DNA of 64,000 nt from Xestospongia bergquistia (lineage: Eukaryota > Porifera > Demospongiae > Haplosclerida > Petrosiidae). The stretch's first letter is position 1. Each line of letters opens with the position of its first letter. Shown here in pieces: positions 1 through 64,000 of this stretch. The DNA lies in the NCBI GenBank assembly GCA_963965975.1, contig OZ014421.1, positions 4,949,001 through 5,013,000 of the forward strand. The letters run 5' to 3'. The position numbers were made by a program, and so were the translations under genes. A model generated the notes under the pieces. The model was given only the letters and a program-made list of their open reading frames with translations, had not been told where the DNA came from and searched no databases.

Positions 1-523
1 ATTTTAAGTTGGTTTGCTAATCAAGATCTTTCTCAAACATATAACTCTAGATCTGAATCAGAAACTTCAGATTTATCAGACAATGAAGATGAATTAGAGA
101 AAACTAAAACTACCTCAGCACTATCAGACAGTTCAGATCTTATTAACACTACTAGTGACTCAGAATTAGACTTGGACTTCAATCCAGACCCCAAACCATG
201 GAAAAATCTGAAACCTGAATTGCAGAGTGTCCTACCTGAAAGTGATATATATACTTACCTTGTTGAATGCTATCAGGCTTTACCACAGCACAAGTTTTGT
301 GGTACCCCAGTGGCCAAGACTCAGATCGATGCTAATACAGATGAGGAAAATGAAGAATTGCAGTTACCCAAATTAAAAAAGACATAAGGAAAAATCGAAA
401 CCATTTATCCTTGCTGTTTTGCACTCCATTAATGGCACGAGTTCATAGTAATGTGTTTCAGTCATCTGAGATGGTTTCCTGTGATGCAACTGCTTGTACA
501 GGTTCAACTCTGCTTTATTTATC
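1..523 (+). mobile_element. Truncated MULE-like element fragment
   Basis: This stretch is nearly identical to 6429-6950, the 5' part of the degenerate MULE-like transposon described at 6380-8728. It encodes the same acidic Ser-rich segment (for example DLSQTYNSRSESETSDLSD) followed by a stop, and begins inside the element's left terminal repeat, cut by the window edge. The match ends near 523, where the sequence switches to 20 bases (524-543) that also lie just outside the left end of the full element (6352-6371). It is a broken copy with no transposase core or SWIM motif left. The few base differences from the other copy suggest recent duplication. Confidence 0.7.
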
Positions 524-699
524 TGATAATTGTCTTTTAATGGCAAAATTTTAAATTAACTATAAAACAATAGAAAATTGTGTTATTATGACATATGACA
601 ACAACCATTAGAACAATATGACATCTTTTAATAAATGTATTAAAAATACTGATATCTTTTCATTCATATTAAATAACCAATATTTCAATATTGAAAAAT

Positions 700-1460
700 A
701 TTTCAATATTGAAAAGGTGGAACAAATGGTTCATACTGATCATCTACAGAAAAGAAATATTCAAATGAATGACAAAGGAATTTGATTGAGATGTCAAATG
801 TTTAGCTTTCTCAATATAAGACATTGAATTACACTCTATTCATACATAAAATGGTATTGAAACAAAAGAGACTCAAGCAAATGTTTTATATTAATCATCT
901 ACAGATAGGGGACAGTCATCAAATGAATGATAAAAGGACTTTGAATCTACATGGTGATGGATATAATGATAGTGAATCTCAGTCAACTGACGATTCATCA
1001 TCACTTACTGAACTCTCTGATTTATCAGTTCTTTTAATGAATAGAGATTACTTGAGTAAAATATATTATGATGCTATTATAGACATTTTTGCTCAAAAGA
1101 AAAGAAGTGAATTAATTTGAACAATATTTCTATAACTTAATTTCTGTTATTCAATAATAATGTTCTAAACTTAATGGTCTCATGTACTATAATTATAATA
1201 ATTCTTATGGTTTGCACCCACACATGGTCCACTCTAAAGACGTCCCTGGGGATGTTAAATATTTAGGTTTTTTTGAATCACACTATTATAGACACTCAAT
1301 TATATGATATTTATAATTAAATTAAAGCAATATTGAGGTTGGAGCAAATCCTTCATACTTGTCACATAATGATAGGGGACTTCTATATGGATGATAAAGT
1401 GAATTTTATTGGGATATCAAATGCTTATCCACACAAAGATTCTCAGTTATACATTGTCAA
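700..1460. repeat. Three imperfect ~95-bp repeat units, non-coding
   Basis: Around 705-805, 850-945 and 1327-1450 three diverged copies share the order TATTGA..., a Gln/Lys-codon-like stretch, CATCTACAG or a variant, ATAGGGGACA and ATGAATGATAAA. The short open frames across them (for example 824-1120) have no recognisable domain or splice context. I regard this as remnant repetitive DNA between the MULE fragment and the first Ig gene block. Confidence 0.35.
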
Positions 1461-2600
1461 TAAATGTGCTAGCTTCAACATTCCAAGAAACATTTTTTAC
1501 GGTTGTTACCCCGCCTATTTGAATCAGTAACTGTTGAATTTGTCGCTGGCTTTAACTGTAGGTCCTTGGTGAGTTTTACTGGAGAAGATTACTGCCATAA
1601 AGTAATTAATTTTCTTTTTGTTTGCTTTGTAATTGAATGCAGATGTATGTTCTCTTCTTGATTTTCCATTGTCTTTAATGTTTGTAGTTTATATCGCTGA
1701 ATTTTTAGTGATAAGAGGTCTTGTTCATCTGCGATCTAACTTGTTAAGGTTTCCTAATCTTTTGAACAATACAGTATGTCGTATTGAATAGTACAGAATA
1801 GAGTGATAGTTGTATTGTATGTCATGATCAGTGACTTGTAATGGTTGTTGTAATTTATGAGTGTAGAAGATTTTTCTATCGTTGCAAATTTTTGACATAG
1901 TTAACTGGAATCACAGTTGTGATATTAAGTTATGATAGCAGTACTAAACTATGTGTGCAATCTCTCACAACCTCATACATGAATGAATATATCTTTAGTA
2001 TAAAGCCAACTATCTCTATAGTTTATTCCAAATAATTGAATTAGCCATGAAAAAAATACTATTTGGCTTCATTTATTAGTCAGTAAACTTCAACCTTCTT
2101 TTTTGGCTTCTTTCTATTCAGTTGGCTTTGTTAGACAAGATTTGATTATGATAACTAAGTAATACATTATAGTAACAAAGGTCTCAGTTGAAATGATACA
2201 ATGCTTTTATGAGTATACTCATACGTAATACAATCACTCCTAATAACATCATGAATGTCTTTAGTCATGCCAAATGTAGCACAATAATACATGCATATCA
2301 GTATATGGTTATTTTCTGTTGTCTGCTTGCTTTACTAAAGTAATATTCTGATGAGACTATAACATTATATAGGGATGTGTCCCTTAATGTATAATGGAAG
2401 GAGATCAAAATATTTTAGTAATATTATTACTCTTCAATTTTCCTAATGTAACAATGTCAATTACAACTGAATGTAGTATAATGACATAACATATGAAATG
2501 TCTCTAATGGTTTTTGTTAAAGCCAAATTATATTTGCGTAAATAAGGTGCACAAAATTTTTAATTTTATTATGAAAGTCAATTTTATTTTTATTGTAGAT

Positions 2601-4965
2601 ATGAACAAAAGGAGCTGTGTTTATGTATTCATTGTGTTAATGGTATGTGTTCATTGTGAAACATTTCATGTGAATTATTGTGAGCCAGATAGTAAGTCAA
2701 TTCTATGAATGTTATGATAGTCATTGTATATGTAATGTCAAGCTAATATCAAAATAAATTGGCTTTTCCATCAGAAAACTCCAAAATGAGATAGCAAAGA
2801 TAGTTCTATATTTTATAAAATGAGTTAGATGGTTCTAGAACTAAGTGAAGTCATAAACAAAGAGTTACTTTTATAAATATAATGAACAAGTGCATGTTGT
2901 AGTGTTGATATTTAGATTTTGGACTGAAATGAGAGGGTCTGTTTTTACAAAAATAGTTATACAATGTATCTATGATATGTCATGTTGAATTAATGAAACC
3001 AAATGAGGGAATTTTTAAATCCAGAACTGTTATTAATTTATTCTATAACTATAATTACTAACTGTCCTGTTTTATGTGTTTTGGGAAAGTACTGGCTATT
3101 TGTAAGAAATTGTTATCATAATATGTAATTCTCAGGAAAAAAATAATACTTACACTTGTATCCATTAGCCAATTTATTGAATTAATCTTGTCATTTCTTA
3201 AATTCCTGTTTCCTATGTATCTATATTATTCAATGTAGATCCATTCATGTGTTTTATATACATTTCACATCTTTTCATTTTATAGATATTACACACTATT
3301 ATATTGCCAATGATAATCATATGGCAAACTTACAATGTTATACTAGTAAAGCTGTATTAGATGACACCTTTAAATGGAAATTAAAAAGACCAAACAATAC
3401 CATGGACATGTTATCTGAAACTGGTCCAAATTATATAATAACAAATGTAAGAACTTCTGATGAAGGTTCATATTCCTGTACTTTTAATACAACTACGAAC
3501 CAAGGTGTACCAGGAGACAATACTCTATGTCTAATAACACTAGGTATACAACCTTTCCTTTTTTCTTTTTCCTTTCTTTATATCCCTCTTTTCTGTTTTC
3601 TGTCCTTTCTTCTCCAAGTCAGTGTAGATGGTTTGGAAGTTAAACATTTTTTCTTTCTCTTCAGCCCTTCCTGTTCCCAATTTCTATATTGACAACACCA
3701 CTGTAGGCAGTGATACTACATTCAATATTAACATAAGCTATAACATGACTGGTAGTACTCAGGCTGTTTTGCCTGTGTCTCGTGTTCGAATTATAAAAAG
3801 CAGTACGATAGAGTTTGTGTGTAGTTCCAGTATTTCTACTCCAACTAAAGACAATATTGCATCTTGTTTTTTAAACAATAATGGTATGTTGAGTAATAGA
3901 CTGAGTTTAAGACAAGAAAACTCATACATTGAATCATTTGAGGTTATTTTACGTAATGTTAGTAATTCTGATGAAGGTGACTATACTCTAAGTGTTCAAG
4001 CTACTTTTAGTACTTCAAATACAGTAGTACAATTCACATATTCATCAACATGGAGTAAAATAGCAACTCTAATTGTATATTCAAGTAAGTAATATATTAT
4101 AATCAATGTAGCATGTCTTATTAATTAATTACCACATTACGTTAATTAACTAATATGTATTTTGCATATTACAAGCTTTTTTAAAGCATTGGTATTAATT
4201 ATACTTTAAAAGTTTCTCTATCTCTCTGTAATGTTCATTTTGAAGTTTATATAATGTCCTAAATACAAAGGAATAAAAGGATAAGTAAAATATTAATATT
4301 AGTTATAGACTTGTTGTCCTCATATTTAAACCATTATTTAATTATGAGGGGTTTTACTTGTATGTATTCCAATTTTTGTAAGTATATTTTATTTGCAATT
4401 TCTTAACTCTTTTTAGTTCAACCAACTAATAGCATTGTATTGTCAACAGAGCCAGGTATGTCACATGATATGTCACATGACAGTAAACACTACATGACAT
4501 CATCATCGAGTGCTAGTCCAAGTAGCATTGTATTGTCAACAGAGCCAGGTATGTCACATGATATGTCACATGACAGTAAACACTACATGACATCATCATC
4601 GAGTACTAGTCCAACTATGACAACTACTTACATAACATTGACATCAGAGATTTTATTTCCAACCAACACTTCTACTCCAACTTCTTCAAGTACATTATTT
4701 TGTAAGTTAATCACATGACTGACATAACACAATATTGAGCTTTTATATAGCAACTACACGTATTATTGTTGCTTCTGTCATTGGGACCACAATCTTAATT
4801 CTATTACTGGCTGTTATTGTTGTTGCTGCATTTTTTATTGAAAGACAACAACGTAGAAGTTCTTATAATGATAGAATAACAAATCTAGATGACAATGATA
4901 CTGTTAATCCACTGTATTTTGAAGGTGACATTTCAAATGGCAATTTAAAAAATATTCAGTACTAG
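2601..4965 (+). CDS. Ig-domain single-pass membrane protein, paralog A
   Basis: Five exons: 2601-2691, 3286-3543, 3665-4084, 4417-4701, 4751-4965; 422 residues. All introns are phase 1, so the inner exons are symmetric modules. Residues 1-19 are a signal peptide (hydrophobic YVFIVLMVC). Exon 2 (31-116) is an Ig-like domain with LQC, a core Trp (FKWKLK) and DEGSYSC. Exon 3 (117-256) is a second Ig-like fold with DEGDYTLSV but no clear second cysteine. Exon 4 is a Ser/Thr-rich mucin-like stalk with a 31-residue internal duplication. Exon 5 has a transmembrane helix (IIVASVIGTTILILLLAV) and a tail of about 40 residues with NPLYF. It is probably a cell-surface receptor or adhesion protein; ligand unknown. 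Paralogs B and C lie downstream on the same strand. Splice sites and frame close perfectly. I do not recognise a named family. Confidence 0.8.
4431..4616 (+). repeat. 93-bp in-frame tandem duplication in stalk exon
   Basis: Positions 4431-4523 and 4524-4616 are near-identical 93-bp units encoding SIVLSTEPGMSHDMSHDSKH and following residues. Paralog B has one unit, and its exon is exactly 93 bp shorter (192 versus 285 bp), so the gain is specific to paralog A. Confidence 0.9.
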
Positions 4966-6379
4966 TATAATTAATTTCCTTCAAATTTGTGTGAGTTTTG
5001 GATTACATGTGTGTGTCTGTTTTTTATTTTTTTGTCACCCATGTGACTCTTTAGTAAGTGACACAATAGTTATAAAAATTAGTTAGACTGATCTGATATA
5101 ATATCTTGACATAATTAATATATTTGTAATGATTTACATAAAAATATTAGAAGTTTAATTAATAATTAATTATAAAGTACTTTTGATTATATAATAAGCA
5201 TTTGATTGAAGACATTTACTGAACTCAATTGCTAAAATGGTAACTACTTTATCCATATTATAGAGAAAGAGAGTTAAAGGATGGAAAATTAGAAATAATT
5301 GAGTAAAAGTTGATTCATATGTTATGGTAGCTTATTTGAGCAAAAAAGGGTCATTTATGTCAAAGAAACAGTTGCTACTTTCATATTAATACTTGGTTAT
5401 TAACTTGATTGTTCAAGAATTTCAATTATTTTCTGACTCATAAAAGCTGCTGTTATAACAGAATGCCTATATTGTAAATAATGAATGAAATCCATTTCAG
5501 ACTGTAAAATGAGGAGTAGACACTTTCACTGTGTGGTGTCAATTCAAAGGTGGTGATAACTTCCATGCCATACATACTGAAAAAGGGGAGGCTAATATTC
5601 GAGGGCAGCAAACTACTCGAAGAAATGTACTAATTCTAATTTAACACAACAATTTCATGTAATGCAAAGACTTACAAAACAAGGTTTATACCATTGGTAA
5701 AGTGTATAATAATGTATTGTTTTTGTTTAGAATGACTGATGAATATTTGTTTCTGGAAGTGATTTCATGTCCTGAATGAACAAGGAGGCAAAGGACACAT
5801 ACCAATGAATGCATCTATACATGAAAATAAATAGGTTTATAGATTAACAAATGAATGACATTTTGTAGGTTGATCATTGCTCTTATATCATATCATCTAA
5901 CAGTATAATTCTTTATTTTCACAGGAGTTTGTTAGCTACTTTGAAGACTTTAGAGGTAATAAAATAACAAGAGGAAGATATTATTTTATGTGACTAGGGA
6001 ATAGTTTAATCTAAGACAAACATACAATGGAAAATTCATTAGTGACTCTGTTCTGGAGGGAAGCAATAGGAAGTTAAAATAAAGAGAACACACAAGCATT
6101 GTGATTATTGGACTTTAGTCTTAGATGATATATGGTTACTGATATAATAAAATATTAGTAATATTTTAATTAGTTATATTTCTTGATATGCCAGTACAAA
6201 TCCAATTCTATCTATATGGCTTGGAAAGTGATATTTGCAGGTCCAATATAGTTTGCCATAGCTATGTAACCTGATACATAATATACTGTATCCTGAAGAA
6301 AAGAAGTGGGTGTATGAATTATGAGTTATACATATCTTATTACACTTCAGGTGATAATTGTCTTTTAATGGAAATTTTT
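4966..6379. other. Intergenic, no gene recognised
   Basis: AT-rich sequence. Its first part (to about 5335) is the 3' flank shared with paralog B. The rest, up to the MULE-like element, has no ORF with recognisable content, no splice-like structure and no RNA gene that I can see. Confidence 0.5.
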
Positions 6380-6437
6380 GGGGACGAGGTTGCGATTCAA
6401 TATGATGATCACAAAAGGGTTACAAATTTTAAGTTGG
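6380..6437 (+). repeat. Left terminal inverted repeat of MULE-like element
   Basis: It pairs with 8669-8728. The shared blocks are GACGAGGTTG, GATTCAAT, ATGATGAT, ACAAAAGGGTTA and AAATTTTAAG, with a 7-base insertion in the right copy. Confidence 0.8.
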
Positions 6438-7464
6438 TTTGCTAATCAAGATCTTTCTCAAACATATAACTCTAGATCTGAATCAGAAACTTCAGATTTA
6501 TCGGACCATGAAGATGAATTAGAGAAAACTAAAACTACCTCAGCACTATCAGACAGTTCAGATCTTATTAACACTACTAGTGACTCAGAATTAGACTTGG
6601 ACTTCAATCCAGACCCAAAACCATGGAAAAATCTGAAACCTAAATTGCAGAGTGTCCTACCTGAAAGTGATATATATACTTACCTTGTTGAATGCTATCA
6701 GGCTTTACCACAGCACGAGTTTTGTGGTACCCCAGTGGCCAAGACTCAGATCGATGCCAATACAGATGAGGACAATGAAGAATTGCAGTTACCCAAATGA
6801 AAAAAGACATAAGGAAAAATCAAAACCTTCTATCCTTACTGTTTGCACTCCATTAATGGCATGAGTTCATAGTAATGTGTTTCAGTCATCTGAGATGGTT
6901 TTCTGTGATGCAACTGCTTGTACAGGTTCAACTCTGCTTTATTTATTCTCTCAACCTGTCACCCTGCGGAGGTTTGCCACTGGGTGTGGTACTGATTTCT
7001 AATGAGAAAGAAGAATCTATAACTAAGGCATTTGAATTACTGATGGAAATACTTCCATCAGACTCGTTCTTCAACAGAGGTAAAAAAGTTCCCTCCATTG
7101 TCATGACAGATCGATGACAGTAATACAGAGAAGCAAGCACAGAAAGCCATCTGGCCAAATGCCATACAACTTCTTTGTACTTTTCACTTCTTACAGTGTA
7201 GATGGACTTGGTGGTATGAAGGAAGAAATAGAATTGGTAAACAAAACAAAGCAATACTTTTGAATCTTGTTAAAGCAATGGTCTGTACCAAAACAGAGAC
7301 TCAACTGGAAAGCTTGTATAAGGATTTCAAATCCCATGCATATAACAGTTCAAAAGTACATGAATTTTTTTTAAACACATAAAGGGATTGTGGCCCAAAC
7401 GTAAGGAGTGGGTATTGTGCTTTAGATCAGAGCTTCCTATTCTTGGGGGTCATATCTGAGGCTG

Positions 7465-8329
7465 GTGTACGCATTCTCAAGGAAATTGTGTTTAGTCAAG
7501 TTAGCCTACAATCTTATTGAATTGTTTCAATTTGTTGTAGAGAAGTTGGAGTGCTATTACCAGCAGAAACTCCCTAGTGTTGCTCATAATCGTATTGATA
7601 GATACATTCGAGTAAAGTACCGTGGTCTTAATGCTGGGAAAATTCAAAAAGAACATATAAAGCCAGGTTTAGAGAATGGAAGTTTGTTTTTAGTGAAAAG
7701 TAGGCGTGATCCAGATTCAGAATATCAAGTGGATATGGTGCTTGGTACTTGTACCTGTGTAGCTGGAAAAGATGGATCTCCATGTTCACATCAATCAGCT
7801 GTTGCACTGCACTTCCGTGTTGCTTCCCTTAATATTATTCCTACACTACACCCAACCTGCAGACGTCAATTGGCATTTATTGCTGTTGGTGAAGAAGCCA
7901 ATCATGACATCTCTTTTTATGCTTCAGTGTCTCAATTTCAGGATGAAACCAGATTTAGTAGATTTCGACATGGATGATTCATTGAAATGTTGGCCTAACA
8001 TCGATTCAACTGACAATATAGAAAGTCATGGTTCAGACGAATGTGTTGAGGAAGAAATTCAAGATGCAAGTGGGTTATCAGTTGACCTTGAATCAGTTAT
8101 TATGGATCTGAAACAGCGTCTGGATGAAGGTGATCTACAGTTATGCTCTGGAGTAAAAAAATTTATTGTTAGATACAACACTATGGTGAAATCACACTCA
8201 AATGCACTGATGGCTTCAGCCTTTCATTGCTTTGGTTCACAACATAATCCTGGAACTGTGACATGTGTTCAAGGTGGTGGGATTCGACGAGGTAGGCGGA
8301 TTCCTGTGCAAGCTACTGCTTCAGGGTGA
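7465..8329 (+). pseudogene. MULE transposase C-terminal pseudogene (SWIM domain)
   Basis: Frame 7465-7977 encodes about 170 residues with YYQQKLPSVAHNRIDRYIRV and the SWIM motif CTCVAGKDGSPCSH. The natural continuation, an acidic tail (DDSLKCWPNIDSTDNIESHG), sits in the frame ending at 8329, which indicates a frameshift near 7940-7980. The preceding DDE-like core is separated by stops. This is the relic of the transposase belonging to the element at 6380-8728. Confidence 0.65.
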
Positions 8330-8668
8330 CGAAAAAATGTTTCAAAAAGGAAGGCTTATGCTGTAGCTGGTAGACCACCAGCAGGGAAAAACAAGACACC
8401 CAGTGATTTTCGATATCATCTGCCAATACGATCTGAGCCAAAGGGAAAATGCCTACACAATTTAGGTTTGAGTGTTTTAAAGAACACTCAGAATGCTGGA
8501 AAGTGGTGATCTGGTAACAACTGGCTCATCAGTACTTTAGCATCATTGACTAGATACAATGATTTCTGTTTATTATAATTTTGTCTTAAATTCCTTTGCA
8601 CACAGGTTAATTATTCATTATTGAGTTAAGTTAATTAATTGAATTGAAAATAATTACGTGGGTTGAGC

Positions 8669-8728
8669 TTAAAATTTTTAACCCTTTTGTCATCATCATT
8701 ATTGAATCAAAATTCTACAACCTCGTCC
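8669..8728 (-). repeat. Right terminal inverted repeat of MULE-like element
   Basis: The reverse complement of this segment matches 6380-6437 block by block, ending in CAACCTCGTCC on the plus strand. Confidence 0.8.
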
Positions 8729-8753
8729 AAAATAAAAAATAGCCCAATCGTCG

Positions 8754-8806
8754 TGTCCGCCCGGATTTTTTTGACGTATCCGGGCGGGTTTCAGGACGGG
8801 CCCGTC
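8754..8806. other. GC-rich hairpin block
   Basis: In an otherwise AT-rich region, CGCCCGGAT (8758-8766) pairs perfectly with ATCCGGGCG (8778-8786). Close behind is a perfect 12-bp palindrome, GACGGGCCCGTC (8795-8806). It lies between the MULE right end and the start of duplicated block B. Possibly the end of another transposon. Confidence 0.6.
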
Positions 8807-9917
8807 AACGGGTTGTCCGCCAGCTATAAGAAAACATGACAACATTTTACGACTGTTACCCCGCCTATTTGAATCTGAATTTGTCGCTGGCTTTAACTAT
8901 AGGTCCTTAGTGAGTTTTACTGGAGAAGATTACAGCCATAAAGTAATCAATTTTCTTTTTGTTTGCTTTGTAATTGAATGCAGATGTATGTTCTCTACTT
9001 GATTTTCCATTGTCTTTAATATTTGTAGTTTATATCACTGATTGTTTAGTGATAAGAGGTATTGTTCATCTATGAACTAACTTGTTAAGGTTTTCTAACC
9101 TTTTGAACAATATAGTATGTCGTATTGAATAGTACAGAATAGAGTAATAGTTGTATTGTATGTCATGATCAATGGCTAAATTGTTTGTAATGGTTGTTGA
9201 GTGTAGAGATTTTTCTGTCGTTGCAAATTTTTGACATAGTTAACTGAAATCACTGTTATTATATCAAGTTATGATAGCAGTACTAAACTATGCGTGTAAT
9301 CACTTACAACCTCATACATTAATTGAGAAGTGTAAAGGCAATCTCTATAGTTTATTCCAAATAATTGAAGCCATGAAAAAATATTATTTGGCTTCATTTA
9401 TTAGTGAGTAAACTACTATATAACTTTTGGTTAGTTGGCTTTGTTAGACAAGATTTGGTTTATGATAACTGAGTAATGTTAATTATAGTAACAAAGGTCG
9501 CAATTGAAATGATACAATGCTTTTATGAGTAATAAAATCACTCCTAATTGCATATTATGACATCATGAATGTCTTTAGTCATGCCAAATGTAGTACAATA
9601 ATACATGCATATCAGTATATGGTTATTTTCTGTTGTCTGCTTGCTCTACTAAAGTAATATTCTGATCAGACTATGACATTATATCCCTTTAACTCCCTTA
9701 ATGTATAATGGAAGGAGATCAAAATATTTTTTAGTAATATTATTACTCTTCAATTTTCCTAATGTAACACTGTCAATTACAACTAAATGTAGTATATTGA
9801 CATAACATATGAAATGTCTCTAATGGTTTTTGTTTAAGCCAAAATTATATTTGTGTAAATAATGTGCGCAAATTTTTTAATTTTATTATGAAAGTCAATT
9901 TTATTTTTAATGTAGAT

Positions 9918-12224
9918 ATGAACAAAAGGAGCTGTATTTATGTATTCATTGTGTTGATGGTATGTGTTCAATGTGAAACATTTCATGTGAATTATTGTGA
10001 GCCAGATAGTAAGTCAATTCTACGAATGTTATGATAGTCATTGTATACGTAATGTCAAGCTATTATCAAAATAAATTGACTTTTCCGTGCCATCTCAAGC
10101 ATAGCATGTGTTATCCATCAGAACACAATATTAAATAGTTAGTGATGTTGTTACTGTAACTGTTAGATAATTTTATAAAATGAGCTTGATAGTTCTAGTA
10201 AAGTCATAAACAAAGAATCGTTTATCAAGAAAAGTAAACAAGTGTTATAGTGTTGAAGTTTAGATTAATATTAATATACACTTAACCAATTCATTGAACT
10301 ACTCTTGTCATATTTTAAATTCCTGTTTACTGTGTTTACTATCTTCTGGGAAAGTACTGGCTATTTTTAAGGAATAGTTATCATGATATGTAATTCTCAG
10401 GAAAGAAAAAATATTTACACTTGTATCTATTAGCCAATTCACTCTTGTCATATTTTAAATTCCTGTTTGCTGTGTTTACTATCTTCTGGGAAAGTACTGG
10501 CTATTTTTAAGGAATAGTTATCATAATATGTAATTCTCAGGAAAGAAATAATATTTACACTTGTGTCCATTAGCCAATTCATTAAATTACTCTTCTCATT
10601 TTTTAAATTCATGTTTCCTATGTATCTATATTATTCCAATGTTGATCCATTCATGTATTTTATATACATTTAACATCTTTTCATTCTATAGACATTACAC
10701 ACTATTATATTGCCAATGATAATAGTACGGTAGACTTACATTGTGAGACTAGTGAAACTGTAGTAAATGACATCTATAAATGGAAATTAAAAAGACCAGA
10801 CAATACAATGACAATGTTATCTGAAACTGGTCCAAATTATATAATAACAAACGTAAGAACTTCTGATGAAGGTTCATATTCCTGTACTTTTAATACAACT
10901 ATGAACCAAGGTGTACCAGGAGACAATACTCTATGTCTAATAACACTAGGTATACAACCTTTCCTTTTTTCTTTCTCTTCTTTTTCAAGTCAATGTAGAC
11001 AGTTTGGAAGTTAAACATTTTTTCTTTCTCTTCAGCCCTTCCTGTTCCCAATTTCTATATTGACAACACCACTGTAGGCAGTGATACTACATTCAATATT
11101 AACATAAGCTATAACATGACTGGTAGTACTGAGGCTGTTTTGCCTGTGTCTCGTGTTCGAATTATAAAAAGCAATGTGATAGAGTTTGTGTGTACTTCCA
11201 CTATTTCTACTCCAACTAAAGACAATATTGCATCTTGTATTTCAAACAATAATGGTATGTTGAGTAATAGACTGAGTTTAAGACAAGACAACTCATACAT
11301 TGAATCATTTGAAGTTATTCTACGTAATGTTAGTAATTCTGATGAAGGTGACTATACTCTAAGTGTTGAAGCTACCTTTACTACTTTAAATACAGTAGTA
11401 CAATTCACATATTCATCAACATGGAGTAAAATAGCAACTCTAATTATATATTCAAGTAAGTAATATATTATAATCAATGTAGCATGTCTTATTAATTAAT
11501 TACCACATTACGTTAATTAACTAATATGTATTTTGCATATTACAGGTTTGTTTAAAGCATTGATATTAATTATACAATAAAATCTTCTCTATCTCTCTGT
11601 AATGTTCATTTTGAAATTTATATCATTTCCTAAATACAAAGTAAAATATTATTATCAGTTATAGACTCAATATTTAAACCATTATTTAATTATGAGGGGT
11701 TTTAATTGTATGTATTCCACTTTTTGTAAGTATTATTTTATTTGCAATGTCTTAACTCGTTTTAGTTCAACCAACTAGTAGCATTGTATTGTCAACAGAG
11801 CCAGGTATGTCACATGATATGTCACATGACATTAAACACTACATGACATCATCATCGAGGACTAGTCCAACTATGATAACTACTTACATAACATTGACAT
11901 CAGAGGTTTTATTTCCAACCAACACTTCTACTCCAACTTCTTCAAGTATGTTATTTTGTAAGTTAATCACATGACTGACATAAGAGCTTTTATATAGCAA
12001 CTACACGTATTATTGTTGCTTCTGTCATTGGGACCACATCCTTAATTCTATTACTGGTTGTTATTGTTGTTGTTGCTGCATTTATTATTGAAAGACAACG
12101 ACATAAAAGTTCTTATAATGACACAATAACAAATCTAGATGACAATGATACTGTTAATCCACTGTATTCTGAAGATGACATTTCAAATGGCAATAAAAAA
12201 ATTGGTGAACTTAATTTTTCTTAA
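9918..12224 (+). CDS. Ig-domain single-pass membrane protein, paralog B
   Basis: Five exons: 9918-10008, 10692-10949, 11036-11455, 11766-11957, 11998-12224; 395 residues, with the same phase-1 module structure as paralog A. A signal peptide (YVFIVLMVC) is followed by Ig domain 1 with LHC...DEGSYSC and Ig domain 2 with DEGDYTLSV, nearly identical to A. The stalk has a single 31-residue unit, then a transmembrane helix (IIVASVIGTTSLILLLVV) and a short tail that ends differently from A (KKIGELNFS). Substitutions are concentrated in Ig domain 1 (for example STVDLHCETSETVVND against HMANLQCYTSKAVLDD in A). That could reflect diversification of the membrane-distal face. Intact by frame and splice sites, so probably functional. 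Function unknown; surface recognition is an inference. Confidence 0.8.
10303..10582 (+). repeat. ~140-bp tandem duplication in intron 1 of Ig paralog B
   Basis: CTTGTCATATTTTAAATTCC begins two near-identical units at 10303 and 10443. Both contain GGGAAAGTACTGGCTATTTT. The corresponding introns of A and C have one unit. Confidence 0.8.
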
Positions 12225-12964
12225 AATTTACGTGAGTTATGCATTTCATTTGTGCATCTGTAACCATCTTATTTTTGATATATTGTCACAGATATATAGA
12301 CTCTCCAGTCACCAAGCTTACAAGTGACATAATAATTATAAAAATTACATAAACTAATCTGATAATATATTTGGACATAACAATTAATTAATAAACTTGA
12401 AATGATTTATACAAACATATAAGTAAACTTTAAATAATTATTATAATTTGGTTTTGATCTTAAATTAACATTTGATTGAGGGATACTGAGTTCATTTGAT
12501 AAAATGATAGATAGTTTATCTGTATGAGAGATAGAGTAAAAGGACAGAAAGTTGGGAGTAATTGAGTTTAAAAAATTGATTCATATGTTATGGTACCTTA
12601 AGTGAGTAAATTAAGTATATCCCCTATTAATTTGTCTCACAAAGAATTCATAATCTATCCTTTGGAAGTGTTTTGGGTAATTGGATCGTCCTGTCTCTAA
12701 TGCTATTACAGACAACCTGGCCACTATAATCCAGTGTTAATATTGACTCAATGTTACAATAGAAAATAGCTCACAAATCAGATGTCAAACCAAAATTATT
12801 TTCAGCCCAAAGAATCACAAAAGCAAAGCATGGAAGCAGAAAAGAAAGAAAACTCCTCAACTAATTAAGTCACTAACACATGCCACCAAATTGTTCAAAA
12901 CATGTGTACAAACTCCTGCCAGGGCTTCCCTAGTTGATCTTGCAGTATGTTTTTTTTCTATGTT

Positions 12965-13200
12965 GTACTTATACAATTCCTGAACAACTGACATCAAAGA
13001 TCAATAATATCAAGGAGAGAAAGTGACACGAAACAAGTCTGATAGAACAAAGTCTGCACAAGACAGGAATTGATAAAGCCAGCACAGCTACAACACTAGT
13101 ACTGTATGTCCAGTTCAACATAGATATTAAAGTGTCTATGAGTTCAAGTTGATGTGACAAACAAACTCAGGTATCAATCCTAATACATATACCACAATTT
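12965..13200 (+). pseudogene. Decayed fragment of the downstream coiled-coil gene
   Basis: The region resembles 24455-24620, inside the large exon of the gene at 17676-25772. Shared blocks in the same order are TACAATT, GGAGAGAAAGTGACA, AACAAGTCT, GTCTGCACAAGA, TTGATAAAGCCA, TGTCCAGTTCAACAT and CAAACTCA. Mismatches and indels destroy the frame. It has no promoter or partner exons here and is a non-functional duplicate caught in the Ig gene cluster. Confidence 0.65.
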
Positions 13201-13439
13201 AAGTTCTATCAGTTATTCAGTGACAATGTCTTTTTATTCTCTCTTTAGATAAGTTTCTACTAGTCATGCACTCACAACTGGATGATAATACTACTACATT
13301 AATTATAATGATCAGTCACATCCTCTCAAACATTTCTCCTCCCACATGTCCATATAAATGCCCATCTCGGGAACTGCATGTCATAAGACATCCAAACTGG
13401 GTCCTTGAGACTCCTTGGATTGTCTGTTAATAATATTAA

Positions 13440-13590
13440 TATTATTATTATTAATAATAAACCAAATACATGCTTATCTCAAGAAAAAGCCAAGCAGTTC
13501 TATCTTCTCTACCTCCTCTTTTCCTCAATTCTACTGTGATTGAATGTGTCTACTCTTATAAATATCTAGGAATTGTCTAGTGATCTAAGT
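13440..13590 (+). mobile_element. Non-LTR retrotransposon reverse transcriptase fragment
   Basis: One frame reads KYMLISRKKPSSS, and after a frameshift near 13535 another reads VIECVYSYKYLGI. This order and spacing is typical of the segment after the catalytic core in LINE-type reverse transcriptases (K..MLISRK... then ...SYKYLGI...). It is only about 150 bp, frameshifted and without a catalytic YADD motif, so it is a scrap. Confidence 0.5.
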
Positions 13591-13597
13591 GTCTTTC

Positions 13598-13619
13598 AAT
13601 TATAGCATACGCTATAATT
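13598..13619. other. Perfect short hairpin
   Basis: AATTATAGC (13598-13606), a 4-base loop ATAC, then GCTATAATT (13611-13619). It sits directly upstream of the GC-rich promoter-like stretch preceding Ig block C. Confidence 0.6.
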
Positions 13620-13719
13620 AATAAAAAGCAAGTGGGCGTGTCCGAGGGCGTGGACAGTTAGTAACTGGTTTAATAACGTGACATGTATAGTACCTGCTAG
13701 TGACTTTTAATTGAAAATA

Positions 13720-16700
13720 GTGCTATAAGGTAAGCTTCATAAATAATGGGTTTCTATTTGTTTAACTTGTGGTTGTATTAGTAGATTTACGTTCTCTTTC
13801 TTGCAGTTTGTCTTTGTATACGTATAACATACATACTATTGTTTGTGGTTGATATTACAGATTGTTTTAGTGATAAGAGATGAATAGGTCTTGACCTCTT
13901 GGTAATTCAACTCTGTGTGGATGACCTCTTGGGCTAATCATATTTTATATTCTCTCTGTTTGTTTTATTAAACCTCTATCAATAATAGATTACCTTTGGT
14001 GTTCAGGATAGTTTTTTAAAAGTTCTCATTGTGTATCACATTTATTAATACTAGTTTATGATATAAGATTGATTTCTAGTTGAATATAATACTTCCAGGA
14101 CATGTAATCTGTATTGATGGCTAATGAACCAGACCCCCTATTTGAAGCTATATAGACACCAACTTGATTCATTGTCTAAGTTTTTAATGACAAACAATAG
14201 TTAATTCTGTGTCGGAGTATCACTATACTAACACTGGATGCTTTTATAGTATCACATATATAAACTGTAGTTGAAAGTATGTGTTTATTTGAAATGTTTA
14301 CTACCTTTTTAAGGTTTCCTAATCTTATCAATGTTGACTTGTTAACATTGTTAACTATTCTATATGTACATAATAGTCTATAATATGGAGTGTAGTAATC
14401 TATTTATATAATATGATTGTAGCTATCATATATCACCAGTGACTAAATGTGATATTCTAGATAGTTTTTGTATTAGCTTTTGCTGTACCAGTTAAAAATT
14501 CAACTCCCTGTAGTGTATGAGTGTAAGAATGCATGTGGGATTTTTTGTCATTCTAAAAATTAAATGTTTGGTATAGTTAACAATTAAGGGAATGTTGTGT
14601 TGTTATCATAGTAGTAGTATTAACCTTGAATAAGAATGTATACATTTACTCGCAATGACATACTTTAACCTCATGACTAAACATGATACTTCTTCCTCTT
14701 TGGTCATGCCCTTTACCTAATATGGCAACAAAGCATGCTAATCAGTATGTGATTGTTTTCTGTTGTCTACTCACTCTACTGAAGTAATATTGGATTGATG
14801 GAACTATGACATTATAAGGAAGTGTCCTTTTTAATGTATAATGACAGAATATCTTTGTTTTAATTTTGCTAACATTACTATAGTACATGCACTATACATA
14901 TAGTAACTGTATGTAGTATAGTGACATAACATCTGAAATGTCTGTAGCATTTTTATGAAAGCCAAACTTATATTTGTGTATATAATATACGCAAAAATGT
15001 TTGATTTTTTTAAATGTTTTTTTTTATTTTCATGTAGATATGAACAAAAGCTTCTGTATTTATTTATTCACCGTGCTGATAGTATGTGTTCATTGTGGAA
15101 CATTTCATGTGGATTATTGTGAATCAAATAGTAAGTCAATTCTCTGAATGTTATGATTATAGTATTATTTTTTCCTGATTAATGTCAAGCTATTATCAAA
15201 ATAAATTGACTTTTCCGTCAGAAAACTCCATAGTGAAATAGTGAAGATAGTTTTATATTTTATAAAATGAGTTAGATGGTTCTAGTGAAGTCATAAACAA
15301 AGATTTGCTTTGTTAAGTAAAGTAAACAAATGTAATAGTATTGATGTTTAGATTTTGGACTGAAATGAGAGGGTCTGTTTTTATAAAAAGTTATACAATG
15401 TGTCCATGATATGTTATGTTGAATTAATAAAGCCAAGTAAGGGTTTTTTTAAATCCACAACTGTTATTAATTTATTCTATAACTATAATTACTAACTGTC
15501 CTGTTTTATGTGTTTTGGGAAAGTACTGGCTATTTGTAAGAAATTGTTATCATAATATGTAATTCTCAGGAAAGAAATAATATTTACACTTGTGTCCATT
15601 AGTCAATTCATTAAATTAATCTTCTCATTTCTTAAATTCCTGTTCACTATGTATCTATTTTATTCAATGTTGATCCATTCATGTATTTTGTATACATTTA
15701 ACATCTTTTCATTCTATAGATATCACACACTATTATATTGCCAATGGTAATCATATGGCAAACTTACGTTGTGAGACTACTAAAGCTGTAGTAAATCACA
15801 GCTTTAAATGGAAATTAAAAAGACCAAACAATACAATGGAAATGTTAGATGAGACTGGTCTAGATTATATAATAACAAATGTAAGAACTTCTGATGAAGG
15901 TTCATATTCCTGTACTTTTAATACAACTATGAACCAAGGTGTACCAGGAGACAATACTCTATGTCTAATAACACTAGGTATACAACCTTTCCTTTTTTCT
16001 TTTTCCTTTCTTTAAATATCCCTCTTTTCTGTCCTTTCTCCTCCAAGTCAGTGTAGATGGTTTGGAAGTTAAACATTTTTTCTTTCTCTTCAGCCCTTCC
16101 TGTTCCCAATTTCTATATTGACAACACCACTGTAGGCAGTGATACTACATTCAATATTAACATAAACTATAACATGACTGGTAGTACTGAGGCTGTTTTG
16201 CCTGTGTCTCGTGTTCGAATTACAAAAAGCGGTACAATAGAGTTTGTGTGTAGTTCCACTATTTCTACTCCAACTAAAGACAATATTATTGCATCTTGTA
16301 TTTCAAACGATGATGGTATGTTGAGTAATAGACTGAGTTTAAGACAAGAAAACTCATACATTGAATCATTTGAGGTTATTCTACATAATGTTAGTAATTC
16401 TGATGAAGGTGACTATACTCTAAGTGTTGAAGCTACTTTTAGTACTTCAAATGCAGTAGTACAATTCACATATTCATCAACATTGAGTAAAATAGCAACT
16501 CTGATTATATATTCAAGTAAGTAATATATTATAATGGGAGTGACATGTATTAAAATATAATCTTAACTCTTTAGTTAATTTATTTGTAAATTGGTTACCA
16601 TAATTGCTATTGCTTGGCAATATATGTTTTACATGTACAAATTTCTTTTGGAGCATTACTTACTTGTTAAAGCCTCTCTCTCTATGTATATACATATAAT

Positions 16701-17540
16701 AGACATTTTGGAACCTTAACAAGTGTTCTCAATACAGGGGCAAGTACAGTATTAATACAAGTTATAATAACTTAATTAATGAATGAATGAATGAATTAAT
16801 TAATTAATTAATTAGTTTTCCTTAATCCAGAGTTTCTTTATGAGCTGTTTGTCACTGTATACATATCTTTTTATAATTATCTATTTGATTTCTTAACCTT
16901 TTTAGTACAACCAACTAGCAGTATGGTGTCATCAACAGAGCCAAGTATGTCACATGATATGTCACATGATGGTAAATAATCGCATGACTTATGGAAGTGT
17001 TATACATGCAATGCAGGCCAAATACTTATGACTATCATTTGAATGACTAGTTTTATTTTGTGAAAATGTAGTAAATATTTTAAGTACAGAATACAAATGA
17101 TGTTTAAATTACTTAGGTAATTCAATGTATACGACATCTTCTAATGGTAGTCCATCTACCACATCTTCAAGTGATAGTCCATCTACCTCAACTGACTTAA
17201 AATCAGTGACAGAGTCAATCAATAGTCCTACACCTACTGCTCCGAATATAGCTAACAGTGAGTTAATTATGTGATCAATATAACTATTATTAATTGTTGA
17301 ATTTTTATAGTGAATGCAGTTATAATTACTGGTTCAGCCATAGGAGTTTTAATAGCTCTAGTAGTTATTATTGTTATTGTTGCTATTGTTCTCTTCATTA
17401 TGAAACAAGAACGGGCAGGTACCTTCAAGTTAAATGGCAATAAAAAAACAGGAGGTGATGATGAAACTGTCACTCCACATACTGGCGGTGATATTGAGTT
17501 ACCGATAAAAGGAATGTCAGAAATAAAACTTGTTTAATTT
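13720..17540 (+). repeat. Segmental duplication unit C (Ig gene block)
   Basis: Third, more diverged copy. It aligns with A and B in the upstream region (GATTGTTTTAGTGATAAGAG, TCAGTATGTGATTGTTTTCT), intron 1, the intron 2/exon 3 junction and exons, and diverges most in the stalk, tail and 3' flank. Confidence 0.65.
15040..17537 (+). CDS. Ig-domain single-pass membrane protein, paralog C
   Basis: Six exons: 15040-15130, 15720-15977, 16094-16516, 16906-16971, 17117-17257, 17311-17537; 401 residues, all introns phase 1. It has a signal peptide (YLFTVLIVCVHC), Ig domain 1 with LRC...KWKLK...DEGSYSC and Ig domain 2 with DEGDYTLSV (one extra Ile against A and B). The stalk is split by an intron (16972-17116) that A and B lack, and its second half (TTSSNGSPSTTSSSDSPSTS) is unrelated in detail. 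The transmembrane helix (IGVLIALVVIIVIVAIVLFI) and acidic tail differ from A and B, so the extracellular head is conserved while stalk, membrane anchor and tail have been replaced or strongly diverged. A surface receptor or adhesion role is inferred only. Confidence 0.8.
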
Positions 17541-17675
17541 TCCTTCGAATTATGTATTTTATGTGTGTGTGTCTATAATAATAATTAATTATTAATTGCT
17601 TTTTATCAAGTGTCGTGGAGGTAGGTGTGTCCCAGGGTGTGGTTTTGTATTCGAGATGAGGTGGTATTATGAGAT

Positions 17676-20600
17676 ATGGAGTTCGAAGCAAACAACTGTG
17701 ACGAAGAAACAACAGATGCAACGAATAAAAACACGAACAGTAAAGGTAAGATTACAGCAAATACTGACGTGGAGCAAATAAAATTGGAGAACCAAACTAC
17801 TAAACAACTTTACGCAAGTCTATTACATGAATATGAGGAGACGCGACATCAACTTGCCGAAGCGAGACTGCACATTGACCGTCTTAGATTGGGTGCTAAT
17901 GTAGACATACACAAGCATTACATACTAAATCACAACACAGTAGAAAATGCCACTATTCGACCGAGAATATCTGCTATCGTTGACTGCAATACACTTCCAA
18001 CAATAACTCTACCTCTTCCAGCAACAAGATTAATAGCAAATACCATTGTTAATGACAAACATGTTTGTAAAGCAGCAATGATGACAGAAAATGGAACACA
18101 GTGTTATCAGGACATTACCACAAGTGAAGATGAAGATGATACTATAATAGAACCTCACAATACTAGTGAAAATCTACAGCAGATCGCAAAACTTCAACAT
18201 CGACTAGCTGCATTGCATGACAAAACAAAAGATAGCGACATTTCCCTTGATGATATTTATTCTGAACTGATCGATTTACATCAGCTACACCAAGACCTAG
18301 CTAGCAATGTAAACAGCTGGAAAGAGACAAATGGAAACGATGATGATGACAATAAGATGGTTGAAGATGAGGTACAGTTTTTATCTTTTAATACTCTCAG
18401 ACTATATTATTGTTACAGCTAATAAAATTGGCTCAACAATTACAAGAGTTCACTGGGCTCTTGAAATTGAAATCTCAACAGTTAATACAAGCATCCCAAG
18501 ACAAGAAAAGGTTTGATGATGTAATAATGTTACCTTGCCAACAAATAATATATTATTATTATAGTGAAGAATTTACTTGTTGTATGATTACTTTTTTCTT
18601 TCTAATTTGCAAATTGTCAGTTTTTCTATATTCACACTCGATGTGTCTATTCCACCATTTATCACCAGTAATTAATAGAAATGTGTTATTAATTTATTAT
18701 CACTAACCTAATAAGTAATGATTATTAACACTATAGAAGGCAAGGCAATACCTTGTTTCATTTGTCAACAAACTGTTTTGTTGGTAATATAACCTATTTT
18801 TGCTAAATCCCTAAACTCTAAAATTGCAAAAAAAATGCTAACAAGAAAAAAATATGTCTCAATTATAAGCTGATTACTCAAACTTTTTGTTCTTGTCTCA
18901 TTTTAGGGAAAACACTGAATTGTCTTTGCAGAGCAATACAGCTAGTGATTCTAATCTTGAGGTAATACAATGACTTTACAGAAGATGTTGTGATGCATCC
19001 TTCATATTATAGATACATGGATGTAATCATGAAGTCCCAGCTCATTTTTTCATAGCAACCAAAAGCAACACTCAATCGCTTACATCTGATTTCACTGAAT
19101 CAAATGCATCCTCAGCAAATTCTTTAACTCTCCAAAAACATCAAATGTACATACCTGAAGATATTGAGAACACCTTCAAAACTGAGATATCATATCATGA
19201 GCCTCAGACTATCAGTCCTTCCTGTTACACTCATGCCCATATTAGACCCCAGACTAGTAGTCAGACTCAAACCCAGATGAATGCTCATAGTCCTTCCTAT
19301 CAGACTCATACCCATATCAACCCTCAGACTGGTAATCCTTCCTATTGGGATCATACCAATACTGAGTGTCAGACCAGTAATCCTTCTAATCAGACATATA
19401 CTCATATGGAACGACATATGTCCAGTCCCTCCTATCAGACTCATAGTAGTCAGTCTCATACCCATACCAAGCCTCAGACTGGCTATCAACCTCATAGTAG
19501 TCAGACTCAAACCTTTATGGAGCCTCAGACTGGTAATCCATCCCATGAGACACATACCCATACAAAGCCTCATGGTCTTTCCAATCAAAATTGTACCCAT
19601 ATGAGGCCTCATAGTCTTTCCAATCAGACTCATACCTCTACTGAGCCTCAGACTCACAGTACTTCCAATCAGATTTATACCCATACCAATCCGCAGACCA
19701 ACAGTCCTTCCTGTCATCATACTGAGCCTCAGATTCGCAATCCTTCCTATCAGATTTGTACTCACACTGAAGGGCATCAGACTGGTAGTCCTCCCTATCA
19801 GACTCATACTCATATGGAACCTCAACCTCAGTGTAGTAGTCCTCTCTACCAGACTCATACTCATGCAAATCCTCAGTCTGATAGTCTTCCCTATCAGACT
19901 CGTACTCATATGGAACCTCAATCTGGTAGTCCTCCCTATCAGACTCATTCTCATATGGAACCTCAGTGTAGTAGTCCTCTCTATCAGAATCATACTCATG
20001 CAAATCCTCAGTCTGATAGTCCTCCCTATCAGACTCGTACTCATATGGAACCTCAATCTGGTAGTCCTCCCTATCAGACTCATTCTCATATGGAACCTCA
20101 GTGTAGTAGTCCTCTCTACCAGACTCATACTCATGCAAATCTTCAGTCTGATAGTCCTCCCTATCAGACTCGTACTCATATGGAACCTCAATCTGGTAGT
20201 CCTCCCTATCAGACTCATTCTCATATGGAACCTCAGTGTAGTAGTCCTCTCTACCAGACTCATACTCATGCAAATCCTCAGTCTGATAGTCCTCCATATC
20301 AGACTCATTCTCATACGGAACCTCAGTGTAGTAGTCCTCTCTACCAGACTCATACTCATGCAAATCTTCAGTCTGATAGTCCTCCCTATCAGACTCGTAC
20401 TCATATAGAACCTCAACCTCAGTGTAGTAGTCCTCTCTATCAGACTCATACTCATGCAAATCCTCAGTCTGATAGTCCTCCCTATCAGACTCGTACTCAT
20501 ATGGAACCTCAATCTGGTAGTCCTCCCTATCAGACTCATTCTCATATGGAACCTCAGTGTAGTAGTCCACTCTACCAGACTCATACTCATGCAAATCCTC

Positions 20601-23600
20601 AGTCTGATAGTCCTCCCTATCAGACTCGTACTCATATGGAACCTCAACCTCAGTGTAGTAGTCCTCTCTATCAGACTCATACTCATGCAAATCCTCAGTC
20701 TGATAGTCCTCCCTGTCAGACTTGTACTCATATGGAACCTCAATCTGGTAGTCCTCCTTGGACTCACAGTCCCTTCTATCAGACTCGTACCTATGTGAAG
20801 CCTCAGACCAATACCACTAGTAGAGCAGATGCGCAGACGCATCTCAGTGCCATGACTCCACTGATGATCCCAGTTACCTTAGCAACCACAAACAAATGGC
20901 TACCATCTCCAGAGGTTTATTATTCATCTGCACATGTCAATACCAATATACAACCATCTTCTCCTATTAAGACACTTCCAGTTCAAAACAATGCTACTAA
21001 TAGTTCTTCCTTACTTGTAGGGACAGGCCTGTATTCTTCTCCTCAGTCAACCTGTACTATGACTAATTCAAAAATTCATCAATCTGATCATACTTCTCAG
21101 GGACCAGTGGTACAACGACCACAAAACATACATCCTATGACTGTAAACCCTTCAATACAGATTCCAACTCTCAACTCAGTTAACAATATTCCAGTACCAC
21201 AGGCACATAATCCTTCAAATATGGCAGATTTACAGCATCAAATACTTAGAACAGAAGTTAATCCATCTTTACAGAAACCTATAGCACCTAACCATGTCTC
21301 AGTAGGTCCTACCACAACACCTTTTAATGATATCTCAACTGCTAGTTTTTCACAACAGTTTAAAGCACCTAGCCATGTCTCAGTAGGTCCTACCACAACA
21401 CTTTTTAATGATATCTCAACTGCTAGTTTTTCACAACAGTTTAAAGCACCTAACCATGTCTCAGTAGGTCCTACCACAACACCTTTTAATGATATCTCAA
21501 CTGCTAGTTTTTCACAACAGTTTAAAGAACCTAACCATGTCTCAGTAGGTCCTACCACAACATCTTTTAATGATATCTCAACTGCTAGTTTTTCACAACA
21601 GTTTAAAGCACCTAACCATGTCTCAGTAGGTCCTACCACAACATCTTTTAATGATATCTCAACTGCTAGTTTTTCACAACAGTTTAAAGAACCTAACCAT
21701 GTCTCAGTAGGTCCTACCACAACACCTTTTAATGATATCTCAACTGCTAGTTTTTCACAACAGTTTAAAGCACCTAACCATGTCTCAGTAGGTCCTACCA
21801 CAACACCTTTTAATGATATCTTGACTGCTAGTTTTTCACAACAGTTTAAAGCACCTAGCCATGTCTCAGTAGGTCCTACCACAACACCTTTTAATGATAT
21901 CTCAACTGCTAGTTTTTCAAAACAGTTTAAAGCACCTAACCATGTCTCAGTAGGTCCTACCACAACATCTTTTAATGATATCTCAACTGCTAGTTTTTCA
22001 CAACAGTTTAAAGAACCTAACCATGTCTCAGTAGGTCCTACTACAACACCTTTTAATGATATCTCGACTGCTAGTTTTTCACAACAGTTTAAAGCACCTA
22101 ACCATGTCTCAGTAGGTCCTACCACAACACCTTTTAATGATATCTTGACTGCTAGTTTTTCACAACAGTTTAAAGCACCTAGCCATGTCTCAGTAGGTCC
22201 TACCACAACACCTTTTAATGATATCTCAACTGCTAGTTTTTCAAAACAGTTTAAAGCACCTAACCATGTCTCAGTAGGTCCTACCACAACATCTTTTAAT
22301 GATATCTCAACTGCTAGTTTTTCACAACAGTTTAAAGAACCTAACCATGTCTCAGTAGGTCCTACTACAACACCTTTTAATGATATCTCGACTGCTAGTT
22401 TTTCACAACAGTTTAAAGCACCTAACCATGTCTCAGTAGGTCCTACCACAACACCTTTTAATGATATCTTGACTGCTAGTTTTTCACAACAGTTTAAAGC
22501 ACCTAGCCATGTCTCAGTAGGTCCTACCACAACACCTTTTAATGATATCTCAACTGCTAGTTTTTCAAAACAGTTTAAAGCACCTAACCATGTCTCAGTA
22601 GGTCCTACCACAACATCTTTTAATGATATCTCAACTGCTAGTTTTTCACAACAGTTTAAAGAACCTAACCATGTCTCAGTAGGTCCTACCACAACATCTT
22701 TTAATGATATCTCAACTGCTAGTTTTTCACAACAGTTTAAAGCACCTAACCATGTCTCAGTATGTCCTACCACAACACCTTTTAATGATATCTTGACTGC
22801 TAGTTTTTCACAACAACAGTTTAAAGCACCTAACCAAGTCTCGGTAGTTCCTATCACAACACCTTTTAATGATATCTCAAATGATACTTTTTCACAACAG
22901 TTTAAACCTCAATCTGCTCACAATTTACAACCTCAACAACATCCTACACCAATCATCTCTTCTATGCAGACGCCAATGCATTATATACCAACAACAGATC
23001 AGTTACATTCTTCTTTACCAGCGCCTGTTACTACGATGTACCTACCACCATACAGTGCACCCATCACTGCAGCTTCAGTATCCTTTTCTGGCACGTCTAA
23101 ACATCACAAGCCGTTACGACCTTCATCGCTGCCTCACAATTCAATGGATAATCTTCATTCACTGTACAATACTCCTTCTATCAATGATATGTACCAAGAA
23201 CAACCTATGTATACTAGTAATGCTCAGTCACATGACAAGTCACATGACAGATTTCCACTGTCTGTTCATACTAGCAGCAATCAAAGGTTGACTGAACTTA
23301 CGAAATCTTGTTACCCCTCTCTTTCAGGGATAGATGTAAGTAATCAAAGAACTGTTTATCCCTCAGATGCTCCTAGCATAATGGCTATACATCAAAAACC
23401 AAGTAACACTCAACCATTTTTAGTGCAAGAAAGCTCTAACCAAGGAAATCACACAAATGATGATAGCACTATGAGAAGTACACCTGTTGATACTCCTCGA
23501 AGTTCCCATCAATTAACTAAAAATCAGAGAGCAGTACATAGTACTTCAAAACCAACAGGTTATGACAGACAAAAAGGATCATCTTCTAACATAGTGTCAC

Positions 23601-25772
23601 CATCATCTGTGGAAAGGCCTCCTCGTCATCGCATAGTACCATTTGAAAAAGAACCAGTGACTTCTCAATCATTACATTATGACATTGACTCTGACAGCAG
23701 TGGATCAACTGATCACAAATTAGGACCAGAAAGAACACGAACAAAACATAGACATCCAAAAGATGAGAAAGGTCAAGCCGGCTATAATCGCAGAGCTCAA
23801 AAGGGTAAATCAACCATCTCTAAACCTAAAGAAAGACCCTCTACAACCTCTTTAGAAAATACAAAGACTCTAAAGAGAGTTCTACCACATATTCCTTCTC
23901 CTCCACGACCTGAGAGCTTCAAGACTAGTCAACAAAATTGGCCAGATCAAAAAAATAAAGGTAAGTTAATGAAATAATTACTTTAAGTATAACAATCATT
24001 TATCTACAGGCTTGATACCAGTTCAGCACCACTTTGCAACAGAGATGGACAGTGGGTTTGTAGAATCAGAGGACACAAGACATCAACAGAATCCATCTCC
24101 ACTTGTCTACCCGGGTGATACCTATCAATCTGTGTTGAGTAGTGAGGATGAAAATCATCACTCAATTGATCATGAAAGAGACAGGAGGGACACTGATGTA
24201 TCTAGTGTGGCATCCTCAAAAGCAAGTCATAATACAGTGTAAGTAATATCTAATGTATGAGATATTGTGTACTATTGCTTCCTTCTAGAGCTGCCATTGA
24301 TTCTCTGCGACAAGATTTTGTCAATTTAAAAGAAGAATTACAAAGTATTATGCAAAAACCAGACACGCAAGAGGTAAGCAAGTCCTTAAGGATTGATAAT
24401 TCTGAGCCTGAACAACAGTATAAAACTGGAAAGGTATCAACTCCTTTACAATTGTCAAAACCAGCTCATAAAAGACATCGAGGAGAGAAAGTGACATTAA
24501 ACAAGTCTCATAGAAAACGTCTGCACAAGAGAGGTGTTGATAAAGCCATTACTGCCTGTCCAGTTCAACATGACAAAGAAACTCAAGCATCATTTCTTAA
24601 TACATCCCACACTCACAACACATCAAATAGAATTCGATCTAAAGATCAACCTCAAAAAATTATTCATCGTTACAAACCTATAATTCGTTCCTCTTCATCA
24701 CTTGAGTCATTATCTTCTTCAATAGAGACAACATTAAATCAAGATAGTTCTGTTACTAGTCTAAGTACTATAGTTACTCCAGTGAGAAAGCACACAGCCA
24801 AAAAATATTGGCAGCAGTACAGTGAGAGTGAAGATAGCATTGTCAGGGGATCAAAATACACAGGAACTAGCAACAATGGGAGTAGATTATCTAGTGAAAA
24901 TTCTGACAATGAACATAAAGGTAACTCCAAGTACCAATTTAGGTCATCGTCCAGGAAACCCACACAGATACTGACCACTTACGATTCATCACCTCATCAT
25001 TATATGGAAGATACTGAACAAACAATTTTGTTATCACTACCTCAGAGACCAAAACCAAAACATAAAGAATTTCATAAATCCAGACCAAATTCCTCAGGAA
25101 CACATATATTAGAATCAACACCTACAACAATGCGTACAAGAAAATCACATCATAATGTCAGACCTATACCACCTCATTCCAATATACCAAATCCTCCTCA
25201 CATTTATTGTAATAACAACAAGAGACACACCCACTTCTCAGTCCCTCATAATGAAGATCATAATCATTGTGATACATGCTACCCTCATCCTACAAATCTT
25301 ACTAGAAGTTTATCTAATATATCTGAACTTCATACCAGAGAAAATAGAAACCAGCCACAAAGAACAATAATTCTTGAAACATTACCTTTTTCAAGTATAG
25401 CTAAAGTGGTAGATACTAACAGCAGAGACCAATTACCAATAGTATCATTTGATGAACAAACCAGAGACCAGTTACCAGTAGTAGCAGTTGATGAACAAAC
25501 CAGAGACACATTACCAGTAGTAGCATTTGATGAACATACAAAGGTAATAAAGGTATTTAGAATACAATGTCAGAACTTTTATACATCAATTACTATACAC
25601 AGTTATACATAGTAATACTATAATCTGCTAATTATAAAGGTTGTGTTACTTTCTATAGGTAATCCTGGATACAGTGAGTTTAGACGAGGCAGAGGAATTA
25701 GCTGTAAAGCTAAAGAGATCTTCTGAGCGAATTAATAGAAATCTCAGAGACAAAATGTCACTTTCAAATTAA
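17676..25772 (+). CDS. 2465-aa repeat-rich coiled-coil protein (possibly AKNA-like)
   Basis: Seven exons: 17676-18371, 18419-18510, 18907-18961, 19013-23960, 24010-24238, 24289-25552 (alternative donor at 25543), 25659-25772; frames join exactly. Residues about 44-77 form a charged coiled coil ending in HIDRLRLGANVDI. Exon 4 is a 1649-residue Ser/Thr/Pro/His/Gln-rich disordered region with two tandem arrays (about residues 538-883 and 1039-1579). The C-terminus has another helical segment (DSLRQDFVNLKEELQSIM), basic clusters and a final amphipathic helix (EAEELAVKLKRSSERINRNL). From memory, the LRLGA-ended coiled coil and C-terminal helix recall centrosomal AKNA-type proteins, but I cannot confirm this. 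Otherwise it is an unclassified disordered scaffold. Its convergent neighbour is KLHL20, and a decayed fragment of exon 6 lies near 13 kb. Confidence 0.75.
19780..20815 (+). repeat. Coding tandem array, 45-bp subunits in ~135-bp higher-order units
   Basis: The array encodes degenerate 15-residue units such as SSPLYQTHTHANPQS, DSPPYQTRTHMEPQS and GSPPYQTHSHMEPQC, which cycle as a three-unit (135-bp) higher-order repeat with occasional deletions. More diverged units of the same type extend upstream to about 19200. The period is a multiple of three and the other frames lack stops, which creates long spurious ORFs in all directions. Confidence 0.9.
21284..22906 (+). repeat. Coding tandem array, 20 x 81 bp with four-unit higher-order period
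   Basis: There are twenty 27-residue units (APNHVSVGPTTTPFNDISTA + SFSQQFK; unit 19 has one extra Gln). Units 7-10, 11-14 and 15-18 repeat the same variant order (ILTAS; APSH...SKQFK; TTTSFN; EPNH), a 324-bp higher-order repeat. Units 19 and 20 are the most diverged, as expected at an array edge. Confidence 0.95.
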
Positions 25773-25866
25773 TTTTTTAGTTAACAATAATTCTTTGGAA
25801 ATAGCAATTATATGTAGCTTTCCAAAAAAAAGTATTGCAAAGAAATGTCAATAAACCAGCTAAGAC

Positions 25867-25981
25867 AACCAGTTTAATAAACTGGTTATAGTAAATAATG
25901 AGATTAAAAAAATGGAACCAAATAAAATAATAATAATAAACCAGCCAAAATGTGAAATACAACCAGTTTGCAAAACTGGTT
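25867..25981. terminator. Paired stem-loops between convergent genes
   Basis: AACCAGTTT-AAT-AAACTGGTT (25867-25887) and AACCAGTTT-GCA-AAACTGGTT (25961-25981) are two perfect 9-bp hairpins with the same stem and different loops. They lie in the 258-bp gap between the stops of the coiled-coil gene and KLHL20. A weaker related palindrome (GTTTAGTAAAC) follows near 25993. A 3'-end or transcription-boundary role is a guess; they could be mobile-element ends. Confidence 0.4.
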
Positions 25982-26030
25982 ATAAATACCTGTTTAGTAA
26001 ACTAATAGTGTTACTATATTATATTTATTA

Positions 26031-28745
26031 TTAGCCTGTTAAAGTTAATACTCCTACACCACAACCTAAACGCCTATAGTTCATGGAACAAGCAGGTTTC
26101 CATTGGTGTTCATTGATGTCCAACCACTCAACACTCTTAAGATAACTGCTCCCATTAAATCCACCGACAGCATATAGCTTACTATTGAGGACACACATCC
26201 CTAATCCACTCCGTCTCTCGTTCATGGCTACCACTGAATACCAGTGATTCATACGAGGTTCATACCTGTAGTGGTAAATGGGGTTTTAATAAATATATTG
26301 GATGATTGAATGTGGCCCAATTCAGGAAACAAATACTAAAATTTTGACTGAACACTATATGTACACAGTTACTATGTGAACATTTTATATATTTTTTTTG
26401 CCACTTGCCAAATTTGGTAACTAATGATTGGTCTTTCTGGGACCAACTTTTATAAAAATGCCCCATTTAACAAAGGCTTTCCTTGAAAATAAATATGGTT
26501 TCCTAAGTTGGGTCACATATAAAGACATTTCACTATTAACACTTAGCCAATTAACTGACCACAAACCTTAACATATTTAGTTAAGGACTCCTATTAGTGA
26601 AGTAATGGTTTGCAAACATGAAGTCAAATAATATTAACACTACTACTTCATATAATACAATGGTAGATAGTAGCTAGGTGATTGTAATAATATGGGGAGT
26701 GAACAATGTTTACATATAAGGAGTTCCAATATCGTAACATATACCAGATAAGTTTTGAATACCAGACAATTAATTCTGTTAATATAATATGCTAGATCAG
26801 ATATAGGGGAGTAAAGAATCTTTACAAATAGTAGAAGGAGTGTCAAACATTGCTTTGAATACCAAACAATCGACTGTATTAACATAACATATTAGATCAC
26901 TAACTCGTTCACACAACACCTACTCCCAGGAGAGAGAGCAATATACAACACAACCTAACACATTATTGTATCTAGAGACACTACATAGTTTATAGTCTGA
27001 AGAGACATAAATTGTACAACATGTTACAGAGACTCCTCCACTCTTGTTTTGATTGTACATGTTCTTTTGTTGTTTACAAATTAATGTACAACTTAACATC
27101 TGTTTACATGTACACATATTACATGAAATAACAACACCACTACACAAAATATACATGTACAAACTTCTAGTGCAATATTTATGATGTAATTCTGCTTACC
27201 TTTCTACACTGCTCAATTCAAAGTTATCATCTCGTCCTCCAACAGCGTACAAAGCATTGTCAATGACTGCCACACCCAAATGTTTACGTTTAACTTGCAT
27301 TGAAGCAACATGAGTCCACAGATTGGTCTTAGGATCATATCTAAAGTACTATGGTCACATGACAGTCACATGACTTGTCATTATTACCTTTCTACTGTAT
27401 TGAGTGGTGACATGCCATTAGAACCACCAACTGCATACAAACAGCCGTCCAATACACCAATAGCCACGCCCAATCTTTGTGTATTCATAGAACACACTTG
27501 AGACCAACGATTAGTAGCTGGATCATAACTATTAATAATACTATAATAACAGGGATATACCCATAACAAAACTCACCATTCAACTAAGTTCAGACAAGAA
27601 ATCCCATCCTGTCCACCTACAGCATATATCTGGCCGCTGAGGACAGCCACACCCACACTAGTACGACATGCACTAGTAGGAGCTATATTAGAACTCCAAT
27701 GATCAGTCCGTGGGTCATATCTTTCAATACTATTGAGATAGCTATTGCCGTCATGGCCACCGATTGCATATATAAAGTTATCTAAGACTGCAATGCCAAC
27801 ACCACATCTTTTTTTATTCATATTTGCCATTGGTTTCCACTCATTTGACAACAAGTCATAACGCTCTACCATGCTAATAGCATCTCCGTTACACCACCCT
27901 CCTACAGCAAACAGTGTCTCGTTACTTTTCATTGGTTTACGAGGACGTGTACGTGGTCCACTTAACTTTGATCTTTGTTCAGGAAGAAGAAGGTAGTCTT
28001 TTGCTTCATCAACGAGATCACGACATGCCTCAATCTGACGAATAAGGGGCTCTGTGCCAATTTTGGAGACTAAATAGTTTCTTTCCACTAGTGGTAGACG
28101 AACATGTTCTAGGACGGTTGCCAAATGTCGTTTTCGTATATCGATATCATGTCTTACCCATTTCATGACCGATTCAAATACTTGCTCTTCACTCTGAACA
28201 TTGAGCTCTTCACTCTGTAACAAATCTACTAATTCTTCAACAGTTAATTCCAGAAATTCATCTCCTTCTAACACTTCAAGGTAATGCTGTTGTGCATAAA
28301 TATCTGCTGCCTCACGAAGTTCTACGCAAGCATGAGTGTCTGCAAAAGCTCTCATACCAAGACAATTTGACGAACAGATCTGGTTCTTTAAGAAATCGCA
28401 ACAAACATCTTTGACCCAGTTCAGTTGAAGCAGACAAGCTGCAGGGAGTAACTCTTGTACATTATCCTCGTTGACAATGATTGTAGCTGTGTAACAGTAG
28501 TTTAAAATAGTGTCCATTATATGAGCTGGTACATCGTGAATGGCCACCAACGACTTACACGTCTCTTCCATGTCTCCACAGAACATAGCATGGAAGTAAG
28601 GACTACAGCTTGCTAAGACTGCTCTGTGAACGTGAAAACGAGAGCCATCAGCTTCAATGACCACATCGCATAACTTTTTATCTTTTCTCAAGGAACACAG
28701 CCCATTTAGACATTGGAATGGATGACTACTATTAGTAAGCATCAT
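26031..28745 (-). CDS. KLHL20: Kelch-like protein 20 ortholog (CUL3 adaptor)
   Basis: Minus-strand exons 28745-27577, 27528-27388, 27340-27200, 26265-26031; 561 residues. A BTB domain (about 25-135; [20 protein letters not shown]) binds Cullin-3, a BACK domain (about 140-245) follows, and six Kelch repeats (about 285-561) form the substrate-binding propeller, each with a YAVGG-type core. The linker [12 protein letters not shown]...GPRTRPRKP, the first blade [13 protein letters not shown] and the last [12 protein letters not shown] match KLHL17/20, best KLHL20, by memory. KLHL20 directs CUL3 ubiquitination of several substrates in the cytosol and trans-Golgi. Exons 2 and 3 each encode one 47-residue blade between phase-2 introns. 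The start is the first Met before the BTB fold. Intron 3 (934 bp) is the largest. It is divergent from ANKRD45 and convergent with the repeat-rich gene. Confidence 0.92.
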
Positions 28746-28938
28746 TTGCTCTTCCTAGGAAGGTAAAAAAATAAAGACTGGCTGTTGAACAGCTACCAGT
28801 ACCTGGCTCTTGGGTGTGGAGCGAATTTGATAGTCTCGTCCCCACCCGGACACGCCCCGCCCAAGGCGCAGGGGACGAGGTTAATTAAGTGAGTGAGTGG
28901 ACACCGTTATATACCGTTGTCATGACAATAATAACAAC
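28746..28938. promoter_or_regulatory. Divergent promoter KLHL20/ANKRD45
   Basis: A 193-bp gap between opposing start codons. It is locally GC-rich (CACGCCCCGCCC near 28851) with a GGGTGTGG CACCC-box near 28812. It contains the inverted repeat CTCGTCCCC (28835-28843) / GGGGACGAG (28871-28879), whose arm GGGGACGAGGTT equals the terminus of the MULE-like element at 6380. Confidence 0.6.
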
Positions 28939-29810
28939 ATGGCTGGAGGTGTGTTCCATTTTATTGAAGAGGGTAACGACTTAAATGGTTTCAATCAGTT
29001 GTTGGAGGAAGGCTGTGATTTAACATTGAGAAACAAGGATGGAAAAACTGCTCTAGAGTTAGCTGTTCTGCTAGGAAGAAGAGACTTTGTCACGTGTTTA
29101 TTACAAAAAGAAGCCAATGTTAATGCTGCAAATAGTACAGGTATATCAATAAGTATGTCTTAATAATGGTTTTATTCCTGATATAGGGTACACTCTGTTG
29201 CATATTGGAGCAATGTGGGGTCATGTTGAGTGCATTAAAGTACTTGTTGAAGCAGGTGCTGATTACAATGTGAAAACACGACACAAAGAGACAGCTAAGG
29301 ACATCGCAATTAGATATGGTCAGGATCATTGTGTCACTTACTTAGAGTGTACAGGTTAGAAGATATGTTAGTATTTGTAAAGTTATACCACATTGACTCA
29401 CTTATAACAGTGTATTATTGATGTTCACTACATCGATAATACTAATGTCATTTATCACAGTGACCTAGGATAGCTACCATTAAATAATACTTACCATTGT
29501 TACTTTATTGGTTCACAGAAGCACGAACATTACTGCAATTAGCCATCAGCCAAGCCAGGGAAACATTAACTGATAGTGAGCGCATTAGTGGAAAATGGAA
29601 CAAAGAAGATAAGGTAAGTTATAAGAACTGTCATTTACTTACCAACTGTACTCTCTTTAGACTAAAGTGACTGCACTGTGCAATGAGAAAACAGACTGGC
29701 TTGAACGAAGTTTGACTGCCAGTAAAGAAGATATTCTGTCACAGCAACAAGATTTTGAAGAACGTTACAAACATCACCTGATAAAACTAGAACCTATAGT
29801 TGAGTCATGA
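28939..29810 (+). CDS. ANKRD45: Ankyrin repeat domain protein 45-like
   Basis: Four exons: 28939-29140, 29187-29354, 29519-29613, 29661-29810; 204 residues. Residues about 12-125 carry ankyrin repeats (DGKTALELAVLLGRRDFVTC, then GYTLLHIGAMWGHVECIKVL). A short third repeat (ETAKDIAIRYGQDHCVTYLE) is followed by a helical C-terminus with KEDK...KTDWLE. The order and the C-terminal helix match ANKRD45 as I remember it, a small protein of similar size linked to cilia and cell division in vertebrates. The start is the first ATG (MAGGVFHF); no earlier in-frame ATG exists. It shares a 193-bp promoter with KLHL20 and is followed 343 bp later by XPNPEP3 on the same strand. Intron 2 contains a piece of the repeat found at 62.3 kb. 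Confidence 0.75.
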
Positions 29811-30065
29811 ATATCATAACTGTTTTATAGTAATAATTATAATTATATTGAGCAACAAATGAGAAAAATATACTAACGTTCATGATTGAATACTTACCTA
29901 CAATTAATAATGAAGTAATATATATCTTTGAATATGATACCGTCAGATCACTATCAGTAGTTCTACTCTTGAAAAATACTTTCTTTGCAACTGTACTTCA
30001 TCCTTCACTAATGTACGTGTAAGAAATGAAATAATTCAAACAATCAAGTTTAAAATACTTGCATA

Positions 30066-30082
30066 TTGGCGCGAGCGGGAAA
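30066..30082. promoter_or_regulatory. E2F-like site upstream of XPNPEP3
   Basis: TTGGCGCGAGCGGGAAA combines TTGGCGC and GCGGGAAA, two overlapping E2F-type half-sites, as the only GC-rich patch in the 343-bp ANKRD45-XPNPEP3 gap, about 75 bp before the start codon. Confidence 0.45.
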
Positions 30083-30153
30083 CTGCAATTAATTTATTAT
30101 ATTATTATAAAGTAATTGACACAGATAATAAACAGGAAGATCCCCATTATCAC

Positions 30154-32889
30154 ATGTTTAGGAACATGCACAAGATAATTCAAAGATGTTTACTTTCTTC
30201 TTCTTCAAAGAGAGGGATCCAGAGTCTCTTTCAAAGACAAATCAGTAGAGATGTTGGTCAACCAACCTCATATTCACATCCAGAGTTGCTTGCATCAGAT
30301 GAAAGTGAGTATGGTATTGTTAAATGAGCGTGGTCCTATGTATTGTTCTGATGCAGTTCTTCCAGGCATTTCTAAGATGGAGTTTGCCCACAGACGAAAA
30401 CGACTGATGGAGTAAATCAATAATGCATTAGTACACATTCAGCTCCTCCCCCTTTTTCAATAATGCCTCTTATTACTACTAATAATTATATTTATATTGT
30501 TTTCATTTATTTCCATTTCTTTGTTACAGACAGATCAGTAAAACACACTCTGGAATGACTAATCCTAATCATTTAGTCATCATACCAGCTGCCAGTCTAC
30601 GTTACATGTCCAATGATGTCTTGTAAGAATTACAATAGCTATTTTATTTAATATGCTATCTTTCAATTACTACTATTATACTGGAAGTTTATGTGCATAA
30701 TTTTTTATGTTTGTTTATTTTAGTTATCGATTTCATCAAAATAATGATTTTCTTTACTTAACTGGTTTCCAAGAAGCAGACTCAGTCCTATTAATTGAGT
30801 CCAATATCACACACCAACTTCCGGACCACAAAACTGTACTCTACGTCACTCCTAGAAACCCAATAAAGTTTGTCCACACACATTATAATATTAATGCTTA
30901 CTATATTTATTAGAGAAAGATGGGAAGGTCCTTTGATGGGCCCAGACGACGCTGTGGATTTTCTTGGTGTAGATGAGGTCATAATGATATCATCATGATT
31001 ACATAACTTCTATCATATTAAAACAGGCTTATAATATGAATTTGTTATCAGAACATTTAGAGGAAAAGTGAGTTGAAGTGTATAACAGTTTGTTTCTTAT
31101 TCTAGTATTTTTTATCATTTTATTTCACAGATATAGTAGAAGTAACTATTCAGTATGGTATTATGGTGAAAGTGAGATACCTCGTATTATCAGTGACTCT
31201 GTTGATATTATTGTGTCACAGCATCTGATTGAAGCACCTGGTACCAAAATAACCAGTAAGACAATATATTAATACATAGTAATTGTTGATAGAATTAAAG
31301 ATGCCATTTGATAGGGGTAATAATACTAATAGTGTTTATTTTTCATGTTAGGTCTTCACAGTGTACTTCATCATTTACAACATTTACGTGCTATCAAGTC
31401 TGATGCAGAAATTGCATTGATGAAAAAAGCTGGACAGATTGCAGCAGAGTCTTTTAAAAAGGTCAAGAGAGTTATTGCTATAATATCAATATTATGATAT
31501 TAATGGTTTTAGATTATTCCTATTACAAAACCAGAAATGTGTGAATATGAGTTGGAAGCTAATTTTGAGTACTTTTGTCGAATACAAGGTGCTCAGAGGT
31601 TATCATTTGTACCTGTTGTTGCCGGAGGACACAGGGGATGTCACCTTCATTACACAACTAATGAACAAAAATTAAAGTAAGTGTGTATTCTAGAAAATTT
31701 TTAGTGTCATAAAATACTGCTACATGATGCTTTGCTTGTCAATAAAATTAATAGCAGTCATTAAACAAGTTTTAAACCTTAGAAATATTTAGAGCTGTCC
31801 TTGACACAGTGGCTGAAAAAATACTCTTTAAAGTATTTAGCATTGGTCTAGAATAAGTGTCTGATTTTTGTGTAGGAATGGTCAGTTAGTTTTAATGGAT
31901 GCAGGCGCTGAGTATTACGGTTATGTAAGTGACATCACTCGTACTTGGCCAGTCAATGGTAAATTCACTACTGGACAACAAGAATTATATGAGGCTGTAT
32001 TGAGAGTAAAGGAGGCTTGTATTGAGGTATAATGATAGAATTATAAAACTAAACTGATCAAGGTCTTTTTTACTAGCACTGTCGGCCCGGCATTACACTG
32101 AATTATCTTCATTCAATTTCAAAGGAGCTAATAGCAGCTGAACTTAAAGGTAATGTGTGTGCTAGTTATATTTAAGTTTTAATTGCATTACTTCGATACT
32201 AGATGTGTATGTAGTGTTAAAGTTTTTTTGCAATATCTCTTAATAATAACAAGATACTTGCTAATTAACTAGTAGTAGTATTAAGCTTACTGTCTTAAAA
32301 GTAACTCTGTCCATTGTCTTTGTAGTTCTGGGTATTTTACCAATGAGACTAGAAGGATCTGGTCTAATAGCTGTAAGTAGCAACATACACTGACATTATT
32401 ATTATGATCTTTGTAGATATATTAACATACACATTATTCACTGTAGGTTCTTAATAGCCTCTTTCCTCATGATTTGGGACATTATTTGGGAATGGATGTT
32501 CATGATTGTTCTCTTTTGAGTCATAATGTACCTCTTATACCAGGAATGGTTATCACTGTAGAACCAGGTGTCTATATCCGTCGAGAGTTTCCAATAGAAG
32601 ATCCAGTGAAAGCTAAAGAGTTAGTACATTAATTATCACTTATCTATCTGTCCATTCATCTATCCATCCATCCATTTATTCATTCATGTATCCATTCAAC
32701 TGTCTATGCATCCATTTATCCACCCATCTGTCCATCCATTACTATATATTAAGTACTTATAATTATTTTAGATTTCAAGGTTTAGCTATTAGAATTGAAG
32801 ACAATGTACTTATTACAAAAAAAGGTGCTGATATTCTCAATGCTGGAACACCTCAAACAATAGATGAAATTACTACATTAATGAACTAG
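30154..32889 (+). CDS. XPNPEP3: Xaa-Pro aminopeptidase 3 (mitochondrial)
   Basis: Fourteen exons: 30154-30304, 30357-30411, 30530-30622, 30724-30867, 30914-30977, 31027-31067, 31131-31255, 31352-31461, 31513-31676, 31876-32026, 32077-32149, 32326-32372, 32447-32619, 32772-32889; 502 residues (human about 507). It removes N-terminal residues preceding proline using two metal ions. The five metal ligands of the pita-bread fold are present: D324 (LMDAGAEY), D335 (VSDITRTW), H418 ([10 protein letters not shown]), E445 (VEPGVYI), E473 (RIEDNV). An N-terminal creatinase-like domain contains [12 protein letters not shown]. The Arg/Ser-rich N-terminus ([20 protein letters not shown]) looks like a mitochondrial targeting signal, as in the family. 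Introns are mostly under 200 bp; the last holds a TCCA/TCTA repeat. No key residue is missing. Confidence 0.93.
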
Positions 32890-33125
32890 GCAGGATTAAA
32901 TATAAATTATTTGTTTCTATAATAATAATTTAATTTATGATATAGTATTAAATTATGAATAAATTAATACTATTATATTAAGATTATATTTCAAACTATA
33001 GTAACTTAATTATTACTTCCTGATTACTATCTGGGGGTGTAACCATTATTTGAAATCTGTGAAAAATGGCCTTACCAATAACTTCAGTTTAGAACAGAGA
33101 TACTTCAGTTACCAATCTCATTACC

Positions 33126-33404
33126 ATGACTACGAATGGACTATCAGTGTTAACTCTAGTACTGTTTGTATTGGCTACAACATTAGCTGAAGAGAAGTCC
33201 TCTTTGAGGGACACATCCAGTCATCATCACTCTCAAAGCTGTCCTTCATCAGACAATACTGCAGAACTAGAAGACTGTTTAACTAAACTTCAAGAAACGA
33301 GTACTAGTTCTATCCACGTGTTTGCATTGGGTGTTGCTGTAGGTGTGTGTGGTGTTATAGTGGTCATTATGCTCTGTATAATGGCTTGTGTCATGTTGGA
33401 GTAA
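33126..33404 (+). CDS. Small secretory-pathway membrane protein
   Basis: Single exon, 92 residues, type I topology. The signal peptide is TNGLSVLTLVLFVLATTLAEE (cut near residue 21). A polar loop of about 40 residues follows, with HHHSQSC and a second Cys (LEDC), then one transmembrane segment (VFALGVAVGVCGVIVVIMLC) with an almost absent cytoplasmic tail. I recognise no family. The coherent signal-loop-anchor layout and its own intergenic space (236 bp after XPNPEP3) support a real gene. It could also be the 3' exon of a longer, unrecognised gene. Confidence 0.55.
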   Translation: MTTNGLSVLTLVLFVLATTLAEEKSSLRDTSSHHHSQSCPSSDNTAELEDCLTKLQETSTSSIHVFALGVAVGVCGVIVVIMLCIMACVMLE

Positions 33405-34088
33405 TCTGTAGATCACTACATTATAAATTATATCTATAAATACATGATTGTTTTAACTTCCAACAGTGCAGCATATAGCAACCATATTAACTATCATTTT
33501 ATTTTTTTGGTTCATATTAAATTTTATTTTATTTGAAGTGAAACACACATCTCTTTACACTAAAATAAACAGCCAACAATGATTGTTACAAGTTGGGGTA
33601 ATCCCCCTAATTACATTAAGACTATATTGCCAGTCATACTTGATCGTAAACAAATATCACTACTGTAGGTATTGGTTGAATTTAATATTGAGGATCAGTG
33701 TTATGATACCACAATGAAATGTGGATAGGGCCAATACTACCAGATACTTGGACACATTGTGGTAATTCATAATACACAGACAAGAGATTCTTGTCAATGC
33801 TAACAATCATTTCCTATAGAAGATCCAGTGTTCCAATAAAACTATCATTAACAATTGCCAAGCTAAAAAATTCAATAGTATAATAGATACTAATAAACAC
33901 AAGATACATATAACAGCAAAGGCTTAAAGACAAAATACAAAGCACCTAATAAACAATTGTACAGTACACAGGTTATATATATTGATTTAAGAACAATTGT
34001 CTGTATTTTTCCTAAAATGTTTTCCTTTAAATATTACAGCATTTTCAATAACAAGCTAGTGGGAAAAGAATGGTTTTCCAAAGAGAAG
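33405..34088. other. Intergenic between convergent genes
   Basis: AT-rich, with no ORF or structured element that I recognise; probably the 3' UTRs of the small membrane protein and clathrin light chain genes. Confidence 0.5.
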
Positions 34089-36095
34089 TTATCGAATAGG
34101 CGGAGTCTGCTTCAACTGAAGGAACATACTTCTCATTCGAGAGACATCTTTCGTATTTTTGTTATTTTTAGGATTGAAGTCACACATACGAGCAATTCGT
34201 TCCCACTCATGACCAGGAACATCTTCATCCCGTTCTTGTATAAATGCTTCTTCTCCTTGCCTAAGAAAACACATAGCACTGAGCTATGAATATTATTATT
34301 AATGTTTATTAATCCCACCCCCTTTTGGATGCCATTGTAGTGTGATATTGCTTCAATGGTATTTAATATAATTACATATGGTTTTTTATAGTTACCGTAA
34401 GGGTATAAATTTTCGTGGGGGATTTAATTTCGCTATATTCGTGGGTTGTTGTTTTAACACGAAATTTAACTTTTATTCCACCCACGCATAATCACGTGAT
34501 CTCAATAAAGCGTGTAAATAACGGCTACTGTAAAGGGTTACTTCTTTCTATTTTACACTGAAGTACTTCTCCGTCAACTGCCTCCCAGATCTTCTTGTAT
34601 ACATGGTACCCTCTCACCATGGATTCAATGGAATACGTAGCCACACTTCGGGAAAATCACGCTTGTGTTCACAACACGTGTCTGACACCACACCCATTAA
34701 TTAATACTTCACACCCACTAAACACGAAAATTAATACCCACGAAATTTAAATAATAAAGCAAAATTTAAAAAACACGAAAATTTAAACCCTCGAAAATTT
34801 GTACCCTTACAGTAAATGAACAACCTTGTAATAATGCCTAATGCAGTACAGTTGTACCATAGCGGTACAATGTATTATAGGAATATAGTATAGCTATACC
34901 TGTTGGCTTCTTTGGTGTGCTTCAGTTGATCTTCGTAATGAGCATACCAGTCTTGTAGTTCCTTACATGCATTAGCTCGCAGTTCTTCAAGATCGCTGGC
35001 TTCGTTAGCATCCTTCTCAGCCAACATCGCCTCTTGTTCTATTTTCCATTGCCTAGTTTATAAGAGAGACAAGACTTATAAAATAAATGTGGTCATATGA
35101 ATAATAATTGGATTGTAGTTGCTATACAATCCTATTATGCTAGAGGTTGAGTACTAGACAGTATAGGGTAATGTAACTTGGGAAGAACATAGGAGATTAA
35201 GTTAGTAGCCAAGTTATTTCATAGTCCTTTTGTAGATATGTATGTAAGTGTTAAACCCACACTAAAAAGACTGGCTATTTTAATGGGGAGTTATCAAATA
35301 CATCATTTGCTTTGGCATCACCTACAACATCAAATGATTTAGCAATAGAGATCATATGATTTCTCAGTATTAGTGATGCAGATATGATACAATCAACTAC
35401 TATCATTTGTTTCTTAATTGTAAAATTAATACAATGTCATTGAATTATGGATGGGAGTCTTCTAGGAATTTTCATGTTGCAAATTGTGAAGCAAATATTT
35501 TAACAAGCATCAACCAGCTAGCTCTATCACAAGACAAAAATCAGCTATTAGTCAAAATTTCAGCATATCAAATAGTCTTGAAGGTTCAAGTAACTTATTA
35601 TGACATACTCTATCAGCTAATCATGTCATAAGCAAGTTTTGTATTTTTAACCCTCAAGATGGCACCTAATTCAAAAGGATTTCATTCGTTTACCTTATAC
35701 ATTCTGGAGTTTCATCCATTTGAGATATTGCTGCATATGGATCATTTGATACAGGAGGTTCTTCCATTGACTAGATAACAAAATACATATATTTGTTGTA
35801 ACTACATAATCCTAATTAGGAGTATGGTCACTATGGTATCTAAATTGGTCTTACCCCAACACCAAAAAGATCGTCATCAACAGTCGGCATACCTTCACCA
35901 GTTGGAGCAGCAATGCCTCCCTGGAAGAGAGAGTTAAAATTAGAGATTAGAAAAGCCTTCAATACTTACTCCTAATGTGTCTGTAGTCATTCCAAATGTT
36001 TCATCAGCAATACCAGCTAACTCGTCTTGTTCACGAGCTAAGAAAGCGGCTGCTGGGTCTTCATCAAAAGCTGTAGTCTGTCCCGTTTCATCCAT
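34089..36095 (-). CDS. CLTA: Clathrin light chain
   Basis: Minus-strand exons 36095-35970, 35920-35855, 35770-35694, 35052-34900, 34260-34089; 197 residues. Clathrin light chain binds the heavy-chain hub and regulates coat assembly. The N-terminal signature DPAAAFLAREQDELAGI is the conserved light-chain consensus. The central part is a long charged helix (heavy-chain binding), and the C-terminus HEWERIARMCDFNPKNNKNT + KDVSRMRSMFLQLKQTP matches the family end. Vertebrates have two paralogs (CLTA/CLTB); this looks like a single pre-duplication gene, so the symbol is by homology. Start codons of this gene and RPS18 are only 97 bp apart. Intron 4 (34261-34899) carries a MITE, and intron 3 (35053-35693) is 641 bp with no recognisable insert. 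Confidence 0.93.
34392..34815. mobile_element. MITE with ~24-bp TIRs in clathrin light chain intron
   Basis: The left end ACCGTAAGGGTATAAATTTT and the reverse complement of the right end ACTGTAAGGGTACAAATTTT match at 18 of 20 positions, and both continue CG. Both are flanked outside by TA/TTA, consistent with a TA target as in Tc1/mariner elements. The 424-bp interior has no transposase, and the subterminal regions repeat CGAAATTTAA/AAATTTTCGT motifs. It is a non-autonomous element within the last intron of the minus-strand clathrin light chain gene. Confidence 0.75.
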
Positions 36096-36194
36096 TTGTA
36101 TTCTTTGAAGAGATGGTCAGTATCCGATGAGGGCGAGGCTGTGGTCTTGTGCGCATGCGCATAAATTAGAATTCTCGATCAAGATACTATCAAG
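36096..36194. promoter_or_regulatory. Divergent promoter clathrin light chain/RPS18 with NRF1 site
   Basis: The gap between start codons is only about 97 bp. It holds TGCGCATGCGCA (36150-36161), a perfect palindrome matching the NRF1 (alpha-PAL) consensus GCGCATGCGC. It ends at the RPS18 start context CAAGATGG, which resembles a YY1 site over the initiator ATG. Confidence 0.7.
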
Positions 36195-36967
<773 letters not shown>

Positions 36968-37116
36968 TCCTCTGACTTAGTTGTTTTTCAGTTATTTGTT
37001 GGAAATCCACTATGTTATAATAACGAGTTTTAATTATAATAATAATTATTGATCAATATTATTTTTACATGATTGCATAAAATTATGAACAGCAATTAAA
37101 ATATTAGAATCACACA

Positions 37117-40100
37117 CTAGTCATCAAATGTCATTAAAGGTGGAGGTGAAGGGAGACTAGTTGCTAAACTAGTCTGACCAGTTTGACTGGTTAGTTCACT
37201 TACTGCAAAACTGCTAGATCGAGTTTTACCACTTGGTTCAACAATTAGTCTACGAGGTGGTAAAGGTGAGGGTGCTCTGTAAAGACTAGGAGGTGGCGGT
37301 AATGAAAGAATAGAATGAACTTGTTCTTTGATGCCAGTCTTGAACTCATCCAATCTACCTGACATATCATCCATCTCAGAGGACATGTTTTGGAGTCTAT
37401 CATTAATTTCTTTCATTGCTTCACAACAAGACTAGTGAAAGATTAGAAATTATCATTTGTGTAACTTAATTCCATCCAATTTTCTTTCTATCAATCAATC
37501 TATCATTCATCCAAGCCTCACTTCAACTATATAAAGAAGTTGTAAGTCCTCCTCAACATTGTCTTCTTCAATGAGTAAGTCTGCGTCTGTTTTTCCATTA
37601 ACATAACCCATCTTTCTGTCAATAAAGAGAGAACACAATAGTTATGTATTTCTGTATTAGTACTTATTAAACTCTTCTTGAGGTATCTTCAAACTCTCAG
37701 CTGTAACATTCTCAATGAAAGTTACAGCACCACACTAAGAGACAGACAAATTAATATGTCATTGGATGTTAATAGCTAACCAAATTTGTAAAATAATAGC
37801 CAGCTTCACCACTCATTACTCTCATTGGATTACTAAATCTAGAGATATAACTAAGAGAGAGAGAGAGAGAGAGTCAGAGAGAGAGATTTAAAAAACAGAG
37901 TTAAATGCCTACTTGATATTAGAATGAAGATGTTGTGGATTTGTATGAATAATCAAAAATAATAATGAAGGAAAAAACTCATCTGCGCTGGCAGGACCTC
38001 CTCGGGAAACTCTAAGAGCCTCTATAAACAAATGATAATAGCTATTGTTCTGTTCCATATAACAAACCTAGTAAGAGCTTGCAGCTTCGTGAGATACAAG
38101 TCAATTTATCTTGAGGAGCTTTCTTTGATTCCATATTCCACAACTCTATAAAAACAGCTCCATTCATCTATCTGTCCATCTATCTTATCTACCTGTCCAT
38201 TTATCCACTTATCCATCCATATACCCATCCATCTTTCTATCTGTCTGTCCATTTATTCAACTATCCATCCCTCTATCCATTCTTCCATATGTCCCATCTA
38301 ATCTAAGCATCTATTGTTTTTGTTACCTTGTCTAGCTTGTTCAAACACTTGTTGAACATCATGATTGACCATATCTAATGCTACATCAAGAATGGAAGGT
38401 TCCAACCAATGTAACATGTTTATTCTTCGTAGTAAAAGAAGGTCCTTCATTTCATCATCACAAGATGCAGGTGAATAGACACTAGTATAAAAAAATACAA
38501 CATCATTCATTATGGTCCATTATGGTGTAAAAATACAACATCATTCATTATGGTCCATTATGGTGTAAAAATACAACATCATTCATTATGGTCCATTATG
38601 GTGTAAAAATACAACATCATTCATTATGGTCCATTATGGTGTAAAAATACAACATCATTCATTATGGCCATTATGGTGTAAAAATACAACATCATTCATT
38701 ATGGTCCATTATGGTGTAAAAATACAACATCATTCATTATGGTCCATTATGGTGTAAAAATACAACATCATTCATTATGGTCCATTATGGTGTAAAAATA
38801 CAACATCATTCATTATGGTCCATTATGGTGTAAAAATACAACATCATTCATTATGGTCCATTATGGTGTAAAAATACAACATCATTCATTATGGCCATTA
38901 TGGTGTAAAAATACAACATCATTCATTATGGTCCATTATGGTTATCTACAATATATCCACGTCTACGTCTCTGTCTGTCTATCCATCCTACATATCTATT
39001 CATCCATCTATATGTCCCCTGTCCATATATCATTCCTTCTAGCTGTCCATTCTCAGTACTAGTTATAAATAGATGTCATAAGATGTTTTTCAATGCCATC
39101 CATTGTCTCTTCTTGTTCTTCTTCACTCATTGTCTTGAATAAAGGATGTGACTGCAATCGCTCCAAAGTGGACTAGATAGGAAACCAACAAGAATTATAA
39201 TGCTACATAATATTATATTAATACAATGCTATATTAATATAATCCCATATTATAAAAAAATATAATACTATATTAATACAATACTATATATAATGCTATA
39301 TTAATACAATACTATATAATGCTATATTAATACAATACTATATAATGCTATATTAATATAATACTATATAATGCTATATTAATATAATCCCATATTAATA
39401 TAATGCTATACTAATACAATACTATATAATAATATATTAATACAATCCCATATTAATATAATGCTATATTAATATAATACTATATATAATGCTATATTAA
39501 TACAATGCTATATAATGATATATTAATACAATGCCAATTTAATATAATACTGTACAATGCTATATTAATACAATACTATATAATGTTATATAATCATATA
39601 TTAATATATTATATTATTTACTCTATAGAATTCTTGTACAGAGTCACTTTGTTCATTAACAGTAGCACTTGATGACTTATCACTTATCTGGCGTTTAAAA
39701 CTGAAAATAAAAATAGTGGTATATTTGGTATTAGTTTCTATTAAAGTTTTATTTAGAAATTGTTATTAATTATAACAATATGAATCAAGCTGTTTAGGTT
39801 ATAAAATATTTTCATTAAAAAATTAAAGGAAACATTCCAATCTCTTTCTGTAATGCCTTCTAGATTCCAAGATATTGTTATCATATCAGACATCAACACA
39901 CTATGTCCCGTTACTATAGTTTCTAATGTAGAGTTGGAACTATCATGTGTCAAAATTCATTTTAAAACATCACAACAGCTGGCTTGATCTATTTAAATAT
40001 ATTATATACCAGAAGCTGTTACAATAATGAAAGAGTCGATGGCCCAAACTGATAGACAAATGATGGATTAAATGGATAAACTATCCATAAAGTATATATA

Positions 40101-41153
40101 GTATTGAAAAATGGATGGTTACATCCACAGGGCCAGGGACATAATTGAAATTGGGGGGGGGGGAGGAGACCAACCTAGTTTCACATGATCAATTCTTCCC
40201 TAAGGGAAGAAGTTGGTACAGGCTATTGTATTACATTATATTGACCATAATGTACTTCAATACATTAATATCATTAAGGGTTACTGTGTGTACTACAATA
40301 CTTAACAAAAGTTGGGGGTTTGAAGCCCCCTTAGCAACCCTTCCTATCCCTATGGTCAGATGAATAGATAGATGATATTTGTGAAAAATATGGACAGTAT
40401 CTGTGGTTGTGTATCTAACGTTTTCAAATGCTGGACTATATCTTGGGCTGCTGGCTTCTTGAGTGTTTTCATAAACTCATTGAATGGATCAGAACCTCGC
40501 CGAGATTTAGTACCTGAAATATATGATATATGGTATTAAAGTTTGTTAAGTGGGTTAGTTACTTTTAACTGACTCTTGCAAATCAGAATTTGTGGATACA
40601 GGTCCTCCTGAACTCACAGTAGTAGCATTTGCTCCAGAAACAGGTCGTATTTTAATAGGAGTTTTAAATAGTTTACCATGACTAAAGAGCAGCAGAGAGA
40701 GGGTTACATGAAAATGACATTAAACATTGACAACAAGAAAGATTTGAAAATCCAATAATTTTATTTATGTAATCATTGTTAAATAACGACTACGCACCCT
40801 TTAGCAGAATTGAAAATGGTTTTTCTTTTAGTGAATTTCCCAAAACCCAGACCTCCCGAAGCTTCAGAACCTAACAACATATCCTAGAATTGATACTAAG
40901 TTGGTCACTTCTTGTACATACTTTCTCCTTGATCTACAAACGTAGAAGTCTCTTGTATTCTTTTCTGTGATTCTGCAGTGACTTCTTTGTAGCATTTAGA
41001 ACAATAGCCCTGGTACATAGGGTTACCATAGAAACCACATCTAAATTGAAATAGAAAGTGAATTATCTGTTATATTCTGTGTACTTACTGGTTTTTACAT
41101 CGAAGTGCAGGCTGGCTAAGTCTGTGAGAGAACTCTCCATCACCTGAAGACAT
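37117..41153 (-). CDS. RABGEF1: RABGEF1/Rabex-5, Rab5 guanine nucleotide exchange factor
   Basis: Fourteen minus-strand exons: 41153-41089, 41040-40922, 40870-40798, 40681-40563, 40513-40420, 39700-39622, 39172-39060, 38481-38327, 38145-38068, 38021-37913, 37850-37781, 37734-37664, 37615-37522, 37431-37117; 517 residues. An N-terminal A20-type zinc finger (C19, C23, C35, C38; [16 protein letters not shown]) binds ubiquitin, and a linker precedes a helical bundle ([16 protein letters not shown]). The VPS9 domain includes [47 protein letters not shown] and [11 protein letters not shown] coiled coil ([15 protein letters not shown]) and Pro-rich tail end it, as in Rabex-5, which activates Rab5 on early endosomes with Rabaptin. 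Introns contain two satellite arrays. The start lies 90 bp from the divergent CARD gene. Confidence 0.92.
38482..38945. repeat. 38-bp satellite, ~12 copies, in RABGEF1 intron
   Basis: Exact-period 38-bp units (TATGGTGTAAAAATACAACA + TCATTCATTATGGTCCAT), nearly identical, with two units missing one base at GGTCCAT. The array starts at the acceptor of the exon 38481-38327: the first unit (ATAAAAAAATACAACATC) includes the sequence just upstream of that exon. Confidence 0.95.
39195..39610. repeat. AT-rich degenerate repeat array in RABGEF1 intron
   Basis: Irregular units built from TATAATGCTATATTAATACAA-type words with an approximate 20-26-bp period and variable endings, almost without G or C. 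It occupies most of the intron between exons 39700-39622 and 39172-39060. Confidence 0.8.
39701..40420. other. Large RABGEF1 intron, no feature recognised
   Basis: Intron between exons 40513-40420 and 39700-39622, containing a poly-G run near 40155 (GGGGGGGGGG). No ORF or element with recognisable content. Confidence 0.5.
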
Positions 41154-41243
41154 CTTCTATGAGTTATAATCGACCACGCCTTTTCAGGGTGTGGTTACCT
41201 TTCCTTATAAACTTCAAGCGGACAGTTATCAAATAATCCAACA
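41154..41243. promoter_or_regulatory. Divergent promoter RABGEF1/CARD gene
   Basis: 90 bp between start codons. An inverted pair ACCACGCC...GGGTGTGGT (about 41172-41196) gives two CACCC/KLF-type boxes in opposite orientation with a 6-8-base loop. Confidence 0.6.
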
Positions 41244-42182
41244 ATGTCAGCGTCACTAACAGAACAAGATTTACTCAATATCAAACAGACTGTCCTGACT
41301 TTAGAACGACAAGAAATAGCGAGGAATATTGACCCAAGAAGATTCTTTGGCCATTTACGATCAAAATACGTATTCGACGAAAGAGACTGCGATGAAATTC
41401 GTGCGATCACGTCAAGAATTGGCTCGGCAGAGTTATTTGTAGACGTGTTGAAACGAAAAGGAGCTCACGGATACGACGAGTTCTGCAATGCTCTCATGAA
41501 AGATCAGACGCAAATGTTCCTATTACAACGAATGACACAAACATTAGAGCTACTGAGAGCCAAAGTTATAGAGAGAAAACAAGGTTAGTACTCATCTTTA
41601 TATAGTATGTTAATATTCTGTTTGTTTACAGCAATGAAGTTAACTCCACAGCAATTATATCCAGTCCAAGTAGGCATTGCTCCACAAAGTCGACTTCATT
41701 TTCCACCACCTTATAGAAACCCCCTCCATGTTGCTCCTAATGAGTTCCAATATTTTCCTGGTCATTCTGCTGCACAACATCTTCAACAACCTTGTCATCC
41801 TAGTAGTGTGCATAAACCTCTAAGAAAAGTAAACTCACGTCACTCTGACAGTGACATGATCACACCTGAACCAAATAATACTTTCAATAACCCAACAATT
41901 ATACCAGAGGAAAAACAACCAATACATCACATTTATCATCCCACAAATGTGACGACCTCACAGCCATTGCCCCCTACTCTACACTTTCCTGGAAGCATGT
42001 ACCAACCACCCCCCATTTCCCAACCTCTTTACGTACACAACAATCCTTGGTTACCCTCTGAGTCTATTAACGTGGGTGGAATGCCCATAAGTGGAAATTA
42101 CTCGCCTGTGGAATCAGGCCCTTGTGGTCAACGGTTGGTATGCAGATGCGCAGAAGAACAGGCTGTTGAGAATACAACTTAA
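41244..42182 (+). CDS. CARD-domain protein with Pro/His-rich tail
   Basis: Two exons: 41244-41583 and 41632-42182; 296 residues. Residues about 8-110 fold as a predicted six-helix death-fold domain, best read as a CARD. The pattern LLNIKQTVLTLERQEIARNI, FFGHLRSKYVFDERDCDEI and AELFVDVLKRKGAHGYDEFC, ending in short helices, fits CARD spacing. CARDs recruit partners in apoptotic and NF-kB/innate signalling. The tail is low-complexity, rich in Pro, His, Gln and Tyr (LHFPPPYRNPLHVAPNEFQ), with no other domain; it ends GQRLVCRCAEEQAVENTT. It is divergent from RABGEF1 and convergent with PSMD5. Partner and pathway are unknown. A different death-fold subtype (DD or DED) is possible. Confidence 0.7.
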
Positions 42183-42734
42183 TTTAAATTTTTAATCCTC
42201 TCATTAATGTAGTATCCATGTTCCTATACCTGTATTTTTTTTAATCTTTTTTTTTAATAACAACCTGAATTTTTTTTGGGCAAAAAACGTAAGACATTAT
42301 TGTCAAAATATATATCTATTTCTTGTGACATTCAGATTATTGAATAATTACTTTCAATACTGCTAATGCTCTAATAACTGTTTACTTTAAGACAACCAAA
42401 CAATACAATACATTCATTACACTGATATATTCCCCTTAGATCAACAAAATATTTCCTGCTTTAGTTCTACTTTACATAAGAGGGTGTTCCATGAGGTCAT
42501 ATTTATACTAAATTTTTTAAGTGAAAACACTGAAAACAACCAGTCTCATAGTTTTAAGCCAATTTGATAACAAATATATTAGTTGTTATAAAAAACATAA
42601 TGATATTAGCATTACTAGTTCACTAAATAAGCGAGTGAGTGTATCTTAACAGCAACATTGAAAGTTATTGTAGTGCATGTAAGTATGGTATCCATTTTAA
42701 AATACTTGAGAGAGAAATGAAAAGAAAATAGTCC
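42183..42734. other. Convergent intergenic, likely 3' UTRs
   Basis: AT-rich spacer between the CARD gene and PSMD5 stops, with no recognisable element. Confidence 0.5.
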
Positions 42735-44617
42735 TTACATTTCTTCATATGCCACAGTTGTTTCTTCAATTACACAGAAAGGACCTTCTGACGCATATAC
42801 TTTGAGTTTTAAGTATGTAGGACTGCCAAATATTTCCTCAGAAGTGGAAGAAGTTGCAAGCTGTTGAATGATTGCATATTTTAGTTCCTTTCCTTCCTTC
42901 TCTGTCTCTGTACGACGATCGAGGAGATACTCAACAAAGCCAGGAAACTTTTTCATCTCATTCTGACCCCATTTCCAATTAGACATACTCATTAAGAGAC
43001 GAAGACATGCATATCGTATATCGAGAAATGGTTGCTTGACTATTGACATGATAATTGCCATAAGATTGGGCGTGGCTAGTAAAAACCAGTTACAACTAGT
43101 TGAATCTTCATTGCTGTCTTCTTCACATGAAAAAATCATAACAAAAGCATTCAAAGCTCTTATTTGAAGATCTGGTTTTGATTGGGTTACAAATTCACCA
43201 AGTTTTTTAATGGCATTTGATGTCTCCTCTGGATGTTGAGCTAATGCTAATCTACCATTCAAAGAAGAGCCCATTAAAGCAAGTGTATCAACTGCAACTC
43301 CCCAGATTGTGTCATCTTCAGGAGAGAAGATGGCTGAGAGAGTGGCATGTAAGAATTGAGGGTAACGTGAGCAGATGACAAGGTAATCTACTCCTTCTTT
43401 TTGACAGTAGTTCCCAAAAAACTTGATAATACCTGAGAGTAAAAAGGTTGCATGATATTGCTAAAATACTCGTTTAGTCAGTAGTGGCATTCCAATGGAG
43501 CATTATATTTAATAATTATTGCAATAACAATTGAAAAATGACTTGTACAAAGGAATATTACGTTAAAATTACATTAATAATACTTTATCCAACGATTCCA
43601 ATCGTTCAATATAGAACTGAACATTGGCAAAGGATGTCAAAACACTTTGGATATAGAACAAATTGTACCAGTTAACAATACATTCTAGACTAGTTTAACA
43701 TTCCATTATAGCTACATAACATGGGAAGGTAGATATAACAAACACATCTACTAAATAGGTGTGTGTATCTAGAAATACCCACCTGGCACAAGAACAGATG
43801 CAAATGGATCCTGATTTGCAGGCATTAACAGGCTGTGTAGTTTCTTCATTACATCTGCAGATTCAACAACTGTCAATCCACGAGGAGATTCAGTTAAAGT
43901 TTGTAACAGCTCTAAACAATTAAGCTTCAAAAGAACATCATCTGATTCCAATTCTCCGATAAGTTTGTCAATGTTTCCAGTACTTTGAACAAATTCAAAC
44001 ACCTCACTGCTAATGCAAGCTAAGTGCACTATCAATTCATACACTCTAAAACGGACAATGTCACCATTACACATAAGACCTTCAAGATCAAGAAAGAATC
44101 CAGCCTTGAAATGAGCAGTAATTACAGCCAAACATGATGGCTTAGATATCAAATATCTTAAAAGATTAGAAGCATATTTTGCACATTCTAAGTTTTCATC
44201 TCCAAGCAATTGAGTAATTAAATGAAACATAGTTGGTTGTAGAATAATTTCATGGAAAGATTCATCTACCATTACTTTCTGCATGAGTAACTTCACACAT
44301 AGCAACCGTACACCTTTATAAGAATGTTGTAAGCCTAATTGAACTTGCTGACTCATCTTATTCCATTCGGCAAATGGAAATGCATTAAGCATTTTTGCCA
44401 ATACAGCACAGACAAGATCCATGACTTCCAATGGTCTGTCATTGGGTACTAAATACAAAAATAACAATTGAGGGTTAATAATTGATGCCACCTGAAGGAT
44501 CTCAGTGTTAGAAGAAGCACATTCAAGAAGGGTATTTAAGGCTTCCAAAGAGTCTGTACTTGATTTGTCTGCCTCTAGACTGTCTCTGAGGGCTATTAGA
44601 CGATTGATTTCAGCCAT
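42735..44617 (-). CDS. PSMD5: 26S proteasome assembly chaperone PSMD5 (S5b)
   Basis: Two minus-strand exons: 44617-43783 and 43432-42735 joined in phase 1; 510 residues (human 504). It is an all-helical HEAT/ARM-type protein. PSMD5 binds the base ATPase PSMC2 and chaperones 19S base assembly in the cytosol. Diagnostic stretches are DIVRFRVYELIVHLACISSE, DPFASVLVPG then IIKFFGNY, WGVAVDTLALMGSS, FPGFVEYLLDRRTE and the C-terminal EIFGSPTYLKLKVYASEGPF, which aligns with the human end. The frame stays open upstream to 44746, but the chosen Met (MAEINRLIALRD) matches the family N-terminus and leaves space for the divergent gene at 44703. The intron (43433-43782) is 350 bp with no insert recognised. 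Confidence 0.9.
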
Positions 44618-44702
44618 TATGTTGAGGAGAGTGCTGAATGTATCCACGTGGATAATATACCGTAAAGTAAATTCAGCTGCTTTAATAACTGGACACAAAA
44701 AT
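44618..44702. promoter_or_regulatory. Divergent promoter PSMD5/NDT-EF-NDT gene with E-box palindrome
   Basis: 85 bp between inferred start codons. A perfect 14-bp palindrome TATCCACGTGGATA (44641-44654) contains a CACGTG E-box. If PSMD5 instead starts at 44746 this would be coding. Confidence 0.55.
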
Positions 44703-47700
44703 ATGTCCACCGAGTAATATTGAAGTGATTTGAAAGCTTTCATCAATGAATGTGACAGAAATTGGAGAATTTACCAGGCAAGTTACATTATCTCCAGTCC
44801 CCCTAGTTTGCATTATTTCTCTCTAAGCAGTAGAACAGCCATCACTTACAGAAAGCACATACATGGATCACAACCAAGCAATGTAGAGCCCACTTCTGAT
44901 ACTCGACAGAAATATGTACAAGCCTTTTCAGAGTTGAAGTTACATGTAACTGTTAATCAAGGTAAATTAAAGGAATCTTGTTAATTAGTGCCCTGTTTTT
45001 GCATGATGTTGTTAATGGATTGATATTCTAAATAGCTATGGAGTTGTGGTATGGAATTTTGTGTTCATTGGTATGAATATTTTTAGTTCAACAGATGTTG
45101 AGAAGAGCTATGGAAGGCAAAGACGATCTGGAGAAACAAGAGAGAGGTAGATAATAGTGACATGAAATGTTTAAAATAGATATGCTTATACAATTCAGGC
45201 TTTAAACGGTAATAGTGCTATTACTAGTTATTACTAGTTATTATTATAGTTTATAATATAAGTTGTATACTCCCATTAATTTAATAGGTAATAAAATCTT
45301 AATTTGTTTAAGGTTTCAACCATATTGAAGAATTTTAAATTAAATTTATTGTTTTTATTATGTCTTATCAAGAGTTATCTCTTGGAGAGTTTAATGTATT
45401 CTCTATTGAATTATTATTGGGTAATATTGAGGATACTCTGTCAGCTCAGTAAGTGTGGTTAGTGGTTTAATCTTAATATTTTATAATAACTAGATCAGAT
45501 TCGAATCTCTGTCATTTGTATACCTCAAGTCCTAATACAAAAAAAAGAGGTGAATGGATGGACGGATGGATGAATGGATGAATAGATGGATGGATGGATA
45601 GGATGAATAGATTATATTTTATTTGTGAAAAATAAATGGATGAAGAGACATATTGATGGATGGATGCCATTGAATGAATGAAGACATTTATACAATATAT
45701 ACTAATATTATACTAAACACTCATTTTTTTATACTAGATGGACAATGTTTATATGAAGGTATGTACAAGCTATAGAGCATATGTCTTAAATGGACATTTT
45801 ATTCTCAGTGTTCCTTGGTGGTTCATGTAACCCAACTGTGTGGAGAAAAGAGATAACGATACCAATATTACAAAATGAAGGAATCACATATTATAATCCT
45901 GTGAGTATAAAGAGAGAAAGAGAGACAGATCACATATTATAATCCTTTGAGCATGAAGAGAGAAAGAGAGACAGATCACATATTATAATCCTTTGAGCAT
46001 GAAGAGAGAAAGAGAGATAGATCACATATTATAATCCTGTGAGTATAAAGAGAGAAAGAGAGACAGATCACATATTATAATCCTTTGAGCATGAAGAGAG
46101 AAAGAGAGACAGATCACATATTATAATCCTTTGAGCATGAAGAGAGAAAGAGAGATAGATCACATATTATAATCCTTTGAGCATGAAGAGAGAAAGAGAG
46201 ACAGATCACATATTATAATCCTTTGAGCATGAAGAGAGAAAGAGAGACAGACAAAGAGACAGGAAAACAAACTCCTTTCTTCTTTTAGCAAGTGGATCAT
46301 TGGTATCCAGAATTAGTAGAAATAGAAGAACAAGCTAAAGAGGTATGTCTCCTCATTCAAACTATACATTAATAGTTATTACCTGTATTTTATAGGGTGC
46401 ATCACTTTTGTTATTTGTTGTTGATAACCAAACTAGAGCTGTCTCTTCAATGGTAGAAATAGGGTTTTTGATAGGTCTGTCTGTATCTCCATTAATATTC
46501 TCTTAACAATATCTGTTTTTAGGACGTGGACGAAGATTAGTAGTTGTTATTAGTGATATTGTTGGAGATAGTCCTTGTGTAGCTGGTGAATCACTTAATG
46601 AAATGTGAGAGAACTAAATATGTGACTATAATCTCTCTCTCTCTCTCTCCAGAGAAATCAAAGAATTAAATGATGGACGAGAATTTATAAGAGATATAGT
46701 TAATATTCATAATATTTTAATTGAGCCCACTATAAGACATGGTACAGAGACAATTGTGAAAGTGAGTGTGTGTGTGTGTGTGTGTGTGTCAGCTCATATT
46801 TAAATGATGTAGATTACACAAAATTTGTTAACAAAAAAAGAATTGGCAGAGAAATTAACTCATACTAAATTAAATATTGGATGTCTAGGAGATTTGTTAA
46901 GGTAATGTGCATCTATAATATTGTTTATTCATCTATTTATTTGTTTTTCCGTCCATTGATTCAATCATCTGTCCATTTATCTATCCATGTGTTCGTTTGT
47001 CCGTCCATTGATTCAATCATTTGTCCATTTATCCATCTATGTGTTCACTTGTGTGTCCATTGATTCGATCATATTTCATCCTTATGTTCACATGATCGTC
47101 CATTGATTCGATCATTTGTCCATTTATCCATCCATGTGTTCACTTGTCTGTCCATTGATTGTCATCTGTCCATTTATTCATCCATTTATCCATATAGACA
47201 ACTCAGACAAGTTTTTACTATGTATGATACTGATAGAAACCAATCACTAACACTAATGGAGGTACAGGAGCACTTATGTCAAGTACAGCTGCCATATTTA
47301 TTGTTTAGGCTTGTTTGGCTCTCCGCTCTCTCCAATTACTCTCTGATCCTCTCCCAACGTCTCTCGAATCATTTCTTTCAAATATTCCTACAAACTGGTC
47401 CAGCAATGGACTGACATTTGAAGAATTTTGTCTCTTGTATGCAGAGTTAAAATATAAACTTATACAACAGTCTAAAAGTGGATGGTTAAAAACAATTGGT
47501 TCCTATTTGTGGACACCTGTTGAGTGGGTATCAGGTATGAGTCTCTGTCTTTTAGTATGGGTTTCAGTTTCAATTTAGGATGGATATGGTCAAAACCTTG
47601 TAGTCCTATGGTGTCCAGTTATAACTATGATGTGTTTCTTGGAGGGAATTGTGGGTGTGCTACATGGAGGAATGATATTACAATACCAATATTAAGGTTT

Positions 47701-48815
47701 GTACATAAAATATGTCCTTTTCAAATGTAGGAAACTTAACCAAAGGGGGGAGGAGTCAACCTCTTAATACATAATAGTACCACCTTTTAAGATATATGCA
47801 CATGAGGTACTACCTCACATGTGATGACGTCTTTCGTTTGTGAGTCCTTACTCAGTGTTTCCTCTTGTTCAGCATGCTAACTCCTTTGAATGTTAAAGTC
47901 ATCTCCAGTATAGACAAGTTTGAGTAAAGATGAATCGCTCATTTGTATTCATTCAGGCAACATGGTGTCTCTTATTTCCATCCTCAAATGCAAAAATTTG
48001 ACCCTTTAATGTTTTCAATTGAAAGAAGAGCCAAGGAAGATAGCAACATCTTACTCTTTGTTATTTCTAAGGATACAACAGCTGTCACATGTTTGCTTGA
48101 GGTATAACAATGTGGGTGTATAAACATATTGTTGTTTATTCTCCTATAAAGGCTGCTTATTATATTGGTCTCTGCAGAAGAGTTGTATTATGTATACAAA
48201 ATATTGATGAGTGTAGTGGTCTGGACGATATTAAGGTAGACATTCTATCAAATGTACTTTTTCCATTATTTCAATGTATTCCTACATTTTTATAACTGAT
48301 TCTTTCAGATTTCTTTATTAATCCATCTATTCATCCAACAATGGTTTATATGTCCATCTATCCATTTATTTATCCATCCATCCATTCATTCATCCATCCA
48401 TCCATCGATCCATTCATTCATACATCCATTCATTCATCCATCGATCCATTCATTCATCCATCCATTCATTCATCCATCCATCCATTCATTCATCCATCCA
48501 TCCATCAATCCATTCATTCATCCATCCATCCATCAATCCATTCATTCATCCATCCATCCATTCATTCATCCATCCATCCATCCATCCATTCATTCATCCA
48601 TCCATTCATCCATTCCACAGTTAACCACTAAAGCAATCAGAGACTACAACAGAGCCAGGTCCTACCTCACATGTGTCGCTAACAAAAATAGAGTACCAGT
48701 ATTTGCTGATGTCAGCGAAGCTACGCTATGTTGTGTCTATAAACTTAAAGGTTATAAACTTCATCTTACACATGATGGCCGTCATAAAAAATCACTCTTA
48801 GGAACAAGCGTGTGA
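44703..48815 (+). CDS. Twin nucleoside deoxyribosyltransferase-like protein with EF-hand
   Basis: Eighteen exons: 44703-44713, 44831-44961, 45087-45146, 45373-45448, 45494-45549, 45738-45758, 45809-45900, 46289-46342, 46396-46474, 46523-46604, 46653-46761, 46813-46901, 47198-47261, 47309-47534, 47579-47696, 47957-48101, 48152-48235, 48621-48815; 563 residues. Domain 1 (about 117-230): [25 protein letters not shown] and [14 protein letters not shown] with E188. An EF-hand loop [12 protein letters not shown] (297-308) has ligands at 1, 3, 5, 7 and 12. Domain 2 (about 400-530): [26 protein letters not shown] and [14 protein letters not shown] with E471. The pattern fits the nucleoside 2-deoxyribosyltransferase-like family, whose Glu is the nucleophile; I recall a related domain in Drosophila raw. 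Substrate unknown. The N-terminus is helical. Exons 1 (11 bp) and 6 (21 bp) are the least certain. Confidence 0.75.
45883..46258 (+). repeat. 46-bp tandem repeat spanning a 5' splice site, 8 copies
   Basis: Units start ATCACATATTATAATCCT at 45883, 45929, 45975, 46021, 46067, 46113, 46159 and 46205. The first is the end of the coding exon 45809-45900, with its donor GTGAGT. The copy at 46021 also has GTGAGT; the other six read TTGAGC. A GAGAGAAAGAGAGACA filler links the units. Confidence 0.95.
48350..48617 (+). repeat. (CATCCATT)n tetranucleotide array ending at a splice acceptor
   Basis: About 270 bp of TCCA/TTCA tetranucleotides run directly into ATTCCACAG and exon 48621. Similar shorter arrays precede acceptors at 47197, 32771, 54458 and 55164. 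Confidence 0.9.
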
Positions 48816-49035
48816 CCACTATTACATGGAGGGCATTTTTGTCATTACATGATATTAGTATATTTTATGTTGCATGTTTACATGTGTATGAGATACATGC
48901 ACTGCTGTCAGAATTTAATTTTTATTAGAAACAATTATTTTTTTATTATCAATACTGTCATTTTGACTATTCATTTTTAAAAATTAATTAAAATTTTATT
49001 GCCACATGAAAAATTTTAAGTCACTAAACTTATTT

Positions 49036-50972
<1,937 letters not shown>

Positions 50973-51164
50973 GTTGAAAGTACATGAGAGTGGGTGTGGC
51001 ATTAACTCTCCGGTTTTGCTCCGTTTTACTTAGGAAATAAAGTTGAAATGGGTGTGGCAATTTAGTGTATTTACTCTAATATAAATCTGATGTCATGCGC
51101 TAAGGGAGCATTTTGCCTTACTATTCAAAGGTGAGGAGGAAGTTTGAAGTGACAACTGAATAAG
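50973..51164. promoter_or_regulatory. Divergent promoter DPM2/FAM102
   Basis: 192 bp with two GGGTGTGGC boxes (about 50992 and 51050) in the same orientation, matching the CACCC/KLF-type motif seen in other divergent gaps here. Confidence 0.55.
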
Positions 51165-53410
51165 ATGTCAAGTAAAATGCTCAGCTTGACCTCTACAATC
51201 GGTGCATCTCTACCCTTATCTCTAAGACCGAAGAAGAAGTTACACTTCGATGTGACATTCACTCTTCAAGAGTTGATCAACTGTACCTTTGTAACTGGTG
51301 TCCTATTTGCGAAAATCCAGTTGAAAGATGGTGGTAGTTTTAATGGTACATCACACAGGTGAGTATTTAAAACTATTAGAAGTGAGTGGATCAATGGACA
51401 GAGAAAAAAATGGATGGATGGACAGATAGATAATCAATTGATAGATAGACAAATGGACCACTTGATAAATGGATAGATAAGTTGAGAAATAAATATATAA
51501 CATTTAGAGCAGTCATGTGTTACTGAACACCTGAGCACTAGCAGTCTAGTCATTTGTGGTTTCTTTGATTTCTCTCTATAGAAATGATGTTGAAAACCAC
51601 AGAGTACAATGGGATCAAGATTTTAACTTCTCCTGTAAAATGTACGCTAACGCAGACGGTGTATTGGAACCTTGTTGGTGCAAAGTATCCATTAGAAAGG
51701 TAAATGAATAGAGGATGGATTAATGAAGAGGAAGTTAGAAATATAATTCTATTATTTTATTATTAAATGATATTACACAAATAATGGATTAAAGTAATCT
51801 TGCTCATTTTTATTATCGACATGATATTCATTGAACTAATTACTGAGAAGGAGTTCTAATTAGAATCACTTTAATACTAATTTACACTTTTAATAAGAAT
51901 AGTCGAGTACACAACAATACTCTGTGATGATTCAGTGAAAACAAGGATGTCCTAGAGAAAACTAACAAGTCTAATCTTCATTCCAGTTAGAATGTGTTAC
52001 GGGATTTCCTGAGGTGTTGGCATTAAACTCTCTCTATTCCATAGTTATAATTTGAATGTTTGCAAACTAAATTACATCAATAATAATAATATAGTTAACA
52101 TAGTACATTACATAAGATGCTTGCCAACTGAATGCAGTATTTAATCAGTTGTAATATTATTAACATTTCACATATTTACATGTAATGACATGTATGCTGT
52201 ATAAGTGTTAATTGTTACCTCTTTAAGTTCTGCATTATCTCAGTGTACTTTCCTAGTTTGTTCCTGTTCTTGTTAGCATCTTGTGATCAGCACTTGTTAT
52301 CACCTTGGATGGATGGATGGATGGATTGATAGATGGATGATGGATGGATGGGGAACGTTATTATGTACCAATAGTTCGTCAAGTGATGGGAATAGATTTG
52401 TTGAGATTTTGATAGATAAACAAACAGATGGACTATGATTTGACAAACAATCTTAATTTGTTTTCATTTCTATCGCAAAATGTTATGATAATGTTGCATT
52501 CATTGTTGTTCTTTTTCGTATACCAGGAAACGAAAGGTGGTCGCTCGTGTAAGAAAGTAAGTAATCACTAATCTTATGATTTATAGATATAATCATAATG
52601 TATTTATTGTACTGTTGTGGTATTGTCACTTTCAGTAGTTGATAATGACAATAGGTACAACATGATACTCCTGTAAAAATATGTACTATCTTCATTTCAA
52701 AAATTTGGAGGATATGATGTTATTGCTTGTATTTCCTGGCTTGCAGTCATTGAGTCTTATTAAGCATTCTAAGGGTATCGTTTAAAATGTGATAATTGTC
52801 CAGCTATTTTTGCTGCTGTCAATTGGTCTGGATTCTGGAATGCTAATATTCATATACTAGGATATGAGAACGATAGCTCTCTTATCTTATCTTCTAACCC
52901 GACTGTCTCTTCTATCTGTTGTTTTAAGGCAGCTATCATTACTCTAATTACATTTGTTGTTTTTCTAATAACTTGCTAATAAAATAAAGCTATTGGCATT
53001 ATAGATATGTGCTGAGATTGGAAATAATATAGGAATATGGACAATGGACTATGGTATAGGCATAAATTAGCAGGTATAGTGGTGTGATTGATGATACAGT
53101 GATGTCTATAAACACACCATAGGGTTGCTTTGTGAAGCCACAGGTGGCTGGCATATTGTCAAGAACATGATATACATCAAAGTCGTTTTCCTTGTTCCAA
53201 TAACTTAGTATAATAATACCTTCAGTTGATCTCTAGTAGTAAAATGTTACGATAGTCACTATGATATTAACATACTTATAATAGTATAAAAATATGCTAA
53301 ATATGCATTGTTACTGCTTAAATCATCTCAGTCATATGTCTGTAGATCGGATCATTGACAACATATCATCACTTACATGTACTCCCCCATAGCTTCTTTA
53401 AGTAATATTA

Positions 53411-53461
<51 letters not shown>

Positions 53462-56168
53462 CAGTTGGGTTATGTCAAACTCAATCTTGCAGAATATGCA
53501 GGTGCTGGAGTAAGACAGAGAAAATACTTATTAGAAAGTTATAACGAAAACAAACACAAACCAGACAACTCATTGCTTAAAGTGAGAACACTCCACTGCC
53601 CACCATACAATGCATGTACTTGTAACACATGTACAATATATGTGTTGTACATGTGTTGTCTCTGTAACAGTGACACACCCTATTGTTGTGTGGGAACTAA
53701 CCTAATGTGCTCACTGTACAATATCACAAATAATCTTTTCATGCGTATCATTAAATTTGAATGTATTTTTACAATATACTAATATTGTTGTGACTTGTAA
53801 TTAACGCACTACTTCTCCCATAGGTTAAACTTTATCTCCGACAAACCTCAGGAGACATTGTGTTCAAAGCGTAAGTGATTAGTTAAAGAATGAATATGTT
53901 AGTACTTGTTTATCATTTTTGTTACTAACATGATAGCATTCCTTATTAGAGATAATGTAATGCTTTATTAAGACATATAATTAATTATGTTATGTTGTTT
54001 ACCATTTCAAAGTATGTACTTAGTCTTAGGATGCTATCTAGAAGCCTTCAGTTTGTAAAGGAGGAAGACTTGTTTACTGAAAGTTAACATTATCATTACA
54101 TAATATATGTTTAATATTGAAATTCCATTGACTGTATGTAGTAAGTATTAACTGTGAAAGTTTGTGCAATGTTTAAATAATAATAAACTGAGATTTATCA
54201 ATAATGTTACTGGACACTCTTTAAATCTCTTTCTAGTCCTGAGACGAGGGTATATGAGATTGGAGAAGAAGATGAAGGTATTCAAGAGGACTGGTGGTCC
54301 TTAAATAGCCGAGGATCACAGTCATTGACCCCTCGTGCCAGCACTGGTAGTACAATGAGCGCTTTTAGTTTAGGTAGGTCCTTTGTCCATCCATTTGGTA
54401 ACGTATCTATCCTTTTATCTATTCATTCATCTGTCCATTCATCCATTTATCTCTCCAGGTGCTAGCTCATGGAGTACTAACAGTGGTAGTGCAGGAAATC
54501 TAAAGTCACAAGATAGTTTGGGAGATGTATCAAAGAGTAGAGCTGAAAGGGACTTTGATCATGAGAGTGGATCAGAAGAAACAGTTGTTGAACAATCTTC
54601 CTCTCGAGTTACCATGAAAACAGCTACATCCTCATCAACAGTCACCAGTCAACCTCGTCCAACTGACAACACAGCACCTTCTCAATCTAGTACTAATACT
54701 AGCAAAACTCCCTCCACAATACTAACTCCACCTACTCCAACCATACCCAGTCTCCCAGTAATTATTGATCGCTCAGAATCTTTATCTGAAGAAAATGTAG
54801 ATAATTTTCGTCATCCTAGTCTTGAAAGACCACAACCACAACTACCTCAGCATACTGGCAGTTTTCGTGATCTTCGTCATTCTCCAGCTCTTCGAAAACA
54901 AACTCAAAAAAGTATCCCTTTACCTCCAGAAATAAGCCCCTCCTCCTCCTCAAGACAGTCTAAAGTCGGACCTAGTGTTCAAGTTTCTCATGTAACTGCA
55001 TTACCATCTAATGGCAGTCATCGTCGTCTAGCTAGTGTGGGTGGAACCACACCCATTACTCCATCTCCCCTTACCATGGGTCACAAGAGACACAGCAGCT
55101 TTAGGTATCTATCATTATTTGTCCATTCATTCATCTATCCATCCATTTATCTCTTCCATTACAGCACTATACCAAAAGAATTTCCTTCTGCAGAAACTAT
55201 ATCATTGAACAGTACAAAAACAAGAGTAAGTTATGCATCCATTCATTTTTCATTCATCCATTGATTGTTATTGTGTCCATATTTAGGCAACAACATTATC
55301 TACATTAGAACAGTCACGTGTTGATACAGAACAGTTAGTCAATCAACTACTAGCTGGTCATGACTTGACATCATATGGTATATCCCCTTATATGTACACC
55401 ATCTACTTGTATACCACCTACATACATACCATCTATGTGCACACCATCTATGTGTCACCACCTACATATAATACCATCTATATGCACACCATCTGTGTCA
55501 CCACCTACATATAATACCATCTATATGCACACCATCTATGTGTCACTACCTACATATAATACCATCTATATGCACACCATCTATGTGTCACCACCTACAT
55601 ATAATACCATCTATATGCACACCATCTATGTGTCACCACCTACATATACACCATTTACATGTATAAGTCTGTCAATTCCCTGTTGTATCAACATTACTGA
55701 TATCGTCTATTCCCTTGGGATAGATTAGTAGACTATGAATATTATTAATTGTTAACAGTTGTGTCTATTTGAATATAATTACACATTCTCTCTCTCTCTC
55801 TCTAGATGAAGGTGATAGCAATCTTAAAATTTATGTTGACAAACACTCAGGTGGTGTCACATTGACCGGACATGCTCTTCATGGGTAAGAAATATAGATA
55901 GTTTAGTAAAAATGTAGGGATACATACACATAGTATATTAGGTATGTTCTTATGTTCACAACACATAGCTAAACTGCTTATTCTATATAGGTCACGCTTT
56001 AAAGAGATTGATGTTCACAATGTTGAGCCAAGTCCTAAACCAAAACCACGACAAAAACGTAAAAAAAAATCTGAAAGCTTACTCTTAGGTTCCAATGACA
56101 GTACTCCATCATCCTCTCCTACTCATATAATAACTGAAGTTGAGTCTTCTTCAACTGCAATGAGTTAA
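51165..56168 (+). CDS. FAM102: FAM102/EEIG-family NT-C2 domain protein
   Basis: Eleven exons: 51165-51358, 51582-51699, 52527-52556 (30 bp), 53465-53581, 53824-53870, 54237-54373, 54459-55104, 55165-55225, 55287-55377, 55806-55884, 55991-56168; 565 residues. Residues about 25-170 form an N-terminal C2 (NT-C2) domain: KLHFDVTFTLQELINCTFVT, GVLFAKIQLKDGG, CWCKVSIRKETKGG and LGYVKLNLAEYAGAG match vertebrate FAM102A/B (EEIG1/2), which bind membranes or lipids. A long disordered Ser/Thr/Pro region follows. A short conserved block near the C-terminus (SNLKIYVDKHSGGVTLTGHA) corresponds to the FAM102 SNLRLFV...TLSG segment, and a Lys-rich tail ends it. It predates the A/B split, so the symbol is generic. 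Introns carry (CT)n at two acceptors, tetranucleotide arrays and a 45-bp repeat. Confidence 0.88.
51700..52526. other. FAM102 intron 2
   Basis: 827 bp AT-rich, with a (GGAT)n array near 52307-52350. Nothing else recognised. Confidence 0.5.
52557..53464 (+). repeat. FAM102 intron 3 ending in (CT)n microsatellite
   Basis: 908-bp intron. Positions 53411-53460 are nearly pure (CT) and run into TCAG and the exon at 53465. The rest is AT-rich without recognisable content. Confidence 0.85.
55400..55650 (+). repeat. 45-bp tandem repeat in FAM102 intron 9
   Basis: About five units of CACCACCTACATATAATACC + ATCTATATGCACACCATCTATGTGT. The following (CT)n run at about 55787-55803 abuts the acceptor of exon 55806. 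Confidence 0.9.
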
Positions 56169-57016
56169 CCTCTTCTTAAATCTTGGTAGCATTCTCCCCT
56201 CTCCATCTCTCTAATTTAACATTGTCACTGATATGTATTATAGGAGAACTACTTGTAATCAGAATGATCTCTTCAATGACATTATCTTTTTTTGTAGACT
56301 CTCTTTCCGTTATGTCAAATACAGAGATCAAATGTAATCATTATAAAATTAACATAATATCAATTTGTTTTACATGTACACAACATCTACATGTATTTAT
56401 ATTGTGTACATGTCATTATATTATTATTATTGTTGTTGTTGTTGTTATGGTTGTATCAGTATAATTATTTACTTTTCAATATTCATTTGTCTCCCTTTTT
56501 ACATAACTACTGAACAGTTGTCAATTCTTTTACAAACATCACTTTGTTTATCCTCTCTTTGTATAATTTAAACCCTTATCATTTAACCCTTTGTTTATAT
56601 AATATTAAATTGACCGGCCTGAGGTCTTGTGTTTCAGATGTAGTGGAGCCCTATATTCAGAACACAACGTTTTGATAAGGACTTAGCTTCTTTTAGAACT
56701 GAAAATTAACATGAAATCTGTTATGGTAAGATACACATGTGGTCCACCCTGAACCATGTGCTCTTTTGGTGTACACATATGTGGCATTCAGGAACATGGA
56801 TATACAAGAGCCTTGAGCAGAAATAGTAACAGAATATACCACTAATACTGTAATGGTTAAAAGAGAGTGAGATCGTAAAACTTAAATATGAAAAGATGTG
56901 TCCCCCCATATAGTTAGTACACAAGTTACAAAACAAATCAACTTAGTATCGACTAGATCTATAGATAACATACCAACAAGTTATGTCTGAGGAATGATAA
57001 CAATTAGTGAATACAA
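56169..57016. other. Convergent intergenic FAM102/HENMT1
   Basis: 848 bp, AT-rich, with short TTATTATTG runs near 56420. No gene, RNA or element recognised. Confidence 0.5.
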
Positions 57017-60000
57017 TTAGTCCCATACTTCAGTTGATTCCACATAACCAATATTGTCAATAATATCTTCCTCGTCTTCTGATGCTTCTTCAATGACTGA
57101 TTCCGTTTCTGAATCCTCTAACTCATCATAAAGAATTGCACAGAGACCATCTGTAGTTAATTCAACAGAAGAATAACGTCTTAAAGCTTGACTAAAGGAA
57201 ATAAAGAGATACATATTAAGACGATTTGTGATGTATGTCCTTGCCTTATCTCGTCAACATTGGTTGTAAATCTTTGAATCTGAGGATAATCCAAAAGTTC
57301 TAATAAATTTATAATTAACGAATGAGACGTTTCAAAAGGAGAATCAAGGGACTCGTCCAGCTGGTGACGGCCATTTTCATCATTGTTCTCTATTGATGTA
57401 TGTCCTATGTCATTGCTTTCCAGCCCATTTTCGGTACAGCTCACAAGCAAGTGTCTCCTTTGTTCATTTTGTGCAGTTCTTCTTCTAAAGAGAACATGTA
57501 AAAGGTAATGAGCTTCATTGCTTAGTCTTTGTTCTGGAGTATTGAGTTCATGAGGGAACGTACACTCATAGATCTGTACAAGAAAGCAACCATATTGTAA
57601 GAGTTATAATTGTACAGGCATACTTGCTCATAGGGTGTGTCTGTTAGAGAAATGTCTCTATCTCTGTTATGATCTGGGAGAAAAAATGTTTCATTTTCGT
57701 TCATCAAAACTTTTGCTTATGAAAATAAAAAAAATTACAAGTAGGTATGCATTAATTGGAATAATACTCCTCCTGCGCAATTGACATAACTAAAATTATA
57801 CTTTAGTATCTAAGCTATTTAGTTTGGAAGACTAAAGATATGGCTCATGGTGCAAATTTTAGAGAACTTATTAATATTCATAAGGGACATAACTGCATTA
57901 TTGTGTTTATATAGCAAACTCTTATGTGGTTCTTTGCCCTCTGTCCTATCACTTACATTTGCTCTGACTGTGTAACCAATTTTGCAAAAAAGACTATAAA
58001 CATTTCAGTATACGCTTCCTTAAATATTTAATACCTGACTCTTGTCTTGTGAATATAGCAATTTGTGAACAGTGTCCCAAATGAGACATCTCAAGAGGAG
58101 GATCACCTACACCATCAAACTGAACTAGATAGTTGTAACAGTTACAAACTTTAATACACCTAATGAAAGATACAAGTTGTAGTAACTTGTTGCTTAACGA
58201 TTTGTTTGTATAACTTAACTTGTTCAAGTACCAATAGTGTTTAGAAATGATACAATGACATCATAGTGTTATAATGTCGCATTGAAGCCCAAATTATATG
58301 GTGCTCTAATATAAGTACTATGTACTGTGATATAACAAACACGTGGGCTTGTCTATATCATTACACACATCATAAAACTAAAATCTCCTCTAAGATAAAT
58401 ATGGATAATTAATCATGATTAGATCATAACATACCAGGACTAAATTAATAGAACCATTTGTTTTATTAAAGAAGTACAAAATAATATAACAAATCTCATA
58501 TCAATATCATTTTGCAATCAATTGACACTATTAAATTTTGAACTCATAAACTCAAGCACATAACTCTATTTATGAAGTATTTATTAAAAGACTTACCATT
58601 CTTGAAATTCTCTCCTTCCCCATTCAAATTTATGATCATAATGTCTAAATCCAATTAGATTAGGGAATAAAACATTAAAGTCGGCATTAGGTGTAGAGAT
58701 TATGACAACAGTTGGCTGTAATTTTCCAAATATCACACGAGGAACTTGTTCCAGTACAGAGTCATGAAGATGTTCTATGCTGAATTGAAAAAAAAAATTC
58801 CTTGAATACATAGAGACAAACATTTTACTAACAATAATTACAGATGGATACCAACAATATATATTTAAGCTTAGTCTTGCATGGCCAAGATGTTCAACGA
58901 ATGTCTGCTAAAACCTTGTAGAAAAGTTTGGTGCTGCAGAAATTTGAGTGGCACCAATAAAAATGCACCTGCCATGTGATCATCACCTTAGGAATATACT
59001 TATAATGTGAATGTTGAAAAGATTTAGAAATGTTATTTCATCTTTATACAGAAGGTAGACTGCCAAACAATAAGGAAAGATCAGTACAAAGAGATAAATA
59101 TCTCTGATCACTTAAGATATCATTATGTTAAGGTTATGCTATGTACAATTATAATATAAATATTGTAGAGACTCACACTTCAATACAGGTTAGCAAGTCT
59201 GCCTCCATTAGTCTCCCATCTACTTCATCAATTGAACCTAAATATTAAGAAATAAATGAAAAAAAAACACTTTTATGTTTTGTCAAGAAAGAAACTAGTC
59301 AAAAACAAAGCAAGATTACAATAATAATAGTTATCCTTAGACAGCTCTGAAGGTGATGATATTATAGAGATATATAGCAGAAGCTGACGTAACATGTAGA
59401 AAAGAGGTTTTACAGTGTTTCATTCAAATAATGATCAATCATACTCAAATTGTTGATTGACAATAAAATATTAATTTCAGTACTTAATTTTAATTCTATG
59501 CATGGTCAATAATTGAATCACTTTAAATAAGTTTATTTATATAATTATTCATACAATTAATAGTACTGAGACCTTTTAGCAGCTGTACTTTTAAAGGTCG
59601 TGGTCTTCTAATCAGGTAATCTGTAGTTAACGGTTGTACATAATGTCGATGTGTCTGCAAAGCAGTAGCATTGATGTCTACTCCAATGAGTTCTTCAATG
59701 TAGTTCTCAAACTTTAACGATCGCAGCAACTTACATTCACCACAACCCATGTCAATAACCTATTAGAAGACAATTTTAACTAATTCCAAGGCTACAAGAA
59801 GTGTCCAATAGTTTAAATCTGTGCTTTCTTTGTATTTTAAAGAGCTAGATATGGCACTAGTACTGAGAAGAGGCCATCTACTTTTATAAAGTTCAGTACC
59901 TTTTTTGGATGCAACTTTCTAGAAAGTTTTACAACTGCTTCATAACGTTGTCTGTATACTGGAGGTCTGAAAATAGGGCCTTGCAATATTTCCTCAGATT

Positions 60001-60034
60001 CATGATGCGAGGATTGAGGTGGTAAAGTTGCCAT
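57017..60034 (-). CDS. HENMT1: Small RNA 2'-O-methyltransferase HEN1 homolog
   Basis: Eight minus-strand exons: 60034-59900, 59759-59573, 59237-59177, 58779-58597, 58159-58035, 57709-57624, 57573-57245, 57191-57017; 426 residues (human 393). It methylates the 3'-terminal 2'-OH of piRNAs and other small RNAs using S-adenosylmethionine. The SAM-binding motif is VIDMGCGECKLL (46-57), followed by IGVDIN. The HEN1-specific metal site is intact: E127, E130, H131 in CIEVIEHLH and H177 in DHKFEWGRREFQEW. VVIISTPNADFN and FDGVGDPP are also family signatures. The C-terminus is acidic and divergent. The last intron (57244-57192, 53 bp) starts with GC (GCAAGG) and is the only way to keep the frame. The ATG is 82 bp behind the PEX2 stop, with an acceptor-like TATCACAG about 22 bp upstream. 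Confidence 0.9.
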
Positions 60035-60116
60035 AGAGAACTTGCACGTGGGCAGCTGTGATATTATGCATAATTCAGTGATAATAATGAAAAATGGTTT
60101 TAAAATTTTCAATAAA

Positions 60117-60995
60117 CTAATTTTGTGTTCTAATGGACACAACTTCATTCAAATGTACATAAGACAACACAGGTTGACTGCATACACTGCAAGGAAAGTT
60201 AGAATCTGCTTTCATATTAGCTGCAATACAATAATAACAATATATATGTCTACATTGTGTTATTTGAGGTAAGATAGGTAGACATTCACATAAAGCACAA
60301 GATGATGAAGATGCCCCTGACCAAGATGACACCATATTTCTCTGACTTGGAACTATTTTAGTTAGCATAGTACGAATCCAGTTCCGTAAAGCAGGTAAAT
60401 TCATATGAGGTAAGACAAAGAACATGAATTCAGAGAAACCATACCATATGATTTCACGATTCATGTAATCATAGTTTAATTCTCGAAGTGATTGTTGTCT
60501 CTGTGATACTATCACTAGTCTCAATAATCTTTCTTTTAAAGAAGGGTAGCATCCTTGGAGAAGGAAGGAACAAAAATTAATCATATTGACTAGTTGAAAG
60601 AGAGACTTAATAAAGTCAAGGAGTTGATCTGCTCGCAATGATGGAAACAAAATATTAAAAATATCTTCAAATCTGTCTTGTATCCATTCTATACACACAA
60701 AGTAGCCAAATAGAAACCATCTTTGATGTCTACTTAATACCATCCCATTATTTGTTGAGTATTTTAATCCCATCATCTGTTGTCCAAATGTACATCCATT
60801 GTTACCCATTGACCATTTCCATAAAAGGTAACGTAGGCCTGCCTTCAATTCTGGCTTTAATCTAGCCAAAAATGACACCTGGGGCAAAGCTTTAAAAATT
60901 CTAATAAATTTTTCCTGCATTATACTGGTAAGATCATTGTCCAGTTCTGAAACATCTAATTGGCTTATCCTCAGCACTTTCTCAGCTGCGGCCAT
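60117..60995 (-). CDS. PEX2: Peroxisome biogenesis factor 2 (RING E3 ligase)
   Basis: Single exon, 292 residues (human 305). PEX2 is an integral peroxisomal membrane ubiquitin ligase that works with PEX10 and PEX12 to recycle the PTS receptor PEX5. N-terminal ISQLDVSELDNDL, KPELKAGLRYLLWKWSM and MMGLKY match the family. Hydrophobic helices fill the middle (WFLFGYFVCIEWI, FCSFLLQGCYPSLKERLLRL). The C-terminal RING is about 233-272 (CALCECLP...CRHIYCYYC...CSVC). The start chosen is the second Met (MAAAEKVLRI); an in-frame Met 12 codons upstream is possible. The start context CAAGATGGCCGC resembles a YY1 site. It is divergent from PRRC2 across 320 bp and followed closely by HENMT1 on the same strand. 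Confidence 0.93.
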   Translation of the reverse strand: MAAAEKVLRISQLDVSELDNDLTSIMQEKFIRIFKALPQVSFLARLKPELKAGLRYLLWKWSMGNNGCTFGQQMMGLKYSTNNGMVLSRHQRWFLFGYFVCIEWIQDRFEDIFNILFPSLRADQLLDFIKSLFQLVNMINFCSFLLQGCYPSLKERLLRLVIVSQRQQSLRELNYDYMNREIIWYGFSEFMFFVLPHMNLPALRNWIRTMLTKIVPSQRNMVSSWSGASSSSCALCECLPILPQITQCRHIYCYYCIAANMKADSNFPCSVCSQPVLSYVHLNEVVSIRTQN

Positions 60996-61315
60996 CTTGA
61001 CTAGTATCCGTATACTTCCGTAAAACAACACTTGATTCTAATCTTTCGCCATCTTTAAGTTTTTCGAATCCTCTTCCATCTCCCTTTCTTTTCTTCACAA
61101 GAGACCTTCAGTCAATTCTTGAAACTTACTAACTGTAGTATATTGTATTGAGATCTTTGAAAAGACTGTTCTCTACTGGGATTTCAGAGAAAAGCTAGTG
61201 TAAGTTATTTTACGCCTACCTACACCAACTCAAAATGGCGACAATCAGAATTATCATTCATGTTCATTCTATAGCCACACACACATAAAGATCTGAATGT
61301 CTTCTACTGGAGAGA
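60996..61315. promoter_or_regulatory. Divergent promoter PEX2/PRRC2
   Basis: 320 bp between start codons. AAAATGGCGAC (about 61232) and the CAAGATGGCCGC that spans the PEX2 ATG (60990-61001) are two YY1-like ATGGC sites facing opposite directions. Confidence 0.5.
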
Positions 61316-64000
61316 ATGTCTGGAGGTGGTCATAAAGATGCTGGCAATGCCAAGAGATATCCATCAATGAATTTGGCTCAATCATACAAAGGGGGTCCCA
61401 ATGACTATCGTTATGGGCAAAGTAAGGAGACTATACTAACAGAACTTATATAATGAGGCTATAGGATATGGTAGTAATGTGTAGTGTAGATAACATTAAT
61501 GCCTAGCTATAGTATTTATAACAGTAGTGACATACAAATTAATGATAGCAGTGGTTGTTGTATGTTTATCCTTGAAATACCAAATCTCTATGTTCACTTT
61601 TAAAGTATTCATTTACTGAATACATTTAAATATACTGAGTCTTTCTCTTCTAGTTCTCGTCTTTTATTTGTAAAATGAATTACAGGCTTTCCCTTTGTCA
61701 CAATTTGTAGGAAATTACTTTCAGTAATAAACACATGTATAAATAGAGTCATTTTTCAAAGCTCTCTTTTTACAATGCTAATCTATAATACCTATACAAT
61801 ATGTGTAGAGATATGACAGTATAATGTGACATGTATCCAATACACAGGGTCTGGATCAATGCAATCACTCGGTAAAGTCTCAAATTCACGACGTATGCCA
61901 GCACCTGTTCAACTGGAGAGCCTCAAAAGTTCTCATGGTGATTACCGTCCCAGTAGTGTCAGCTTGGTACCTCAGGGAGGTGGTGGGTGGACCAACAACA
62001 CTGGAGGAGATAAGAAGGAGGAAGATGACAAGAAGAAGACAAAAATGGAGAAAAAAGAAGGTATTAATCATATACACTCCTCTGTTATAAATTGTCTTGA
62101 TATTTAGAGGGTTGGAAGACAACTAATCCTATTCCAGAACGCTCAGAAGATTTTCATGCTGACTTTCCCTCTTTGGATGAACAAGATAAATTACCTCGTA
62201 AAGAAAATAGAGATGATGCTAAGAAACGCCAATATGAAGGTACACAATAAACATCAATAGTTACCACAGTGATAGCAAGTATCAGTACTTACCTAGGATA
62301 CCTACCATTAGTAAGCTCTAGACTAGTAAACATCAGTACTTACCACAATGACCTAGGATAGTTACCATTAGTAAGCTCTAGACTAGTAAACATCAGTACT
62401 TACCACAGTAACCTAGGATAGCTACCATTAGTAAGCTCTAGACTAGTAAACATCAGTACTTACCACAGTGACCAAGGATAGCTACCATTAATAAGTTAAC
62501 ATTAGTGCCTTTACTCTATAGACAAAGATCGTCCATTGTCTGAACGTCATTCTCCCTCACAATACCCAGATCATCCACGAGGACAAGATGTACCTCCTAT
62601 GCCTTATCCTCCAGTCCATAGCTACCGTCTACCTCCATCTCATCGTGGTGGATCGGGATTCCATCCATCACGACCTCCACCAAGACCAGGTTCAGTAATA
62701 ATAATAATAATACAAAAAATAGTTTTATTTAAGCTGTATATGAGTTAAATTAATGTAATAATGAATGTACTTTCATTTCATTCTTGTCCTCCTAATTATT
62801 ACCTTCATTTTTTCTCAATTTGCTATGGATAAGATAGTGTGTATATTTATTGTAATATCTGTTTTGTAGGTGACTATCAACCACCATCAGGTGGTCACTA
62901 TCCTCCATCTCAAGTAAGTATCTCTCTTTCACACACACAGACCATTATTGTCATGTTTATTATGTTCTTAGAATTATCGTTATCATCATCGTCATATGCC
63001 TTACCCTCCTCCACCAAACTATGTCTCAACAGACCCATATGATATGTAAGTTAATAAAACTTAGAAGATTAGTGTACAGTGCAAGGTTAAGTCATGAATC
63101 TCATAATGTTGTACAACTGTTCCACATTAAGTATTTTCTCTTTTCTATAGCGATCCTTATCACCTTCCACCCAAAAGCAGAGATGGAAAGAGACCTCCTG
63201 ATGGACGGAGGGAAGACACTGGACGTCCCCCTACTGTTAAAGCAGATGATTTAAAACAAATGGAAGAGGACGATGATGAAGGCTGGGCGGGGCATCATGA
63301 AGATGTCGATTACAGTGTTGACGTGGTCTTTGAGGATTCATCAGATGAGGAAATTGATCGTAAGAAAAAGGAAGAAACCAAGAAATCTCATCCGCCCCCC
63401 TTCACACGACAAGACAGTCCAAATGACCCAACCTCCAAAGACGAGCATCCTCCATCAAATAGATCTGCTCACTCAGCTCCTCAAGGGTACCCCCGTGAAC
63501 CTGGACCTCCATATTATCCACCTTATCATGATTACCCTTACTATTCCGCACCATCTCATTGGTACCCTCCATATTCTCACCCTCCCCCTCGGGGAGGACA
63601 ATATGAACAAGGAAGACATCATTCAAAGCAAAGGAGATTTGGAGATGGTGACCATGATCACCCAGGACGAGGTGGACATTATAATTTTGTTCCAAAATGG
63701 GATCAAAATTATAGACATGGGAATGAGTCCCGAGAATGGGAATCCAATTTTGACAATAAAAGTGGACCTCCAAGAGTTCTCAAGAAGGAGGCTCGCTCAT
63801 CTCCTTCAACTGAGACTCCACCATCTACTGCAGAGAAAGAAGTTGGTGATGAGGATGCCCCTCAATCACCAGACATCATTCCTCAAAATCGTAGTGTTCC
63901 CAAAAAGATCATGATGCGTGAGTTTGTAAATAAAGATACTGATGCTGGGCGTGGCTCTCCATCTGATCAGAATCAATCATTGAAGCAAGGCAGATCAGAT
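61316..64000 (+). CDS. PRRC2: PRRC2 (BAT2-family) protein, N-terminal part, truncated by window
   Basis: Exons 61316-61421, 61848-62060, 62108-62239, 62522-62689, 62870-62913, 62972-63045, then 63151 open to the window end; 529 residues are visible. PRRC2A/B/C are large, mostly disordered RNA-associated proteins of stress granules and translation. BAT2 N-terminal signatures are present in order: NLAQSYKGGPNDYRYGQ; SGSMQSLGKVSNSRRMPAPV then LESLKS; a Trp-Thr-Asn stretch; SEDFHADFPSLDEQDK; and the acidic DDDEGWAGHHEDVDYS followed by DEE. The part after it is Pro/Tyr/His-rich (YYPPYHDYPYYSAPSH-like). The frame has no stop through 64000. One intron has a 60-bp tandem repeat. Confidence 0.88.
61422..61847. 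other. PRRC2 intron 1
   Basis: 426 bp AT-rich intron; nothing else recognised. Confidence 0.5.
62271..62500. repeat. 60-bp tandem repeat in PRRC2 intron 3
   Basis: Four units with core CAGTGACCTAGGATAGCTAC followed by CATTAGTAAGCTCTAGACTA. The first unit is internally deleted and the last diverges. The same core occurs once in ANKRD45 intron 2 at 29458-29482. Confidence 0.9.

Follow-up and report, generated by a model that had tools for sequence, protein, structure and literature searches.

A gene on the plus strand at positions 44703..48815 of the window (the whole 64,000-nt stretch of DNA analysed here) encodes a protein of 543 residues in which two tandem PF15891 repeats of the nucleoside 2-deoxyribosyltransferase (NDT)/DNPH1 fold enclose an EF-hand-like pair. 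Its most likely identity is that of a sponge 'Raw repeat' protein of the Raw/OLRN-1 type, and the gene may be an ancient relative of stress-signalling proteins of worms and flies. Combined with a mechanism in which the first repeat (R1) would be a calcium-tuned enzyme and the second (R2) its drifting partner, this identification is put forward tentatively.

Gene model and the two repeats

The gene model, assembled manually with splice sites and reading frames as guides, comprises 16 exons: 44703-44713, 44759-44961, 45087-45146, 45738-45758, 45809-45900, 46289-46342, 46396-46474, 46523-46604, 46653-46761, 46813-46901, 47198-47261, 47309-47534, 47579-47696, 47957-48101, 48152-48235 and 48621-48815. 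Every intron is bounded by GT-AG, and the coding sequence of 1632 nt forms a single open frame with one stop. The span of the gene in the original prediction was reproduced; its 18 exons were not. Residue numbers given there are higher than ours by 20, so that E188 and E471 become E168 and E451, and the EF loop 297-308 becomes 277-288. Retention of any one intron creates in-frame stops in 14 of 15 cases, the exception being intron 11, which shifts the frame instead. Nine of the 15 introns are short (44-53 nt), a feature that would suit a sponge.

Two observations speak against a division into two separate genes: the EF-hand exons are joined in frame to their neighbours on either side, and a motif scan found no AATAAA between the two repeats, the nearest being at 45631 and 49358 (the weaker ATTAAA is present at 46665 and 46869). 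The region thus fits one gene. Its product is best regarded as a soluble protein, as judged by a hydropathy scan of the 543 residues: no strongly hydrophobic segment was present, and the highest 19-residue value, 1.48, lies within the repeats.

Open reading frames in the window are of animal type (Ig, CARD, BTB-Kelch, PSMD5-like, PEX2-like). The PSMD5-like gene, on the minus strand, probably has its start codon at 44617, which is 86 bases from the ATG of the present gene at 44703. Since the two are arranged head-to-head at this distance, they may share a promoter, presumably within 44617..44703.

Pfam recognised PF15891 (Nucleoside 2-deoxyribosyltransferase like) in two stretches with an E-value of 2.5e-39 and a score of 134.3 bits, the cut-off being 30. 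Both motif copies originally noticed were recovered. R1 covers about residues 97-187 (exons 5-8, 45809..46604) and R2 about residues 380-470 (exons 13-15, 47579..48235); R2 alone scored 61 bits against the same cut-off. Identity between the repeats is 44% over 86 residues and 39.6% on a larger alignment. Their alignment score of 231, compared to a maximum of 51 among 1000 shuffles, excludes a chance origin of the similarity. Intron positions differ between R1 and R2, so the duplication is probably old. A six-frame search of the source genome with PF15891 gave 0 matches at E <= 0.001; such a search misses exon-split genes, the present one included, and is silent on paralogues. With both repeats as queries, PADLOC and NCBIfam returned no match at E <= 1, and PHROGs returned one weak match to a family of unknown function, for R1 only.

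Invariant residues, fold and bacterial relatives

To describe conservation in the family, relatives were sampled from plasmids and phages (six records), prokaryotic genomes (50 loci of 65 pattern matches) and viral contigs (80 of 223). The 134 candidate proteins were reduced to 109 once short or identical ones were dropped, and these were aligned together with R1 and R2. Eight positions are invariant wherever the 109 relatives have a residue: L101, G103, 104 (Thr), R111, P129, W134, E142 and E168 in R1 numbering. The same eight were invariant in an alignment of 76 sequences. The Thr after GG and the Trp after the NP motif are invariants of the sampled relatives and stand outside Pfam's own definition. 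The near-invariant W110 (98%) and C105 (90%) are retained by both repeats. R1 keeps seven of the eight, including W134, with Thr replaced by Ser (S104). R2 keeps six, with Thr replaced by Asn (N387) and Trp by Phe (F417), and its NP motif is altered by a change of Asn (N128 in R1) to His at 411.

The two glutamates, present in 100% of the 109 aligned prokaryotic and viral relatives, are found in both repeats with the same spacing of 26 residues: E142 (codon 46325..46327) and E168 (46456..46458) in R1, E425 (48021..48023) and E451 (48099..48101) in R2. The two candidate nucleophiles proposed originally, E168 and E451, fall on an invariant position. E142, in the helix before strand 3, is a candidate acid/base at what would be the position of D80 in DNPH1, and E168 a candidate nucleophile at that of E104. 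The pair resembles the acid/nucleophile pair of DNPH1; the catalytic Tyr of the latter is not evident here. Compared to PF15891 as a family, both repeats score well above the cut-off and retain both glutamates and most of the invariant residues.

R1 could be a nucleotide-binding domain, its ligand possibly being a deoxynucleotide or of the NAD+/ADP-ribose type. It may also cleave the N-glycosidic bond of this ligand, in which case E168 would be the nucleophile and E142 the acid/base. R2 would be a drifting copy acting as a partner or pseudo-enzyme. Both copies possess the glutamate pair; they are nevertheless unequal, R2 having fewer invariant residues, the Asn to His change and a longer branch (below), so that the initial description of two active-looking domains is generous. 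The protein could also be a non-catalytic nucleotide sensor or scaffold, its retired NDT-fold repeats serving to bind a partner protein or a nucleotide while the EF-hand does no more than shape the linker; this is about as likely as an R1 enzyme and can be held just as tentatively. Replacement of the invariant Thr in both repeats and the missing Trp of R2 speak for a scaffold. On that reading, Raw and OLRN-1 would themselves be scaffolds of a kinase pathway and not enzymes. Nevertheless, R1 retains both carboxylates and nearly all invariant positions despite long divergence, for which a pure scaffold would have no need.

The fold was examined on the predicted model of a viral-contig relative, 41% identical to R1 (pLDDT 92.8). 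This model of a relative, rather than of the spliced protein, displays a five-stranded alpha/beta fold matching NDT/DNPH1 (DrHyd superfamily). Foldseek ranked YtoQ, DNPH1 and deoxyribosyltransferases first and TIR domains after them, including those of SARM1 and C. elegans TIR-1. Together with the PF15891 score, these matches support the nucleoside-deoxyribosyltransferase-like fold that had been proposed. By sequence, a profile of the relatives gave 7 matches among PDB entries at E <= 10, the best at 0.036 and to Kelch proteins; within this threshold we found no convincing solved relative, and DNPH1/RCL and nucleoside 2-deoxyribosyltransferase were absent from the 7.

The fold and the glutamate pair would also suit an enzyme of the nucleotide pool with no connection to Raw/OLRN-1 signalling, such as a salvage deoxyribosyltransferase or an enzyme akin to DNPH1. 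We consider this very unlikely. The classical NDT family PF05014 was rejected at 13.1 bits against a cut-off of 28.8. In contrast to DNPH1/RCL and nucleoside 2-deoxyribosyltransferase, the present protein combines tandem repeats, one of them drifting, with an EF-hand, and looks more like a regulated signalling protein; its layout is also like that of OLRN-1, as far as described in the available part of the literature.

Among 13 prokaryotic and viral proteins scanned with Pfam, in contrast, PF15891 occurs as a single copy without EF-hand, alone or fused to TIR or other parts, some scoring below the cut-off. A TIR open reading frame was present in the fetched stretch at 11 of the 50 prokaryotic genome loci, six of the 11 being fusions with the PF15891-type domain. 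These counts are not fully independent, since four of the 11 loci come from one Bacteroidales assembly, and they stand without a background rate of TIR genes for comparison. The TIR profile used was derived from five TIR segments, taken from these loci and from an Aureispira plasmid, and four of the six fusions had supplied it. Pfam confirmed a TIR assignment for each of the six fusions and for a large neighbour protein at a seventh locus, the PF15891 part of two fusions remaining under its cut-off (29.9 and 24.6 bits). On the Aureispira plasmid, a TIR gene comes directly after a stand-alone PF15891-type gene. No TIR was found at the 80 viral loci, an unfair control as flanks were 2 kb there compared to 4 kb at prokaryotic loci.

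A TIR/SARM1-like NADase or cyclase has to be considered, in which the repeats would act on NAD+ as related TIR domains do, in the same pathway. Available parts of the literature treat TIR, DrHyd and SLOG as one clade of nucleotide-processing domains (PMC9503650) and, in a paper of 2023, predict from structure that the Raw-homology domain contains a TIR. The Foldseek matches and the bacterial fusions point in the same direction. TIR domains (SARM1, TIR-1, ThsB) share a broad Rossmannoid class with the repeats. However, TIR membership of the protein was rejected, Pfam giving no TIR family at E <= 1, and NDT/DNPH1 structures rank over TIR, which makes such an activity unlikely. On our reading, the TIR predicted for Raw in the accessible part of that paper may be the related NDT/DrHyd fold seen as TIR.

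A FastTree phylogeny (110 rows, 89 columns, midpoint root, short sequences) placed R1 and R2 as sisters (0.85), joined next by two candidate-phyla bacterial proteins (0.92) that score below the PF15891 cut-off. Branch lengths were 0.48 for R1 and 1.27 for R2. This arrangement is no more than a hint that the source was an old bacterial one and that duplication followed in eukaryotes.

The EF-hand-like pair

Between the repeats, residues 264-343 approximately (exons 10-12, 46813..47534) resemble an EF-hand pair, as judged by sub-threshold Pfam scores and consistent but weak PDB matches. PF13499 scored 22.5 bits on the whole protein (E 1.5e-4) and 25.7 bits on an approximate fragment, two residues off the true sequence. 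The cut-off being 30, we refer to the region as EF-hand-like. A search of PDB sequences with the whole protein gave 21 matches at E <= 1, of which 20 fall in this region, the best at the weak E-value of 0.011; 19 of them bear the name of an EF-hand protein or of a fusion containing one (one name being incomplete) and one is unnamed. The remaining match, KRas, aligns to R1.

Loop 1 (residues 277-288, 47226..47261) is near-canonical, with D1, D3, N5, S7, T9 and E12. It fits the PROSITE PS00018 pattern over 12 residues; by chance, the 12-mer pattern turned up in 97 of 20000 shuffles. Over the full 13 residues the pattern is broken, position 13 being Ala and not hydrophobic. The canonical loop of the original prediction stands for its 12 positions. 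Loop 2 (residues 316-327, 47390..47425) is degenerate: the usual ligands are missing at positions 1 and 3 (Thr and Trp) and E12 is kept. This degeneration also favours a scaffold.

Were R1 an enzyme, Ca2+ bound at the first EF hand would move the repeats relative to each other and so tune activity. Catalysis by R1 and calcium gating are plausible possibilities; the canonical loop residues are present in one hand only. Another sponge EF-hand protein, Ilborin, is also soluble, of similar size and predicted to hold a pair of EF-hand domains. It was rejected as a match: in the accessible description, it combines a TIM-barrel enzyme domain with a C-terminal EF-hand and belongs to another family.

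Likeness to Raw and OLRN-1

Kinship with Raw and OLRN-1 is inferred from size and layout. Raw is presumably annotated as PF15891 in InterPro/FlyBase. OLRN-1 of C. elegans belongs to the 'Raw repeat' proteins and is a relative of Drosophila Raw. According to the available text of its description, OLRN-1b carries repeats of 32-33 residues at 77-108 and 396-428 and, between them, a hydrophobic hairpin that spans about 264-304; its length of about 540 residues is judged from a C-terminal deletion ending at residue 539 (PMC2213652). In our protein, the conserved 32-residue blocks are located at 99-130 and 382-413, also with a distinct element between them. Repeat spacing is 283 compared to 319 in OLRN-1b, and length 543 compared to about 540. 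The element differs: an EF-hand-like pair is found here instead of the hairpin, which is absent from Raw and so does not define the family. Two repeats in one animal chain are thus probably ordinary. Two active-looking domains around an EF-hand in one chain had been thought unusual; given OLRN-1, the pairing itself probably is not, and the EF-hand between the repeats is the unusual part. The literature search returned no report joining Raw/OLRN-1 to deoxyribosyltransferases and no paper with the PF15891 name or accession, and the architecture of repeat, EF-hand and repeat was not found in the accessible part of the matching literature.

In flies and worms, roles described for Raw and OLRN-1 in the available sources include dorsal closure, axon degeneration, synaptic growth and neuronal asymmetry. 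Genetic data place OLRN-1 at a step between voltage-gated calcium channels on one side and the CaMKII/ASK1 cascade on the other; its authors raised the possibility that it inhibits calmodulin (PMC2213652). The 2023 paper, in its accessible part, reports that Raw antagonises dSarm output at synapses and promotes injury-induced degeneration, and calls its mechanism a challenging question. By analogy, the sponge protein could act on the stress-kinase pathway that also uses TIR-1/SARM1. The accessible parts of published Raw/OLRN-1 descriptions do not mention enzymatic activity, in agreement with a non-catalytic scaffold.

If Raw and OLRN-1 belong with the present gene, the nucleotide N-glycosidase fold extends to their repeats, in which a named carboxylate pair could be mutated, and the question of Raw's mechanism becomes directly testable. 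The presence of an EF-hand so early among animals would offer a clue to the action of OLRN-1 at a calcium-to-kinase step, and bacterial TIR fusions would help to account, in evolutionary terms, for the genetic connection with SARM1/TIR-1. The interest of the gene is probably in part other than first supposed, lying in an EF-hand-bearing Raw/OLRN-1 relative that hints at the function of those proteins instead of a free-standing novelty. Going further, Raw/OLRN-1 proteins might have started out as nucleotide N-glycosidases that were gated by Ca2+ and descended from a bacterial PF15891 domain operating beside TIR. The sponge EF-hand would still read Ca2+ directly and switch R1, whose product or substrate depletion would tune TIR-1/SARM1-ASK1; worms would have lost calcium sensing and gained a membrane anchor instead. 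We regard this scenario as improbable.

Deletions in OLRN-1 offer a partial parallel to the inequality of the repeats. According to the available text, removal of the first repeat nearly eliminated activity and removal of the second did not greatly diminish it (PMC2213652). Repeat 1 would be the more needed there, as R1 is the better-kept copy here; the small effect of removing the second repeat is also in line with a scaffold. The parallel is not clean: in the same source, a figure legend states that a transgene lacking repeat 1 still gives significant rescue, deletion of 429-539 abolishes rescue, and activity is lowered by a missense change, G466E, which lies 70 residues from where the second repeat starts (PMC2213652). 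On our reading, the 429-539 deletion would take away the rest of a second fold domain. Because of the effects of this deletion and of G466E, the second copy in OLRN-1 may matter beyond its first 33 residues. In the sponge protein, the candidate nucleophile is located 69 residues into each repeat, a register uncertain by several residues with respect to G466E.

A 46-bp tandem repeat in intron 5

Most of intron 5 of the gene encoding the 543-aa protein is made up of a 46-bp tandem repeat (45883-46251), present in 8 copies with 95% matches. The repeat unit is a copy of the 3' end of exon 5 (45809-45900), including its splice donor, and the intact donor CCT|gtgagt is kept in one internal copy, at approximately 46036-46044.

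Relatives carrying PF15891-type domains

Among the collected relatives, the loci L006 (its positions 1276-1917), L023 and L034 constitute a subgroup where LFGTCG replaces FLGGTC. L023 and L034 form the nearest grouping to both repeats of the 543-aa protein in the tree, L006 being outside the tree's sample. The L006 match, from Variovorax, is located upstream of an AAA ATPase gene, at a place where no CDS is listed in an incomplete plasmid gene table.

Other loci (L039, L045, L052, L053, L055 and L056) encode large bacterial proteins in which an N-terminal PF15891 domain is followed by TIR domains, some of them also including LRR, FGE-sulfatase or WD40-like parts. Their lengths range from 443 to 1402 aa, some being truncated by contig ends. 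These proteins could possibly belong to conflict systems.

Other open frames in the window

On the far side of the neighbouring minus-strand PSMD5-like gene lies an ORF with a CARD domain (41211-41588; PF00619, 3.6e-9), after which comes a proline-rich frame. Elsewhere, an ORF pair occurs in three similar tandem copies. In the copy at 3186-4092, one ORF scores above the Pfam cut-off for an immunoglobulin domain and its partner matches weakly; the likeness of the copies at 10646-11463 and 15674-16524 was judged by eye. Finally, an open frame of 1654 aa (19013-23977), built of internal repeats in which His, Thr, Ser, Pro and Gln are abundant, is accompanied by long antisense frames.
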